A stretch of 64,000 bases of DNA from Frankineae bacterium MT45 (lineage in GTDB: Bacteria; Actinomycetota; Actinomycetes; Mycobacteriales; Jatrophihabitantaceae), in the NCBI GenBank assembly GCA_900100325.1, contig LT629697.1, positions 2,973,423 through 3,037,422 on the forward strand, written 5' to 3'. A program made the position numbers and the translations under genes. This document shows, piece by piece, positions 1 to 64,000 of this stretch. How positions within the stretch are numbered: position 1 is the stretch's first letter; each line of letters opens with the position of its first letter. The notes under the pieces are model-generated. The model was not told where the DNA came from. It did not search any database and saw only the letters and a list, made by a program, of their open reading frames with translations.

Positions 1-1902
<1,902 letters not shown>

Positions 1903-1906
<4 letters not shown>

Positions 1907-3084
1907 CGGGACGCTGTCACGGGCGTTACTGACGCGTCCGTCTGCGCCTCAATGCTTGTCGGCACGGTGCTGGCCGGCACGGTACTTGACGCCGCGGAGG
2001 CGTTGCTTGTCGCCACGGACGTGGTGCCCGAGATCGTCGCTGATCCGATCACCGTGTCAGCGTCATACATCACCAGCGCCTGGCCAGCGGCGACCCCGCG
2101 CTGTGGTTCGTGCAGCCGAGCAGACAGCTCATCGTCGGCTGAGCGGGTCACCGTCGCCGCCACCACCGCACCGTGGGCGCGCATCTGCACGAGGCACTCG
2201 AAGCTCCCCACGGCCGGGGCGTCGCGAGTCCAGATCGGCCGTTCGGCCTGCACCTCGTGGAAGTCCAGCATCGATGCCGGACCGACGACGACGCTGTTGG
2301 ACTTCGGCTGGATGGAGAGGACGTAGCGAGGCTCGCCGGAAGGGTCGGGGCGCCCGAGCGAGAGTCCGCGCCGCTGCCCAACGGTGAAGCCGAAGGATCC
2401 CTGGTGCGAGCCGAGCACGGCGCCGGTGACCGCCTCGACGATCGGACCGGGCTCGGCGCCGAGACGGCCAGCCAGGAAGGCTCGGGTGTCACCGTCGGCG
2501 ATGAAGCAGATGTCGTGCGAGTCGGGCTTGTCGGCCACCGCGAGGCCACGGGCCGCTGCCTCGGCCCGCACCTGCTCCTTGGTCGAGTCGCCGAGCGGGA
2601 AGATCGCGTGGGCCAGCTGGTGCGGTGTCAGCACGGCCAGAACGTAGGACTGATCCTTGGCCATGTCGACCGACCGCCGCAGCGCCCCGTCCTCCAGCTT
2701 GGCGTGGTGGCCGGTGACCACCGCGTCGAAGCCGAGCGCGATAGCCCGGTCGAGGACGGCGGTGAACTTGATCTTCTCGTTGCAGCGCAGGCAGGGGTTG
2801 GGGGTGCGGCCAGCGGCGTACTCGGCGACGAAATCGTCGATCACCTCGGCCCGGAACCGCTCGGCCAGATCCCAGATATAGAACGGGATACCGAGCACGT
2901 CGGCGGCCCGGCGCGCATCGTTGGAGTCCTCGACGGTGCAGCAGCCGCGGGCACCATGTCGTAGGGTGGCGGGCTCGGCGGCCAGCGCCAGGTGCACCCC
3001 GGTGACGTCGTGACCGGCGTCAACAGCCCGGGCGGCCGCCACCGCGGAGTCGACGCCGCCGCTCATCGCGGCCAGCACCTTCAT
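1903..3084 (-). CDS. mnmA: tRNA-specific 2-thiouridylase MnmA
   Basis: Thiolates U34 of tRNA-Glu, -Gln and -Lys, using sulfur that starts at the cysteine desulfurase IscS encoded just upstream. The N-terminal PP-loop [13 protein letters not shown] binds ATP. The catalytic cysteines are visible in [12 protein letters not shown] and [14 protein letters not shown]. The central tRNA-binding region and C-terminal barrel ([13 protein letters not shown]) match the family. The ATG at 3084 was chosen because the MnmA homology begins there ([10 protein letters not shown]); the frame is open further upstream but only inside iscS. At about 393 residues it is longer than usual. The last 40 or so residues are a Ser/Thr/Ala/Val-rich low-complexity tail after ATISG. 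Confidence 0.95.
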
Positions 3085-3108
3085 GCCAGCACCCTCATGC
3101 CAGCACCG
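3081..3108. repeat. 14-bp direct repeat at the iscS-mnmA junction
   Basis: The unit TCATGCCAGCACC(C/G) occurs at 3081-3094 and again at 3095-3108, with a partial third copy just upstream (GGCCAGCACCT). One copy holds the end of iscS and the next holds the mnmA start codon. The last codons of IscS and the first codons of MnmA are therefore almost identical DNA. It looks like a small duplication tolerated in the junction; no function is evident. Confidence 0.7.
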
Positions 3109-4270
3109 AGGTGAGCCCAGCTCGGCGGGCGCGTTCGACGACAGGACCGACGGCGGCGACCAACGCGTCCACGTCACCCTGGTTCGAGGTATGCCCCAGC
3201 GAGAGGCGCAGCGATCCACGGGCCCGCGCCGGGTCGGCCCCCATCGCCAGCAGGACGTGGGAGGGACGGGCGACGCCGGCCGAACAGGCCGATCCGGTCG
3301 AGCACTCGATGCCGCGCGCGTCGAGGAGCATCAGCAGCGAATCACCCTCGCAACCGGGGAAGGAGAGATGGGCGATTGAGGCGAGCCGCTCATGCGGGTG
3401 GCCGTTGACGATCACGTCGGGCACGACCGTGCGGACACCGTCGATGAGGCGGGTGCGCAGCACCTCCAGGCGCCGGCTGGACTCCGCCCGTCGGGCCACG
3501 GCCACCGAGGTGGCGATGGCCAAGCCGGCTGAACCGGGGACGTCCGGGGTGCCGGAGCGGACATCGCGCTCCTGCCCACCGCCGTGCAGCAACGGGACGC
3601 ACTTGACGTTGCGACGAAGCACCAGCGCCCCGGCGCCGTACGGGCCGCCGAGCTTGTGCCCGGTCATGGTGAGGGCATCCACGCCGGAATCGGCGAAGTC
3701 GACCGGGACTGCACCCACGGCCTGCACGGCGTCGGTATGGATGGGGACGCCGAACTCATGGGCGATCTCGGTGAGCTCGGCGATGCGCTGCACGGTGCCG
3801 ACCTCGTTGTTGGCCCACATGATGCTGATCAGGGCGACCGAACCGGGATCGGCCTGCAGGGCCCGCCGCAGCGTCTGCGGGGCAACCTGCGCGTACTCGT
3901 CGACCTCGAGCCAGGTGACCTCGGCACCCTCGGCGCTCTGACACCACTCCACCGAGTCCATCACGGCGTGGTGTTCGACGGCGCTGGCCAGAATCCGGTG
4001 ACGCCTCGGGTCCTCGGCACGGCGAGCCCAGTAGATGCCCTTCACGGCCAGGTTGTCCGACTCCGTGCCGCCGCTGGTGAAGATCACCTCGGAGGGGCGC
4101 GCACCCAACGCCGCCGCCAGTTCTTCGCGGGCCTCCTCGACCCGGCGCCGCGCGCGCCGACCGGCACTGTGCAGCGATGAGGGGTTGCCGATCTCGGCCA
4201 TCGCCGCCACTACGGCCGCTGAGGCCTCGGGCAGCATGGCTGTTGTGGCGGCATGATCCAAGTAAGGCAT
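3095..4270 (-). CDS. iscS: Cysteine desulfurase (IscS/NifS family)
   Basis: PLP-dependent class V aminotransferase-fold enzyme that removes sulfur from cysteine for tRNA thiolation and Fe-S assembly. 391 residues. It begins with YLDHAATT, carries the PLP-lysine motif [15 protein letters not shown] near residue 200, and has the persulfide cysteine in [10 protein letters not shown] near residue 327. The loop around that cysteine is long, as in the IscS type. It is the first gene of the leftward set and ends 10 bases before mnmA, consistent with its role as sulfur donor to MnmA. Its start is separated by 59 bases from the divergent lhgO. Confidence 0.95.
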
Positions 4271-4329
4271 TGCTCCCAGCTTACGATGTGGCTGTCTGCG
4301 TCCGCACCACTGAACTGGGGAATCATCCG

Positions 4330-5526
4330 GTGAACGATGTGAGCTACGACTACTGCGTCATCGGTGGTGGGATCGTCGGCCTGGCTACGGCGAAGGCTCT
4401 GCTGGCTCGCCAGCCCGGTGCGTCGCTGCTGCTGCTGGAGAAGGAGAGCCAGCTCGCAACTCATCAGACTGGCCACAATTCGGGCGTAATTCACGCCGGC
4501 ATCTACTACCCGCCGGGCAGCCTCAAGGCCGATCTCTGCCGTCGGGGCGCCGCCGCCACCAAGCTCTTCGCCTCCGAACAGGGCATCCCATTCGATGTCT
4601 GCGGCAAGTTGCTGGTCGCCACCGACGAGGTGGAGATGGCCCGGATGGAGGCGCTCTTTGAGCGATCGGCCCAGAACGAACTCAAGGTGCAGCGACTAGA
4701 TGCCTCCGAGCTTCGCGAGCGGGAGCCGCATATTCGCGGCCTGGGCGCGCTCTACGTCGACTCGACCGGCATCATCGACTACCGCGCGGTCTGTCAGGCG
4801 ATGAGCCGGGTACTGGTCGACGCCGGGGCGAGCATTCGTCTGGGGAGCACGGTCGTCGGCATCTCGGAACGGGCCGATGGGGTGACCATCAGCACGTCCA
4901 CCGAGGAGTTCCGGGCCGCGAAGCTGGTGGTCTGCGGCGGGGTGCAGGCCGACCGACTGGCCCGGCTGGCCGGTCTTGAGATCGATTTTCAGATGATCCC
5001 GTTTCGGGGCGAGTACTACCGCCTCCCCACCTCCCGCGCCGGGCTGGTGAATCACCTCATCTACCCGATCCCGGACCCCGACCTGCCGTTCCTCGGCGTG
5101 CACCTCACCCGCATGATCGACGGCGGCATCACCGTCGGGCCGAGTGCGGTGCTGGGCTTCGCACGGGAGGGCTACCCGAAGTTCTCGTTCGTGGCCAAGG
5201 ACGTCCGCGAGTACGCGACCTTTCCCGGCATGTGGCACGTGGCCCGGGCCAACGTCCGCACCGGCGCCCGGGAGATGTACAACTCCCTGTCGAAGCGCGG
5301 CTATCTGCGGGAGTGCCGCAAGTACTGCCCAGAGCTCACCGTCGAAGACCTGCTACCGGAGCCGGCTGGCATCCGGGCCCAGGCGGTGCTGCGGGACGGG
5401 ACGCTCGTGCACGACTTCCTCTTCAAACAGACCTCGCGCTCACTGCACGTCTGCAACGCGCCCTCTCCAGCCGCGACCTCGGCGATTCCGATCGGCGAGA
5501 TGATCGCCGACCGCCACACCGGCTGA
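4330..5526 (+). CDS. lhgO: L-2-hydroxyglutarate oxidase/dehydrogenase (LhgO family)
   Basis: FAD-dependent oxidoreductase of the DAO fold that oxidises L-2-hydroxyglutarate to 2-oxoglutarate. 398 residues from the GTG at 4330, chosen because GGGGA lies 8 bases upstream and the FAD motif follows almost at once ([16 protein letters not shown]). Family signatures include [33 protein letters not shown] and the C-terminal [12 protein letters not shown] second GTG three codons on is possible. It is divergent from iscS and convergent with etfBA, the electron-transfer flavoprotein genes; whether it donates electrons to ETF, to quinone or to oxygen cannot be told from sequence. Confidence 0.9.
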
Positions 5527-5560
5527 CCGACTCAGCCGACCAACCGGCGAGGCGCAACGG

Positions 5561-5607
5561 CGAAGGGCCGCCGACAGACCCCATGCGGAGTCGTCGACGG
5601 CCCTTCG
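5561..5607. terminator. Hairpin between convergent lhgO and etfA
   Basis: Inverted repeat with 15-base arms (5561-5575 and 5593-5607; CGAAGGGCCGCCGAC against its complement with one mismatch) and a 17-base loop, placed exactly between two convergent genes. It is a likely bidirectional terminator. There is no long T tract, which is common in high-GC actinobacteria. Confidence 0.7.
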
Positions 5608-5630
5608 GTAGCCGGTCGAAACCGAGCTGA

Positions 5631-6590
5631 CTAGCCCTTGCGCTTGCTGATCTCGTCGGTGAGGGCCGGGACGACCTCGAAGAGGTCACCGACGACACCG
5701 AAGTCAGCCAGCTCGAAGATCGGAGCCTCGTCATCCTTGTTGATGGCGACGATCGTCTTCGACGTCTGCATACCGGCGCGGTGCTGGATCGCACCCGAGA
5801 TGCCGACCGCGATGTAGAGCTGCGGCGACACGGTGACACCGGTCTGGCCGACCTGCATCGTGTGCGGGACCCAGCCGGCGTCGGTTGCGGCGCGGGAGGC
5901 ACCGACGGCGGCGCCGAGGGTGTCGGCCAGCTTCTCAAGCAGCGAGAAGTTGTCGGCGCTGCCCATGCCACGGCCACCGGAGACGATGACCGACGCGTCG
6001 GCCAGGGCCGGGCGCGAGCCCTTCTCCTCGACGACCTTGCTGGTGATCTTGGCCGACTTGGCGGCGTCAGAGATCGTCACCGCGACGGAGACGACTTCGG
6101 CGGCACCGGCGGCGGGCTCCGGCGCGACGGAGTTGGCGCGCAGCGTGATGACCGGCGTGCCGGTGCGGACCTTGGCCTGCACCGAGACAGCGCCACCGAA
6201 GATGCTCTGGGTGGTGGTCGCCGAGGCGTCGACGCCGACGGCGTCGGTGATGACACCGCCACCGATCTTGAGCGCCAGGCGGGCCGCGATCTCCTTGTTC
6301 TCAGCGGTCGAGGCGAGCAGAACCGCCGCCGGTGACGCCTGAGCGACGACCGCGGCCAGCGCCTCGGCCTTCGGAGCGACCAGGAAGCCTTCGAGCTCGT
6401 CGCTCTCGGCGACGTAGATCTTCGCCGCGCCGTACTCGCCGAGGGTGGCGGTGAGCGTAGCCGCCGAGCCCGGAGCACCGAGCACGACCGCGCTCGGCTC
6501 ACCGAGTGCGCGAGCCGCGGTGAGCGCCTCGAGAGTTGCCTTCTTTACTGAACCGTCCGCCGAATCGACGAGGACGAGTACCTCTGCCAT
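5631..6590 (-). CDS. etfA: Electron transfer flavoprotein alpha subunit
   Basis: FAD-binding large subunit of ETF, which receives electrons from acyl-CoA dehydrogenases and passes them to the ETF-quinone pathway. 319 residues: N-terminal domain [17 protein letters not shown], then the C-terminal FAD domain with [37 protein letters not shown] and [28 protein letters not shown]-type ribosome binding sequence lies upstream of the ATG. It follows etfB after 26 bases on the same strand, so they form an operon. Acyl-CoA dehydrogenase partners are encoded elsewhere in the window, for example the glutaryl-CoA dehydrogenase at 37.9 kb. Confidence 0.97.
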
Positions 6591-6616
6591 CTGTTTTTCT
6601 CCTCTATCGATCGTTG

Positions 6617-7396
6617 TCAGACAAGCTTCTTCGACGACAGGTAGTCGGCGATCTTCGCGGCGCCGTCACCCTCGTCCTTTACGACCTGACCGGCCGCGCG
6701 CGGCGGGGCGTTCTCGAACGACTCGACGACGGTGGTGGCGTTGGCCAGACCGACCTCGTCGGCACTGATGCCCAGGTCATCCAGGTCGAGAGACTCGATC
6801 TTCTTGCTCTTGGCGGCCATGATGCCCTTGAAGGACGGGTAGCGCGGGTCGTTGATCTTCTCGACGACGCTGATGACGGCCGGCGTCGAGCCCTCGACGG
6901 TCTCGTAGCCGGTGTCGGTGACGCGCTCGATGGTGACGGTCGAGCCGTCGACGGTGACCTTGCGGGCCAGCGACAGCTGCGGGACGCCGAGCACCTCGGC
7001 GACGAGAGCCGGGACGATGGCGGCGCGCGAGTCGGTGGCCTCGGAGCCGGCTATCGCGACATCCCACTCGACGGTGCCCAGTGCCTTAGCGATGACCTTG
7101 GCCGTCTGAATCGCGCAGGAACCGTGCAGCGCCTCGTCGCTGACGTGGATCGCCTTATCGGCGCCCATCGACAGGGCCTTACGGATCGACTCGGTGGCCT
7201 GCTCCGGGCCGACGGTGAGGATGGTGACCTCTCCGTCGTGCTCCTCCTTCAGGCGCAGACCCTCTTCGATCGCGAACTCGTCGATGTAGTTGATTACGGA
7301 GTCGACCGACTCGCGGTCAACGGTGTTGTCGACAGAGCTGAGCTCGCGCTCAGCCTCGGTGTCGGGCACCTGCTTGACCAGGACCACGATGTTCAT
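6617..7396 (-). CDS. etfB: Electron transfer flavoprotein beta subunit
   Basis: Small ETF subunit that binds AMP and docks with acyl-CoA dehydrogenases. 259 residues, opening with MNIVVLVKQVPDTEAERELS and carrying the family segment ATESIRKALSMGADKAIHV, the docking region YETVEGSTPAVISVVEKINDPRYPSFKGIMAAKSK, and the usual C-terminal arm. GAGAGG sits upstream of the ATG. It is the first gene of etfBA. About 100 bases upstream lies a predicted promoter overlapped by a palindrome shared with ccr and a tandem HADH gene (see 7496-7524), which suggests co-regulation with acyl-CoA metabolism. Confidence 0.97.
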   Translation of the reverse strand: MNIVVLVKQVPDTEAERELSSVDNTVDRESVDSVINYIDEFAIEEGLRLKEEHDGEVTILTVGPEQATESIRKALSMGADKAIHVSDEALHGSCAIQTAKVIAKALGTVEWDVAIAGSEATDSRAAIVPALVAEVLGVPQLSLARKVTVDGSTVTIERVTDTGYETVEGSTPAVISVVEKINDPRYPSFKGIMAAKSKKIESLDLDDLGISADEVGLANATTVVESFENAPPRAAGQVVKDEGDGAAKIADYLSSKKLV

Positions 7397-7495
7397 AGGT
7401 TCGGTGACCTCTCAGCTTGAGAAACGTTGGTGTGAATGACGCGAAGCAGCAATGCATTGGTAAATGCGAATTAACACAATGCCCCATAGTTGACC

Positions 7496-7524
7496 ATGTT
7501 ACTCGTCGGTAGCAATATGATCAT
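7496..7524 (-). promoter_or_regulatory. Predicted etfB promoter with GTTAC-type operator
   Basis: On the minus strand, ATGATC (-35-like, 7519-7524) is followed after exactly 17 bases by TAACAT (-10-like, 7496-7501). The 16-base near-palindrome GTTACTCGTCGGTAGC (plus strand, 7498-7513) overlaps the -10 hexamer. The same layout is found at ccr (44001-44029) and, with a weaker -35, at the tandem HADH gene (49998-50015). It probably drives etfBA; the divergent SMP-30-like gene starts 97 bases on the other side. The repressor role is inferred from position. Confidence 0.6.
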
Positions 7525-7609
7525 CGTCTCGTGGAGGCCATAGTCTCATTGCGGCCCGAGAATCTTGCCATCGGGTGCCTGCCCCTCAGCCGCCCGTTCA
7601 GGAGACGAC

Positions 7610-8617
7610 ATGGCCAAGCCACCGCTGGACGCCAAGACGTGGAAGCCACCGACCGCACCGCCACGCGCCCGCGAGCAGATGAGCGCCACCCCGGTCTCCC
7701 TCAACGTTATCGCCGTCCCCGGCCGGGGCCCCGAAGACGTCGTCATCGACGGCACCGGGCGGGGCATCGTCGGCCTAGGTGACGGGCGAATCCTGCGCAT
7801 CGACCCCGGCGGGGCGCCGATCGAACAGATCGCCGACACCCAGGGGCGCCCGCTGGGTATCGAGCTTGCCCCCTCCGGCGAACTGGTCATCTGTGACGCA
7901 CGTCTGGGCGTACTCAACGTCACCGCCGGCACCAGCAACACGGCAAGGCGGGTCAGCAGCATCGTCAGCCAGTTCGCCGGCCGCCCCCTGCACTTCTGCA
8001 ACAACTCGGCCATCGGCGCCGACGGGGCCATCTACTTCACCGACAGCTCCCAGAAGTTCGGTATCGACAACTGGCGGGGCGAGGTGCTCGCCCACACCGG
8101 CACAGGTCGCCTCTACCGGCGCTCGACCGACGGCACGATCGACCTGCTCGTGGACGGCCTCGAGTTCGCCAACGGGGTGGCCCTCGCCCCGGACGAATCC
8201 TTTGTGGCGGTCGCTGAGACCAGCGCCTACCGCATCCGCAAGCTGTGGCTGACCGGTCCCCGGGAGGGTCTGCTCGACCCGCTGGTGGAGAACCTGCCCG
8301 GCTTTCCGGATAACCTCAGCCTTGGCAGCGACGGACTCATCTGGGTCGCGCTCCCGACGGCGCGAGACCGCACTCTGGACGCCCTGCTGCCGCGGAGCCC
8401 GCTGCTGCGCAAGGCGGTCTGGGCGCTGCCCGAATCACTGCAGCCCAAGGCCAAACCCACCGTCTGGGTGCAGGCCTACGACCTGCACGGCAACCTGGTT
8501 CACGATCTGCAGACCTCCCACCCCGACCTGCACATGGTCACAGGGGTGCGCGAGGTGAACGGCACCGTCTGGCTCAGCAGCCTGGTCGCCTCGGCCGTCG
8601 GGGTCATCACCCTCTAA
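7610..8617 (+). CDS. SMP-30/gluconolactonase/strictosidine synthase-like beta-propeller protein
   Basis: 335 residues. The fold is predicted to be a six-bladed beta-propeller of the SMP-30/LRE and strictosidine synthase-like group; members are lactonases or related hydrolases, and the substrate cannot be told. Supporting segments are GPEDVVIDGTGRGIVGLGDGRILRID, RPLGIELAPSGELVICDA, FCNNSAIGADGAIYFTDSS, EFANGVALAPDESFVAVAETSAYRIRKLWL, and GFPDNLSLGSDGLIWVALP, each resembling a blade. The ATG at 7610 is preferred because AGGAG lies 5 bases upstream; an earlier in-frame start would add 15 residues. No signal peptide is seen. It lies divergent to etfBA and may share the regulatory region. Confidence 0.8.
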   Translation: MAKPPLDAKTWKPPTAPPRAREQMSATPVSLNVIAVPGRGPEDVVIDGTGRGIVGLGDGRILRIDPGGAPIEQIADTQGRPLGIELAPSGELVICDARLGVLNVTAGTSNTARRVSSIVSQFAGRPLHFCNNSAIGADGAIYFTDSSQKFGIDNWRGEVLAHTGTGRLYRRSTDGTIDLLVDGLEFANGVALAPDESFVAVAETSAYRIRKLWLTGPREGLLDPLVENLPGFPDNLSLGSDGLIWVALPTARDRTLDALLPRSPLLRKAVWALPESLQPKAKPTVWVQAYDLHGNLVHDLQTSHPDLHMVTGVREVNGTVWLSSLVASAVGVITL

Positions 8618-8649
8618 GCGGCCCGCACTCGCTCGATCAGGACCGTCGC

Positions 8650-9384
8650 CTAGCTGGATCGCGACGGTTCCTGGCCACCGGGGAGGTCGCCGAGGCGCAG
8701 CACCTCGAGGGCCACGTCGTGCAGGCTCTGGCGATGGCGGCGACGGGCCGACTCAAGCAGGGCGTAGGCGTCGTCGTAGGTGAGATGACGCTTGAGGATC
8801 AGGACGCCTATCGCACTCCCGATCTGGTGTTCCGGTGACTCGGCCACTGCCTCCACCTCTTCATTCGGATAGCTGGCCGGCTCCATCGGCTCATGGACAC
8901 GCTCGGAATCGATGGCCGCGATCACCCGGTCGACCGCCAGCCGCGCCAGCGTCGCGTCGGCGTGCGTCGGGCGATGCGAACTCGTCCAGTGATGTAGGAC
9001 GACACCGTGATAGTTGAGCCGGCCTGCACAGAGGCTCATCGAGAGGATCGGGGTGAGGATGCTGTGCCGACCCAGCATCTGCCCCGACCCCGAAGGGTGC
9101 GGCAGGTAGGCCTCATCGGTGGCCCCGAGGCGGGTCGGCGGCGCACCGATCGGGCGCTGGATCTGATAGCTCAGCGGGCCCTCCTTGATCGCGACGTGGC
9201 ATTCATCGCTCAGGGTGGGGACGCTCAGGGCGGCCAGGCTGGTGAAGGCCACGGCCGGGGCCGAAGAGGACACGAGGCGCTGCAGGTTTGACAGAAAGTC
9301 GAACCTGTCTGGGTCTGGAGGCAGCAACTGGAGGCGACCTCGTGGACCGAATGTCTTCGACGGCTTGGTCAAATGCACCCTCAT
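8650..9384 (-). CDS. GAF-like/ANTAR domain regulator
   Basis: 244 residues. The N-terminal two thirds look like a degenerate GAF sensor domain (AVAFTSLAALSVPTLSDECHVAI...GRHSILTPILSMSL...GVVLHHW). The C-terminal 60 residues form an ANTAR RNA-binding domain, recognisable from HQIGSAIGVLILKRHLTYDDAYALLESARRRHRQSLHDVALEVL. ANTAR proteins bind paired hexaloop hairpins in mRNA and cause antitermination. No histidine kinase partner is nearby and no obvious target hairpin pair was found here. It is convergent with the SMP-30-like gene and divergent from the methyltransferase at 9588. The start is uncertain by a few codons. Confidence 0.85.
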   Translation of the reverse strand: MRVHLTKPSKTFGPRGRLQLLPPDPDRFDFLSNLQRLVSSSAPAVAFTSLAALSVPTLSDECHVAIKEGPLSYQIQRPIGAPPTRLGATDEAYLPHPSGSGQMLGRHSILTPILSMSLCAGRLNYHGVVLHHWTSSHRPTHADATLARLAVDRVIAAIDSERVHEPMEPASYPNEEVEAVAESPEHQIGSAIGVLILKRHLTYDDAYALLESARRRHRQSLHDVALEVLRLGDLPGGQEPSRSS

Positions 9385-9587
9385 AACTACAGCGGCGACC
9401 TGCGATCAGGCGAGCCGTGGCGTTTAGCGGACCGTGCGCTAAGTATATTCGCCGACCTCGCAGAGTTGCTAACGTTTGGTTCCGCTGCCCCCGAACGTCG
9501 CCAAAACGCGACCTCCGCAGGTCATGACAAACTACGGTCCGCGCCCTCGCGCGACCAGTTCTTCAAGTCTGACAGGAGCCGACCGGC

Positions 9588-10391
9588 ATGGATGTCGTCG
9601 AACCCACGAGCCCGCCCGGCCTTCCGCTCACCGGCGAACGCACCCTCCCCGGCATTCCGCACGAGAACTACTGGTTTCGACGCCACCAGGTCGCCTACGA
9701 ATTCATCCTCGACCGCCTCCGCGATGCGGTCGTCGTCGAGGTTGGCTGCGGCGAGGGGTACGGCTCCGCGCTGCTGGCGACCGCTGCCCGGCAGGTCCTC
9801 GGCGTCGACTATGACGAACTGGCGATCTCGCACTGCGCGAACCGCTACTCCGAGGTCGACTTCGTCCGCGGCAATCTGGCCGCACTGCCGGTGCGCGATG
9901 GCGCGGCCGACGCCGTGGTCTCGCTCCAGGTCATCGAGCACGTCTGGGATCACCCGCAGTTCGTCCGGCAGTGCCGCCGCGCGCTCCGTCCGGGTGGGCG
10001 GCTCATCGTGTCGACGCCGAACCGGCTCACCTTCTCCCCCGACAACGACGGCACCACACCGCCGACGAATCCGTTTCACACCCACGAATTCACCGCCGTT
10101 GAACTAACACGGCTACTGAACGGCTGTGGCTTCGGACGGGTGACTGTGCTCGGGCTGCACGCCGGTCCGAAGCTGCGGAAGTTGGACGCCCGCTATGACG
10201 GTTCTTTCGTCGCCGCGCAGTTGGCCCTGCCGCCGGGCGACTGGTCGGGGCAGCTAGCGGCTGACGTCGCCGGAATCGGCACCGGGGACTTCGCCATCCG
10301 GGTCGACCCTGGCGTCAGAGCGACCGGCGGACTCGTCGGCTACCCCGACGCCGACCGCAGCCTCGACCTGCTCGCCATCGCCGAGATCTGA
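9588..10391 (+). CDS. Class I SAM-dependent methyltransferase (Rv3030-like)
   Basis: 267 residues with the SAM-binding motif VVEVGCGEGYGSALL at residues 50-63, the acidic motif VLGVDYD, and the motif IV/V region GAADAVVSLQVIEHVWDH. Its place after etfBA and before a GT4 glycosyltransferase matches mycobacterial Rv3030, a methyltransferase linked to methylglucose lipopolysaccharide synthesis; that functional link is inferred from context. AGGAG lies about 10 bases before the ATG. The last 46 codons overlap the end of the convergent membrane protein gene by 138 bases. A short inverted repeat GACCT-CCGC-AGGTC lies upstream at about 9510-9523. Confidence 0.82.
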   Translation: MDVVEPTSPPGLPLTGERTLPGIPHENYWFRRHQVAYEFILDRLRDAVVVEVGCGEGYGSALLATAARQVLGVDYDELAISHCANRYSEVDFVRGNLAALPVRDGAADAVVSLQVIEHVWDHPQFVRQCRRALRPGGRLIVSTPNRLTFSPDNDGTTPPTNPFHTHEFTAVELTRLLNGCGFGRVTVLGLHAGPKLRKLDARYDGSFVAAQLALPPGDWSGQLAADVAGIGTGDFAIRVDPGVRATGGLVGYPDADRSLDLLAIAEI

Positions 10392-10928
10392 GTCCCCGCC
10401 ATCGGTCGCCCCGGCCGCGTAACCGAAGTAGAGGCGGATGACGACCGCGGCCAGCCCGAACCCGATGGCGGCCACCAGCAGCAGTCCGGCGTAGTCGGGG
10501 GCCGCATCCTCGGAGTCGTCCACCCAGACCGGGGTGATGCCGGTGCAGAGCAGACGGGCCGCGCCCGAGACCGGCGACTGGAAGGTGGCGATCGCGTTCA
10601 CTGTCCGACTGTCGGCGGTGTAGGGCGTCACCGTCAGCGGCTGGACCCGCCCGCCCGAGACGATCTGGCACTGCGAGGTGAGCGTGATCCCGCGAGCGGC
10701 GAGCCCGCCTACGCCGCCCTGGGCCGAGAGAACGTAGGTCTGCCCCTCGACCAACTGGACCGAATCCGGCGCCGAGCCGGAGCTGTTGAAGGAGTGCGTC
10801 TGGATCGCGTCCAGGATTCGCCAGCCGATCAGGCCGAGAATGGCCAGCACGACCAGCGGCAGGAACGCCGACGCCAGACGCCTCGCGGGCGCGGGCGTAC
10901 TCGGGTAGTCACTCTCCTGCTCGGTCAT
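10254..10928 (-). CDS. Membrane protein of unknown function, two predicted TM segments
   Basis: 224 residues from the ATG at 10928. TM1 is about residues 17-37 (LASAFLPLVVLAILGLIGWRI). A roughly 100-residue extracytoplasmic region with two cysteines (TSQCQIV, RLLCTGI) follows, then TM2 (YAGLLLVAAIGFGLAAVVIRLYFGY). The C-terminus is an Asp/Gly/Ala-rich tail of about 50 residues with low complexity; it is encoded mostly antisense to the end of the methyltransferase gene and may owe its composition to that. The two cysteines could form a disulfide outside the membrane. I do not recognise a family. The gene is divergent from the GT4 glycosyltransferase, with 83 bases between. Confidence 0.65.
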   Translation of the reverse strand: MTEQESDYPSTPAPARRLASAFLPLVVLAILGLIGWRILDAIQTHSFNSSGSAPDSVQLVEGQTYVLSAQGGVGGLAARGITLTSQCQIVSGGRVQPLTVTPYTADSRTVNAIATFQSPVSGAARLLCTGITPVWVDDSEDAAPDYAGLLLVAAIGFGLAAVVIRLYFGYAAGATDGGDSDLGDGEQVEAAVGVGVADESAGRSDARVDPDGEVPGADSGDVSR

Positions 10929-11011
10929 CGTCCATCCGTCCATCACTGACCAGCTGTCCCGAGGCGCCCACTCATCACCGGCAGGCGCGCGCCGTCGTTG
11001 CGCAGGCATTA

Positions 11012-12199
11012 GTGTCTGATCGCGTGCGCGTCTTGATGCTGTCATGGGAGTATCCCCCGCTGATCGTCGGCGGCCTGGGACGCCACGTCGACGCGCTGGC
11101 CCGCACCCTGGTCGCTCAGGGGCATGAGGTCCGTGTGGTGACTCGGGGCGAGCCCGACCTGACCGACGGAGTCCGTGACGGCGTGGGTGTCTCCCGATCG
11201 AGGCAGGATCCGCTCGACATCGGCTTCACCACCGAGACACTGCTGGCCTGGTCGCAGGCGAACGAGCACTCACTCACCCGAGCTGCCCTCGCGGTGGTCG
11301 CCGATTGGAAGCCTGACGTCGTCCACGCCCATGACTGGCTGGTCGCGCAGACGGCGGTGACGATCAGCGAGATCACCGGCGCCCGCGTGGTGGCGACGAT
11401 CCACGCCACCGAGACCGGCCGGAACATGGGGTGGCTCGCCTCGCCGCTGAACCGGGGTATTCACTCGGTGGAGCGCTGGCTCACCCACCGCGCGGCCAGG
11501 GTGATCGTCTGCTCGACGTTCATGCGCGACGAGGTGAGTCACATCTTCGAGATCTCACCGGGCGCGGTCGAGGTGATCGGCAACGGGATCGACCTGGGCG
11601 CCTGGCGACGCAGCGCCAAGGCCTCGGCGCTGGCCCGCGAGCAGTACGCCGGCGACGGCCCACTACTCGTCTTCGCCGGCCGGCTGATGCACGCGAAAGG
11701 GGTGCAGACGGCGATCGGCGCGCTGCCTCGACTACGGCGGCGCTACCCCGGACTCCGCCTCGTCGTCGCCGGCACCGGCCCCTTCGAGCCGGATCTTCGC
11801 GACCAGGCCCGGCGCCTGGGTCGAGCCGTGCAGTGGGCGGGATTCGTTGAGGATTCGGAGCTGGCCGGACTGCTGGCCGCGGCCGACGTCGCCGTGGTGC
11901 CGTCACTCTACGAACCGTTCGGGCTCGTCGCGCTGGAGGCCGCGGCCATCGGCACACCGCTGGCCGTCTCCGACACCGGTGGCCTGCGCGACCTGGTCGA
12001 GCCGGGACGCACCGGAGCCCGCTTCACCCCGGACTCCCCGGCCGCACTGGCCACCGCCGTGGAGAGCCTCCTCGACGACCCGCAGCGGGCGCTGGCCATG
12101 ACGCGGCGTGCCCGGCGCCTCATCGCGCAGCACTACACGTGGGAGGCTGTCGCCAGCCAGACAGCGGAGGTCTACGCGCAGGCAGCCGAACCGGCCTGA
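11012..12199 (+). CDS. GT4-family glycosyltransferase (Rv3032-like glycogen synthase type)
   Basis: 395 residues with a GT-B fold. The N-terminal acceptor domain opens with LMLSWEYPPLIVGGLGRHVDALA, a signature shared with glycogen/starch synthase-like GT4 enzymes. The C-terminal nucleotide-sugar domain has LLVFAGRLMHAKGVQTAI and the E-x7-E motif region SLYEPFGLVALEAAAIGTPLAVSDTGGLRDLV. In mycobacteria the protein at this place (Rv3032) makes alpha-1,4-glucan and is tied to methylglucose lipopolysaccharide; the same role is inferred here. The start could be the GTG at 11012, GTG at 11024 or ATG at 11036. It converges on the acyltransferase gene at 12228. Confidence 0.88.
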   Translation: MSDRVRVLMLSWEYPPLIVGGLGRHVDALARTLVAQGHEVRVVTRGEPDLTDGVRDGVGVSRSRQDPLDIGFTTETLLAWSQANEHSLTRAALAVVADWKPDVVHAHDWLVAQTAVTISEITGARVVATIHATETGRNMGWLASPLNRGIHSVERWLTHRAARVIVCSTFMRDEVSHIFEISPGAVEVIGNGIDLGAWRRSAKASALAREQYAGDGPLLVFAGRLMHAKGVQTAIGALPRLRRRYPGLRLVVAGTGPFEPDLRDQARRLGRAVQWAGFVEDSELAGLLAAADVAVVPSLYEPFGLVALEAAAIGTPLAVSDTGGLRDLVEPGRTGARFTPDSPAALATAVESLLDDPQRALAMTRRARRLIAQHYTWEAVASQTAEVYAQAAEPA

Positions 12200-12227
12200 G
12201 CTCGGGTTTGCGGTCAGGTCGCGCCGG

Positions 12228-12878
12228 TCAGCGCAGCTTGCGGCGGTCGCGAATGACCCGCGCCGGCGCGCCGACGGCCACGCTGAAGGGCGGCAGGTCG
12301 CGGCTGACCACCGCGTTGGCCCCGACGACCGACCCGGTCCCGATGACGACGCCCCGGGCCACCGTCACCTTGGTGCCAAGCCACACGTCGGTCTCGATCC
12401 GCACCCGCGACTTGACGATGCCCTGATCCTTGATCGGCACCCTCACATCGGTGAACTTGTGATCGAAGTCGGAGATGTACACGTCATCGGCGATGAGCAC
12501 GGAGTCGCCCAGCTCGACGTCGAGGTAGCAGTTGAGCGAATCACCCCGGCCGAAGACGCACTTGTCGCCGATGGTCATCGTCCCCTCGTGGGCCCGGATC
12601 GCCGTATGCGCGCCGACGTGTATCCAGCGCCCGAGCGTCAGTCGCGCATACCCGGCGCGCACGGTGATGACGGCCCCGCGATCCAGAAAGATCATGCCCC
12701 GGGTCACGACCTCCGGATTGGCCAACTTGAAGCGGAAGAAGCGCCAGTAGCGGACCAGGTACCAGGGGGTCACCGCCCGGTGGCGCACCATCCAGCGCAG
12801 CGAGGCCAGCGTGAAGAATCGCGCACCGGCCGGCGGCGTGCGCGGCGGCCGGGTCCGCGGGACCAACGAGTAGCTCAC
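12228..12878 (-). CDS. Hexapeptide-repeat acyltransferase (left-handed beta-helix, Rv3034c-like)
   Basis: 216 residues. After an N-terminal arm (HRAVTPWYLVRYWRFFRFKL) come repeated hexapeptide turns: MIFLDRGAVITVRAG, LTLGRWIHVGAHTAIRA, MTIGDKCVFGRGDSLNC, VLIADDVYISDFDHKF, VWLGTKVTVARGVVIGTGSVVGANAVV. It ends with FSVAVGAPARVI, typical of maltose/galactoside O-acetyltransferases and sugar acyltransferases. The probable catalytic His is in SDFDHKF. Its start overlaps the HAD gene by 4 bases, so it is the last gene of a coupled operon. A role in acylating a methylated polysaccharide is inferred from the neighbours. Confidence 0.85.
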   Translation of the reverse strand: MSYSLVPRTRPPRTPPAGARFFTLASLRWMVRHRAVTPWYLVRYWRFFRFKLANPEVVTRGMIFLDRGAVITVRAGYARLTLGRWIHVGAHTAIRAHEGTMTIGDKCVFGRGDSLNCYLDVELGDSVLIADDVYISDFDHKFTDVRVPIKDQGIVKSRVRIETDVWLGTKVTVARGVVIGTGSVVGANAVVSRDLPPFSVAVGAPARVIRDRRKLR

Positions 12879-13537
12879 CCGCGGCCGCCAGAGACGAGCG
12901 TCTGCAGGTGCGCGCCGAGGTCGTCGGGCGTGGCGAAGATCTGGCGGGCGCCGGCCGACTCCAGCTCACCGTCGAGCCCGTAGCCCCAGCCGGCACCGAG
13001 GCAGGCGATGCCGTGCGTCGCGGCGCCCTCGACGTCGTGGCGACGGTCCCCGACCATGAGCGCGCGCTGCGGATCCTCAAGGCCGAGCCGGGCCACCACC
13101 TCGGCGACGACCAGCGCCTTGCTGCTGCGCGCGCCGTCTAGGGTGTCGCCGCCGACCACGGTGAAGAGCTCGGCCACCCCGAGATGCTCCAAGATCGGGA
13201 TCGCGTAGTGCTCCGGTTTGCTGGTGGCCAGCGCCAGCGTCACACCGTCGGAGGCCAGTTGCCGCAGTACCCCGTCGATGCCGGTGTACAGCTGGGTGTC
13301 GAACATGGCGGTCGCGTAGTGCTCCCGGTAGCTCGCGATCACCGCCGGTACCAGGTCGGCGCCGATCAGCGGCGGCAGCGATTCGTAGAAGGGTGGGCCG
13401 AGCAGGGCCCGGCCGGTGACCTCGTCCAGGGGTGCGATGCCGTTCTCGGCGAAGGCCCAGCTCAGCGAGCTGAGGATCCCCGGCGCCGAATCCGAGATCG
13501 TCCCGTCGAGATCGAAGAGAACCGTCTGCAGCGTCAC
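12875..13537 (-). CDS. HAD-family hydrolase (phosphoglycolate phosphatase-like)
   Basis: 220 residues. All four HAD motifs are visible: DLDGTISDS with the nucleophile Asp, LALATSKPE (motif II), the SSKALVV lysine, and MVGDRRHDVEGA (motif IV). A helical cap lies between motifs I and II, as in the Gph/PGP-like subgroup. The GTG at 13537 overlaps the stop of the methyltransferase gene (GTGA), and the stop overlaps the acyltransferase start. It may dephosphorylate a phosphosugar intermediate, as Rv3030-Rv3038c-type clusters make polysaccharide; the substrate is not deducible. A longer open frame upstream is the methyltransferase read in another phase. Confidence 0.87.
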   Translation of the reverse strand: MTLQTVLFDLDGTISDSAPGILSSLSWAFAENGIAPLDEVTGRALLGPPFYESLPPLIGADLVPAVIASYREHYATAMFDTQLYTGIDGVLRQLASDGVTLALATSKPEHYAIPILEHLGVAELFTVVGGDTLDGARSSKALVVAEVVARLGLEDPQRALMVGDRRHDVEGAATHGIACLGAGWGYGLDGELESAGARQIFATPDDLGAHLQTLVSGGRG

Positions 13538-14577
13538 GACGAGGGGGTCGGGCTCGCCTTGCCGGTAGTGCCGGCCGGATCGGCCTTCACGCCGGTGATC
13601 TCGACGTTGTAGAAGAGCCCCTTCGGCACGACGTAGGCCAGCACCGCGTCGAGGGCGGAGAGCCGCTGCCATCCCTTCATCGCGAAGTTGGCCCAGCGGA
13701 ACCCGAGCTTCTCCCGCGGCACCGCGCACTCGAAGGTCCGCACCGGCCAGCCGAACCAGGCCGCGGTGAGCTCGTCGGTGCGAGTGCGGACGGAGCGAGC
13801 CCCGGCCCGCAGCGCGTGTGCGGCGAGCTCGTCCGGGATGAAGGTGTGGATGTCGACGACGGCCTCCAGTGCCGCCGCCCGCGAGGACTCGTCGAGCTCC
13901 TCCTGGGGGCGCCGCCACGAGGCCAGCGCCGGAAGGCGGGTGGCATGGGTCGCGGCCCACCAGGTGGCCCGGGAGAGGCGTCGGGCGATCTTGTCGCCCC
14001 ACTTGGTCGGCTCACCGGCGAAGACGAAACGGCCGCCCGGCTTGAGCACGCGCAGGATCTCACCGAAGGCCAGGTCGAGGTCGGGAATGTGGTGCAGCAC
14101 CGCATGGCCGACCACGAGGTCGAAGGTGTCGTCGGGGTAGGGCAGCCGTTCGGCGTCAGCGACCCGACCCTGCACTTCGAATCCCAACGAGCGGGCATTG
14201 CGCTGGGCGACCTCGACCATGCCGGGGCTGAGGTCGGTGACGTGCCCCTCTTCTATGACTCCGGCCAGTTTCAGGTTGAGCAGGAAGAAGCCGGTACCGC
14301 AGCCCAGCTCCAGCGCCTTGCCGTAGGGCCAGCCTCCCTCACCGGCGATATGCGCGAAGCGATCGCGGGCGTAGTCGATGCAACGCTCGTCGAAGGAGAT
14401 CGACCACTTCTCGTCGTAGGTGCCGGCTTCCCAGTCGTGGTACAGGATGTTCGCCAGTTTGGGGTCGCTCCAGGCCGCCTCGATCTCCGCCTCACTGGCG
14501 TGCGGGTTCGGCTTGCCGGCCAGCTCCTCGGTGAACTCGTCGGTGCTCTGGTCGGCTGACTCGGCTGCGGTCGTCAT
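13534..14577 (-). CDS. SAM-dependent methyltransferase (Rv3038c-like)
   Basis: 347 residues. SAM motif I is KALELGCGTGFFLLNL at residues 87-102. A DLSPGMVEVAQRNA segment (motif II) and DTFDLVVGHAVLHHIPD (motif IV) follow, in the UbiE/Methyltransf_11 style, then LRVLKPGGRFVFAGEPTKWGD. The N-terminal 70 residues include DPKLANILYHDWEAGTYDEKWSISFDERCIDYA, a segment typical of this actinobacterial subgroup. It lies 5 bases after the enoyl-CoA hydratase gene and overlaps the HAD gene by 4 bases. It is one of two methyltransferases in the cluster, as expected for a locus making a methylated sugar polymer. Confidence 0.87.
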   Translation of the reverse strand: MTTAAESADQSTDEFTEELAGKPNPHASEAEIEAAWSDPKLANILYHDWEAGTYDEKWSISFDERCIDYARDRFAHIAGEGGWPYGKALELGCGTGFFLLNLKLAGVIEEGHVTDLSPGMVEVAQRNARSLGFEVQGRVADAERLPYPDDTFDLVVGHAVLHHIPDLDLAFGEILRVLKPGGRFVFAGEPTKWGDKIARRLSRATWWAATHATRLPALASWRRPQEELDESSRAAALEAVVDIHTFIPDELAAHALRAGARSVRTRTDELTAAWFGWPVRTFECAVPREKLGFRWANFAMKGWQRLSALDAVLAYVVPKGLFYNVEITGVKADPAGTTGKASPTPSS

Positions 14578-14582
14578 CTGCG

Positions 14583-15368
14583 TCAGCTCCGGGAGAACTC
14601 GGCCTTGCCAGGCCCGTTGGTGAGGAAGGAGGTGATGCCTATCTCGCGGTCCTCGGTCGCGAAGAGCGACGCGAAGAGGTGCGACTCCAGCCGTAGGCCA
14701 TTGCCGAGGTCGGTGTCGAGGCCGCCGTCGATGGCCGCCTTCGCCGCCTGCAGGGCCAGTGCCGGCCCCTTTGCGAGCTTCGCCGCCAGTGCGAGCGCGC
14801 TGCTGTACACCTCGGCCGCCGGCACCACCACGTCGACGAGGCCGATCTGCTGCGCCTCGACACCGTCGATGAAACGGCCAGTAAAGATAAGGTCTTTAGC
14901 CTTGGCCGGACCGATGAGGCGCGGCAGTCGCTGCGTTCCACCCGCCCCCGGGATGATGCCGAGCAGAATCTCGGGCTGCCCCCACTTGGCATTCTCGGCG
15001 CTCACCCGCAGGTCGGCGGTCAGCGCGAGTTCGCAGCCACCACCGAGCGCGAAACCGGTGACCGCGGCGATCACCGGCTTGGGGATGCGGGCGAGCGCGT
15101 CGAAGCATTCGGTGAGCCGGGCCGCGTCGCGCAGCATGTCGGCGTGCGACATCTCGGCGAACTCCTTGACGTCGGCGCCGGCCGCGAAGACGCGCTCCCC
15201 GCCGTAGAGCACCACGGCCCGTACCTTCGGGTCGAGCGAGACTTCACGTGCGGCATCCCGGAGCTCGTTCTGCACCTGCGAGCTGAGCGGGTTCATCGGC
15301 GGCCGGTTCAACCGGATCGTCGCTACCGCTGTCTGCTCGTCAAGCTCGACCTGCACGAGTTCTGCCAT
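14583..15368 (-). CDS. Enoyl-CoA hydratase (EchA17-like)
   Basis: 261 residues from the ATG at 15368, which has GGAAC upstream; the open frame continues upstream without homology. Crotonase fold: oxyanion-hole segments VFAAGADVKEFAEM and VTGFALGGGCELALTADLR. Both catalytic glutamates of true hydratases are present, one in GGGCELAL and one in GQPEILLGIIPGAGGTQRL, so it should hydrate 2-enoyl-CoA. It is the first gene of the leftward operon hydratase, methyltransferase, HAD, acyltransferase. The same hydratase-methyltransferase adjacency exists in mycobacteria (Rv3039c-Rv3038c). Confidence 0.9.
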   Translation of the reverse strand: MAELVQVELDEQTAVATIRLNRPPMNPLSSQVQNELRDAAREVSLDPKVRAVVLYGGERVFAAGADVKEFAEMSHADMLRDAARLTECFDALARIPKPVIAAVTGFALGGGCELALTADLRVSAENAKWGQPEILLGIIPGAGGTQRLPRLIGPAKAKDLIFTGRFIDGVEAQQIGLVDVVVPAAEVYSSALALAAKLAKGPALALQAAKAAIDGGLDTDLGNGLRLESHLFASLFATEDREIGITSFLTNGPGKAEFSRS

Positions 15369-15486
15369 TGCCAGTTCCTTCCATATCGCCGCACGGGCGG
15401 CGGTTCTGCGACAGCCTGCCATGCCCGTCGAGACGGGACGAGGGCTCAGCCCTCGGGCTCAACCGTTGTAGAGCTTAGTCAGACGC

Positions 15487-16308
15487 CTACTCGGCCCGGG
15501 CGAACCATCGTCCGGCCTCGGAGCGGATCGACAGCGGTAGACCGAAGGTAGTCGAGAGGTGCTCGGCGGTGAGGACGTCATGGGTCAGGCCGGCCGCCAC
15601 CACCGCACCATCGCGCAGCAGCATGGCGTGGGTGAAGCCGGTCGGGATCTCCTCGACGTGGTGGGTCACCAGCACGGTGGCCGGGGCGTCGGGGTCGGCC
15701 GCCATCCGGCTCAGCCGGGCCACCAGGTCTTCGCGTCCCCCCAGGTCCATCCCGGCCGCCGGCTCGTCCAGCAGCAGCATCTCGGGATCGGCCATCAGCG
15801 CCCGGGCGATCTGCACCCGCTTGCGCTCCCCCTCGCTCAGCGTCCCGTACGAGCGATCGGCCAGTTCACCGACGCCGAAGCGTTCCAGCAGCCGGGCGGC
15901 CCGGCGGACGTCCAGACGTCCGTAGGCCTCACGCCAGCGCCCGATGACGGAGTACCCGGCACTGACGACGACGTCGATCACCACCTCGTTGCCCGGGATC
16001 CGCTGCGCCAGCGCGGCCGAGGCGAAGCCGATGCGCGGCCGGAGTTCGAAGACGTTCACCGCGCCGAGACGCTCACCGAGGATGTGCACCGTGCCCGAGG
16101 TGGGATACAGGTTCGTAGCGGCCACCTGGAGCAGAGTCGTCTTGCCGGCCCCGTTCGGCCCGAGAATCACCCAGCGCTCATCCAGCTCCACCGTCCAACT
16201 GAGATCACGTAACAGGTACTTGTCACCTCGACGCACCGTCACCTGGTCCAACTGAAGCACTGCGTCCGGGTTGACCGCGTCCGGGTTGATCTCTGTCACA
16301 TCCACCAT
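15487..16308 (-). CDS. ABC transporter ATP-binding protein (Rv3041c-like)
   Basis: 273 residues. Walker A is GPNGAGKTTLLQ, the signature motif is the variant TLSEGERKRVQIARAL (SEGE rather than SGGQ), Walker B is LLLDEPAAGMDL, and the H-loop is LVTHHVEEI. No membrane partner is adjacent. The N-terminus carries a short internal repeat, NPDAVNPDAV. A soluble ABC ATPase at this position is conserved in mycobacteria next to the methylated-polysaccharide genes; its cargo or role is unknown. It is divergent from glgX by 44 bases. Confidence 0.87.
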   Translation of the reverse strand: MVDVTEINPDAVNPDAVLQLDQVTVRRGDKYLLRDLSWTVELDERWVILGPNGAGKTTLLQVAATNLYPTSGTVHILGERLGAVNVFELRPRIGFASAALAQRIPGNEVVIDVVVSAGYSVIGRWREAYGRLDVRRAARLLERFGVGELADRSYGTLSEGERKRVQIARALMADPEMLLLDEPAAGMDLGGREDLVARLSRMAADPDAPATVLVTHHVEEIPTGFTHAMLLRDGAVVAAGLTHDVLTAEHLSTTFGLPLSIRSEAGRWFARAE

Positions 16309-16352
16309 CCAACCTTACGTAGGGCTCTGGGGTTGGTTAGAGTCCCTGCACC

Positions 16353-18473
16353 ATGCTTCCTGAACAGCTGACCGCCGCCTTGGCCGCCCGACTCGATCGC
16401 GCGTGGCCCGGAAAACCCTTCCCGCTCGGCGCCACCTGGGATGGCGAAGGCACCAATTTCTCGCTCTGGTCCTCCACGGCGACGGCGGTGAGCGTCTGCC
16501 TCTTCGACGCCGACGGGCACGAGACCGACATCCCGCTCGACGACACCACCTTCCGGGTCTGGCACGGCTACCTGCCCGGGGTCGGCCCGGGGCAGCGCTA
16601 CGGGTTCCGCGTCGACGGCCCGTACGACAAGGCCCGCGGCCTGCTGCACAACAAGTCGAAGTTGCTGATGGATCCCTACGCCCGGGCGCTGGAGGGGACC
16701 TTCACCGACCATCCGTCGGTCTACGGCAACAACGGCCTCGACTCGAGCCCCTACGTCCCGAGATCGGTGATCATTCACGGCGCCTTCCCGTGGGGCGAGG
16801 ACCGCCGCCCCAACACCGGCTGGAACGACACGGTCATCTATGAGATGCACGTCCGGGGTTTCACCATGACGCATCCGGGGATTCCAGAGGAACTGCGCGG
16901 CACCTACTCAGGACTGGCCCACCCGGCGACGATCGACTACCTGCGCTCCCTCGGCGTCACCGCCATCGAACTCCTCCCGATCCATCACTTCGTCTCCGAG
17001 CCGTTCCTGCAGCAGCGGTCGATGAGCAACTACTGGGGCTACAACTCGCTCGGCTTCTTCGCCCCGCACGAGGCCTATGCCTCCCGTCACGGGAACCAGG
17101 TGCGCGAATTCAAGTCGATGGTCCGCTCGATGCATGCGGCCGGCATCGAGGTGATTCTCGACGTCGTCTACAACCACACGGCCGAGGGTGGCCCCGGCGG
17201 CCCGATGCTCTCCTTCCGGGGCATCGACAACTCCGCGTACTACCGCCTCGACGACCACGACCCGTCGCGCTACGTCGACTACACCGGCTGCGGCAACACC
17301 TTCGACTCCCGACTGCCGTTTCCGCTGCAGCTGATCATGGATTCGCTGCGCTACTGGGTCACCGAGATGCACGTCGACGGGTTCCGCTTCGACCTCGCAT
17401 CGGCCCTGGCCCGCTCGCTGCACGATGTCGACAAGCTCTCCTCGTTCTTCGACGTAATTCACCAGGACCCCGTCATTTCACAGGTGAAACTCATCGCCGA
17501 ACCGTGGGACGTCGGCGACGGCGGGTACCAGGTGGGCGAGTTTCCTCCGCTCTGGACGGAGTGGAACGGCAAGTATCGCGACACCGTCCGCTCGTACTGG
17601 GGGCGGGACTCCAGCGGAGTGCGCGACCTGGCCTACCGCCTCACCGGCTCGTCTGACCTCTACAACAAGGACGACGGGCGGACGCCGTACGCGTCGATCA
17701 ACTTCATCACCGCGCACGACGGATTCACGATCCGCGATCTGGTGAGTTACGACAACAAGCACAACCTGGCCAACGGTGAGTACAACCGGGATGGCACCGA
17801 CGACAATCGCTCCTACAACTGCGGAGTCGAGGGTCCGACCACCAACCCGGAGATCTCGACGCTGCGGCTGCGCCAGGCCCGCAACCTGCTCACCACCCTG
17901 CTGCTCTCCACCGGCGTGCCGATGCTCACCGCCGGCGACGAGCGCTGGCGTACCCAGGGCGGCAACAACAACGCCTACCTGCAGGACAACGAGATCTCCT
18001 GGCTGGATTGGACTCCGAGCGAGGAGGCCGATGACCTGCTCACCCTCACCAAGCGGCTGATCGCGCTGCGGCAGTCCTCCCCGGTGCTGCGTCAGCAGTC
18101 TTTCTTCGAAGGGCAGGCGATCGAGGGCGGCGATGGCTGCAAGGACCTCGCCTGGTTCCACCCGGACGGGCGCGAACTCACCGACAGCGATTGGTTTGCC
18201 TCCGGCCTGCACACCATAGGGATGTACCTGGACGGCCGTGGCCTGCGGCACCGCGATGAGCGGGGCGAGAGCGTCCTCGACTCCTCGTACCTGCTGATCC
18301 TGCACGCCGGTGATCAACCGGTGAACTTCACGCTGCCCGGGCTGCCGTGGGCCGGTGGGTACCAGGCGGTCATCGACACTGCCCGTCCGGGTGGTGTCCC
18401 CATCGGGGCGGCGCCCCGCCGCACGGCCAAGCTCCCACCCCGCGGCTGCCTGCTGCTTCGCGTCGTCCGGTAG
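16353..18473 (+). CDS. glgX: Glycogen debranching enzyme GlgX (isoamylase-type, GH13)
   Basis: 706 residues. An N-terminal CBM48 domain (FPLGATWDGEGTNFSLWSSTATAVSVCLFD) precedes the GH13 barrel with DVVYNHT, HVDGFRFDLASAL (nucleophile Asp), LIAEPWDVG (acid Glu) and NFITAHDGFTIRDLVSYDNKHN. It removes alpha-1,6 branches from phosphorylase-trimmed glycogen, so it pairs with GlgP encoded 2.4 kb downstream. A possible promoter is TTACGT (16315-16320), 17 bases, TAGAGT (16338-16343), which would put the transcript start within a few bases of the ATG. That agrees with the lack of a clear ribosome binding site and suggests a leaderless mRNA. Confidence 0.95.
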   Translation: MLPEQLTAALAARLDRAWPGKPFPLGATWDGEGTNFSLWSSTATAVSVCLFDADGHETDIPLDDTTFRVWHGYLPGVGPGQRYGFRVDGPYDKARGLLHNKSKLLMDPYARALEGTFTDHPSVYGNNGLDSSPYVPRSVIIHGAFPWGEDRRPNTGWNDTVIYEMHVRGFTMTHPGIPEELRGTYSGLAHPATIDYLRSLGVTAIELLPIHHFVSEPFLQQRSMSNYWGYNSLGFFAPHEAYASRHGNQVREFKSMVRSMHAAGIEVILDVVYNHTAEGGPGGPMLSFRGIDNSAYYRLDDHDPSRYVDYTGCGNTFDSRLPFPLQLIMDSLRYWVTEMHVDGFRFDLASALARSLHDVDKLSSFFDVIHQDPVISQVKLIAEPWDVGDGGYQVGEFPPLWTEWNGKYRDTVRSYWGRDSSGVRDLAYRLTGSSDLYNKDDGRTPYASINFITAHDGFTIRDLVSYDNKHNLANGEYNRDGTDDNRSYNCGVEGPTTNPEISTLRLRQARNLLTTLLLSTGVPMLTAGDERWRTQGGNNNAYLQDNEISWLDWTPSEEADDLLTLTKRLIALRQSSPVLRQQSFFEGQAIEGGDGCKDLAWFHPDGRELTDSDWFASGLHTIGMYLDGRGLRHRDERGESVLDSSYLLILHAGDQPVNFTLPGLPWAGGYQAVIDTARPGGVPIGAAPRRTAKLPPRGCLLLRVVR

Positions 18474-18638
18474 CTGCACCCGATAGCCCGACAGGTTCGC
18501 GGCTTACGCGGCCTCGGTAGCGCTGCGCTCGATCATCGGCCTGACCGCCTAGAGACGGAAGGTCGAGCTGACCCCTAGGTGGCAGCGGATTTGGTGACTT
18601 CCCGCACTGCATCAGTCTTACCGGCGAAGACAGCGCTA

Positions 18639-18667
18639 GTCTACAGCTGTAGACATCATCTGTAGAC
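18639..18667. promoter_or_regulatory. Palindromic operator for the MFS-TetR operon
   Basis: A perfect 16-base palindrome GTCTACAGCTGTAGAC at 18639-18654 is followed by an extra half-site CTGTAGAC at 18660-18667, placed 13 bases from the equivalent half of the palindrome. It ends 16 bases before the MFS start codon. The downstream gene pair encodes an exporter and a TetR regulator, so this is the likely autoregulatory site. Confidence 0.7.
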
Positions 18668-18683
18668 TTCTCGGAGACGGTTC

Positions 18684-20276
18684 ATGAGCACGGCAGTCCT
18701 ACCCCCAGCACAACTCCCCCGGCACCACGCACCACTGGTTGTCGATCGCAGCACACTGCGGGGACGGGCACTCGTGCCGGTGCTGGTCTACGTGGGCCTG
18801 CTCGTCGCCGTCGTCAGCAGCCTCGGCTCGCCGCTGATCCCGACGATCGCCACCGACTACGGCGTATCCCTCGGCGCCGCCCAGTGGTCGCTCACCATCA
18901 CCCTGCTCGTCGGCGCGGTCAGCTCGCCGGTCATCGGGCGTCTGGGCGACGGGCCGCATCGCCGCCAGGTTCTCCTCATCGCACTCGCCACGCTCGTCAC
19001 CGGCAGCGTGCTCGCGGCCTTGCCGGCCCAGGTATTCGTGGTGCTGCTGGCCGGCCGCGGGATGCAGGGCATCGGCCTGGCGCTGCTGCCGCTCGCGATG
19101 AGCGTGGCCCGCGACCACCTGGCCCCGGAGCGGGCCCGCGCGACCCTGGCGACCCTCTCGGTGACGGCGGTCGTCGGCGTCGGTCTCGGGTATCCGATCA
19201 CCGGCCTGATCTCCGAACACCTCAACTTTCACGCTGGATTCTGGATGGCCGCCGGCCTCGGTCTCGTCGCCATGGCGCTCAGCGCGCTCGTAGTCCCCAG
19301 CAGCGCTCATCGCCCGCACCAGCGCTTCGACCTCATCGGCGCCGCCCTCCTCGGCCTCGGCCTGGCCGGACTGCTGGTCGCGATCAGCCAGGGCGGTGAC
19401 TGGGGCTGGACCTCCGCCACCCTGATCGGCACCGCCGTCGCCTCCGTGCTGATCCTCCTGGTCTGGATCTGGCACGAACTGCGCGCTGATGCCGCACTCG
19501 TCGACCTGCGGCAGATGCGGCAACGCACCGTCCTCACCGCCAACACCACCGGCATCCTGGCCGGAGTCGCCATGTACATGCTGATGTCGATGGTGATCCG
19601 CTACGTGGAGACGCCGACCTCGACCGGCTACGGGCTCGACGCCTCAGTCGTCGTGGCGGGCCTCGTCCTCCTTCCGCTTTCGGCCGCCAGCTTCTTCGCC
19701 AGCAAACTCGTGGTCCGCCTATCCGGGCGGGTCACTCCCGAACGCCTGCTGCCGGTCGGCCTGCTGGCCTTCGCCCTGGCGCTGCTGATCTTCGCCACCA
19801 ATCGGAGCCACCTCTGGCAGATCTTCCTGGTGATGGCGATCGGCGGCGTAGGCATCGGCTGCTCCTTCGCTGTGATGCCACGGATGATCGTCACCGCAGT
19901 GCCGGCCGCGCAGACCAGCAGCGCACTGGCGCTCAACCAGGTTCTGCGCACCATCGGCTACTCCATCGGCAGCGCACTGGCGGCGACGATTCTCACGAGC
20001 CACACCGAGATCGGCAATGAATTCCCCGATAATCGTGGGTACACCGTCGGCGCACTGATCGCGATCGTGCTCTGCCTCCTCACCGCCGTCACCAGCCTGC
20101 TCCTCCCGGCCCGGGCTGAGCAGGGTGCGTCCACCAGCAACGCTCAACGAGACGATGACCTCGAACTTGAGATCGAGGAGAGCATCGACGCAGCGATAGC
20201 CGGCGCGTTAGCGTTCGAACCGGAATCATTCGAATCCGACGAGACGACCGACGCCGAGGACCAGCCAGCCCGATGA
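18684..20276 (+). CDS. MFS drug-type transporter, DHA2-like (14 TM)
   Basis: 530 residues with roughly 14 hydrophobic segments from residue 31 on. The loop after TM2 carries a motif A-like VIGRLGDGPHRRQVLL, and motif C-like VVGVGLGYPITGLI lies in TM5. The C-terminal 50 residues are strongly acidic (DDDLELEIEESIDAA...ESFESDETTDAED) and probably cytoplasmic. It is co-transcribed with the TetR gene, whose ATG overlaps its stop (ATGA), and is preceded by a palindromic operator. Export of a toxic compound under TetR control is the usual meaning of such pairs; the substrate is unknown. Confidence 0.88.
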   Translation: MSTAVLPPAQLPRHHAPLVVDRSTLRGRALVPVLVYVGLLVAVVSSLGSPLIPTIATDYGVSLGAAQWSLTITLLVGAVSSPVIGRLGDGPHRRQVLLIALATLVTGSVLAALPAQVFVVLLAGRGMQGIGLALLPLAMSVARDHLAPERARATLATLSVTAVVGVGLGYPITGLISEHLNFHAGFWMAAGLGLVAMALSALVVPSSAHRPHQRFDLIGAALLGLGLAGLLVAISQGGDWGWTSATLIGTAVASVLILLVWIWHELRADAALVDLRQMRQRTVLTANTTGILAGVAMYMLMSMVIRYVETPTSTGYGLDASVVVAGLVLLPLSAASFFASKLVVRLSGRVTPERLLPVGLLAFALALLIFATNRSHLWQIFLVMAIGGVGIGCSFAVMPRMIVTAVPAAQTSSALALNQVLRTIGYSIGSALAATILTSHTEIGNEFPDNRGYTVGALIAIVLCLLTAVTSLLLPARAEQGASTSNAQRDDDLELEIEESIDAAIAGALAFEPESFESDETTDAEDQPAR

Positions 20277-20869
20277 ACGCCAGAGCGAAGGCCACCGCGG
20301 CCGAAGCGCCCACCCCGCGACGCCGGGACGCCGGCGAGAGCAAGCAGCGCCTCCTCGACGCCGCCCGCGCGCTCTTCGCCGAACGGGGCTACGACCGAAC
20401 CACGGTGCGCGAGATCGGACGTAGGGCCGACGTCGACCCAACGATGATCGCCCGGTATTTCGGCGGAAAGTCCGCGCTCTACCTTGAGTCGGTGCGCCCC
20501 GACGGGACACCGGCCCGGGTTGAGCCACTGGATATGACCAGCTCGGCGGAGATGACCCGTCTGGTCGACCGTGTAAGGCAGACGGCGGCCGCCCCGACCA
20601 TGTCGGCGGCTATCCGACCCCATCAGGACGCTGAACTGCAGGAGGCTGCGATGGCCGTGTTGCAGCGCCTGATCGTCGAGCCTTCGACGCGCGCCGCGGC
20701 GTCTGCAGGTCTGGAGTCCGCGCAGCTTCGCGCCGAGATGGCCGCAGCAGCCGCGGCCGGAGTCGTACTCAGCCGCAAGTCCGGTGCCTTCCCCGAACTC
20801 ACCGCCGCTGACTCCGACGTCGTCGGCGAGCTACTGGCGAAGCTCTGCGCGAGTCTGCTGAGCCCCTAG
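20273..20869 (+). CDS. TetR-family transcriptional regulator
   Basis: 198 residues. The N-terminal HTH domain ESKQRLLDAARALFAERGYDRTTVREIGRRADVDPTMIARYFGGKSALYLESV spans about residues 22-74; the rest is a helical ligand and dimer domain (SAAIRPHQDAELQEAAMAVLQ...RAEMAAAAAAGVVLSRK). It overlaps the MFS gene by 4 bases and so is translationally coupled to it. It probably represses the pair through the GTCTACAGCTGTAGAC palindrome at 18639. Its motif differs from the GTTAC palindrome at etfB, ccr and HADH, so it is not an obvious candidate for that regulon. Its stop codon lies inside a 23-base tandem duplication. Confidence 0.92.
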   Translation: MNARAKATAAEAPTPRRRDAGESKQRLLDAARALFAERGYDRTTVREIGRRADVDPTMIARYFGGKSALYLESVRPDGTPARVEPLDMTSSAEMTRLVDRVRQTAAAPTMSAAIRPHQDAELQEAAMAVLQRLIVEPSTRAAASAGLESAQLRAEMAAAAAAGVVLSRKSGAFPELTAADSDVVGELLAKLCASLLSP

Positions 20870-20909
20870 GTCAGGCCGTCACCACGGCCTAGGTCAGGCC
20901 GTCACCACG
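20865..20909. repeat. 23-bp tandem duplication at the tetR/glgP 3' ends
   Basis: CCTAGGTCAGGCCGTCACCACGG at 20865-20887 is repeated directly from 20888, with only the last base differing (A). The first copy supplies the TAG stop of the TetR gene. The second supplies the final codons and the TGA stop of glgP on the other strand. Both genes remain intact, so the duplication separated two convergent genes that would otherwise overlap. Confidence 0.75.
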
Positions 20910-23461
20910 AGTCCCAGTTCGGCCTCGGTGGCCAGCAGCTCGTTCTTGGGGAGCACCCGCACCGTGTAGCCGAAGGATCCGGTCCGCTGCAGGGGAACGT
21001 CACCCTCGAATCGCATCACGCCATCGACGTGATCGCCCACCGTCATCGAGATGACCTCGACATCGACCAGACGATCCTCGGCGTCCACGGTTCCGTAGAC
21101 CGCCTGCACGTCGACGTCCTCGATCGACAGGCCGTTGAGCCGGACCTCGCTGCGCAGCCGCAGCACGCCACCCAGCTGTGGATCACCCTCCACGACCGAC
21201 TCGACGTGCGCGACCGAGACCCCCGGCCACGCGTCCAGAACCTTGGAGCGCCACACGCTGAGCTCCTTCGCCTTCGCGTGCCCATTCGCGGCCAGCACGG
21301 CACCCGAGGCGGCGGCCGGCGCGTAGAGGTCGTTCACGTAGTCGCGCACCATTCGTGTCGCCAGAACCTTCGGCCCGAGCGAGGAGATCGTGTGGCGCAC
21401 CATCTGCACCCAGCGCGATGGAACACCGTTGCTGGCCCGGTCGTAGAAGCGGGTCGAGACCTGCTGCTCGATGAGGTCGTAGAGGGCCAGCGCCTCCACG
21501 TCATCGCGGCGATCGACGTCAGTGACCCCGTCGGCCGACGGGATGGCCCAGCCGTTCTCGCCGTCGAACCACTCATCCCACCAACCGTCGAGGATCGAGA
21601 GGTTGAGGGCCCCGTTCAGCGCCGCCTTCATCCCCGACGTGCCGCAGGCCTCCAGCGGGCGCAGCGGGTTGTTCAACCAGACGTCGACGCCCCAGTAGAG
21701 GTAGCGGGCCATGCCGATGTCGTAGTCAGGCAGGAAGGTGATGCGGTGCCGGACCGCCGGATCGTCGGCGAAGGTCACCATCTGGGCGATCAGCTGCTTG
21801 CCGGTGTCGTCGGCCGGGTGGCTCTTTCCGGCGATGACGATCTGTACCGGCCGCTCCGGGTGCAGCAGCAGCGAGCGCAGCCGCTCAGGGTCGCGCAGCA
21901 TGAGGGTCAGCCGCTTGTACGAGGGGACGCGACGGGCGAAGCCGATCGTCAGCACGTCCGGGTCGAAGGTCGAGGAGGTCCAGCCGAGCTCAGCCTCAGC
22001 CATCCCGCGCTGCAGCGCCGACGCGCGCACCCGCCGACGGATCTCCCCCACGAGCCGCTCGCGGAGATCGCGCCGGATGCCCCACAGCTCCTCGTCGCCG
22101 ACCCGCCCGATGGCACTCCAGGAGGAGCCGTCATCCAGTGCCTCGCTGCCCAGCTCACGCTCGGCGAGCTCCATGATGTCGCGCGACATCCAGGTCGGCG
22201 CGTGCACGCCGTTGGTGATCGAGCGGATCGGCACCTCGGCCTGGTCGAAGCCGGGCCAGAGGTCGGCGAACATTCCGCGGCTCACCTCGCCGTGCAGCAA
22301 TGAGACGCCGTTGGCGCGCTGCCCCAGGCGCAGACCCATGTGGGCCATGTTGAAGATCGCCGGATCCTCCTCCGCGCCGAGGGCGAGGATGCGCTCGATC
22401 GGGACCCCCTCCAAGCCGCTCAGGTGAGCGACGATGCTCTCCCGCGGGAAGCGGTCGATGCCGGCCGGCACCGGAGTATGCGTGGTGAAGACCGTCCCGG
22501 CCCGCACCGCCTGCAGTGCCTCGTCGAAGGAGAGGTTCTCGCTCTGCACGAGCTCACGGATTCGTTCGATGCCGAGGAATCCGGCGTGCCCCTCGTTGGT
22601 GTGGAAGACCTCCGGAGCCGGCGTGCCAGTAGCCGCGCAGTAGGCCCGGATCGCCCGCACCCCGCCGATCCCGAGGAGCAGTTCCTGCTCCAGGCGATGA
22701 TCGACGCCACCGCCGTAGAGGCGGTCGGTGACCTGACGCGCCGCCGGGTCGTTCTCCTCGACGTCACTGTCGAGCATGAGCAGCGGCACCCGGCCGACCT
22801 GGGCCACCCAGATCTGCGCATACAGCTTGCGCCCCTCCGAGAGCGGAACGGTGATCCGGGCCGGGGCGTCACCGTCCAACAGCGGCTTGATCGGCAGTCC
22901 CTGCGGATCAAGCGACGGGTAGCGCTCCAGCTGCCACCCGTCGCGGGAGAGCGACTGGCTGAAATACCCCGAGCGGTAGAGCAGGCCGACGCCGATGATC
23001 GGCACGCCGAGATCGCTCGCAGCCTTCAGGTGGTCGCCGGCGAGAATGCCCAGGCCACCGGAGTACTGCGGCAGCACCTCGGTGATCCCGAACTCGGGCG
23101 AGAAGTAGCCGATCGACGCCGGGAGCGCGCATGGACGTCCCGCACCGCCGACCTCGGCCGCCTGCTCGTTCTGGTACCAGCGAGGCTGAGACAGGTAGTC
23201 GTCAAGGTCGTCGGCCACGTCCTCCAGCCGCCGCAGAAACTTGCGGTCGCGAGCCAGCGCCGCGAGACGGGCCGGGCTCACCTCACCGAGCATGCGGCCC
23301 GGATCGTGGCCACAGCTCGCCCAGAGTTCGGGGTCGACCGACTCCATAAGGTCCAGCGAATCAGGGTGCCAGGACCACCGGAGATTGCTGACGATCGCGG
23401 CGAGTTTCGTCAGCTCAGGGGGGAATGTCGCGCGGACGGTGAGTCGTCTCAATGCCTTCAC
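20894..23461 (-). CDS. glgP: Alpha-glucan (glycogen) phosphorylase
   Basis: GT35 phosphorylase releasing glucose 1-phosphate from alpha-1,4-glucans. 855 residues, the length of the actinobacterial/archaeal type with an N-terminal DUF3417 domain (LTVRATFPPELTKLAAIVSNLRWSWHPDSLDLMESVD). The substrate and cofactor regions are clear: YSGGLGILAGDHLKAASDLGVP, HTNEGHAGFLGIERI, GFARRVPSYKRLTLML, and the PLP lysine in EACGTSGMKAALNGALNLSILDGWWDE. It is divergent from glgE across an 89-base region with a small palindrome, and is encoded close to glgX, whose product removes the branches phosphorylase leaves. Mycobacterial glgP and glgE are also neighbours. Confidence 0.95.
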   Translation of the reverse strand: MKALRRLTVRATFPPELTKLAAIVSNLRWSWHPDSLDLMESVDPELWASCGHDPGRMLGEVSPARLAALARDRKFLRRLEDVADDLDDYLSQPRWYQNEQAAEVGGAGRPCALPASIGYFSPEFGITEVLPQYSGGLGILAGDHLKAASDLGVPIIGVGLLYRSGYFSQSLSRDGWQLERYPSLDPQGLPIKPLLDGDAPARITVPLSEGRKLYAQIWVAQVGRVPLLMLDSDVEENDPAARQVTDRLYGGGVDHRLEQELLLGIGGVRAIRAYCAATGTPAPEVFHTNEGHAGFLGIERIRELVQSENLSFDEALQAVRAGTVFTTHTPVPAGIDRFPRESIVAHLSGLEGVPIERILALGAEEDPAIFNMAHMGLRLGQRANGVSLLHGEVSRGMFADLWPGFDQAEVPIRSITNGVHAPTWMSRDIMELAERELGSEALDDGSSWSAIGRVGDEELWGIRRDLRERLVGEIRRRVRASALQRGMAEAELGWTSSTFDPDVLTIGFARRVPSYKRLTLMLRDPERLRSLLLHPERPVQIVIAGKSHPADDTGKQLIAQMVTFADDPAVRHRITFLPDYDIGMARYLYWGVDVWLNNPLRPLEACGTSGMKAALNGALNLSILDGWWDEWFDGENGWAIPSADGVTDVDRRDDVEALALYDLIEQQVSTRFYDRASNGVPSRWVQMVRHTISSLGPKVLATRMVRDYVNDLYAPAAASGAVLAANGHAKAKELSVWRSKVLDAWPGVSVAHVESVVEGDPQLGGVLRLRSEVRLNGLSIEDVDVQAVYGTVDAEDRLVDVEVISMTVGDHVDGVMRFEGDVPLQRTGSFGYTVRVLPKNELLATEAELGLVVTA

Positions 23462-23504
23462 GGGGGGCAGCCTAGTCCTCCGACACGACGAGCATGCGTC
23501 CGAC

Positions 23505-23518
23505 CGTAAGGGCTTACG
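23505..23518. promoter_or_regulatory. Palindrome in the glgP/glgE divergent promoter region
   Basis: CGTAAGGGCTTACG: perfect 6-base arms around GG, roughly midway between the two start codons. Reading outward, the arms run into TACGCT on the plus strand and TACGGT on the minus strand, which resemble -10 elements for glgE and glgP. A single protein bound here could control both directions. No matching copy was noticed elsewhere in the window. Confidence 0.4.
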
Positions 23519-23550
23519 CTAGGGCCTCGCCGTTGAGTACGGTGGGAACT

Positions 23551-25551
23551 GTGGCTGGACGCATAGGACTCAACTCAGTACGCCCCGTCGTCGCCAACGG
23601 CGAATACCCAGCACGAGCTGTGGTCGGCGAAGAGGTCGAGGTCTCGGCCATCGTGTTCCGGGAAGGGCATGACGCCGTAGCGGCCAATGTGGCGTTGAAG
23701 CCCCCAGGAACCGGCAAGGCCGTCAGCACCCGCCTGCTGCGCACCGCCGAGCCCGGACTGGATCGGTGGGCGGCCACCGTCACCTTCGACGAGCCGGGAC
23801 TCTGGAGCTTCGTGGTGGAGGCCTGGAGCGACCCGCTCACCACCTGGCACCACGCGTTGACGGTGAAGCTGGAGGCCGGGCAGGGGGTCGAGGATCTGGA
23901 GAACGATCTGGCGACTGGTGCGATCCTGCTGGAGCAGGTCGCCCGTAGCCTCCCCAAGCCGCGACGGGCCGGTGTGCTCGCCGCCGCCGAGGCGCTCAAG
24001 GATCAGAAGCTCGATCTGGCCCACCGGGCGGCCCCGGCCCTGGACGCGCAACTGCAACTCCTGCTGCACGCCCACCCGATCCGCGAACTCGTCACCAAGT
24101 CACCCCGGCACACCGTCTGGGTCGACCGCACTCGCGCCCTACACGGAAGCTGGTACGAATTCTTCCCCCGCTCGATCGGCGCCGAGCTCGTCACCGACGA
24201 CGACGGCCAGACAAAGCCCGTAAAACACGGCACATTCGCCACCGCCGCCAAGCATCTCGACTACGTCGCCGGTCTCGGTTTCGATGTGGTCTACCTGCCA
24301 CCGATCCACCCGATCGGCGAGACGAATCGCAAGGGCCCGAACAACACGCTGGTCGCAGCCAGCTGGGACGTCGGCAGCCCCTGGGCCATCGGATCGATCG
24401 ACGGCGGCCATGACGCCATCCATCCGGCCCTCGGCACCATGGCTGACTTCAAGGCGTTCGTGGCCCGCGCCAAGAAACTCAAGCTCGAGGTGGCCCTGGA
24501 CTACGCGCTGCAGTGCGCACCGGACCATCCGTGGGTGAAGTCGCATCCGGAGTGGTTCACCACCAAACCCGATGGCAGCATCGCGTATGCCGAGAATCCC
24601 CCTAAGAAATACCAGGACATCTACCCACTCAACTTCGACAACGACCCGAAGGGCCTCTACGCGGAGTGCCGGCGGGTGCTGCAGGTCTGGATCGACGCCG
24701 GGGTGCGGATCTTCCGCGTCGACAACCCGCACACCAAGCCCATCAACTTCTGGCAGTGGCTCATCAGCACGGTGAAGAAGGACCACCCGGACGTGCTCTT
24801 CCTGGCCGAGGCCTTCACTACACCGGCGATGATGCATGAGCTGGCTCGCGTCGGATTCACCCAGAGCTACACGTACTACACCTGGCGGAACACCAACGAG
24901 GAGCTACGCACCTACGCCGAGGAGCTGGTCGAGGCGGCCGATTACATGCGGCCGAACTTCTTCGTCAACACCCCGGACATCCTGCCTGAGTACCTGCAGC
25001 ACAGCGGGCCCTCCGGCTTCAAGATCCGGGCCATCCTGGCGGCAACACTCTCGCCGACCTGGGGTGTCTACTCTGGCTACGAACTCTTCGAGCGTCTCCC
25101 GGTCCGGGCCGGCTCGGAGGAGTACCTGGACAGCGAGAAGTACCAGCTGCGGCCCCGCGACTTCGCCTCGGCCGAGGCCGACGGACGCTCACTGGCCCCG
25201 CTACTGCGCCAGCTGAACCAGATCCGGAGCGAGCACAAGTCCCTCCACCGGCTGCGGAATCTCAAGTTCCACCCGGTGGAGAACGACGCCATGCTGGCCT
25301 ACAGCAAGACCTCGGGTGATGACACGATCCTGGTCGTCTGCAGCACCGACCCGTACAACGTCCGGGAATCGTGGACGTGGCTGGATATGCCGGCCCTCGG
25401 CTTCGACTGGCACGACCGCTTCGACGCCCACGACCTGCTCACCGGCCGCACCTTCGACTGGGGGCAGAACAACTTCGTCCGCCTCGATCCACACGACCCG
25501 ACCACTGCACCGGCACACATCCTGCACATCCGACCGAAACCGTGGGGCTGA
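23551..25551 (+). CDS. glgE: Alpha-1,4-glucan:maltose-1-phosphate maltosyltransferase GlgE
   Basis: GH13_3 enzyme that extends alpha-1,4-glucan using maltose 1-phosphate. 666 residues from the GTG at 23551, where the family N-terminus (GRIGLNSVRPVVANGEYPARAVVGEEVEVSA) begins, with GGGA upstream; an open frame 19 codons longer lacks homology. Active-site segments: RIFRVDNPHTKPINFWQWL (nucleophile Asp), LFLAEAFTTPAMM (acid/base Glu), YYTWRNTNEEL, and FVNTPDILPEYLQ. First gene of the operon glgE-treS-mak-glgB, the complete GlgE pathway from trehalose to branched glucan. Its stop is only 4 bases from the treS start. Confidence 0.97.
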   Translation: MAGRIGLNSVRPVVANGEYPARAVVGEEVEVSAIVFREGHDAVAANVALKPPGTGKAVSTRLLRTAEPGLDRWAATVTFDEPGLWSFVVEAWSDPLTTWHHALTVKLEAGQGVEDLENDLATGAILLEQVARSLPKPRRAGVLAAAEALKDQKLDLAHRAAPALDAQLQLLLHAHPIRELVTKSPRHTVWVDRTRALHGSWYEFFPRSIGAELVTDDDGQTKPVKHGTFATAAKHLDYVAGLGFDVVYLPPIHPIGETNRKGPNNTLVAASWDVGSPWAIGSIDGGHDAIHPALGTMADFKAFVARAKKLKLEVALDYALQCAPDHPWVKSHPEWFTTKPDGSIAYAENPPKKYQDIYPLNFDNDPKGLYAECRRVLQVWIDAGVRIFRVDNPHTKPINFWQWLISTVKKDHPDVLFLAEAFTTPAMMHELARVGFTQSYTYYTWRNTNEELRTYAEELVEAADYMRPNFFVNTPDILPEYLQHSGPSGFKIRAILAATLSPTWGVYSGYELFERLPVRAGSEEYLDSEKYQLRPRDFASAEADGRSLAPLLRQLNQIRSEHKSLHRLRNLKFHPVENDAMLAYSKTSGDDTILVVCSTDPYNVRESWTWLDMPALGFDWHDRFDAHDLLTGRTFDWGQNNFVRLDPHDPTTAPAHILHIRPKPWG

Positions 25552-25555
25552 TTGC

Positions 25556-27294
<1,739 letters not shown>

Positions 27295-27298
<4 letters not shown>

Positions 27299-28761
27299 TC
27301 GGCAATGAAAGGGAACTCGCGCCACTCCTCGCCGCCTGGGCCCCCGAGCAGCGATGGTTCGCCGGCAAGGGTCGGGAGGCCGAGTTCAGCGTCCAGCACC
27401 TGGCGAATCTCAGCGACGAGCCGGTGCAGGTCGCGATCTACACCCTCACCGCGCAGTACCAGCCCACAACAGATCACGACACCGCGGCCGAGCAACTCGT
27501 CGTCGCCGGAGAAACACTGCTGATCGAGCCGGAGGATGTCGAGGTCTATCAGGTCCCGCTGGCCATCTACACCGAGCCGGCTGGGCATCTCGAGCACGCG
27601 TTGATCGGCGTGCTGACCGGAGATGGCACGGTCACGGCCGGCAGCGGTGGCCGGGCCGGCTGGGTCTACGACGCGCTGCAGGACAAGGACGTCACAGGCC
27701 TCTGGATGGAGGGCATCCGGGATTCGCGAGTGAGCGGGCCGCTGCGCTTCGAGCGCTTCACCGAAGACGACCTACCAATGGAGGAGCCAAGCCTGGCCCT
27801 CACCGGCGAGCAGTCGAACACCTCGCTCGTCTATGGCGGTTCGGCCATCCTCAAGGTCTTCCGGAGGCTGGAACCCGGTATAAATCCGGATATCGAGGTG
27901 CACCGCTCCCTCACCGAGCTCGGAGCCCACAACATCGCTCCGCTCTTCGGCAGCATGTCGGCCCAGATCGGCGACGGCGAGGTGAGCCTGGCCATGCTGC
28001 AGGAGTTCATGCGCACGGCGAGCGACGGCTGGGAACTGGCCAAGACGAGCGTGCGTGATCTGATGGCCGAGGCCGACCTGCATGCGTCGGAGGCCGGCGG
28101 GGATTTTGCCGGCGAGGCCGAGCGTCTGGGTGCCGCCACCGCCGCCGTGCACTCCGACCTCGCCGACGCCTTCGGCACCGCGATGATGTCGTCTGATGAC
28201 GTGCGCGGGCTGGCAACCTCGATGCACCGCCGACTCGACGCCGCGCTGCGCATCGTGCCGCAGTTGGGTGAGGTTGAGACGGGCCTCCGCGCGACCTTCG
28301 ACGCGTTCCGCGCCGAAGCCGACGGGTTGACGGTGAGCACCCAGCGCATCCACGGTGACCTTCACCTGGGCCAGGCGCTGCGCACTGCGCAGCGTTGGAT
28401 TCTCCTGGATTTCGAAGGGGAACCAGCCGCGTCGCTGCCGGCTCGGCGGGCCTTCGACTCGCCGCTGCGGGACCTGGCCGGAATGATGCGCTCCTTCGAT
28501 TACGCCGCCCGCTATCAGCTCGTCGACGCCGGTCAGGTGGCCCAGTTGGAGTACCGCGCCGTCGAGTGGGCCGAGCGCAACCGCAGCGCCTTCTGCGACG
28601 GCTACGCCGAGGCGTCCGGGCACGACCCGCGCGACCAGGAGGCGTTGATGCGGGGCTACGAGGCCGACAAGGCCGTCTACGAGGCGGTCTACGAGACGCG
28701 CAATCGACCCTCCTGGCTCGTGGTACCGCTCGCCTCGCTGGCCCGGCTGGTGGCCGCATGA
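27295..28761 (+). CDS. mak: Maltokinase (Pep2/Mak)
   Basis: Phosphorylates maltose to maltose 1-phosphate, the GlgE donor. 488 residues from the GTG overlapping the treS stop, with GGAGG upstream. N-terminal cap domain with [14 protein letters not shown]; kinase-like (APH fold) domain with [38 protein letters not shown] (nucleotide lysine). The catalytic segment [28 protein letters not shown] holds the catalytic Asp and the metal-binding Asp. GGVDAG-like helices follow at the C-terminus. Operon position between treS and glgB agrees fully with the pathway. Confidence 0.95.
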
Positions 28762-28777
28762 GCGAGGATCGGATGCT

Positions 28778-30994
28778 GTGACCATGGCAAACAAGGAGAT
28801 CACCGTGCAGGCTGAGTTCGACGTCGATGCTGACGTGCTGGAGCGACTGGTCGCGGGCACCCTCAGCGACCCGCACAGCATCCTCGGCTCGCACCCCACC
28901 GAGAATTCGGCGACGGTGATCCGCACGCTGCGCCCGCATGCGACGTCGGTGACCGTCATCGCCGCCGGTACTCGCACGCCCCTACAGCGCATCCACGACG
29001 CCGGTGTCTTCGCCGGCCTGCTGGCCACGCCCCCGGTCGACTACCGGCTGGAGGTGAGCTACGGCGACCAGGTGAACGTCGTCGACGACCCATATCGCTG
29101 GCTGCCGACGCTGGGCGAGGTCGACCTGCACCTCATCGCCGAGGGGCGCCACGAGAACCTCTGGCAGGTCCTCGGCGCGCACGTGCGCAGCTACGACACA
29201 CCGGGCGGCGAGGTGTCGGGCACCTCATTCGCGGTCTGGGCGCCGAGCGCACAGGGCGTCCGGGTCACCGGCGACTTCGACTACTGGACCGGTCGCGCCT
29301 ATCCGATGCGGGCGATGGGCTCCACCGGCGTCTGGGAGATCTTCCTCCCCGGCGTCGGCGACGGCACCCGGTACAAGTTCGAGATTCTCGGGGCGGACGG
29401 GGTCTGGCGGGCCAAGGCCGACCCGATGGCCTTCGCCGCTCAGGTGCCACCCGAGACCGCGTCAGTCGTCTTCACCTCCAACTACGAGTGGAGCGACGAC
29501 GCCTGGCTGCAGCGGCGCGCGGCCACCGCCTGGCACGCAGCCCCGATGTCGATCTACGAGGTGCACCTCGGTTCCTGGCGCAAGGGGCTCTCTTACCAGC
29601 AACTGGCCAACGAGCTCGTCGGCTACCTCGTCGAGAACAGCTTCACCCACGTCGAATTCCTGCCGGTGGCCGAGCATCCCTTCGGGGGCTCGTGGGGCTA
29701 TCAGGTGAGCTCGTACTACGCACCGACCTCGCGCTTCGGCTCGCCCGACGATTTCCGCCACCTGGTCGACCGGCTGCACCAGGCCGGCATCGGCGTGATC
29801 GTCGACTGGGTCCCCGGCCATTTCCCCAAGGACGAGTTCGCACTCGCCCGCTTCGACGGAACTCCCCTGTACGAGCACGGGGATCCTCGCCGCGGCGAGC
29901 AGTTGGACTGGGGAACCTACGTCTTCAACTTCGGGCGCCACGAGGTGCGGAATTTCCTCGTCGCGAATGCACTCTTCTGGCTCGAGGAGTTCCACATCGA
30001 TGGGCTGCGGGTAGATGCGGTGGCCTCGATGCTGTACCTCGACTACTCCCGCAAGGAGGGCGAGTGGCTGCCGAACATCTACGGCGGCCGCGAGAACCTG
30101 GAGGCGGTGTCGTTTCTGCAGGAGGTGAATGGCACGGTCTACAAGCGGGTTCCCGGAGTGGTGATGATCGCCGAGGAGTCGACCTCCTGGCCCGGTGTCA
30201 CCCGGCCAACCCATCTGGGTGGTCTCGGCTTCGGGTTCAAGTGGGACATGGGCTGGATGAACGACACCCTGCGCTACATCGAGCACGATCCGGTGCATCG
30301 TCAGTGGCACCACAACGAGATCACCTTCTCGATGGCGTACGCCTACTCGGAGAACTTCGTGCTTCCGCTGTCCCACGACGAAGTCGTGCACGGGAAGTCC
30401 TCGCTGGTGAACAAGATCCCGGGTGACCGCTGGCAGCAGATGGCGACGCTGCGCGCTCTCTACGCCTACATGTGGGCCCATCCCGGCAAGCAGCTGCTCT
30501 TCATGGGTCAGGAGCTGGCCCAGGGCTCGGAGTGGTCCGAGGAGCGCTCGCTGGACTGGTGGCTGCTCGACGGTCCCGATCACCGCGGCGTCTCCCGCCT
30601 CGTCCGTGACCTCAACCGGGCCTACGTCGACACCGCGGCGCTCTGGGAGCAGGACACCGAGCACGCCGGGTTCCACTGGATCGATGCCAATGATGCAAAG
30701 GGAAATGTCTACTCGTTCCTGCGCTTCGCCCGGGATGGTTCGGCGCTGGCCTGCGTGGTGAACTTCTCGGCCATGCCGCACGAGAACTATCGGCTCGGGT
30801 TGCCCACGACCGGAACCTGGGAGGAGATCATCAACACCGACGCCGAGCAGTACTTCGGCTCCGGCGTCGGGAACTTCGGCAGCGTCCGCGCGTCGAGCGA
30901 CCCGTGGCATGGTCAGCCGGCCTCGGCGACGTTACGTGTCCCGCCGCTGGGTGCGGTGTGGCTGCGTCAGAACGCAGCCGATCGTCCCCACTGA
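28778..30994 (+). CDS. glgB: 1,4-alpha-glucan branching enzyme GlgB
   Basis: GH13_9 enzyme that introduces alpha-1,6 branches into the glucan made by GlgE. 738 residues in the long form: an N1 domain ([17 protein letters not shown]), a CBM48 domain ([33 protein letters not shown]), then the barrel. Motifs are [62 protein letters not shown] (nucleophile Asp), [13 protein letters not shown] (acid Glu) and [15 protein letters not shown]. The start may be GTG 28778 or ATG 28784; GAGGA lies upstream. Sixteen bases after the mak stop, so it closes the glgE-treS-mak-glgB operon. Confidence 0.97.
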
Positions 30995-31107
30995 CCGACG
31001 ATATCCACAGGCTCAGTCTCCTCGACGCTCTCGACTGGCCGCGGGTGAAATACTGCTCTCGTCCAGGCCGGCGACGGCACAATCTGTCGAGAAACAAGGG
31101 TGATTCC

Positions 31108-32163
31108 GTGAATTGGGGCGTCAGCCACTCCGCGTCGAGGGCCTCCCGGATCCGCGGCTGTCTGCTCGGCGGGGCCGTCGGCGACGCGCTCGGCGCCGGC
31201 ATCGAGTTCCAGAGCATCGATCAGATTCGTCAACGATACGGACGGCTCGGCGTCACTGGCTTCACCGCCGCCTACGGCCAGCCCAACGCCATCACCGACG
31301 ACACCCAGCTGACCCTCTTCACCGTCGAAGCTCTGCTGGGCGGAGACGATGTAGAACTCGTGGATCGGCTCTGGGCGCGCTACCGAGCCTGGGCCTGTTA
31401 CCAGGACTGGGGCGCCGCTACATCGGAACCCTCACAACCAGTAAGCCCGCTGGAACGCGATCCGGCTATGACCGCGATTCGCGCTCCAGGGAATGCCTGC
31501 CTCTCCGGCCTTCGCTCCGGGCGACGCGGCACGGTCGACGCGCCGGCGAATCGCCAGTCCAAGGGTTGCGGCGCCGTAATGCGGGCCGCGCCGTTCGGGT
31601 TGGCCGCAGATTCACCCGAGCAGGCATGGTCGGAGGCGATTGCCGGTTCCGTGCTCACCCACGGCCATCCGTCGGGTGTCCTCTCGTCCGCCGCATTCGC
31701 CTGGATCATCCGCTCCCTCGTTGCTGCGATGCCCCTGGTCGATGCCGTCGCCACTGCCATGGCCCGACTGGAGCAGGAGGGTGACCCGGGCGCGGAGTGT
31801 CTACGCGCGCTTCGGCAGGGTGTCGAGTTGGCGGCGGCCGGGGCGCCGACACCGGAGAGGCTCGAACTTCTCGGCGGCGGCTGGACGGGGGAAGAGGCGC
31901 TGGCGATCGCGGTCTTCGCCGCATTGAGCGAGCCCTCCCACCTCGAGTCGACTGGGAGCGATTCGCGGGATGTTCTCGGTTCGGCCCTCTTGGTTGCGGT
32001 GAACCACAGCGGCGACTCGGACTCGACCGGGGCGATCTGCGGAAATCTGTTGGGCGCCGCCCTCGGTGTAGAGGCGATCCCCGTCGAGTGGGGCAGCGAA
32101 GTCGAAGCTGCCTCTCTGGTGCTCGACTACGCCGACCAGCTGAGCGCCCGATTTCCGGCATGA
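31108..32163 (+). CDS. ADP-ribosylglycohydrolase (DraG) family protein
   Basis: 351 residues, all-alpha DraG fold. Metal-binding motifs are visible at both ends: GGAVGDALGAGIEF and AITDDTQLTLFTVEAL near the N-terminus, and VNHSGDSDSTGAICGNLLGAALG near the C-terminus. The central KGCGAVMRAAPFGL segment is also typical. Such enzymes remove ADP-ribose from proteins, nucleic acids or small molecules; no ADP-ribosyltransferase is encoded nearby, so the target is unknown. The GTG at 31108 is chosen from the start of homology and the AAGGG upstream. It follows glgB by 113 bases and could be read through from that operon or have its own promoter. Confidence 0.88.
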   Translation: MNWGVSHSASRASRIRGCLLGGAVGDALGAGIEFQSIDQIRQRYGRLGVTGFTAAYGQPNAITDDTQLTLFTVEALLGGDDVELVDRLWARYRAWACYQDWGAATSEPSQPVSPLERDPAMTAIRAPGNACLSGLRSGRRGTVDAPANRQSKGCGAVMRAAPFGLAADSPEQAWSEAIAGSVLTHGHPSGVLSSAAFAWIIRSLVAAMPLVDAVATAMARLEQEGDPGAECLRALRQGVELAAAGAPTPERLELLGGGWTGEEALAIAVFAALSEPSHLESTGSDSRDVLGSALLVAVNHSGDSDSTGAICGNLLGAALGVEAIPVEWGSEVEAASLVLDYADQLSARFPA

Positions 32164-32248
32164 AATCCACCTGGTCGACCTCCCGGCCAACCACCCTTCA
32201 CCGCATGAAACCGTATGGGGAACAAACCGCAGACCCGTCCGGTTCAGG

Positions 32249-32266
32249 TAGTTGTATCTGCAACTA
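32249..32266. promoter_or_regulatory. MarR-type operator before the pirin gene
   Basis: TAGTTGTATCTGCAACTA: perfect 6-base arms (TAGTTG/CAACTA) with a 6-base spacer, ending 13 bases before the pirin ATG and directly before its ribosome binding site. The pattern resembles operators of MarR-family repressors such as the redox-sensing OhrR/DUF24-like class. No MarR gene is in the window. Confidence 0.6.
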
Positions 32267-32279
32267 AATGGAGGTCGAG

Positions 32280-33251
32280 ATGCCCGCTGTAGACGTCGAC
32301 ACGATGACGCTGCCTCGTTTGAGTTCACCCGGACTCGGTGACACCGAGCGCGCGGTGCGCCGGATCACCACCGGACCGAAGGGCTTCGAGGGTGAGGGAT
32401 TTCCAGTCACCCGAGCCTTCGCCGGGGTCTCCAAGGCCGAGCTCGACCCCTTCATCCACATGGACCAGATGGGTGAAGTGGAGTACGCGCCGGGCGAGCC
32501 CAAGGGCACGCCGTGGCACCCGCACCGCGGCTTCGAGACCGTGACCTACATGATCGACGGCACCTTCCTGCACCAGGATTCGCATGGCGGTGGCGGCGTG
32601 ATCGAGAACGGCGCCACTCAGTGGATGACGGCCGGGTCCGGCATCCTGCACATCGAGACGCCCCCAGAATCTCTGGTCATGTCGGGCGGCCTCTTTCATG
32701 GCATCCAGCTCTGGGTCAACCTGCCGGCCGCCCAGAAGTTCACTCCCCCGCGTTATCAGAATCTGGAGGGGCAGCAGTCCACCTTTATCGCCTCCTCCGA
32801 TGGCGGTTCGCTGGTGCGTATCATCGCCGGCGACATCGGTGGCCACACCGGACCGGGTTCGACGCACACGCCGGTGACGCTGGCCCACGCCACCATCGCC
32901 CCGGGTGCCGCCCTGTCGCTTCCCTGGCGCGCTGACTACAACGCGCTGGTGTACGTGCTGTCCGGCAACGCGACCGTCGGGGCGGAGCGTCGCCCCATCC
33001 ACACCGGGCAGCTCGCCGTCTTCGGAGCCGGTGACCGGATCAGCATCGGCGCCGAGGTCTCGCAGGACTCGCACCGCCCTGCGGTTGAGGTGCTTGTCCT
33101 GGGCGGGCAGCCGATCGGCGAGCCGGTGGCCCAGTACGGACCCTTCGTGATGAACACCCGCGAGGAGTTGCAGCAGGCGATCGAGGACTACCAGGCCGGA
33201 CGCCTCGGGGTCATCCCGGACGGCGCACTGATGCCCCACACCTACAACTGA
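32280..33251 (+). CDS. Pirin family protein
   Basis: 323 residues, bicupin. The N-terminal cupin carries the metal-ligand pattern WHPHRGFETVTYMIDGTFLHQDSHGGGG and MTAGSGILHIETP (three His and a Glu), as in pirins with quercetin 2,3-dioxygenase-like activity. The C-terminal Pirin_C domain follows (ALSLPWRADYNALVYVLSGNATVG...VEVLVLGGQPIGEPVAQYGPFVMNTREELQQAIEDY). The ATG at 32280 is chosen over the in-frame ATG at 32268 because GGAGG lies between them, 5 bases upstream of 32280. A palindromic operator sits just upstream and a strong terminator just downstream, so it is a single-gene unit, probably induced by redox or aromatic stress. Confidence 0.93.
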   Translation: MPAVDVDTMTLPRLSSPGLGDTERAVRRITTGPKGFEGEGFPVTRAFAGVSKAELDPFIHMDQMGEVEYAPGEPKGTPWHPHRGFETVTYMIDGTFLHQDSHGGGGVIENGATQWMTAGSGILHIETPPESLVMSGGLFHGIQLWVNLPAAQKFTPPRYQNLEGQQSTFIASSDGGSLVRIIAGDIGGHTGPGSTHTPVTLAHATIAPGAALSLPWRADYNALVYVLSGNATVGAERRPIHTGQLAVFGAGDRISIGAEVSQDSHRPAVEVLVLGGQPIGEPVAQYGPFVMNTREELQQAIEDYQAGRLGVIPDGALMPHTYN

Positions 33252-33265
33252 TACCCATTCACAGC

Positions 33266-33307
33266 AGGCTCAGCTTCCCGACGAGCGATCGCCGGGAAGC
33301 TGAGCCT
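33266..33307 (+). terminator. Strong intrinsic-type hairpin after the pirin gene
   Basis: Perfect 15-base arms AGGCTCAGCTTCCCG (33266-33280) and its complement (33293-33307) with a 12-base loop, followed by a mildly T-rich run (CTGTTGTGTT). It starts 15 bases after the pirin stop. Confidence 0.85.
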
Positions 33308-33358
33308 CTGTTGTGTTCAAGTGGCACACAGTTATGGTCCGTGCGACGCTCAGTAGCG

Positions 33359-33961
33359 ATGAGCAGATCAGCCAAGCAGTTCCGAGTCCCCCGTCTCCTG
33401 AGTGTTTCGGCCCTGCGACGTACCGTCGCCGTAATTTTGGTCGCCATTCTCGCCCTGGCCTTCTCGGTCACCTCGGCCACCTCGGCCAATGCAACGACGA
33501 CGAGCGCGGCCAAGGCTGCCGCCGCGAAGGCCGCCGCCGCGCGAGTCGCCGCCGCCAGAGCCGCAGCCAGGGCCGCGGCCGCCAGAGCCGCTGCCGCGGT
33601 CCGGGCGAAGAACCACGCGATTGCCCACTCAGCGGCCACTATGGTCGGACACCGCTACCGGGAGGGTGGCACGACGCCGGCGGGCTTCGACTGCTCTGGC
33701 CTCACCCAGTACGTTCTCCGGGTAGCCGTCCACAAGGCTATCCCACGGACTGCACAGGCCCAGTTCAAGGCTGCTCATCCGCTTCCGAGGGCCAAGGCCA
33801 TCGCCGGAGACCTGATCTTCTTCCACGCCGGCAAGTCGGTGTACCACGTGGGCGTCTATGCGGGCGGGAACATGATGTTCGCCGCCGCCACCACCAGTAC
33901 CGGGGTCCGCTACCAGAGCATCTGGTCCAATGCGGTGACCTTCGGCAGCTTTACCCACTAG
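33359..33961 (+). CDS. Secreted NlpC/P60 family protein
   Basis: 200 residues. A signal peptide (residues 1 to about 45, hydrophobic core TVAVILVAILALAFSVTSATSANA) is followed by an Ala/Arg/Lys-rich helical stretch (about 48-83), then the NlpC/P60 domain: AGFDCSGLTQYVLR with Cys112, DLIFFHAGKSVYHVGVYAGG with His163. The third catalytic position, normally His in a MIHA-type segment, is Phe174 here (NMMFAAATTSTGVRY). NlpC/P60 proteins cleave peptidoglycan stem peptides. The start is uncertain: ATG 33359 has no good ribosome binding site and GTG 33341 is in frame. No partner cell-wall gene is adjacent. Confidence 0.85.
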   Translation: MSRSAKQFRVPRLLSVSALRRTVAVILVAILALAFSVTSATSANATTTSAAKAAAAKAAAARVAAARAAARAAAARAAAAVRAKNHAIAHSAATMVGHRYREGGTTPAGFDCSGLTQYVLRVAVHKAIPRTAQAQFKAAHPLPRAKAIAGDLIFFHAGKSVYHVGVYAGGNMMFAAATTSTGVRYQSIWSNAVTFGSFTH

Positions 33962-34028
33962 CGCGGGTCGCGAAAGCCGCGGAACCGCTCGGCAGCGCCA
34001 GCTAAGGCAGATGGGTCTCGCGGGTGGG

Positions 34029-34997
34029 CTAGAAGAGCGCGCGTCCGAGTTCGCGTCGGGCCGGGGCAACCCGCGGGTCGTCCGGGCCAAGCAGGTCGAA
34101 GTACTCGAGCAGGCGCGTCCGAACCTCGTCCTTCTCATCGGCGGAGACGGCCTTCACCAGGGCCAGCAGGCGCGCGAGCGCAGCGTCGACGTCGTTGCCG
34201 GCGAGCGCGGCGTCGGCCGCGGCCAGTCCCGCCGCGACGTTGGTCGGCTCCAACTCCGCCTGGGCCACCAGCGCCGGATCGAGGGCGGCCAGCCGCTGGA
34301 AGAGCCGCACCTGGCGCAGCGCGAGGGTTGCCTCGGAGTTGGCCGGTTCGGCATCCAGAATCGCCTGGTACCGCTGCGCGGCCAGGTCGAAGTCTCCGTC
34401 GTTGAGGGCATCCTCGGCCGCCACGAAGCGCGGGTCGCTCGGTTCGGGCACCTCGGCCTCATCCGTGGCTTCGCCTTCGGGTGCTACCGCGACGCCCGGC
34501 AGTCCGGCCTCCTGGGCGGCGTGCAGCACGGCGGCGATGAACTCACGAACCTGCGGCTCGGGCAGCGCGCCTTCGAACCCCGGAACGGGCTGGCCGCCGA
34601 TGATCGCGTACACCGCCGGGACGCCTTGCAGCTGCAGGGCCTGGGCGATTCGCGGGTTGACGTCGACATCGATGCGCCCGAGCAGCCAGCTGCCACCGGC
34701 CTCATTCGCCAGCTTCATGAGCAGCGGGGAGAGCTCGGCGCTCAGCTGGCTGCGGGTGGAGTAGAGATCCAGCAGCACCGGCACCTGGAACGAGCGATCG
34801 AGCACCTTCGCCTGAAACGACGCCTCATCGACGTCGCTGACGAAGCTCCCGGCCTGAACCGGCGGTGCTTCGGCGGCCCGGGCCGCGGCCTCGGAGCGGG
34901 CCTTCACCGCCGCCAGGTCGACTGCGCCGGCCATCGCGGCGGCGATCGCCGGGCTGGGCTGCGGGGGACGGTTGCCACGGGGTGCTCCTGGACGCAT
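34029..34997 (-). CDS. Thioredoxin-like TPR co-chaperone (YbbN/CnoX family) without CXXC
   Basis: 322 residues. A basic, Pro-rich N-terminus precedes a thioredoxin fold (residues about 50-155: VPVLLDLYSTRSQLSAELSPLL...IDVDVNPRIAQALQLQGVPAVYAIIGGQPV), then TPR-like helices (RFVAAEDALNDGDFDLAAQRYQAILDAEPANSEATLALRQVRLF...). Where thioredoxins have CGPC this protein has Ser83-Gln-Leu-Ser86, so it cannot do dithiol chemistry and is better seen as a holdase-type partner. It lies 12 bases downstream of icmA on the same strand. A homologue (Rv1324) lies next to the thiolase gene in mycobacteria. Confidence 0.85.
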   Translation of the reverse strand: MRPGAPRGNRPPQPSPAIAAAMAGAVDLAAVKARSEAAARAAEAPPVQAGSFVSDVDEASFQAKVLDRSFQVPVLLDLYSTRSQLSAELSPLLMKLANEAGGSWLLGRIDVDVNPRIAQALQLQGVPAVYAIIGGQPVPGFEGALPEPQVREFIAAVLHAAQEAGLPGVAVAPEGEATDEAEVPEPSDPRFVAAEDALNDGDFDLAAQRYQAILDAEPANSEATLALRQVRLFQRLAALDPALVAQAELEPTNVAAGLAAADAALAGNDVDAALARLLALVKAVSADEKDEVRTRLLEYFDLLGPDDPRVAPARRELGRALF

Positions 34998-35009
34998 TGC
35001 CCAAGTCTT

Positions 35010-36680
35010 TCAGAAACGCACCGGCTCGTGGTAATCCCCCCACAGCGGGCGCAGCACCTGGCACAGCTCGCCCAGGGTCGCCTCGACCCGGACCGCCGCG
35101 AGCATCGGCTCGATGAGATTCTCACTGCGCTCGGCGGCCGCCAGCAGTCGCTGCAATGCCGCCTCAACCGCGCCCCCGTCCCGGTTGGCCCGGCGCTTGG
35201 CCAGCACCTCACGCTGCTGGACCTCGACCTCATGCGAGACCCGCATGATCGGTAGCTGGTCACCGACGTCCCCGGTCAGGGTATTGACCCCGACGACCCG
35301 CTTCGCACCGCGCTCCAACTCCTGCTGATAGGCGAACGCACTGTCGGCGATCTCGCCGATGAACCAGCCGTTCTCGATCCCGCGGAGCAGCCCACTGGTC
35401 ATCGTCGAGTCGCCGCCGAGGTCACGGATTCGGGTGAAGATCGCCTCAGCTTCGGCCTCCATCCGGTCGGTCAGCGCCTCCACGTACCAGGAGCCACCGA
35501 GCGGGTCGACGACGTTCAGCACCCCCGTCTCCTCCGCGATCACCTGCTGGGTGCGGAGCGCGATCTGCGCGGCCTTGGCTGAGGGCAGCGCGAGGACCTC
35601 GTCGAGGGCATTGGTGTGCAGCGAGTTCGTTCCACCGAGCACCGCGGCCAGCGCCTCGACGGCGGTGCGGACGATGTTGTTCTCCGGCTGCTGCGCGGTG
35701 AGTGACACCCCGGCCGTCTGGGTATGGAAGCGCAGCCACTGCGCACGATCGGTCTTGGCTCCGTAGACGTCGCGCAGCCAGCGTGCCCAGATGCGACGAG
35801 CGGCCCGGAACTTGGCGATCTCCTCGAAGAAGTCGACGTGGGCGTCGAAGAAGAAGGAGAGCCCGGGGGCGAACTTCTCGATGTCCAGCCCGCGCGAGAG
35901 CCCGAGTTCGATGTAGCCGAAGCCGTCGGCCAACGTGAAGGCGAGCTCCTGCGCGGCCGTGGCCCCGGCCTCACGAATGTGATAGCCGGAGACGGAGACC
36001 GGCTTGTAATCGGGCATCTTCTGGCCGACGTACTCCATCAGGTCACCGATCAGCTTCAGCTGCGGCTCCGGCGGGTAGATCCACTCCTTCTGCGCGATGT
36101 ACTCCTTGAAGATGTCGGTCTGCAGCGTCCCGTTGAGACGGCCGACGTCGGCCCCCTGCCGCTCCGCCGCGACCACGTACATGCAGAAGATCGCCACCGC
36201 CGGCCCCGAGATCGTCATCGACGTGGTGGTCGAGGCCAGGTCGATGCCGTCGAAGAGGATCTCCATATCGGCGACGGAGTCGATCGCGACGCCGCAGTGC
36301 CCCACCTCGCCCAGTGATCGCTCCTCGTCGGAGTCCCGCCCCATCAGCGTGGGCATGTCGAAGGCAACCGAGAGCCCTCCCCCACCCTCGGCCAGGATCA
36401 TCTTGTAGCGCTCGTTGGTCTGGGCCGCGCTGCCGAAGCCGGCGAACTGACGGATGGTCCACGGCTTGCCGCGGTATCCGGTCGGATGGATTCCGCGCGT
36501 GAACGGGTACTGGCCGGGCCAGCCGATCCGCGCGAATCGCGAATCCGGCTCGTCCGGCCAGTAGAGCGGCTCAACGGTCGAGCCGGAGAGCGTGGTGAAA
36601 TCCCGTTGTGCGATCGAGGCATCGGCGTAGCTGTGCCGCCACCGCTTCAGCCCGTCGGCGAAGCGTGATTCTTCGGTCAT
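35010..36680 (-). CDS. icmA: Isobutyryl-CoA mutase large subunit (IcmA)
   Basis: Substrate-binding subunit of an adenosylcobalamin-dependent mutase interconverting isobutyryl- and butyryl-CoA. 556 residues from the ATG at 36680, with GGAG 6 bases upstream. Close to methylmalonyl-CoA mutase ([56 protein letters not shown]), but the two residues that bind the carboxylate in MCM (Tyr89, Arg207) are Phe79 (TIRQF) and Gln197 (IAQKEW), the known IcmA pattern. There is no B12-binding domain: the protein ends at GDYHEPVRF, so a separate IcmB is needed and none is encoded in the window. The G-protein MeaB and an adenosyltransferase are. Confidence 0.9.
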
Positions 36681-36740
36681 GAGCGCTCCCGTCACACAGT
36701 GACCAACTGCCCGGTGAGGCAGTGGCGGCCCAAACCCAGC

Positions 36741-36793
36741 CTACGGCGCAAGCCCGCCTACCGGCGCAAGCCTGTCAACGGCACAAGCCTGTT
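36741..36793. repeat. Three imperfect 17-18-bp tandem units upstream of icmA
   Basis: CTACGGCGCAAGCCCGC, CTACCGGCGCAAGCCTGT and CAACGGCACAAGCCTGTT follow one another at 36741-36793, in the 162-base gap between the aldo/keto reductase stop and the icmA start. Both genes are on the minus strand, so the repeats lie in the 5' region of icmA. They could be protein-binding sites or a slipped-strand product. Confidence 0.6.
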
Positions 36794-36842
36794 AACGGCC
36801 GAGACTTCAGCCGAAGGGCCGAAACCTCAGCCTAGAAGGCGG

Positions 36843-37706
36843 CTACTCCTCGACGACAGCCTCGCTCAGCGCCTGCACCTGAGCCGCGGTGAGACTCACC
36901 TGTGCCGCCGCGACGTTCTCCTCCAGATGCGCCACCTTGGACGTCCCCGGGATCGGAAGCATCACCGGTGAACGGGCGAGCAGCCACGCGAGCGACACCT
37001 GCGCCGGCGTTGCCCCCGTCTCGGTGACGATCTCGTCAACCAGGCCGCCGGGCTCCGACAGCTTTCCGCTGGCGATCGGGTACCAGGGGATGAAGCCGAT
37101 GCCCTGCTCGGTCGCGTAGTCCAGTACGTCCTCGGACTTGCGGAAGGTGAGGTTGTAGAGGTTCTGCACGGTGTCGATGCGGACGATCTCGGCGGCGGCC
37201 TTGAGCTCCTCCACTGACACCTCCGAGAGCCCGATCGCGCCGATCTTCCCCTCCGTCTGCAGTTCCTTCAGCACGCCGATCTGGTCGGCGAAGGGCACGT
37301 TGGCGTCGATGCGGTGCAGCTGGAAGAGGTCGATCCGCTCCACGCCAAGCCGGCGCAGGCTGAGTTCGGCCTGCTGGCGCAGATACTCCGGGCGCGCGAC
37401 TGGATGCCACTCATTGGGGCCGGTGCGCACTAGTCCGGCCTTCGTCGCGATCAGCACCTGGTCCGCGTACGGATACAGCGCCTCCCGGATGATCTCCTCG
37501 CTGACGTGCGGGCCGTAGGAGTCGGCGGTGTCGATGAAGTCGACGCCCAGCTCGACGGCCCGGCGCAGCACCCGGACGGCCTCCGGGCGATCGGCCGGCT
37601 CACCCCAGATTCCGTCGCCGGTGATGCGCATGGCGCCGAAGCCGAGGCGATGGACGCTCTTCGGGCCGACGGAGAAGGTTCCAGATTCACGAGCTGGTGC
37701 AGACAA
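36843..37706 (-). CDS. Aldo/keto reductase
   Basis: 287 residues, NADPH-dependent TIM-barrel oxidoreductase. The catalytic tetrad is complete: Asp and Tyr in [11 protein letters not shown], Lys in [10 protein letters not shown], His in DLFQLHRID. The NADPH segment [18 protein letters not shown] is near the C-terminus. Substrate unknown. The start is a TTG at 37706, supported by AAGGAG 7 bases upstream. It is divergent from gcdH by 169 bases and lies upstream of icmA on the same strand. Confidence 0.92.
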
Positions 37707-37875
37707 CGGTCAGGCTCCTTGAATGTTGAGGTCACGGCTGGATTGGTCCAGCGGATGGAGGTCAGGGCGTCGCCCGGTCCGGAGGAGGCCCATCCCTGGC
37801 GCAACCTCAAATACACCACAGCCATTCCCCGAAGAGTCGGCGCCATGCGCATTCAGCGGCGGTAACGTAGCGAAG

Positions 37876-39048
37876 ATGAGCGACACCTTGAGCCGACTGG
37901 ACATGCTGGACCTGGATTCGGAGCTCGACTCCGAGTCGCGGCTGATGCGCGACACGGTGAGGAAGTTCGCCGACGATCGGCTGCGTCCGCACATCCGGGA
38001 CTGGTTCGAGGAGGGGTCGCTGCCGGCCCGCGAACTAGCCCAGGAGTTCGGGAAGCTGGGCGTTCTCGGCATGCATCTGAAGGGGTACGGCTGCCAGGGA
38101 GCCTCAGCCAGCCAGTACGCGCTCGTCTGCGCCGAGGTCGAGGCGGTGGACAGCGGGCTGCGCTCGCTGGTGAGCGTGCAGGGGTCGCTGGCCATGTACT
38201 CGATCTGGGCCTACGGCAGCGAGGAGCAGAAGCAGCGGTGGCTGCCCGGGATGGCGGCCGGCGAACTGATCGGGTGCTTCGGCCTCACCGAACCGGACTC
38301 GGGCTCCGACCCGGGCTCGATGACCACGCGGGCCACCCGCGACGGTGACGACTGGATCCTGCACGGAAGCAAGATGTGGATCACCAACGGTTCGCTGGCC
38401 GATGTGGCGGTGGTCTGGGCCCGTACCGATGAAGGCATCCGCGGCTTCCTGGTCGAGAAGGGCATGCCGGGTTTCAGCACCACCGACGTCCACCACAAGA
38501 TCTCGCTGCGCGCCTCGGTCACCAGCGCGCTCTCCTTTGACGAGGTGCGCCTGCCGGCCGACGCGCAACTGCCGCTGGCCAAGGGGTTGAAGGGGCCGCT
38601 GGGCTGCCTGACCGAGGCCCGCTTCGGCATCATCTCCGGCGTCACCGGAGCCGCCCGGGACGCGCTGGAGTCGACGATCGACTACACCAACAGCCGCACC
38701 CAGTTCGGGCGTCCGATCTCAGGCTTCCAGCTGACCCAGCGCAAGTTGGCCGAGATGGGGGTCGCGCTGAATCAGGCCCAGCTCACCGCACGCCGCCTCG
38801 GCGAGTTGAAGGATGCCGGACGGATCACGCCGGCCCAGGTCAGCTTCGGGAAGTTCGCGAACGTCCGGGCCGCGTTGGAGATCTGCCGCGAGGCCCGCAG
38901 CATCCTCGGAGGTTCGGGAATCACCACCGAATATCCAGTGCTTCGCCACGCCGTGAACCTCGAGACCGTCTACACCTACGAGGGGACGCACGAGGTGCAC
39001 ACGCTGGTACTCGGGCAGGCCCTCACCGGCGAGGACGCGTTCCGCTAG
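37876..39048 (+). CDS. gcdH: Glutaryl-CoA dehydrogenase-like acyl-CoA dehydrogenase
   Basis: Oxidises and decarboxylates glutaryl-CoA to crotonyl-CoA, passing electrons to ETF. 390 residues. FGLTEPDSGSDPGSMTTRA, KMWITNGSLADVAVVWART, GPLGCLTEARFGI, RTQFGRPISGFQLTQRKLAEM and the C-terminal YEGTHEVHTLVLGQALTG with the catalytic Glu match the glutaryl-CoA dehydrogenase subgroup rather than medium-chain enzymes; LRSLVSVQGSLAMYSIWAYG holds the Arg expected to bind the carboxylate. At this length it is too short for methylsuccinyl-CoA dehydrogenase of the ethylmalonyl-CoA pathway. The ATG at 37876 marks the start of homology. Crotonyl-CoA is the substrate of Ccr encoded 6 kb away. Confidence 0.82.
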   Translation: MSDTLSRLDMLDLDSELDSESRLMRDTVRKFADDRLRPHIRDWFEEGSLPARELAQEFGKLGVLGMHLKGYGCQGASASQYALVCAEVEAVDSGLRSLVSVQGSLAMYSIWAYGSEEQKQRWLPGMAAGELIGCFGLTEPDSGSDPGSMTTRATRDGDDWILHGSKMWITNGSLADVAVVWARTDEGIRGFLVEKGMPGFSTTDVHHKISLRASVTSALSFDEVRLPADAQLPLAKGLKGPLGCLTEARFGIISGVTGAARDALESTIDYTNSRTQFGRPISGFQLTQRKLAEMGVALNQAQLTARRLGELKDAGRITPAQVSFGKFANVRAALEICREARSILGGSGITTEYPVLRHAVNLETVYTYEGTHEVHTLVLGQALTGEDAFR

Positions 39049-39064
39049 CCGGAACCCAGTCCCA

Positions 39065-39520
39065 TCAGACGGCGGCCGTCCGATTCTGGGCGCTGGCCTT
39101 CAGCGCTTTCCGTAGTTGCAGGATCCGGGCGGTGGCGATCAGGGCCGCGATCACGACCCCGCAGAGCGCGGCGATGAGCAGCATCAGGCCGAGCGAGAGT
39201 TCCCCGTGAAAACCGAGGAAGTGCACGGTGACCTTTGCCGTGTTCTGCGCGATGAAGATGACTAACAGCAGCAGGACGACGGTCGCGGTGACCAGCCCCA
39301 CCCAGGCGCCGCTGACCCGGGTCCGCTTGACCCGGCCGTGACGATCCAGGCCAGCCGGCGGGGCAATCGGCTGAGCAGGATTGACCGGGGCCTGGTTGCC
39401 CGGCGCCGGATTCACCGGTGCCGGATTGCCTGGTGCGGGAGCGGCCGACGGGCGTGGTGCCGCGGGCTCGCCGGGTGCACCGGCGGCCGACCGATCCGGA
39501 CCTTCTGCGTTCAGCTCCAC
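39065..39520 (-). CDS. LapA-domain (DUF1049) membrane protein
   Basis: 151 residues from the GTG at 39520. A Pro/Ala/Asn-rich N-terminal region with a repeat (PAPGNPAPVNPAPGNQAPVNP) precedes two TM helices (VGLVTATVVLLLLVIFIAQN and LSLGLMLLIAALCGVVIAAL) and a short basic tail (LRKALKASAQNR). This is the LapA/YciS-type architecture. Its function in actinobacteria is not established. TATACC lies 6 bases before the GTG on the minus strand and no ribosome binding site is seen, so the mRNA may be leaderless. It is divergent from the DUF2127 gene. Confidence 0.75.
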   Translation of the reverse strand: MELNAEGPDRSAAGAPGEPAAPRPSAAPAPGNPAPVNPAPGNQAPVNPAQPIAPPAGLDRHGRVKRTRVSGAWVGLVTATVVLLLLVIFIAQNTAKVTVHFLGFHGELSLGLMLLIAALCGVVIAALIATARILQLRKALKASAQNRTAAV

Positions 39521-39592
39521 ACTGTCGGTATACCCGGCAGCGCAAGAATGTATCCAACTAGCCGATCTCGCCTGTCCGTCTAAGCTCGGCGC

Positions 39593-40411
39593 GTGGATTG
39601 GAATCTGCGCTCCTGCGCCCGTCACGGTCATGTCACCTACGCGCCGACCGAAGCCGAGTATCGGCAGCGCCTGCACGCCCTGACCCCGGTGGGCGACGCC
39701 TGGCGCTGCCTGCGCTGCGGCGACTACGTGCTGGGCCACCCCCACGGCGACGGCCCGGCCGAGGATGCACCCGTGCTGCTGCGCGGCAAGGCCCTTCGCT
39801 CGGCCTTCATCCTGCGGCTACTGGCGATCGAGCGGTGGGTTCGGGGCGCGATCATGCTGCTGCTGGGCGTGGCAGTGCTGCGCTTCAAGAGCACCCAGGT
39901 GAGCGTCAAGGAACTCGTCGACCGGGATCTGGCCTCGCTGAAGCCGTTCTTCAACCAGATCAACTTCAACGTCTCCGACAGCGGGACCATCCAGGCGATC
40001 CAGCGGGCCCTTGACGCGAACCCGACGACGCTCAACCTGGTGGCGGCCTTCCTCATCTTCTACGGGCTTCTCCAGCTCGTCGAGGGAACCGGCCTGTGGA
40101 TGCTGAAGCGCTGGGGCGAGTACTTCGCCGTCGTCGCCACCTCCGTCTTCATTCCGCTGGAGATCTACGAAGTAAGCGAGAAGGTGACCCTGCTGCGCGT
40201 CGGCGCATTGATCATCAACATCGCCGCCGTCGCCTACCTGCTCTACTCCAAGCGCCTCTTTGGCCTGCGTGGCGGTGTGAAGGCCTACGAGGCCGACCTG
40301 GAGGAGGTGTCGCTGCTGGAGGTGACCACCTCGGCCGGGACTTCCTCCGGCGGAGGAGCGTCAGCCGGGTCACCGCCGGCCGGCGACTCGGCTTCGGCGA
40401 CGGCGGGCTGA
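39593..40411 (+). CDS. DUF2127 membrane protein with N-terminal zinc-ribbon-like segment
   Basis: 272 residues. The N-terminus has a Cys/His pattern (Cys8 and His in CARHGHV; CLRCGDYVLGHPHG near residues 39-49) that could bind zinc. Four hydrophobic segments follow (RGAIMLLLGVAVLRF, LNLVAAFLIFYGLLQLVEG, YFAVVATSVFIPLEIYEV, VGALIINIAAVAYLLYS), which fits DUF2127. The C-terminal 40 residues are Ser/Gly/Ala-rich. No function is known. The GTG at 39593 begins directly with the Cys-containing segment. It converges on the crotonase gene, whose stop lies 3 bases away. Confidence 0.72.
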   Translation: MDWNLRSCARHGHVTYAPTEAEYRQRLHALTPVGDAWRCLRCGDYVLGHPHGDGPAEDAPVLLRGKALRSAFILRLLAIERWVRGAIMLLLGVAVLRFKSTQVSVKELVDRDLASLKPFFNQINFNVSDSGTIQAIQRALDANPTTLNLVAAFLIFYGLLQLVEGTGLWMLKRWGEYFAVVATSVFIPLEIYEVSEKVTLLRVGALIINIAAVAYLLYSKRLFGLRGGVKAYEADLEEVSLLEVTTSAGTSSGGGASAGSPPAGDSASATAG

Positions 40412-40413
40412 GC

Positions 40414-41109
40414 TCAGCCGAAGGGCAGTGAGCCACCTTCGCCGAGCGGATTGTCGCGGTCGCGCAGCAGTACCAGCGTCTGCGAATACATCCGCTCCTT
40501 GATCAGCCCAAGCGTCTCGCTCGGCTTATTGGCCAGCGTCGCGGCCAGACCGATCGCGGTCGGCAGCAGCGACTCCTCGTCAGCGACCGCATCGACGATG
40601 TCGGCTGCGAGCGCGTCGCCACCGCCGTAGCGGCGTCCGGTCGTCATGGCCTCATGAGCGGACTTCTTGGAGAGACGGGCCTGGATGAGGGCCGCCATCG
40701 CCGGGGTGAAGGGGATCTGAATATCCACCTCGGGGAGGCAGAAGAAGCCACGGTCGGCCCGCATCACCCGAAAATCATTGGCCAACGCCAGCATCGCCCC
40801 AGCGGCGAAGCAGTGCCCCTGGATGGCGACGACCGTCGGCAGCGGCAGGCTGAGGAATCGGGCGTAGAGGTTCTGCACCGACGCGATGTACTCACCGAAC
40901 TCGGCCGGATTGGCCATCACCCACTCGAGATCGAGGCCGTTGGAGAAGAACTTCCCGGTGGCCGTGGTGACCAGCGCCCGCGGAGCCGGGGTGGACTCCA
41001 CCTCGTCCAGGAAGAGGTTCAGGTCGGCCACCCAGTCCGGGCTGAAGCGATTCTCGGTGTCGCCGAGGTCGAGGATGAAGACGTCGTCGGTGCGCTGCAG
41101 ACTTGGCAT
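40414..41109 (-). CDS. Enoyl-CoA hydratase/isomerase family protein (delta3,delta2-enoyl-CoA isomerase-like)
   Basis: 231 residues from the ATG at 41109. Crotonase fold with ATGKFFSNGLDLEWV and IQGHCFAAGAMLALANDFRV. The first hydratase glutamate is replaced (GAMLAL), while the second is kept in CLPEVDIQIPF. A single Glu at that position is the pattern of delta3,delta2-enoyl-CoA isomerases, which move double bonds during oxidation of unsaturated fatty acids. It lies 10 bases after meaB on the same strand. Confidence 0.78.
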   Translation of the reverse strand: MPSLQRTDDVFILDLGDTENRFSPDWVADLNLFLDEVESTPAPRALVTTATGKFFSNGLDLEWVMANPAEFGEYIASVQNLYARFLSLPLPTVVAIQGHCFAAGAMLALANDFRVMRADRGFFCLPEVDIQIPFTPAMAALIQARLSKKSAHEAMTTGRRYGGGDALAADIVDAVADEESLLPTAIGLAATLANKPSETLGLIKERMYSQTLVLLRDRDNPLGEGGSLPFG

Positions 41110-41119
41110 GACGGCGATG

Positions 41120-42142
41120 CTACTGGCCGATCGCCGCGACGAGCTCATCGGCTGCGGTGTAGGGGTCGGTGCTGCGTTCGACGACCCGAACCGCCGCCTC
41201 TTGCAGTGCATCCGCGCCATGGAGGTGGGCGAAGCGCCGACTCACCTGGGCCAGCGCGATGGCCTCGATCTCCGCCGCCGCGCGACGCTGCCGGCGGCGC
41301 ACCAGCTCGCCGGTTGTCGTCATCCACTCGTGGTGGGCGTCGATGGCGGCTACCACCTCAGCCACTCCCTCACCGCGGGCCGCGACCGTCTTCACGATCG
41401 GCGCCCGCCATCGCTCGGGCACCTGAGGCGCGCTCTCAGTCGTCCGGTCACCAGCGGTCGAGTCGCGGCGGTCGGAGTGCCCGAGTGACTGCATGTGCCG
41501 CAGGTCGCGGGCAACCTGATCGGCTCCGTCGCGATCGGCCTTGTTCGCGACGAAGATGTCGGCAATTTCAAGGATTCCCGCCTTGGCGGCCTGGATCCCG
41601 TCGCCCATTCCCGGCGCGAGGAGCACCATCGTGGTGTCGGCCAGCGAGGCGATATCAACCTCGGCCTGACCCACCCCCACCGTCTCGATGAGCACGACAT
41701 CGCATCCGGCCACGTCGAGCACCCGAAGGGCCGCCGCCGCGGCTGCGGCCAGACCGCCGAGATGTCCACGAGAGGCCATCGAACGGATGAAGACACCCTC
41801 GTCAGTGGAGTGCTCCTGCATTCGCACCCGGTCACCAAGCAAGGCACCCCCGGAGAAGGGCGATGAAGGATCGACGGCCAGCACGCCAACCCGCTTCTCG
41901 GCCCGGCGGAGTTCGCCGATCAACGCCGAGGTCGAGGTCGACTTGCCGACTCCGGGCGAACCGGTGAGACCGACCACCCTGGCCCGTCCGGCCAGGGGAA
42001 CCAGCAGTGCGGCGATCTCGCGCAACTGCGGCGCGTCGTTCTCGACGAGCGAGATGAGTCGGGCCACCGAGCGCGGGTCGCCCGAACGGGTGCGCTCGAC
42101 CAGGTCAGAGACGCTGGTCGAGCGCACCGATCGCGAAGTCAC
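41120..42142 (-). CDS. meaB: MeaB/ArgK-type G-protein chaperone of B12-dependent mutases
   Basis: SIMIBI-class GTPase that gates adenosylcobalamin loading and protects acyl-CoA mutases. 340 residues. Walker A is VVGLTGSPGVGKSTSTSAL, the switch region is VDPSSPFSGGALLGDRVRM, Walker B-like DVVLIETVGVGQAEVDIA, and the base-specificity motif is IFVANKADRDG. A Ser/Thr-rich insert follows LRHMQSLGHSD. The likely clients encoded in the window are IcmA and the ethylmalonyl-CoA mutase. The GTG start is the first with homology, 47 bases after the thiolase gene. Confidence 0.94.
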   Translation of the reverse strand: MTSRSVRSTSVSDLVERTRSGDPRSVARLISLVENDAPQLREIAALLVPLAGRARVVGLTGSPGVGKSTSTSALIGELRRAEKRVGVLAVDPSSPFSGGALLGDRVRMQEHSTDEGVFIRSMASRGHLGGLAAAAAAALRVLDVAGCDVVLIETVGVGQAEVDIASLADTTMVLLAPGMGDGIQAAKAGILEIADIFVANKADRDGADQVARDLRHMQSLGHSDRRDSTAGDRTTESAPQVPERWRAPIVKTVAARGEGVAEVVAAIDAHHEWMTTTGELVRRRQRRAAAEIEAIALAQVSRRFAHLHGADALQEAAVRVVERSTDPYTAADELVAAIGQ

Positions 42143-42189
42143 CTTAGAAATGACGAGAATCCGACAGAACTAAGCCGAGCCGAGACGTA

Positions 42190-43374
42190 CTACGCCGGGA
42201 CGTGCAGCAGCAGAGCGTCGCCCTGACCGCCACCGCCGCAGAGCGCGACAGCACCCAGGCCGCCACCACGACGCTTCAATTCGTAGGCGATCGTAAGGGC
42301 CAGCCGAGCGCCGGACATGCCGATCGGGTGTCCGAGAGCGATGGCGCCGCCATTGACGTTGACGATCTCGTCGGTGACGCCGAGGTCCTTCATCGACTGC
42401 AGGCCGACCGCCGCGAACGCCTCGTTGATCTCGATGAGGTCGACGTCGCCGATGACCTTTCCTTCCTTGCGGAGGGCATCGTTGATCGCGTTGGACGGCT
42501 GCGACTGCAGCGAACCGTCCGGACCGGCGACATTGCCGTGGGCACCGATCTCAGCGATCCAGGTGAGCCCGAGCTCCTCGGCCTTGGCCTTGCTCATGAC
42601 GACGACGGCGGCGGCGCCGTCGGAGATCTGCGAGGCGGTGCCGGCGGTGATGGTGCCGTTGCGGTCGAAGGCCGGACGCAGCTTGGAGAGCGAGGCCACC
42701 GTGGTGTCGGCCCGGATGCCCTCGTCCTCGCGGAACTCGATCGGGTCACCCTTGCGCTGCGGGATGAAGACCGGGGTGATCTCGTCGTCGAAGCGGCCGT
42801 TCTTCACGGCGTCGGCCGCGCGCTGGTGCGACTTGGCGGCGAACTCGTCCTGCTCCTCCCGGCCGATTCCGAGCTTGGTGTTGACCTTGTCGGTCGCCTC
42901 GCCCATCGGGATGTTGTCGAAGATGTCGGTGAGTCCGTCGAAGGCCATCGCGTCGAGCATCTCGATCGCGCCGTACTTGTACCCCGAGCGCGACTTCGGC
43001 AGCAGGTGCGGTGCGTTGGTCATCGACTCCTGGCCGCCGGCCACGATGATGTCGAATTCACCCGAACGGATCAGCTGATCGGCGAGCGCGATCGCGTCCA
43101 GCCCGGAGAGACACACCTTGTTGATCGACAGGGCCGGGACGTTCAGCGGGATGCCGGCCTTGTGCGCGGCCTGACGAGCCGGGATCTGCCCCGCGCCGGC
43201 CTGCAGCACCTGACCCATGATGACGTACTGAACCTGGTCCGGGGTGATCCCGGCCCGCTCGACGGCGGCCTTGATGGCGACGGCGCCCAGATCAGCCCCC
43301 GAGAAGTCCTTCAGCGAGCCGAGAAGCCGGCCCATTGGCGTCCGTGCGCCGTTGACGATTACCGATCCAGCCAC
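42190..43374 (-). CDS. Acetyl-CoA acetyltransferase (thiolase)
   Basis: 394 residues. Thiolase active site: nucleophile Cys in [16 protein letters not shown], His in [16 protein letters not shown], second Cys in [28 protein letters not shown] is typical of biosynthetic thiolases. It condenses two acetyl-CoA to acetoacetyl-CoA or runs in reverse. The GTG at 43374 is preferred over the in-frame ATG at 43386 because GGAGG lies between them. It is divergent from the epimerase gene; a thiolase beside the epimerase also occurs in mycobacteria (fadA4) and Streptomyces. Entry step of the ethylmalonyl-CoA pathway. Confidence 0.94.
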
Positions 43375-43530
43375 AACTACCTCCATGCGGGGTTATTCAA
43401 AATGAGTTCTGGTGCCAGAAATATGCTGCCCAGAAATTGGCGATTTCCGCTCGACGTGCTCACTGTAGCCAGGCAAACCCGTTTCGAGAATGTGAACAAG
43501 GGCACGCTGACCTATCTCAAAACGCTTACA

Positions 43531-43547
43531 GGCGTGAGTATTACGCC
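43531..43547. promoter_or_regulatory. Short inverted repeat directly before the epimerase start
   Basis: GGCGTGAGTATTACGCC: 7-base arms with one mismatch and a 3-base centre, ending at the base before the epimerase ATG. It could be an operator or a hairpin that hides the start codon. No ribosome binding site is seen, so the position is notable, but the arms are short. Confidence 0.35.
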
Positions 43548-43982
43548 ATGTCTGATTCGAGCCTCTTCACCAAGATCGACCATGTCGGCATCGCCGTTCC
43601 GGACCTGGACGCGGCCATCGCGTTCTACCGGGACACCTTCGGAATCGTCAGCGTGCACGAAGAGACGAACGAGGAGCAGGGCGTTCGCGAGGCCATGCTC
43701 GCCGTCGGTGACGGCTCGACCCGCATTCAACTGCTCGCCCCGCTCACTGAAGAGTCGACGATCGCGAAGTTCATCGGCCGCAACGGCGCCGGCGTCCAGC
43801 AGGTCGCGTATACCGTCGAGGACGTCGAGGCGGCTAGTGCCACACTGCGGGCCAAGGGTCTGCGACTTCTCTACGACGCTCCCCGACGCGGCACCTCGGA
43901 TTCCCGAGTCAACTTCATCCATCCGAAGGACGCTGGCGGAGTTCTCGTCGAACTGGTCCAGCCGGCCGGCGCCGCCCACTAA
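43548..43982 (+). CDS. mce: Methylmalonyl-CoA/ethylmalonyl-CoA epimerase
   Basis: 144 residues, vicinal-oxygen-chelate fold with two glyoxalase-like motifs. It interconverts (R)- and (S)-methylmalonyl-CoA and, in pathways like this, ethylmalonyl-CoA. Metal ligand His is in KIDHVGIAVPD; further ligands are in TRIQLL and GGVLVELV (Glu). GVQQVAYTV has Gln-Gln where Streptomyces enzymes have His-His; mycobacterial relatives share QQ. SRVNFIHPKDAGGVLVEL is diagnostic. The ATG at 43548 starts the homology. Divergent from the thiolase and 90 bases before ccr on the same strand. Confidence 0.93.
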   Translation: MSDSSLFTKIDHVGIAVPDLDAAIAFYRDTFGIVSVHEETNEEQGVREAMLAVGDGSTRIQLLAPLTEESTIAKFIGRNGAGVQQVAYTVEDVEAASATLRAKGLRLLYDAPRRGTSDSRVNFIHPKDAGGVLVELVQPAGAAH

Positions 43983-44000
43983 CGTCACACCACCCATTCT

Positions 44001-44029
44001 TGATCATTCGGTTACCGATCGGTAACATT
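44001..44029 (+). promoter_or_regulatory. Predicted ccr promoter with a perfect palindromic operator
   Basis: TTGATC (44001-44006), 17-base spacer, TAACAT (44024-44029). The perfect 16-base palindrome GTTACCGATCGGTAAC (44012-44027) fills the spacer end and overlaps four bases of the -10. The same design occurs at etfB and at the tandem HADH gene. Binding there would block RNA polymerase, so a repressor is likely. Confidence 0.7.
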
Positions 44030-44072
44030 CGTCCGAACAATCAGCGCATCAGCACGCCTCGGAGGCCTTCCC

Positions 44073-45401
44073 GTGCAAGAGATTCGTAACGCCATCCTCT
44101 CCGACAACCTCGCCGAACTGGCGACGATCCCGGTACCGGAGACGTACCAGGCGATGGTCGTCCTCGCTGAGGAGGAGGGTATGTTCGCCGGCCTTGAGTC
44201 GAGCGACAAGGACCCGCGCAAGAGCCTGCACCTGCAGGAGGTTCCCACCCCGGAGCTCGGTCCGGGCGAGGCGCTCATCGCCGTCATGGCCAGCGCCATC
44301 AACTACAACACCGTCTGGACCTCGATCTTCGAGCCGGTCTCGACCTTCGGCTTCCTGAAGCGCTACGGCGCCTCCTCTGAGCTCGCCAAGAAGCACGACC
44401 GGCCGTACCACGCCGTCGGATCCGACCTCGCCGGTGTCGTGCTCCGGGTCGGTCCCGGCGTCACGAAGTGGAAGGTCGGCGACGAGGTCGTCGCCCACTG
44501 CCTCTCCGTCGAGCTCGAGGACCCGCAGGGTCACGACGACACGATGATGGACCCGCAGCAGCGCATCTGGGGCTTCGAGACCAACTTCGGCGGACTGGCC
44601 GAACTGGCACTGGTCAAGTCCAACCAGCTGATGCCCAAGCCCGATCACCTCACCTGGGAAGAGGCCGCCTCGCCGGGCCTGGTCAACTCGACCGCCTACC
44701 GCCAGCTCGTCTCCCAGCATGGCGCGGGAATGAAGCAGGGCGACGTCGTCCTCATCTGGGGCGCATCGGGTGGCCTCGGCGGCTACGCGACGCAGTTCGC
44801 GCTCAACGGCGGCGCCATCCCGGTCTGCGTGGTCAGCTCGCCGGAGAAGGCGGAGATCTGCCGGGCCATGGGGGCCGAGCACATCATTGACCGCAGCGTC
44901 GAGAAGTGGGAGTTCTGGAAGGACGGCAAGCAGCAGCCGTCCGAGTGGAAGCGTCTCGGCAAGAAGATCCGCGAACTCACCGGTGGCGAAGACCCCGACA
45001 TCGTCTTCGAGCACCCGGGTCGTGAGACCTTCGGCGCCAGCGTCTATGTCACCAAGCGCGGCGGCACCATCGTCACCTGCGCCTCCACCACCGGCTACTG
45101 GCACGAGTACGACAACCGCTACCTCTGGATGACCCTCAAGCGGATCGTCGGATCGCACTTCGCGAACTACCGCGAGTCCTGGGAGGCGAACCGCCTGATC
45201 GCCAAGGGCGCCATCCACCCGACGCTCTCCAAGGTCTACCCGCTGTCTGAGACCGGTCAGGCCGCCTACGACGTGCACAAGAACCTGCACCAGGGCAAGG
45301 TCGGCGTGCTCTGCCTGGCACCGGAGGAGGGCCTCGGCGTGCGCGACGAGAAGCTTCGGGCCAAGCACCTCGACGCGATCAACCGGTTCCGCAACCGCTG
45401 A
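44073..45401 (+). CDS. ccr: Crotonyl-CoA carboxylase/reductase
   Basis: NADPH-dependent reductive carboxylation of crotonyl-CoA to (2S)-ethylmalonyl-CoA, the key step of the ethylmalonyl-CoA pathway. 442 residues, MDR fold: SAINYNTVWTSIFEPVSTFGFL, HAVGSDLAGVVLRVGPGV, nucleotide-binding VLIWGASGGLGGYATQFAL. The residues that hold CO2 in characterised enzymes are present: Asn79 (INYNT), Phe168-Glu169 (WGFET) and His362 (GSHFAN). GTG start with GGAGG 7 bases upstream. Preceded by a promoter overlapped by a perfect palindrome and followed by a hairpin terminator, so it is a single, regulated unit. Confidence 0.97.
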   Translation: MQEIRNAILSDNLAELATIPVPETYQAMVVLAEEEGMFAGLESSDKDPRKSLHLQEVPTPELGPGEALIAVMASAINYNTVWTSIFEPVSTFGFLKRYGASSELAKKHDRPYHAVGSDLAGVVLRVGPGVTKWKVGDEVVAHCLSVELEDPQGHDDTMMDPQQRIWGFETNFGGLAELALVKSNQLMPKPDHLTWEEAASPGLVNSTAYRQLVSQHGAGMKQGDVVLIWGASGGLGGYATQFALNGGAIPVCVVSSPEKAEICRAMGAEHIIDRSVEKWEFWKDGKQQPSEWKRLGKKIRELTGGEDPDIVFEHPGRETFGASVYVTKRGGTIVTCASTTGYWHEYDNRYLWMTLKRIVGSHFANYRESWEANRLIAKGAIHPTLSKVYPLSETGQAAYDVHKNLHQGKVGVLCLAPEEGLGVRDEKLRAKHLDAINRFRNR

Positions 45402-45493
45402 GGATCGCACCGCGAGAGCCGAGCGGCACGCCGGATGTTAAGTGCCGGCAGAAATCGGCTCCGGGTAGTAGTTGACGTTCAACCGTAGGCCGC

Positions 45494-45542
45494 TGCGACC
45501 CAGCCCACCGCTTCGAGGGGTTGGGTCGCAGGGGCAAGTAGT
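45494..45542 (+). terminator. Hairpin between ccr and the coiled-coil gene
   Basis: Perfect 10-base arms CTGCGACCCA (45494-45503) and TGGGTCGCAG (45533-45542) with a 29-base loop that can itself pair further. It lies 92 bases after the ccr stop and just before the next start at 45557, so it may also act in the leader of that gene. Confidence 0.6.
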
Positions 45543-45556
45543 GCAACCATTGATCC

Positions 45557-46531
45557 ATGAGCATCGATAATCCTTCAGATGTCCTGCCCATGTTCGATGA
45601 TCGCGGGTTCGATGTCGCGATGCGTGGCTACGACCGACGGCAGGTCGATCAGCACCTGGCCAAGCTCGACGAAGAGATCCGCCTGCTGGCCGGCGAACGG
45701 GACTCCGCCACCGGCCGAAGTGCCGATCTAGCCGCTCAACTGGCCAGTTCCAATGCCCAGGTCGAGTCGCTTCGCCGCCAGCTCCGGGCGGCCACCGAGC
45801 AGGTGACGGAGGAGAACGTCGACCCGAAGGCCCGGGCCATTCTCGACTCGGCGCAGCGGGAGGCCACCCGCGAACGGGCCGAAGCCGACACCTACGTACT
45901 CGAGTCGAGGCAGGCCGCCGACGAGGCGTCTTCCCGCATCGTGCTCACGGCCCGAGCCGAAGCTGACCAGATCGTGGCCGACGCGACCGAGCGGCTCACC
46001 GAGGCGGACGAGACCTTCCGCCGCCGGGTTGCCGAGGCGGAGCGGCTCCGGGACGAGACGGTGGCCCAGGCCGAATCCGCGGTGCTCCAGGCTCAGGCCG
46101 AGGAGGATCGCCTCACCCAGGAGGCCTCGCTCAAGCGGGCCGAGCTTGACCTGGCGGCGGCCGAGGCCCGGGCGCGCCAGGAGGCCGAGTCGAGCGCGGC
46201 GATCGCCGCCTCCGAAGAGCAGGCTGAATCGCACCGGGCGACGGCGTCGGAGGACTTCGAGATCGCGCTGCGGGCCCGACGCAAGGCGGAGGCCGAGAAG
46301 TCAGCGGCTGAGATCGCCACCGCGCAGGCCGAGGCCGCCAAACTCGTCGCCGACGCCCACGCCGAGGCTGATCGATTGGTCGAGGAGGCGACCGGTAAAG
46401 CCGGCGAACTGGACACCTACGTCGCCGGCCTGCACGCAGACTTGAGCCAACTGCATGGCCGACTTGGTGTGGTCATCGCCACCGTTCCGACGCCGACGGT
46501 GACCAATCCGCGCCATTACGATGGAAAGTAG
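45557..46531 (+). CDS. DivIVA/Scy-FilP-like coiled-coil protein
   Basis: 324 residues. An N-terminal DivIVA-like motif (DRGFDVAMRGYDRRQVDQHLAKLDEEI, residues about 15-41) is followed by an almost continuous Ala/Glu/Arg-rich coiled coil to about residue 295 (AQREATRERAEADTYVLESRQAADEASSRIVLTARAEAD and similar), then a short tail. DivIVA-like proteins mark curved or polar membrane; Scy and FilP of Streptomyces, which sit next to the epimerase and thiolase genes there, organise tip growth. The same neighbourhood here supports a polarity or cytoskeletal role (inferred). Confidence 0.82.
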   Translation: MSIDNPSDVLPMFDDRGFDVAMRGYDRRQVDQHLAKLDEEIRLLAGERDSATGRSADLAAQLASSNAQVESLRRQLRAATEQVTEENVDPKARAILDSAQREATRERAEADTYVLESRQAADEASSRIVLTARAEADQIVADATERLTEADETFRRRVAEAERLRDETVAQAESAVLQAQAEEDRLTQEASLKRAELDLAAAEARARQEAESSAAIAASEEQAESHRATASEDFEIALRARRKAEAEKSAAEIATAQAEAAKLVADAHAEADRLVEEATGKAGELDTYVAGLHADLSQLHGRLGVVIATVPTPTVTNPRHYDGK

Positions 46532-46550
46532 CTGTACTCCCCGATACAGC
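46531..46550. promoter_or_regulatory. Inverted repeat between the coiled-coil and MFS genes
   Basis: GCTGTA (46531-46536) and TACAGC (46545-46550) with an 8-base spacer, beginning at the last base of the coiled-coil gene and 28 bases before the MFS start. Either a short terminator or an operator for the MFS gene; arms are too short to decide. Confidence 0.4.
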
Positions 46551-46578
46551 GCCAACCTTCGTTCAGAATAGACACTTA

Positions 46579-47802
46579 ATGCGCATCAGCCCTGTGCGCC
46601 GTGCGCTGCTCTCTCTCGCCGTCGGCGGATTCGGCATCGGTACCGGCGAGTTCGTCATCTTCGGCCTACTACCGAACGTCTCCCACGACTTGAGCGTGTC
46701 GATTCCGCGCGCCGGAGAGCTGATCTCGGCCTACGCGATCGGTGTGGTTGTCGGGGCTCCGCTGCTGACGATCGCCACCGTGCGCCTGCCGCGTAAGCAG
46801 CTGCTGATCGGTCTGATGGGCTTCTTCGCCCTCGGCAACTTCCTCTCCAGCATTGCCCCGAGCTTCGACCTGGTGCTGCTGGCCCGGTTCATCACCGGCC
46901 TGCCGCACGGCGCGTTCTTCGGGGTGGGGTCGGTGGTGGCCGCGAGTCTCGTGGACGTGTCACGCCGAAGCGCGGCGATGGCCGTGATGTTCACCGGTCT
47001 CACGGTGGCCAACGTGATCGGCGTTCCGATGACGACGCTGCTCGGCCAGCACCTCGGCTGGCGCCTCATCTTCGCCCTCGTCGGGCTCATCGGCCTGATC
47101 GCGGCGGCCTGTATCGCGGTATTCGTGCCGGCCGTCGGCGTCGGTGATACCCGGTCGGTGCGCAGCGAGTTCCGGGTCTTCAAGAAGCTTCAGGTGTGGC
47201 TGGCGTTGGCGATCGCCATCTTCGGCGGCGGTGGTCTCTTCGCCACCTTCAGCTACATCGCCCCGATGATGATCCACGTCGCCGGCTTCGCCGAAGGCAG
47301 CGTCACCTGGCTACTGGTGCTCTTCGGCCTCGGCATGACGGCCGGCAATCTCGTCGGCGCCCGGCTGGCCGACCGCCTCCCGATGGTCAGCATCTACATC
47401 GCCATCTCGGCCGAGATCATCATCTCGCTCCTCTTCGTCTTCACCTCGCACAACAAGATCACCGCCGCCGTCACGATCTTCATGTTCCCGGCCACCAGCC
47501 TGGCGATGCTCCCGGCACTGCAGAACCGCCTCATCAACCTCAGTGCAGGGGCTCCGAACCTGGCCGCGGCGGCGATTCAGGCCGCCTTCAACATCGCCAA
47601 CTCACTGGGAGCCTGGTTGGGCGGCGTCGCGATCGCGGCCGGGCTCGGATACAACTCCCCCAACGTCGTCGCGGCCGGGCTCTGCAGCATCGGCCTCGTC
47701 ATCGCCGTCACCGCCGGCCGGCTGGACCGCTCCAAGCCGTCCTCCGAACCTGAGATATCGGCGGACGACGACAAGCCCTGCCCGGAGCTCGTCACCATCT
47801 GA
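46579..47802 (+). CDS. MFS transporter, DHA1/AraJ-like (12 TM)
   Basis: 407 residues with 12 predicted TM helices. The N-terminus GGFGIGTGEFVIFGLLPNVSHDLSVSI is the hallmark of the AraJ/YdhP/PbuE-like DHA1 subgroup; motif A-like LTIATVRLPRKQLLIGLM follows TM2, and LARFITGLPHGAFFGVGSVVAASLV is TM4. Members export sugars, nucleosides or drugs; the substrate is unknown. No ribosome binding site precedes the ATG. No regulator gene is adjacent. Confidence 0.88.
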   Translation: MRISPVRRALLSLAVGGFGIGTGEFVIFGLLPNVSHDLSVSIPRAGELISAYAIGVVVGAPLLTIATVRLPRKQLLIGLMGFFALGNFLSSIAPSFDLVLLARFITGLPHGAFFGVGSVVAASLVDVSRRSAAMAVMFTGLTVANVIGVPMTTLLGQHLGWRLIFALVGLIGLIAAACIAVFVPAVGVGDTRSVRSEFRVFKKLQVWLALAIAIFGGGGLFATFSYIAPMMIHVAGFAEGSVTWLLVLFGLGMTAGNLVGARLADRLPMVSIYIAISAEIIISLLFVFTSHNKITAAVTIFMFPATSLAMLPALQNRLINLSAGAPNLAAAAIQAAFNIANSLGAWLGGVAIAAGLGYNSPNVVAAGLCSIGLVIAVTAGRLDRSKPSSEPEISADDDKPCPELVTI

Positions 47803-47853
47803 CCGGATTCGGGGCCGCCAGATGCAGCTTCAGTTCATCGAAGCCCATCAAGG

Positions 47854-48165
47854 TCAGAATCTCGGCGCGGAGCGGGAACGCTGAACACCCGGGGCACGCC
47901 GGTCGCGTGCCGTCCAGCAGGCGGTGTGCCAGTGACGCCGGTCTGATGCCTCGGCGTCGTGGCTGACCCAGGCCACGATGTGCGGCACACCGCCCTGCAC
48001 CACCTGGTCGCACCCGGGACAGCGGTAGCTCTTCTCGCCGCGCGCGCCGGTGACGCTGCGGACGCTGTACTCCTCACCGCGCCAGGACTCGGTGCGCTGT
48101 GCCGAGAGCCCCGATCCGTTACCGGACCGGGGCTCGTCAACACGTCGTCGATTCTGGCGGGGCAC
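47854..48165 (-). CDS. Small conserved actinobacterial protein with putative zinc site
   Basis: 103 residues from the GTG at 48165, with GGAGG close upstream. A basic N-terminus (VPRQNRRRVDEPRSGNGSG) precedes WRGEEYSVRSVTGARGEKSYRCPGCDQVVQGGVPHIVAWV and RRHWHTACWTARDRR. The CPGC pair with the later His and Cys (HWHTACW) looks like a zinc ribbon. Homologues are widespread in actinobacteria and sometimes labelled ATP/GTP-binding without basis; no function is known. A longer open frame upstream overlaps the HADH gene and lacks homology. The gene ends 51 bases from the convergent MFS gene and starts 10 bases after the HADH stop, so it may be the end of that operon. Confidence 0.78.
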   Translation of the reverse strand: MPRQNRRRVDEPRSGNGSGLSAQRTESWRGEEYSVRSVTGARGEKSYRCPGCDQVVQGGVPHIVAWVSHDAEASDRRHWHTACWTARDRRAPGVQRSRSAPRF

Positions 48166-48175
48166 GCCCTCCAGA

Positions 48176-49951
48176 TTAGCTGTAGTCGCGGAAGCCCTTG
48201 CCGGTCTTGCGTCCGAGACGACCGGCCGTGACCAGGTGCTCCAGCAGCGGCGCCGGCGCGTAACCCGGCTCGCGGAACTCGTTGTACAGGGTGCGCTGGA
48301 TGGCCAGCGACACGTCGTTGCCGACCACGTCGAGGAGCTGGAACGGGCCCATCGGGTAACCACAGCCGACCTTCATCGCGGTGTCGATGTCATCGGCGCT
48401 GGCGTAGTGCGCCTCAAGCATCTTCACCGCGTCGTTGAGGTACGGGAAGAGCAGCGCGTTGACGATGAAGCCGGCCCGGTCACCACAGCGCACCGCGTGC
48501 TTGCCGATCTTGGCCGTGACGTCGAGGACGGTGGCCTCGACCGCGCTGTCGGTCGAGACGGTGGTGACGACCTCGACCAGGCGCATGATGGCGGCCGGGT
48601 TGAAGAAGTGCATGCCGATCACGTCGGCCGGACGCGAGGTGACCGCGGCGACCTCGATGACCGGGAGGCTTGAGGTGGTGGTGGCCAGGATGGTTCCCGG
48701 CTGGCAGACCCGGTCCAGGGTGGTGAAGAGTTCCTGCTTGACGGCGAGGTCTTCGACGACGGCCTCGACGACGAGTTCGACTCCGCTCAGATCTTCAGCG
48801 CTGCTGGTGCCCCGGACGAGGGCCAGAGCGGCGTCCCGCTTCTCCTCCGTGAGCTTGCCGCGATCGACGGCCTTGTCGAGCGACTTGGTGATGCTGGCGA
48901 TGACGCCGGCCACCTTCTGCTCGCTGCGGGCGACGAAGAGGACCTCGTAGCCGGCCTTCGCGAAGACCTCGATGATGCCGGTGGCCATCGTGCCGGAACC
49001 GACCACACCGACCTTGCTGATGCTGCGAGCTCCGGCGACGGCACCGCCGGCGGACGGGGTGAGCGCATCGGCGACGACGGTCGACGAGCCGGGCGCCTCG
49101 TAGGTGTAGAAGCCGCGGCCGGACTTACGTCCGAGCAGGCCGGCGGTGATCATCTGCTTGAAGATCGGCGTCGGCGCGTAGAGGCGATCGCGCGTCTGCT
49201 TGTAGATGGTGTCGAGGATCTCGGCGGCGGTGTCGAGGCCGATGAGGTCGAGCACGGCCAGCGGTCCCATGGGGAGTCCGCAGCCCAGGCGCATCGCGGC
49301 GTCGATGTCCTCGCGGCTGGCGTAGCGCGACTCGTACATCGCGGCCGCGTGGTTGAGGTATCCGAAGAGCAGGGCGTTCGCGATGAATCCAGCCCGGTCG
49401 CCGATGGTGACGTCGGTCTTCTCCAGCGACTGGGCGAAGGCCTCCACGTCCTCGACGACGTCGGCCTCGGTGACGACGCTGCGCACGATCTCGACCAGCT
49501 TCATGACCGGAGCCGGGTTGAAGAAGTGCAGACCGACGACCTTCCCCGGGCGGCCGGTGGCGACGGCGATCTCGGTGACCGAGAGGGACGAGGTGTTGGT
49601 GGCGAGGATCGCCTCCGGCTTACAGATCTCGTCCAGCGTCGCGAAGATCGACTTCTTCAGCTCCAGCGACTCCGGCACGGCCTCGATGACGAGGTCGGCC
49701 TCGCCGAGGGCCTTCAGCTCGGTGCCATAGGTGATGTTGCCCAGCAGCGTCATGCGCTCGTCGGCCGTTAGCTTGCCGCGGGCCACGGCCCGGTCGGTGG
49801 ACTGCTCGATGTGGGCCTGTCCGGCCTCGATCGCCGCGTCGTCCTGCTCGATGGCCAGCACCGAGATGCCGTTGCGGGCCAGCACCTCAGCGATCCCGGC
49901 ACCCATCGTGCCGAGACCGACAACGCCAACCTGAGAAAATTCGCGGCTCAT
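48176..49951 (-). CDS. Tandem-fused 3-hydroxyacyl-CoA (3-hydroxybutyryl-CoA) dehydrogenase
   Basis: 591 residues made of two complete 3HAD units in one chain. Unit 1 (about 1-290) has the NAD motif VGVVGLGTMGAGIAE, LVIEAVPESLELK, the catalytic His142 in GLHFFNPAPVMKLVE and GDRAGFIANALL. Unit 2 (about 312-591) has VGVVGSGTMATGIIE, ELVVEAVVEDLAVK, GMHFFNPAAIMRLVE and GDRAGFIVNALL. Both look catalytically complete. The enzyme oxidises 3-hydroxyacyl-CoA or reduces acetoacetyl-CoA. Similar double proteins exist in Streptomyces. Upstream lies a GTTAC-type operator shared with ccr and etfB. AAGGAAC precedes the ATG. Confidence 0.93.
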   Translation of the reverse strand: MSREFSQVGVVGLGTMGAGIAEVLARNGISVLAIEQDDAAIEAGQAHIEQSTDRAVARGKLTADERMTLLGNITYGTELKALGEADLVIEAVPESLELKKSIFATLDEICKPEAILATNTSSLSVTEIAVATGRPGKVVGLHFFNPAPVMKLVEIVRSVVTEADVVEDVEAFAQSLEKTDVTIGDRAGFIANALLFGYLNHAAAMYESRYASREDIDAAMRLGCGLPMGPLAVLDLIGLDTAAEILDTIYKQTRDRLYAPTPIFKQMITAGLLGRKSGRGFYTYEAPGSSTVVADALTPSAGGAVAGARSISKVGVVGSGTMATGIIEVFAKAGYEVLFVARSEQKVAGVIASITKSLDKAVDRGKLTEEKRDAALALVRGTSSAEDLSGVELVVEAVVEDLAVKQELFTTLDRVCQPGTILATTTSSLPVIEVAAVTSRPADVIGMHFFNPAAIMRLVEVVTTVSTDSAVEATVLDVTAKIGKHAVRCGDRAGFIVNALLFPYLNDAVKMLEAHYASADDIDTAMKVGCGYPMGPFQLLDVVGNDVSLAIQRTLYNEFREPGYAPAPLLEHLVTAGRLGRKTGKGFRDYS

Positions 49952-49997
49952 AAACCTGGTTCCTTGTCGCAGAGATTCGTGGAAGTCCCGAAGAAGT

Positions 49998-50015
49998 AGG
50001 TTACTGACGGGTAAC
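49998..50015 (-). promoter_or_regulatory. Operator and -10 element of the tandem HADH gene
   Basis: GTTACTGACGGGTAAC (50000-50015) matches the ccr palindrome in both 5-base arms. On the minus strand the arm runs into TAACCT (49998-50003), the same -10 register as at ccr and etfB (TAACAT). The -35 (GAAACC at 17 bases) is poor. It lies 49 bases before the HADH start codon. Confidence 0.6.
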
Positions 50016-50043
50016 TCGTGGGTTTCATGAACACTAATGCAGT

Positions 50044-50067
50044 CGTGGGCTCGAAGCTACTCCCACG
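50044..50067 (-). terminator. Candidate hairpin after the crotonase gene at 50.1 kb
   Basis: CGTGGG (50044-50049) and CCCACG (50062-50067) with a 12-base loop, 69 bases past the stop of the leftward crotonase gene and just upstream of the HADH promoter. Short arms; a weak terminator is possible. Confidence 0.35.
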
Positions 50068-50135
50068 TGACCCAGTCCTCAGTCGACTTCTTCACACGAG
50101 AACCCGAACGGCGCCCGCCGTAAACGCTCCCGGAT

Positions 50136-50894
50136 CTACTTGCGGACGAAGCTCTGCACCGCGGCTTTGAACTGCGGGCTCTGAGCCGATTCGGCCTGGG
50201 CCCAGGACTCGAACTCCAGCGTCTGCTCGAAGTTGCCGTGGCTGGCGATCCCGACCGCACGCTTGATGTTGCGAGCCAGCGACGGGTCCAGCGCCGCGTA
50301 GCGCCCGGCCAGTTCGACCGCAGCCGCCAGCGGATCCTCCGCGATCTCCAGGATCATTCCGGCGGCCAGCGCCTCGTCGGCCCGCACCGCCCCGCCAGCC
50401 AGCAGCAGGGCGAGGGCCCGCTGCCGTCCTAGCGCTTCGACCACGTAGTGCGTGCAGCCTCCGCCCGGGTGCAGCCCGAGCTTGGTGAAGGTCACCCCGA
50501 AGGAGGCGGCCGGGGCGGCGATCCGGATGTCACACGACATCGCGAGGATCACCCCGGCCCCGACGGCCGGGCCCTGGACGGCGGCGATCGTGGGTATCTC
50601 CAGGTCCCCGACGCTCAGAAAGCTGTCGTAGATGCCGCGCAGATCGTCGCGGAGTTGGCCGGTGGTGCGGTCGCTGTCGCCGAAGATGGCGGGTAGGTCA
50701 GCACCGGCGCTGAAGGCCGGCCCGTTGCCGGTGACCACCAGCGCCCGTGCCGTGCGGTCACCCTTCACCTGGGCCACGGCATCCCGTAGCCCGCTCTGCA
50801 GAGCCGGCGAGAGTGCGTTGCGCTTGGCCGGATCGTTGAGGGTCAGGACACGCACGCCCTCGACCGGGGCGTCGGCGAGCAGGACTACGGACAT
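50136..50894 (-). CDS. Crotonase-family protein lacking both hydratase glutamates
   Basis: 252 residues. The crotonase fold is clear (LVVTGNGPAFSAGADLPAIF, AAVQGPAVGAGVILAMSCDIRIAAPAASFGVTFTKLGLHPGGGCTHYVVEALG), but the two Glu of true enoyl-CoA hydratases are Ile (GAGVIL) and Phe (VTFTKLG). It is therefore unlikely to be a classical hydratase and may be an isomerase, a thioesterase-like or another crotonase activity. AGGAG lies before the ATG. It follows nucS on the same strand after a 12-base tandem repeat and precedes the HADH gene. Confidence 0.82.
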   Translation of the reverse strand: MSVVLLADAPVEGVRVLTLNDPAKRNALSPALQSGLRDAVAQVKGDRTARALVVTGNGPAFSAGADLPAIFGDSDRTTGQLRDDLRGIYDSFLSVGDLEIPTIAAVQGPAVGAGVILAMSCDIRIAAPAASFGVTFTKLGLHPGGGCTHYVVEALGRQRALALLLAGGAVRADEALAAGMILEIAEDPLAAAVELAGRYAALDPSLARNIKRAVGIASHGNFEQTLEFESWAQAESAQSPQFKAAVQSFVRK

Positions 50895-50904
50895 GGGGAC
50901 TCCT

Positions 50905-50988
50905 AGTTGAGCAGAAGGTTGAACGGGAGGTTGAGCGGAAGGCTGAGCGGAACGTTGAACGGGAGGCTGAGCGGAACGTTGAACGGGC
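50905..50988. repeat. Seven-copy 12-bp tandem repeat between nucS and the crotonase gene
   Basis: Seven consecutive 12-base units with consensus RGYTGARCGGRA fill 50905-50988: AGTTGAGCAGAA, GGTTGAACGGGA, GGTTGAGCGGAA, GGCTGAGCGGAA, CGTTGAACGGGA, GGCTGAGCGGAA, CGTTGAACGGGC. It ends 22 bases from the nucS stop and begins 10 bases before the crotonase start. On the minus strand it is open in the nucS frame, so read-through of the nucS TAG would add about 35 residues with the repeating pattern PFNVPLSL. Confidence 0.85.
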
Positions 50989-51010
50989 GAGTCGCCGACG
51001 GTGACCAGGC

Positions 51011-51682
51011 CTAGAAGAGGCGTAGCGACGGATCGTCCGCGCCGCGCAGTGATTCGTAGTCGAGGACGACGCAGTCGATGCCTCGATCGGTGGCCAGCAC
51101 CCGGGCCTGCGGCTTGATCTCCTGGGCCGCGAAGACGCCGCGCACCGGTGCCAGCAGCGGATCCCGGTTCAGCAATTCCAGGTAGCGGGTGAGCTGCTCG
51201 ACACCGTCGATGTCACCCCGCCGTTTGATCTCGATCGCCACCGCCAGCCCGGCGCCGTCGCGCGCCATGATGTCGACCGGCCCGATCGCCGTCGGAAACT
51301 CTCGGCGCACCAGCCGGAATCCGTCGCCGAGCGTCGAGATGTGCTGGGCCAGCAGCACCTGCAGATGCGCCTCGACGCCGTCCTTCACCAGTCCCGGATC
51401 GATCCCCAGATCGTGGGTCGAGTCGTGCATGACCTCGTCGATGGTGACGATGAGCTGTTCCCGGGCCTTGTTGGTGATGGTCCAGACGACACCCTCCTCG
51501 GCCTTCTCCTCGACCAGTGTGCAGGGCGGACTCATCCAGTTCAGCGGCTTGTAGGAGCCGCCGTCGGAGTGAACCAGGACCGAGCCGTCGGCCTTCACCA
51601 TCAGCATCCGGGTGGCCAGCGGGAGATGAGCCGTGAGCCGTCCGACATAGTCGACGCTGCATCTGGCAATGACTACGCGCAC
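51011..51682 (-). CDS. nucS: Mismatch-specific endonuclease NucS/EndoMS
   Basis: Non-canonical mismatch repair endonuclease that cuts both strands at mismatches; it stands in for MutS/MutL in most actinobacteria. 223 residues: N-terminal dimer domain ([48 protein letters not shown]), C-terminal RecB-like nuclease with [36 protein letters not shown] (Asp and Glu-x-Lys catalytic residues). It ends in SLRLF, the short clamp-binding motif known at this C-terminus, so the TAG at 51011 is the true end despite the open frame beyond. GTG start; 47 bases after the mutase gene. Confidence 0.95.
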
Positions 51683-51729
51683 CGTCGCAGGTTACCCGAG
51701 ACTACTTCTGCGGCTTCTGCGTCTCGGCC

Positions 51730-53754
51730 CTACGCCGACTCATGTGCGGCCCGAGCCTCGACTATCGCGTCGACCACCGAGTCGAGCACGTTGGTGATGG
51801 CGAAGTCCTTGGGCGTGAAGACCCGAGCCACTCCGGCCGCGAGCAGCGCCGGGGTGTCGGCCTCCGGGATGATCCCGCCGAGCACCACCGGCACGTCATC
51901 GAGACCGGCTGCGCGCAGGCCGTTGACGACATCCGGCACCACCGACAGGTGCGAACCCGAGAGGACCGAGAGGCCGACCACGTCGACGTCCTCCTCCACC
52001 GCCGCCGCGACGATCTGGGACGGGGTGAGGCGGATGCCCGAGTAGACGACCTCGAACCCGGCGTCACGGGCGCGGACGGCGATCTGCTCGGCCCCGTTGG
52101 AGTGCCCGTCGAGGCCCGGCTTGCCGACCAGGAACTTCAGCGGGCGGCCCAACTCCTGCCCGACCTGGCGCACCCGGTCACGCACGGACTGCAGATCCGA
52201 GGCGTTGCCGCCGCCACTGGCCGCGCTCACCCCGGTGGGGGCGCGGTACTCGCCGAAGACCTCCCGCAGCACGCCGGACCACTCGCCGACGGTGACCCCG
52301 GCCCGGGCACAGACCAGCGAGGCCTCCATCAGGTTCGTCTCGGTCTTGGCCGCGTCGCGCAGCGCGCGCAGCGCCTCGTCCACGACCTCGGCGTCACGAG
52401 CGGCTCGCCAGGCGGCGATGGCCTCCTTGGCCGCACCCTCGACGGCCGCGTCGACGGTGAGAATGCCACCGTCAGCCCCACCGACCAGCGGGTTCGGCTC
52501 GGATTCGGTCCACTTGTTCAGCCCGACGATGATGTCCTCGCCCGACTCCATCCGGCGCCGGCGATCGGCCAGCGACGAGACGAGGGCCGATTTCATGTAG
52601 CCGGACTCGACGGCCGCGACCGCACCGCCCATCTCCAGCACGCGGGCCACCTCGGCCCGGGCCCCGTCGGCGATCTCGGCCACCTTCGCCTCGACGACCG
52701 TGGAGCCGGCGAAGAGGTCGCCGTACTCGAGGAGGTCGGATTCGTAGGCCAGCACCTGCTGCATCCGGATCGACCACTGCTGGTCCCAGGCCCGGGGCAG
52801 GCCCAACGCCTCGTTCCACGCCGGCAACTGGACGGCCCGGGCGCGGGCGTCACGCGACATCGTGACGGCCAGCATCTCCAGGAGAATGCGGTACACGTTG
52901 TTCTCCGGCTGCGCCTCGGTGAGGCCGAGCGAGTTCACCTGGACGCCGTAACGGAATCGCCGCTGCTTGGCGTCGGTGACCCCGTACCGCTCGCGGGTGA
53001 TCTCATCCCAGAGCTGGCCGAAGGCGCGCAGCTTGCACATCTCCTCGACGAAACGCACCCCGGCGTTGACGAAGAAGGAGATGCGGGCCACGACGTCGGC
53101 AAACTTCTCCGGCGGCACCTGACCCGAGTCGCGCACCGAGTCGAGGACGGCGATCGCGGTACAGAGGGCGAAGGCAACCTCCTGCACCGGCGTCGCGCCG
53201 GCCTCCTGCAGGTGATAGCTGCAGACGTTCATCGGGTTCCACTTGGGCACGTTCGCCACTGTGTAGGCGATCATGTCGGTGATCAGGCGCAGCGAAGGAG
53301 CCGGCGGGAAGACGTACGTTCCCCGCGACAGGTACTCCTTGATGATGTCGTTCTGGGTGGTGCCGGCCAGCTTGCTGCGGACCTCAGCCGGGTCCAGCCC
53401 GCTGGCCACCGCCTGCTCCTCGGCCGCGGTGAGGTAGAGCGCGAGCATGTACATCGCCGGCGCGTTGATCGTCATCGACGTGTTCATCTTCTCGAGCGGG
53501 ATATCCGCAAAGAGCGCCCGGATGTCACCGATGTGCGAGATGGGCACCCCGACCTTGCCGACCTCGCCGCGGGCCAGTTCTGCGTCCGGGTCGTAGCCGG
53601 TCTGGGTGGGCAGATCGAAGGCGACCGAGAGACCGGTCTGCCCCTTGGCCAGGTTGCGGCGGTAGAGCGCATTGGACTCGACCGGCGACGAATGTCCGGC
53701 GTAGGTGCGCATCACCCACGCGGGATCGCGGGTGTGATCATCTGGGTAGGGCAT
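51730..53754 (-). CDS. meaA: Ethylmalonyl-CoA mutase (MeaA/Ecm), with fused B12-binding domain
   Basis: Adenosylcobalamin-dependent conversion of (2R)-ethylmalonyl-CoA to methylsuccinyl-CoA. 674 residues from the ATG at 53754 (GAGG upstream). The catalytic part (WVMRTYAGHSSPVESNALYRRNLAKGQTGLSVAFDLPTQTGYDPDAELARGEVGKVGVPI, YLSRGTYVFPPAPSLRLITDMIAYTV) keeps Tyr and Arg at the two carboxylate-binding positions, unlike IcmA. The C-terminal domain carries the B12 motif DGHSNGAEQ (D-x-H-x-x-G). MNTSMTINAPAMYMLALY and CSYHLQEAGATPVQEVAF match MeaA rather than methylmalonyl-CoA mutase. Same strand and just upstream of nucS. Confidence 0.93.
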   Translation of the reverse strand: MPYPDDHTRDPAWVMRTYAGHSSPVESNALYRRNLAKGQTGLSVAFDLPTQTGYDPDAELARGEVGKVGVPISHIGDIRALFADIPLEKMNTSMTINAPAMYMLALYLTAAEEQAVASGLDPAEVRSKLAGTTQNDIIKEYLSRGTYVFPPAPSLRLITDMIAYTVANVPKWNPMNVCSYHLQEAGATPVQEVAFALCTAIAVLDSVRDSGQVPPEKFADVVARISFFVNAGVRFVEEMCKLRAFGQLWDEITRERYGVTDAKQRRFRYGVQVNSLGLTEAQPENNVYRILLEMLAVTMSRDARARAVQLPAWNEALGLPRAWDQQWSIRMQQVLAYESDLLEYGDLFAGSTVVEAKVAEIADGARAEVARVLEMGGAVAAVESGYMKSALVSSLADRRRRMESGEDIIVGLNKWTESEPNPLVGGADGGILTVDAAVEGAAKEAIAAWRAARDAEVVDEALRALRDAAKTETNLMEASLVCARAGVTVGEWSGVLREVFGEYRAPTGVSAASGGGNASDLQSVRDRVRQVGQELGRPLKFLVGKPGLDGHSNGAEQIAVRARDAGFEVVYSGIRLTPSQIVAAAVEEDVDVVGLSVLSGSHLSVVPDVVNGLRAAGLDDVPVVLGGIIPEADTPALLAAGVARVFTPKDFAITNVLDSVVDAIVEARAAHESA

Positions 53755-53891
53755 GGCGCTGACCTCTTTATCCGTCCAAACCGGGAGTGACTGTCGCTGA
53801 CGATCCCACGGTTGTGACGCCGCGGCTACCATCTAGAAACAAACTGTGGCCCACTTCGCAGCAGCATCCGCCATCTGAAAGGCTACTGCTC

Positions 53892-53930
53892 ATGAGCGAG
53901 CGCTGGAGTGCAGGTGTTCAGACCCGATGA
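53892..53930 (+). CDS. Putative 12-residue leader peptide coupled to the phosphoribosyltransferase
   Basis: A short open frame, MSERWSAGVQTR, whose TGA overlaps the ATG of the phosphoribosyltransferase gene (ATGA). GAAAGG lies 9 bases before its ATG, while the downstream gene has no clear ribosome binding site of its own. It may deliver ribosomes to that gene by coupling or act as a leader peptide. Such short frames also arise by chance. Confidence 0.35.
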   Translation: MSERWSAGVQTR

Positions 53931-54433
53931 GTGAGCTTGCCGTCGACGACGACCGTGAGAACCTCACCTGGGACGTCTTCGGGCGAGCCAGCCGGGAGTT
54001 GGCGACGGCCATCGCCGACGACGGTTTCCGCCCCGACCTGATCCTGGCCATTGCCCGCGGCGGCCTCTTCGCCGCCGGATCGCTCGGCTACGCACTCGAC
54101 GTCAAGAACCTGCACGTGATGAACGTCGAGTTCTACACCGGGGTGGATCAGCGCCTGGATATGCCGGTGATGCTCCCGCCGGTGCCGCAGCTCGTCGACC
54201 TCTCCGGCGCGAAGGTCCTCATCGCCGACGACGTCGCCGACACCGGCGCCACGCTGGAACTGGTGAAGGAGTTCTGCGTCGGCAAGGTGGCCGACGTGCG
54301 CTGTGCGGTCATCTACGAGAAGTCACGTTCGAGCGTGAAGTGCGAATACGTCTGGCGCCACACCGACCGGTGGATCAACTTCCCCTGGTCGGTTCTCCCA
54401 CCCGTCGTCGGCACGACCAACCGCGACGCCTGA
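53927..54433 (+). CDS. Type I phosphoribosyltransferase family protein
   Basis: 168 residues. The PRPP-binding loop is KVLIADDVADTGATLELV (residues about 99-116); ILAIARGGLFAAGSLGYALDVKNLHVMNVEFYTG forms the core. It resembles xanthine/hypoxanthine-type PRTases of archaeal and actinobacterial kind (Gpt-like), and ends with INFPWSVLPPVV, a typical C-terminal hood. Base specificity cannot be told. Divergent from the mutase gene and 10 bases before the SRPBCC gene on the same strand. Confidence 0.85.
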   Translation: MSELAVDDDRENLTWDVFGRASRELATAIADDGFRPDLILAIARGGLFAAGSLGYALDVKNLHVMNVEFYTGVDQRLDMPVMLPPVPQLVDLSGAKVLIADDVADTGATLELVKEFCVGKVADVRCAVIYEKSRSSVKCEYVWRHTDRWINFPWSVLPPVVGTTNRDA

Positions 54434-54443
54434 GAGACGAATC

Positions 54444-54908
54444 GTGACTCACGTCTACCGGTTCCGCTCGCAGTGGCGCCTGGACGCCTCCGCACCCGAG
54501 GTCTACGAGGCGCTGCGCGATGTCGCGGCGTACCCGCGCTGGTGGCGCCAGGTCCGCTCCGCGGAGCAGCTCGACGACGAGTCCGGCGAGATCAGCTGCC
54601 GCAGTTTCCTGCCCTACACGCTGCGTTTCGTGGCGACCCGCGACATCGAGGATCCGATCGGGCTACGTCTGCGGGCGCACCTGAAGGGTGACCTCAATGG
54701 CTTCAGTGAGTGGAACGTCGCGGCGCAGGACCCCGCTGGCACGACGGCGACCTTCGTCGAGGAGGTGACCCTCGGCAACCCGATGCTGCGGCGAATCAGC
54801 GCAGTCACCCGTCCGGTGATGGTCGCCAATCATTCAGCGATGATGCGGTCCGGTGAGCGAGGGCTGCAGGCGCTGCTCGATCGGGCGGACCGAGCAGCGC
54901 CCGAGTAA
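54444..54908 (+). CDS. SRPBCC (START/polyketide cyclase-like) family protein
   Basis: 154 residues, helix-grip fold: the opening VYRFRSQWRLDASAPEVYEALRDVAAYPRWWRQVRSAEQLD and the C-terminal helix VMVANHSAMMRSGERGLQALLD are characteristic. These domains bind hydrophobic ligands; no enzyme activity can be assigned. GTG start. Probably co-transcribed with the phosphoribosyltransferase; its end faces the HBD gene across 46 bases. Confidence 0.85.
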   Translation: MTHVYRFRSQWRLDASAPEVYEALRDVAAYPRWWRQVRSAEQLDDESGEISCRSFLPYTLRFVATRDIEDPIGLRLRAHLKGDLNGFSEWNVAAQDPAGTTATFVEEVTLGNPMLRRISAVTRPVMVANHSAMMRSGERGLQALLDRADRAAPE

Positions 54909-54954
54909 AGCCGGATTCTTACCGCTCAGCGACGCCTGACCGAGCCGCAGCGGT

Positions 54955-55806
54955 TCAGTGCTGGTAGAAGCCCTTGCCGCTCTTGCGACCCAGGTCGCCC
55001 GCGATGACCATCCGCTGCAGCAACTCCGGCGCCGCGAACTTGCTGTCCTTGGTGTCGGCGTAGATGTTGTTCGTGGCGTGCAGCATGATGTCGACGCCGG
55101 TGAGGTCGGTGGTGGCCAGCGGCCCCATCGCGTGGCCGAAGCCGAGCTGGCAGGCGATGTCGACATCTTCGGCCGACGCCACCCCGGACTCGACCAGCTT
55201 GATCGCCTCGTTGGCGAGCGCGGTGATGAGTCGGGTCGTCACGAACCCGGCGACGTCGCGGTTCACAACGATGCAGGTCTTGCCGATGTTCTCGGCGTAG
55301 GCCCGGGTGCGGGCCAGCGTCTCGTCCGAGGTCTTGTAGCCCCGGATCAGCTCGCAGAGCTTCATCATCGGCACCGGCGAGAAGAAGTGGGCGCCGACGA
55401 CCATTTCCGGGCGCGCGGACGCCGCGGCGATGGTCGTGATCGGAATGGCGCTGGTGTTGGAGGCAAGCACGGTCTTCTCACCGACGATGCCGTCGAGCGT
55501 GGCGAAGAGCTCGCGCTTCACGTCGACGTTCTCGAAGATCGCCTCGACGACGATGTCGACGCTGCCGACCGCGTCGAGGTCGGTCGTGGTGGTGATTCGA
55601 CCGAGCGCCGCCTCGACATCCTCGCTGCTGATCCGGCCCTTCTCGGCGAAGCGAGTCAGCGACTTCTCGATACCGGCCCGTCCGCGGGCCAATGCCTCGT
55701 CGGTGACGTCACGCAGCACGACGTCCCAGCCGGCGACGGCCGATTCCTGGGCGATTCCCGCCCCCATCAGTCCGGCTCCGATGATGCCAACTGTCCGATC
55801 AGTCAC
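54955..55806 (-). CDS. 3-hydroxybutyryl-CoA dehydrogenase
   Basis: 283 residues, single 3HAD unit: NAD motif VGIIGAGLMGAGIAQESAVAG, VDIVVEAIFENVDVKRELF, ASNTSAIPITTIAAA, catalytic His in VGAHFFSPVPMMKLCELI, NRDVAGFVTTRLI, and the C-terminal GFGHAMGPLATTDLTGVDIML. It interconverts acetoacetyl-CoA and 3-hydroxybutyryl-CoA. The GTG at 55806 is preferred to the ATG at 55827 because GAGGAG lies between them, 6 bases before the GTG. It is the second 3HAD enzyme in the window and is not preceded by a GTTAC-type operator. Confidence 0.92.
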   Translation of the reverse strand: MTDRTVGIIGAGLMGAGIAQESAVAGWDVVLRDVTDEALARGRAGIEKSLTRFAEKGRISSEDVEAALGRITTTTDLDAVGSVDIVVEAIFENVDVKRELFATLDGIVGEKTVLASNTSAIPITTIAAASARPEMVVGAHFFSPVPMMKLCELIRGYKTSDETLARTRAYAENIGKTCIVVNRDVAGFVTTRLITALANEAIKLVESGVASAEDVDIACQLGFGHAMGPLATTDLTGVDIMLHATNNIYADTKDSKFAAPELLQRMVIAGDLGRKSGKGFYQH

Positions 55807-55940
55807 TGCGTTCTCCTCAAAATTCATGCCATTCGCCCGCGGCTTCTCCGGCGGGGCCCGGCTGGGGCGAGTTGGCGTATGCCTTTAGCAACATGCTTCT
55901 CGCCCAGCAAGGTTGTCAATCGCGCCGACGATAGTCGAGC

Positions 55941-56261
55941 ATGGAGGATGTGGCCGGTGACCTCCCAACCTTGGTGACGACGCTCATGCTCGCATTCATC
56001 CTGGTACTAGTCATGCGATGGGTCTTCAAACCGTCCCGACCGCACTCTGGACGCGCGCCGGATGCCTCGGCCTCCACCGAACTCGGGCTGCTCGAGGTGG
56101 TGGCCACTTCGCTCGACCGGCGGGAAGCGATGAACGTCCGGGCCGCGCTCGGCGAGGCGACGATCCGCACGTCGCTTTCAACCCGCCGTGACGGCAAGTT
56201 CGATGTGCTGGTCTTCCGCGCCGACGCCGACCGGGCCCACCAGATACTGCATCCGGTCTGA
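55941..56261 (+). CDS. Small single-TM protein of unknown function
   Basis: 106 residues. One TM helix (LVTTLMLAFILVLVMRWVF, residues about 10-29) with a cytoplasmic domain (LGLLEVVATSLDRREAMNVRAALGEATIRTSLSTRRDGKFDVLVFRADADRAHQIL) whose pattern of a DRREAMNVRAALGEATI-like helix and an FRADADRA helix recalls the DUF2007-type signal-transducing fold; that link is weak. It sits between HBD (divergent) and murA (convergent, 7 bases from its stop), a place where mycobacteria also carry small membrane genes. Confidence 0.68.
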   Translation: MEDVAGDLPTLVTTLMLAFILVLVMRWVFKPSRPHSGRAPDASASTELGLLEVVATSLDRREAMNVRAALGEATIRTSLSTRRDGKFDVLVFRADADRAHQILHPV

Positions 56262-56268
56262 GGAGCGG

Positions 56269-57552
56269 TCAGCCGCCGAAGACGCCTGACTCGGTGCGCA
56301 CCACGTCGGCTCCGAGGGCCTGCAACTGCTCCTCGAGCCGGACATAACCCCGGTCGATGTGGTGGATCTCGGCAATCTCGGTGACCCCTTCGGCGACCAG
56401 CCCGGCGATCACCAGGCCGACCCCGGCCCGGATGTCGGTGGCCCGTACCGGGGCACCGGAGAGGCGCTGGATCCCGCGGACCACGGCGTGGTGGCCGTCG
56501 GTACGGACGTCAGCCCCCATCCGGGCGATCTCGTCGCAGAACATGAACCGGGCCTCGAAGAGGTTCTCCGTGATCATCGAGGTTCCTTCGGCGATCGAGA
56601 GGAGCGCGATGGCCTGCGGCTGCAGGTCGGTGGCCAACCCCGGGTACGGCAGGGTTACCACGTCGAAGCTCTTCGGTCGCTGATGCATCTGCACTCGGAA
56701 GCCGTCAGGCTGGACGTCGATCTGAGCGCCGGCGCGGGTCAGCTTGTCGAGGGCGATCTCCAGGTGCGCCGCCACCCCACCACGCACGGTGACGTCGCCA
56801 AGTGTGGCCGCGGCGGCGATCGCCCAGGTGCCGGCGACGATGCGGTCGGCCACCGCCCGGTGGGTGGTCGGGGTTAGCGCGTCGACGCCCTCGATCTCGA
56901 GGGTCGACGAACCGACACCCCCGATCTGGGCCCCCATCGACTGCAGCAGGTGACAGAGATCGACGATCTCCGGCTCGCGGGCGGCGTTGTCGATCACCGT
57001 CGTGCCCTTGGCCAGCACGGCCGCGGTGAGGATGTTCTCGGTGGCCCCGACGCTCGGAAAGTCCAGCCAGATTCCCGCGCCGTGCAACTGAGCGGCCTCG
57101 GCCACGATGTAGCCGTGCTCGATGTGGATCTCGGCGCCCATCCGGTTCAGGCCGGCGAAGTGCATATCCAGCGGGCGGGAGCCGATGGCGTCTCCGCCGG
57201 GCAGCGCTACCTTGGCCCGTCCGGTGCGGGCCAGCAGCGGCCCCAGCACGCAGATCGAGCCGCGGATCTTGCGCACGAGCTCGTACGGCGCCTCCGGGCT
57301 CGGGTCGTCGGGGACGTCGATCAGGACGCTGTCGACCAGGCCATCGCTGCTCTCGACGACCTCACACCCCAGCCGGGTGAGGAGTTCGTTCATGATGTCG
57401 ACGTCGGAGATCGCCGGCAGGTTCGAGAGCGTCGTCTTCCCCGGCGCCAGCAGGGATGCGGCCATCAGCTTCAGCACGCTGTTCTTGGCACCCACCACGG
57501 AGACGTCTCCACGCAGCCTGGCCCCGCCTGTTACCCGTAGCACCTGCACCAC
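56269..57552 (-). CDS. murA: UDP-N-acetylglucosamine 1-carboxyvinyltransferase MurA
   Basis: First committed step of peptidoglycan synthesis. 427 residues, EPSP synthase-like inside-out barrel: [76 protein letters not shown] and the last [21 protein letters not shown]. The active-site loop reads [15 protein letters not shown], so the catalytic Cys of E. coli (Cys115) is Asp121 here. The same change gives intrinsic fosfomycin resistance in mycobacteria. Start is one of two consecutive GTG codons. Confidence 0.97.
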
Positions 57553-57586
57553 ACCATTCTAGTTTGCGGGCGGTTATGGTTTGGCC

Positions 57587-58153
57587 ATGTCCGTTCACCT
57601 CACTCGCATTTACACCAAGACCGGAGACGACGGCACGACGGCACTCGGCGATATGTCCCGTGTTCGCAAGACCGATCCGCGCGTCGGCGCCTACGCGGAC
57701 TGCGATGAGACGAATGCGGTCATCGGCGTGGCGCTGGCCCTCGGCAGCCCCGACGAGAAGATCGCGGCGGTGCTGCGCCAGGTTCAGAACGACCTCTTCG
57801 ACGTCGGCGCAGATCTCTGTACCCCGGTGGTCGCGGAGCCGAAGTACGCACCGCTGCGGGTGACCGGCGCCTACGTGGAGCGGCTGGAGGGGTGGTGCGA
57901 CGAGTTCAACGAGAATCTCGCCAAACTGGACAGCTTCATCCTCCCCGGCGGAACGGGCGCTGCGGCCCTGCTGCATCAGGCCCGCACTGTGTCCCGGCGG
58001 GCCGAGCGCAGCGCCTGGATTCTCTACGAAGCGGACCCAGAAGCCACGAATCGCGTCGCGTTGCTCTACTTGAACCGGTTGTCGGATCTACTCTTCATCC
58101 TGGCGCGCTGCGCCAACCCGTCCGGTGACGTGAAGTGGAAGCCGGGCGGCTGA
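57587..58153 (+). CDS. Cob(I)alamin adenosyltransferase, PduO type
   Basis: Makes adenosylcobalamin from cob(I)alamin and ATP. 188 residues from the ATG at 57587 (a TTG two codons earlier is open). Motifs: RIYTKTGDDGTTALGDMSRVRKTD (ATP loop), YADCDETNAVIGVALAL, FILPGGTGAAALLHQARTVSRRAER and the C-terminal NRLSDLLFILAR. It supplies the cofactor used by IcmA and the ethylmalonyl-CoA mutase. Divergent from murA across 34 bases, an arrangement also found in mycobacteria (Rv1314c-murA). Confidence 0.95.
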   Translation: MSVHLTRIYTKTGDDGTTALGDMSRVRKTDPRVGAYADCDETNAVIGVALALGSPDEKIAAVLRQVQNDLFDVGADLCTPVVAEPKYAPLRVTGAYVERLEGWCDEFNENLAKLDSFILPGGTGAAALLHQARTVSRRAERSAWILYEADPEATNRVALLYLNRLSDLLFILARCANPSGDVKWKPGG

Positions 58154-58185
58154 TCCGCCGTGGTGTTTTGCGCCTGCACGCGACC

Positions 58186-58614
58186 TCAGGTCCGGGGACG
58201 GGCCGATTCGAGCCAGGAGACGAAACCGGTGTACGCCCCGTCAGAGAAGGCGATCGACAGTTCGTTGCTGGCACCGCCGTAGCGGGTCGCGCTGCCGTCG
58301 CTACAGCGGACGACCACCGCTGAGGAAGGGAGCGCATTGGCCTCGGAGGCATCGGGCGAGCGCCGGTCGAGGACGGTGAGGCTGTCTCTACGCCAGATCC
58401 GGGACGGCCGGGTGCCGACTCCGAGCGCCCGGTACCAGCGCAGCTCATCGCCGTCGTATCTAGCTACACCGTATAGCCAGCGGCTGCCCCGGGCGACCGC
58501 CATGGCGATACCACCCGCGCTGCGCAGCATGTAACGCTGACGCGCGATGACCAGGATGAGCAGGACGAGGATCAACGCCAGGAGCGTCAGACCCAGGACG
58601 TCAATGAGCGGCAC
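58186..58614 (-). CDS. DUF2550 membrane-anchored protein
   Basis: 142 residues with an N-terminal TM helix (VLGLTLLALILVLLILVIARQRYMLR) and a cytoplasmic domain with GGIAMAVARGSRWLYGVARYDGDELRWYRALGVGTRPSRIWRR, the DUF2550 pattern. Found downstream of atpC across actinobacteria (Rv1312-like); function unknown. It is 66 bases after atpC on the same strand. Confidence 0.88.
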   Translation of the reverse strand: MPLIDVLGLTLLALILVLLILVIARQRYMLRSAGGIAMAVARGSRWLYGVARYDGDELRWYRALGVGTRPSRIWRRDSLTVLDRRSPDASEANALPSSAVVVRCSDGSATRYGGASNELSIAFSDGAYTGFVSWLESARPRT

Positions 58615-58680
58615 TGTGCAGGTTCACCCCCAGCGCGTCCATGCGATCCTCGTCCTGTCCGTGGTCAGATCTAGGCGGAC

Positions 58681-59084
58681 CTAGTGGGCGGTGCTGCTGG
58701 TGTCGGCCCCTACCGCTCGCAGCCGGGCCTGGGCCCGGTCGCGCGCAGCCTCGGCATCCGGACCCTCTTCGGCCTCAGCCCGACTGAGCGCTGCCTTGGC
58801 CCGCTCGACGTCGATGTCCTCGGCGATCTCGGCCATCTCGGCCAGCACCGAGACGCTCTCGGAGCTGACCGACAGGAACCCACCATGAACGGCGACGCGC
58901 AGTTCGGGCTCGTCGACGCGGGCGATCCGGACCACCCAACCGGGCACCAGAGCGCCCAGCAGTGGCGAGTGACCGGGCATGATGCCGATCTCGCCATCCG
59001 GCGTGCGGGCGACCACCATCGTCGCCTCGCCCGACCAGATCGCCTGTTCGACGGAGACCAGCTCCACCTGCATGGTGGCCGGCA

Positions 59085-59085
<1 letters not shown>
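58681..59085 (-). CDS. atpC: ATP synthase epsilon subunit
   Basis: 134 residues. N-terminal beta-sandwich (MQVELVSVEQAIWSGEATMVVARTPDGEIGIMPGHSPLLGALVPGWVVRI) and a C-terminal helical hairpin (IDVERAKAALSRAEAEEGPDAEAARDRAQARLRAV). It regulates F1 rotation and inhibits ATP hydrolysis. The ATG at 59085 shares one base with the atpD stop (TGATG), so the two are coupled; a longer frame upstream is atpD in another phase. Confidence 0.95.
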
Positions 59086-60545
<1,460 letters not shown>

Positions 60546-61490
60546 TTAGTCGCTTCCTGCTGCGGCGAGAGCATCGGCTCCACCGACGATCTCAGAGATT
60601 TCTTGGGTGATTTCAGCCTGACGGGCTTGGTTGGCCAGGCGGGTGTACATCTCGATGAGGTCCGACGCGTTGTCGGAGGCGGACTTCATCGCGCGCCGGC
60701 GTGAAGCCGACTCTGAGGCCGCCGACTCCAGCAGCCCGGCGAAGATCCGGGCGCTGATGTAGCGCGGCAGCAGGGTAACCAGAAGTTCTTCGGCCTCGGG
60801 CTCGAAGTCGTAGGCCGACTTCGGTCCGGACGAGTTATCCGACTCGTTCGACGCCTTCGGCTCGTCGGCTCCGAGATCGGAGGCAGCGACCGGCGAAAGC
60901 TGCTCGGCCACCGGAGTCTGGGTCACCATCGATTCGAACCGGGTGAAGACCAGGTACAGCTCGTCAACCCCGGCGCTACCGTCCACCGAACCTTCGCTGG
61001 TCGCGTTGAGTGCGGCGACCAGGGTCTGCGCGGCTTCCCGCGCGTTCACGAAGTTCGGCTGCTCCGAGAATCCGGTCCAGGCATCCTCGACCGGAATCTG
61101 GCGGAAGCGGTAGAACGTCACGGCCTTGCGGCCGATGACGTACAGGACAGGCTCCTTGCCCTCGCTGCGCAACTGATCAGCCAGCTCATTGGCGCGGCGG
61201 ATGGCGTTTGAGCTGTAACCGCCGGCCAGGCCGCGGTCAGCGGTGATCAGCAGGATCGCCGCGCGCCTCGGGTTCTCGCTACCGGTGAGCAGCGGGTGCT
61301 TCAGCGAGGCGTTCTTCCCCAGCGCGGCCAGCGCACGGGTCAGCTCGTAGGAGTACGGGCGCGCCGCCTTCATCCGCGCCTGCGCCTTCGCAATCCGCGA
61401 GGCGGCGATGAGCTCCATCGCCTTGGTGATCTTCTTGGTCGACCCGACCGCCTTTATCTGGCGGCGATAGACCCGAAGCTGGGCTCCCAT
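60546..61490 (-). CDS. atpG: ATP synthase gamma subunit
   Basis: Central rotor of F1. 314 residues. N-terminal helix MGAQLRVYRRQIKAVGSTKKITKAMELIAASRIAKAQ and C-terminal helix RRRAMKSASDNASDLIEMYTRLANQARQAEITQEISEIVGGADAL are conserved. A low-complexity insert near residue 200-235 (SPVAASDLGADEPKASNESDNSSGPKSAYDF) is longer than in E. coli; mycobacterial gamma also has an extra loop, though not here by homology I can verify. It is 6 bases after atpA. Confidence 0.97.
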   Translation of the reverse strand: MGAQLRVYRRQIKAVGSTKKITKAMELIAASRIAKAQARMKAARPYSYELTRALAALGKNASLKHPLLTGSENPRRAAILLITADRGLAGGYSSNAIRRANELADQLRSEGKEPVLYVIGRKAVTFYRFRQIPVEDAWTGFSEQPNFVNAREAAQTLVAALNATSEGSVDGSAGVDELYLVFTRFESMVTQTPVAEQLSPVAASDLGADEPKASNESDNSSGPKSAYDFEPEAEELLVTLLPRYISARIFAGLLESAASESASRRRAMKSASDNASDLIEMYTRLANQARQAEITQEISEIVGGADALAAAGSD

Positions 61491-61496
61491 CGGCTA

Positions 61497-63068
61497 CTAC
61501 TTCGCCAGCGTCGGGGTTACGGCCTGCTCGGCCCGGAACTGGCTCTTGACCTCGGTCGCAGCTGCTTCCAGCAGGCGGACGGTGTCGTCTTCGAGCTTGC
61601 CTGAGTTGAGGATGTTGTCGAAGATCTCCTGCTTGTTGTGCGCGATGTACTCGTGCAGCGCAGCTTCGAACGGACGAACCTCAGAGACCTCGAGGTCATC
61701 GAGCTGACCGGTGGTGCCGGCCCAGATCGAGACGACCTCCTTCTCCGGCGAGAACGGCGACGAGGCCGGCTGCTTCAGCAGCTCCACCAGACGCGAACCG
61801 CGGCTGAGCTGCTGCTGGCTGGCCTTGTCCAGGTCCGATCCGAAGGCAGCGAACGCCTCGAGCTCGCGGTACTGGGCCAGGTCGACGCGCAGTCGACCGG
61901 CGACCGACTTCATCGCCTTGGTCTGCGCGGCTCCACCGACTCGGGAGACGGAGATACCGACGTTGACGGCCGGACGGACACCGGCGTTGAAGAGGTCGGT
62001 CTCCAGGAAGCACTGCCCGTCGGTGATCGAGATGACGTTCGTCGGGATGTAGGCCGACACGTCGTTGCCCTTGGTCTCGATGACCGGAAGGCCCGTCATC
62101 GAGCCGCCGCCGAGGTCGTCGGAGAGCTTGGCGCAGCGCTCGAGCAGCCGGGAGTGCAAGTAGAAGACGTCGCCCGGGTAGGCCTCGCGGCCCGGCGGGC
62201 GGCGCAGCAGCAGCGACACGGCACGGTAGGCCTCAGCCTGCTTGGTGAGGTCATCGAAGACGATGAGGACGTGCTTGCCCTGGTACATCCAGTGCTGGCC
62301 GATGGCCGAGCCGGTGTACGGGGCGAGGTACTTGAAACCGGCCGAGTCCGAGGCGGGAGCGGCGACGATCGTCGTGTACTCCAGTGCGCCGGCCTCCTCC
62401 AACGTCGAGCGGACGGCAGCGACGGTCGAGCCCTTCTGGCCGATGGCGACGTAGATGCAGCGAACCTGCTTCTTCGGGTCGCCGGTCTTCCAGTTCTCGC
62501 GCTGGTTGATGATGGCGTCGACGCAGACCGTGGTCTTACCGGTCTGGCGGTCACCGATGATGAGCTGACGCTGCCCACGGCCGATGGCGGTCATGGCGTC
62601 GATCGCCTTGATGCCGGTGAGCAGCGGCTCCCGGACCTCCTGGCGCTGGACGACGGTGGGCGCCTGCAGTTCCAGCGCGCGACGCTCGGTGGACTCGATC
62701 TCGCCCTGGCCGTCGATCGGCTGGCCGAGCGGGTTCACGACGCGGCCGAGGTAGGCGTCTCCGACCGGTACCGAGAGAATCTCGCCGGTGCGCTTTACCT
62801 GCTGCCCTTCGGCGATCTGCGCGCTGTCACCGAGGATGACGACGCCGATGTCGCGGACATCGAGGTTCAGCGCAATTCCCAGCGTGCCGCCCTCGAACTC
62901 GAGGAGTTCGTTGGTCATCGCGCTCGGCAGACCCTCGACGGTGGCGATACCGTCACCGGTTTCGGCCACGACGCCGACCTCTTCGCGTGAAGCTTCAGGC
63001 GAATAGGAGGCAACGTAGCTCTCGATCGCACTACGAATCTCATCCGCGGAGATCGTCAGCTCGCTCAT
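61497..63068 (-). CDS. atpA: ATP synthase alpha subunit
   Basis: Non-catalytic nucleotide-binding subunit of F1. 523 residues. Walker A is [33 protein letters not shown] (Walker B), the catalytic arginine region [16 protein letters not shown], and N-terminal delta-binding helix [19 protein letters not shown]. It starts 81 bases after atpH. Confidence 0.98.
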
Positions 63069-63149
63069 CTTTCGGTTCCTGTCTCGTGCAGTTATTCGTG
63101 CAATTAGTTTGTGTTGCGGTGCTTCGGGGCGAGGGCAGCCGGGTGGCCG

Positions 63150-63971
63150 CTAGCTCGCGAGCGCCGCGCGAGCGGCGGTGAGTCTGTGCGCGACGCTTCC
63201 GTCGATAACCTCGTCGCCGACCTTGATGATCAGCCCGCCGCGAATCGACGGGTCGATCGCCACACGCAGCGAAATCTGCTTGCCATAGATCCCACTCAGG
63301 GTCTGGGCCAACTGCGTCCGCTGCGTCTCGGCGAGCGGGACGGCCGAGGTGACCCGGGCGATGGAGCGGTCCTGACGGCGGGCGGCCGATTCGAGGAGGT
63401 CGTCGATCGCCAGCACGATGCTGCGCTTGCGGGTCGTACCAATCGCGTGCTCCAGCAATTGGAGGGTGATCGGCGAGACCTTGCCTCCAAGCACGCTGCG
63501 AAGCAGATCTGAGCGGCGGCCAACGGTGGCCGTGGCGTCGTCGAAGAGCGTGGTCAGCGCGCCTTCCGAGTCGAGAATCCGCTCGAAGCGGAAGAGTTCA
63601 TCCTCGACCTCGCCAAGGGCGCCCTGCTTCTCGGCGGCGCTCAGCAGCGCCTCGTCAGCCAGCAGTTCGACCGCGTCGGCGAGGTCCCACGGTGAGGACC
63701 AGCGCAGCGCGACCGCGGCACGGGCAACGTCGTTGGCCCGCCCGGTGACCTGCAGGCCCAGCAGGCTGGAGATCAGGTCACTGCGGGTCTCGGCGACGGT
63801 GGAGGCATCTCCCAGTGCGCGACGCAGCTGCGGCTGACCGGCGAGAAGATTGCCGATCGAGTGCAGCTCGCCGGAGAGGGCGATGAGCTCCTCGGCCGAT
63901 GCCGAGCCGGCGATCACGTCGAATTGACGACGCAGATCGCTCAGCGCGGCGCGACTGGCGGCCTGAATCAT
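63150..63971 (-). CDS. atpH: ATP synthase delta subunit
   Basis: Peripheral stalk subunit joining F1 to the b subunits. 273 residues, longer than the E. coli delta (177), the usual size for the actinobacterial form. It is not fused to subunit b as in mycobacteria: the ATG lies 4 bases into the end of a separate atpF frame. C-terminal domain includes ISLRVAIDPSIRGGLIIKVGDEVIDGSVAHRLTAARAAL, the family signature. Confidence 0.94.
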   Translation of the reverse strand: MIQAASRAALSDLRRQFDVIAGSASAEELIALSGELHSIGNLLAGQPQLRRALGDASTVAETRSDLISSLLGLQVTGRANDVARAAVALRWSSPWDLADAVELLADEALLSAAEKQGALGEVEDELFRFERILDSEGALTTLFDDATATVGRRSDLLRSVLGGKVSPITLQLLEHAIGTTRKRSIVLAIDDLLESAARRQDRSIARVTSAVPLAETQRTQLAQTLSGIYGKQISLRVAIDPSIRGGLIIKVGDEVIDGSVAHRLTAARAALAS

Positions 63972-64000
63972 GCGCTCGTTCCCGTGCTTCCAGCCGCCGG
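63968..64000 (-). CDS. atpF: ATP synthase subunit b, last 10 codons (cut by window edge)
   Basis: The frame ending ...PAAGSTGTSA with a TGA at 63968-63970 overlaps the atpH ATG (ATGA). Only position and overlap identify it as atpF: b precedes delta in this operon type. The sequence visible is too short for homology. Confidence 0.5.
   Translation of the reverse strand, partial: PAAGSTGTSA

Follow-up and report, generated by a model that had tools for sequence, protein, structure and literature searches.

The window analysed here, the whole stretch of 64 000 nucleotides from Frankineae bacterium MT45, sits in a single contig of 4.23 Mb. Two genes on its minus strand, etfB (6617–7396; 259 aa) and etfA (5631–6590; 319 aa), encode the beta and alpha subunits of an electron transfer flavoprotein (ETF); the best NCBIfam matches of both are ETF models, with scores below the curated cut-offs of those models. 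The gene ccr (44073–45401, plus strand) encodes a crotonyl-CoA carboxylase/reductase of 442 aa, identified with TIGR01751 (601.6 bits against a cut-off of 378.55), and is adjoined by an acetyl-CoA acetyltransferase gene (42190–43386, minus strand). The sequence ATGATCATATTGCTACCGACGAGTAACAT (ATGATC-N17-TAACAT) is found ahead of etfB at 7496–7524 on the minus strand and TTGATCATTCGGTTACCGATCGGTAACAT (TTGATC-N17-TAACAT) ahead of ccr at 44000–44028 on the plus strand. Both 29-mers had been reported as promoters in the first-pass annotation and were confirmed in sequence and position. The pattern WTGATC-N17-TAACAT has just these two matches in the window, and 100 shuffles gave an average of 0.00.

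Each of these promoters contains a 16 bp operator. The etfBA operator GCTACCGACGAGTAAC (7498–7513, minus strand) has a TAC-N6-GTA core with GCTAC as its left arm and GTAAC as its right arm, and lies 101 bp before the ATG of etfB. The ccr operator GTTACCGATCGGTAAC (44011–44026, plus strand) is a perfect palindrome 46 bp before the GTG start codon. A third operator, GTTACTGACGGGTAAC (50000–50015), precedes the gene for a double-domain 3-hydroxyacyl-CoA dehydrogenase of 576 aa (48176–49906, minus strand), which lies 93 bp downstream. When the window was scored with a matrix built only from the fadE5 and etfD operators of other genera, the etfB, ccr and third sites reached 21.6, 24.7 and 24.9, respectively; the next-best match in the window scored 8.6, and the top score of the same matrix in 15 first-order Markov windows was 12.7.

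The intergenic region that carries the etfB operator is common to a divergent SMP-30/strictosidine-synthase-like gene (7610–8617, plus strand), which is a possible second target of this operator. By eye, a TTGACC-N17-CAATAT sequence at 7490–7518 on the plus strand lies over the etfB operator and faces the SMP-30-like gene, though it was not reported by a sigma-70 scan. A single operator may serve two divergent promoters here. Further along the window, a methylmalonyl-CoA-mutase-family enzyme of 660 aa is encoded at 51730–53712 (minus strand) and is possibly an ethylmalonyl-CoA mutase. No operator of its own was found at this gene in the window; the same-family mutase gene of a relative (L341) has one.

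Genes preceded by the operator

In what follows this genome is G000, other G numbers are genomes of a set of 61 relatives, and L numbers are loci. The pattern GNTACYSRNSRGTAAC has exact matches at six places in this genome and single-mismatch ones at another 28, and gave 46 rows of matches against 16 for the reversed pattern. Five of the six exact places precede acyl-CoA, ETF or ethylmalonyl-CoA (EMC) pathway genes. Three are those in the window, before etfB, ccr and the double 3-hydroxyacyl-CoA dehydrogenase gene at 48176–49906. One lies before a fadE5-type acyl-CoA dehydrogenase gene (L007; operator score 25.7), the product of which matched the FadE5 group of PDB entries over its full length (best 816.3 bits). 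Another lies before genes for a thiolase and a short-chain dehydrogenase (SDR) of the PRK08261 model, designated fadA2 and fabG4 here, which are divergent from a tetR gene (L008). The sixth exact place precedes an abhydrolase gene (L009).

Places with one mismatch were found before an AMP-binding fadD (L011), tesB (L025), the 3-hydroxyacyl-CoA dehydrogenase gene hbd (L030), two acyl-CoA dehydrogenase genes (L023 and L033), a short-chain dehydrogenase gene (L028) and a secretory lipase gene (L032). A further one precedes the gene for an Fe-S protein (L012), taken for EtfD-like from its CCG and Fer4 domains. Others precede genes for a VWA protein, a DUF6801 protein, an S15 peptidase, an esterase and family-less proteins, for which a tie to acyl-CoA is unclear, and ten of the 28 lie within predicted genes and are probably due to chance. 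Many of the operator-marked genes belong to acyl-CoA metabolism. A palindrome, GCTACTCGCGAGTAGC, was also seen at L021:2496–2511 (G000:C1:1039895), 167 bp upstream of an MqnA-type menaquinone biosynthesis gene and within a weakly scoring ORF.

Conservation was examined at etfB, ccr, etfD and fadE5, taking the best 30 loci among matches in 59, 39, 60 and 59 genomes, respectively. Four loci with too little upstream sequence were left out before counting, namely L155 (etfD), L184 and L186 (fadE5) and L096 (tetR). An operator was called at a score of at least 12 within 400 bp upstream, and this genome and its sister were included. On this basis, an operator was found upstream of etfB at 26 of 30 loci, ccr at 24 of 30, etfD at 21 of 29 and fadE5 at 26 of 28. 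Downstream controls gave 0/30, 1/30, 0/29 and 0/30 for the four genes in the same order, and coding controls 0, 0, 1 and 1 of 30. Among further etfB loci, eight of 11 had the operator. It was found at 78 of 80 named etfB loci, the best 80 of 585, with none downstream (0/80) or in coding sequence (0/80). The matrix behind the 30-locus and 80-locus counts had ten sites of this genome as its training set, and rows from the genus of this genome match by construction. The named loci include Nonomuraea, Micromonospora, Actinomadura, Lentzea, Nocardiopsis, Streptosporangium, Blastococcus and Kutzneria, and at least two of them (L192 and L193) appear to duplicate genomes of the relatives set. The etfB loci where no operator was called were those of G005, G007, G012 (score 10.5, under the threshold), G031, G024, G040 and G052. 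The strict pattern GYTACYSRYSRGTAAC was present in 52 of the 61 genomes and absent from nine; the reversed strict pattern gave eight matches in four of the 61.

A further 20 operator places in the relatives were picked by hand, of which 18, all except L339 and L344, had their genes scanned. Nine of the 18 precede clear acyl-CoA genes, encoding three thiolases, two AMP-binding ligases, an AidB-type acyl-CoA dehydrogenase, an SDR, the methylmalonyl-CoA-mutase-type enzyme of L341 and a double 3-hydroxyacyl-CoA dehydrogenase (L340) that belongs to another family than this genome. The other nine have no clear tie and precede genes for two aldehyde dehydrogenases, two epimerase-type enzymes, a polyketide-cyclase/lipid-transport protein, a DUF4442 protein, a PorA-type porin, a carbohydrate kinase and one family-less protein. 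At ten loci of family f7, likely the mycobacterial one, the genes were two acyl-CoA dehydrogenase-like and one citrate synthase-like (by eye), one isocitrate lyase and six without a clear tie. Two operator-like f7 sites, L369 and L370 (G029 and G054), lie before an ORF judged by eye to be citrate-synthase-like from its N-terminal part and a gene identified with Pfam as isocitrate lyase. It was also seen by eye that fadE5 often has two close operator-like copies joined by a short AT-rich stretch (L160–L167, L174, L176 and L185).

The first-pass annotation had tied etfBA to the ccr promoter. That connection gave way to a wider one, since both genes probably belong to a beta-oxidation regulon together with fadE5 and etfD.

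The operator as a predicted −10 element

At both etfB and ccr, the right arm of the operator gives the first four bases of TAACAT. The predicted −10 of etfB occupies 7496–7501 (minus strand) and overlaps the right arm, and the candidate −35, ATGATC at 7519–7524 (minus strand), is weak and genus-limited. As the −10 TAACAT and the arm GTAAC overlap by four bases, the likeness of the two promoters and the likeness of the two operators are not independent. Counting sites of its own genus, TANNNT is found at the operator in 25 of 26 etfB and 24 of 24 ccr sites, but in only seven of 26 fadE5 and six of 21 etfD sites, which makes the use of the operator as a −10 a conserved feature of the first two genes. 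TANNNT is likewise present in 74 of the 78 named etfB operators, and exact TAACAT in 64, these sites having been chosen with the first matrix, which was trained on sites of this genome. A T as sixth base would be uncommon were the bases after the arm free. The doubling of the operator as a −10 at etfB and ccr is real and conserved.

The −35 behaves differently. WTGATC in this position is confined to this genome and its sister species (two of 26 etfB sites and two of 24 ccr sites), and at least 28 of the 78 named etfB loci have TTTGC plus one base in the −35 register. The suggestion that etfBA and ccr share a promoter architecture therefore holds for the right arm and the −10, where the shared feature is conserved, and fails for the −35, where the resemblance is limited to the genus. 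A generic sigma-70 scan of 7380–7640 found no promoter, and a common −35/−10 promoter was rejected as the main cause of the etfB–ccr likeness.

It is very improbable that the two genes share nothing more than a housekeeping promoter (TAACAT with a weak −35) to which the palindrome is incidental. TAACAT, a usable actinobacterial −10, is indeed common to both promoters, but the palindrome is kept where mostly no −10 follows (TANNNT at 13 of 47 fadE5 and etfD sites), frequently occurs twice at fadE5 and is found again ahead of acyl-CoA genes at nine of the 18 hand-picked loci. The empty sigma-70 scan of the etfB region also speaks against a promoter of this kind.

The mismatch in one arm of the etfB operator (GCTAC versus GTAAC), correctly recorded in the first-pass annotation, proved to be a conserved feature rather than decay. 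The second base of this arm is C in 71 of the 78 named etfB sites, while sites of other genera at the other genes are mostly GTTAC (20 of 24 at fadE5 and 17 of 19 at etfD). From this conserved mismatch it is reasonable to infer that the etfB operator is a tuned, weaker site.

Candidate regulators

A TetR protein of G029 was presumed to be FdmR, on a gene order like that of Mycobacterium tuberculosis (htdX-, fabG4-, fadA2- and fadE5-like neighbours). In G029 there are two operator copies at fadE5 and a weaker one in the gap between fabG4 and fadA2. Proteins resembling this one (FdmR-like) were detected in 14 of the 61 genomes at E≤1e-25, several of them congeners, and their genes were scored with a matrix free of sites from the genus of G000. 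An operator was found upstream of nine of the 14 genes at a score of at least 11 and of eight at a score of at least 12, with 0/14 both downstream and in coding sequence. By family, the FdmR-like genes with an operator were three of three in f12, two of two in f4, two of three in f15, two of three in f14 and none of three in f7 (G029 included). The operator at nine of the 14 genes suggests a tie to FdmR in four families, and in f7 such a tie would come from fadE5. FdmR likely reads the operator in several families, judging from this association. A TetR structure from Rhodococcus sp. RHA1 (PDB 3f1b) gave a match of 1.8e-71 with the FdmR-like protein of G029, and a solved structure of an FdmR-type regulator thus seems to exist.

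FdmR (Rv0238) is described as a TetR-family repressor that acts on fatty-acid degradation and responds to long-chain acyl-CoA (PMC12403877), and fadE5 is described as being under its control (PMC9262360). The operator upstream of fadE5 is in keeping with the FdmR regulon of Mycobacterium marinum and M. tuberculosis, which has fadE5 as a target. Unlike that regulon, the one found here includes ccr. A search of this genome and of its 23 family members yielded no FdmR at E≤1e-25, and a more diverged orthologue is possible there. FdmR as the regulator in this genome is unsupported at this threshold. One TetR gene of this genome (L407:12810–13424) was considered as an FdmR orthologue and set aside, with 34 of 146 positions identical by BLAST and no operator beside the gene. 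Its product has a TetR_C_46 domain and PDB 2qib as its best PDB match, and the gene lies approximately 4 kb from the fadA2/tetR operator.

The operator between tetR and the divergent fadA2–fabG4 in this genome is GTTACTCGGGGGTAAC, and GTTACTGGGGGGTAAC is found before tetR of G001. By a five-seed TetR profile, tetR (G000:C1:404913) is the one TetR gene immediately adjacent to an operator in the loci fetched from this genome. It encodes a FasR-like protein of 297 aa, which matched FasR over residues 49–243 (phmmer, 2.9e-17). The five best Foldseek matches of its predicted fold (mean pLDDT 76.0) are all FasR, with TMt of 0.66–0.76, and its score against the FasR model NF053731 was 87.9 bits, below the cut-off of 330. 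Its recognition helix differs from that of FdmR. Among homologues of this protein, the operator was found in the promoter of only two of 29, both in its own genus, and its Pfam domain, PF19344, went undetected (E≤1e-8) in genomes that carry the operator, among them G017, G022 and G034. It was therefore rejected as an order-wide regulator. Within this genus, the divergent FasR-like TetR is the best candidate from its sequence and position, and the case for and against it is roughly balanced. Rv0158 and MftR were dismissed as relatives of the operator, as their published motifs differ.

FasR (Rv3208) is described as a TetR-family sensor of long-chain acyl-CoA (PMC7382501), and a TAC...GTA palindrome with 6 bp between the arms has been predicted upstream of mycobacterial fatty-acid genes including Rv2524c (PMC3388012). 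The TAC-N6-GTA core found here equals that predicted palindrome, and we infer that the motif predicted in 2012 is that of FasR. The difference is that FasR activates synthesis genes, whereas the sites described here mark degradation genes.

The operators of etfB and ccr are placed between the −35 and the −10 and overlap the latter (over TANNNT in 74 of the 78 named etfB sites), so that binding should block polymerase. This position argues against reading of the site by a TetR-type activator, as by FasR at fas-acpS or CcrR at an EMC gene, which we consider unlikely. Such an activator would fit the likeness of this genome's TetR to FasR, and CcrR of Methylobacterium extorquens is reportedly a TetR-family activator of an ethylmalonyl-CoA pathway gene; CcrR is comparable as a TetR-family regulator tied to such a gene, but differs in being a named activator and in coming from another phylum. 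FasR is also described as activating, and as binding three inverted repeats (PMC7382501). FdmR (PMC12403877) and FadR of Bacillus (PMC4525379) are, on the other hand, both described as repressors.

Acyl-CoA degradation, electron transfer and assimilation

Among the 61 genomes, ccr was found in 39 (E≤1e-100) and isocitrate lyase in 15 (E≤1e-40). Only one genome (G037) had both, and eight had neither at these thresholds, four of which are less than 90 % complete. Across the set the two genes are nearly exclusive. In G000, ccr is present and isocitrate lyase was not found at E≤1e-40. In the 38 genomes with ccr but without isocitrate lyase, acetyl-CoA from beta-oxidation is thus likely put to net use through the EMC pathway. 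An operator was found upstream of three of the 15 isocitrate lyase genes, all in family f7, and isocitrate lyase was rejected as a general member of the regulon. In Streptomyces tsukubaensis, growth on acetate is described as requiring the EMC operon, and ccr1 under its native promoter as being below quantification in glucose/dextrin medium (PMC4606968). This behaviour fits the regulation proposed here for ccr but does not prove it.

Membership of ccr and of the mutase gene of L341, together with the overlap of ccr and isocitrate lyase in just one of the 61 genomes, could also be accounted for by a regulator that answers a C4 or EMC intermediate (crotonyl-, butyryl- or ethylmalonyl-CoA) in place of long-chain acyl-CoA. 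We regard this as quite improbable, given that, of the four genes examined, etfB and fadE5 carry the operator most regularly, that fadE5, fadD and the lipase gene suit longer chains, and that sites are kept where ccr was not found, for example in G029, G042 and G054.

The explanation we favour, and consider probable, is that the element at etfBA and ccr is the operator–promoter unit of a beta-oxidation regulon under an acyl-CoA-responsive TetR regulator, a regulon that includes ETF and, in lineages without isocitrate lyase, ccr. Sensing of acyl-CoA by the regulator is suggested by homology to FdmR and FasR. A dimer of a TetR-family repressor would bind TAC-N6-GTA, and at etfBA and ccr the bound site would fill the spacer and part of the −10, blocking RNA polymerase. 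A build-up of acyl-CoA, from fatty acids or possibly from acetate via C4 acyl-CoAs, would release the repressor. Release would lead to joint expression of fadE5 and other acyl-CoA dehydrogenase genes, fadA2–fabG4 and the 3-hydroxyacyl-CoA dehydrogenase genes; the electron outlet, EtfBA and EtfD, would be expressed in the same response, as would ccr of the ethylmalonyl-CoA pathway in lineages without isocitrate lyase. The repressor would probably be FdmR in several families; for this genus, the divergent FasR-like TetR is a possible repressor.

Two precedents for such a regulon are known already, namely ETF genes under an acyl-CoA-responsive TetR repressor (FadR of Bacillus) and the FdmR regulon of mycobacteria. 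FadR of Bacillus subtilis is described as a TetR repressor that is inhibited by C14–C20 acyl-CoA and controls lcfA-fadR-fadB-etfB-etfA and other fad operons (PMC4525379). The logic there is the same, with ETF grouped with beta-oxidation, and it is by this regulon logic that the two are likened; Bacillus belongs to another phylum and its etfBA lies inside a fad operon, whereas etfBA here has its own operator–promoter. No paper on the etfB/ccr operator was found in a search made mostly outside the subscription literature.

It is possible, though doubtful, that the operator and the beta-oxidation/ETF regulon have been kept across an actinobacterial order, and probably beyond it, while the protein that reads the operator has been exchanged, being FdmR in several families, in this genus a FasR-like TetR, and another protein elsewhere. 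The assimilation arm would have been exchanged too, with ccr and the EMC pathway in many lineages and isocitrate lyase in f7, and the locking of one operator arm to the −10 at etfB and ccr would have kept the recognition sequence fixed. The apparent exchange of the reader under a fixed operator, if true, would offer a clear-cut example for work on regulator turnover. The exact 16 bp site also provides a target for finding the regulator and for steering the supply of the precursors ethylmalonyl-CoA and methylmalonyl-CoA.

ETF is the exit for the electrons of many acyl-CoA dehydrogenases, and EtfD returns these electrons to the respiratory chain. In M. tuberculosis, EtfD is described as a membrane oxidoreductase that works with EtfBA in beta-oxidation (PMC8593149). 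From the presence of one operator at etfBA, the etfD-like gene, fadE5 and ccr, joint switching of fatty-acid burning, of the outlet for its electrons and of carbon assimilation is predicted for many actinobacteria. The cell thus probably turns on the burning of fat, the outlet for the electrons and one use of the acetyl-CoA together.
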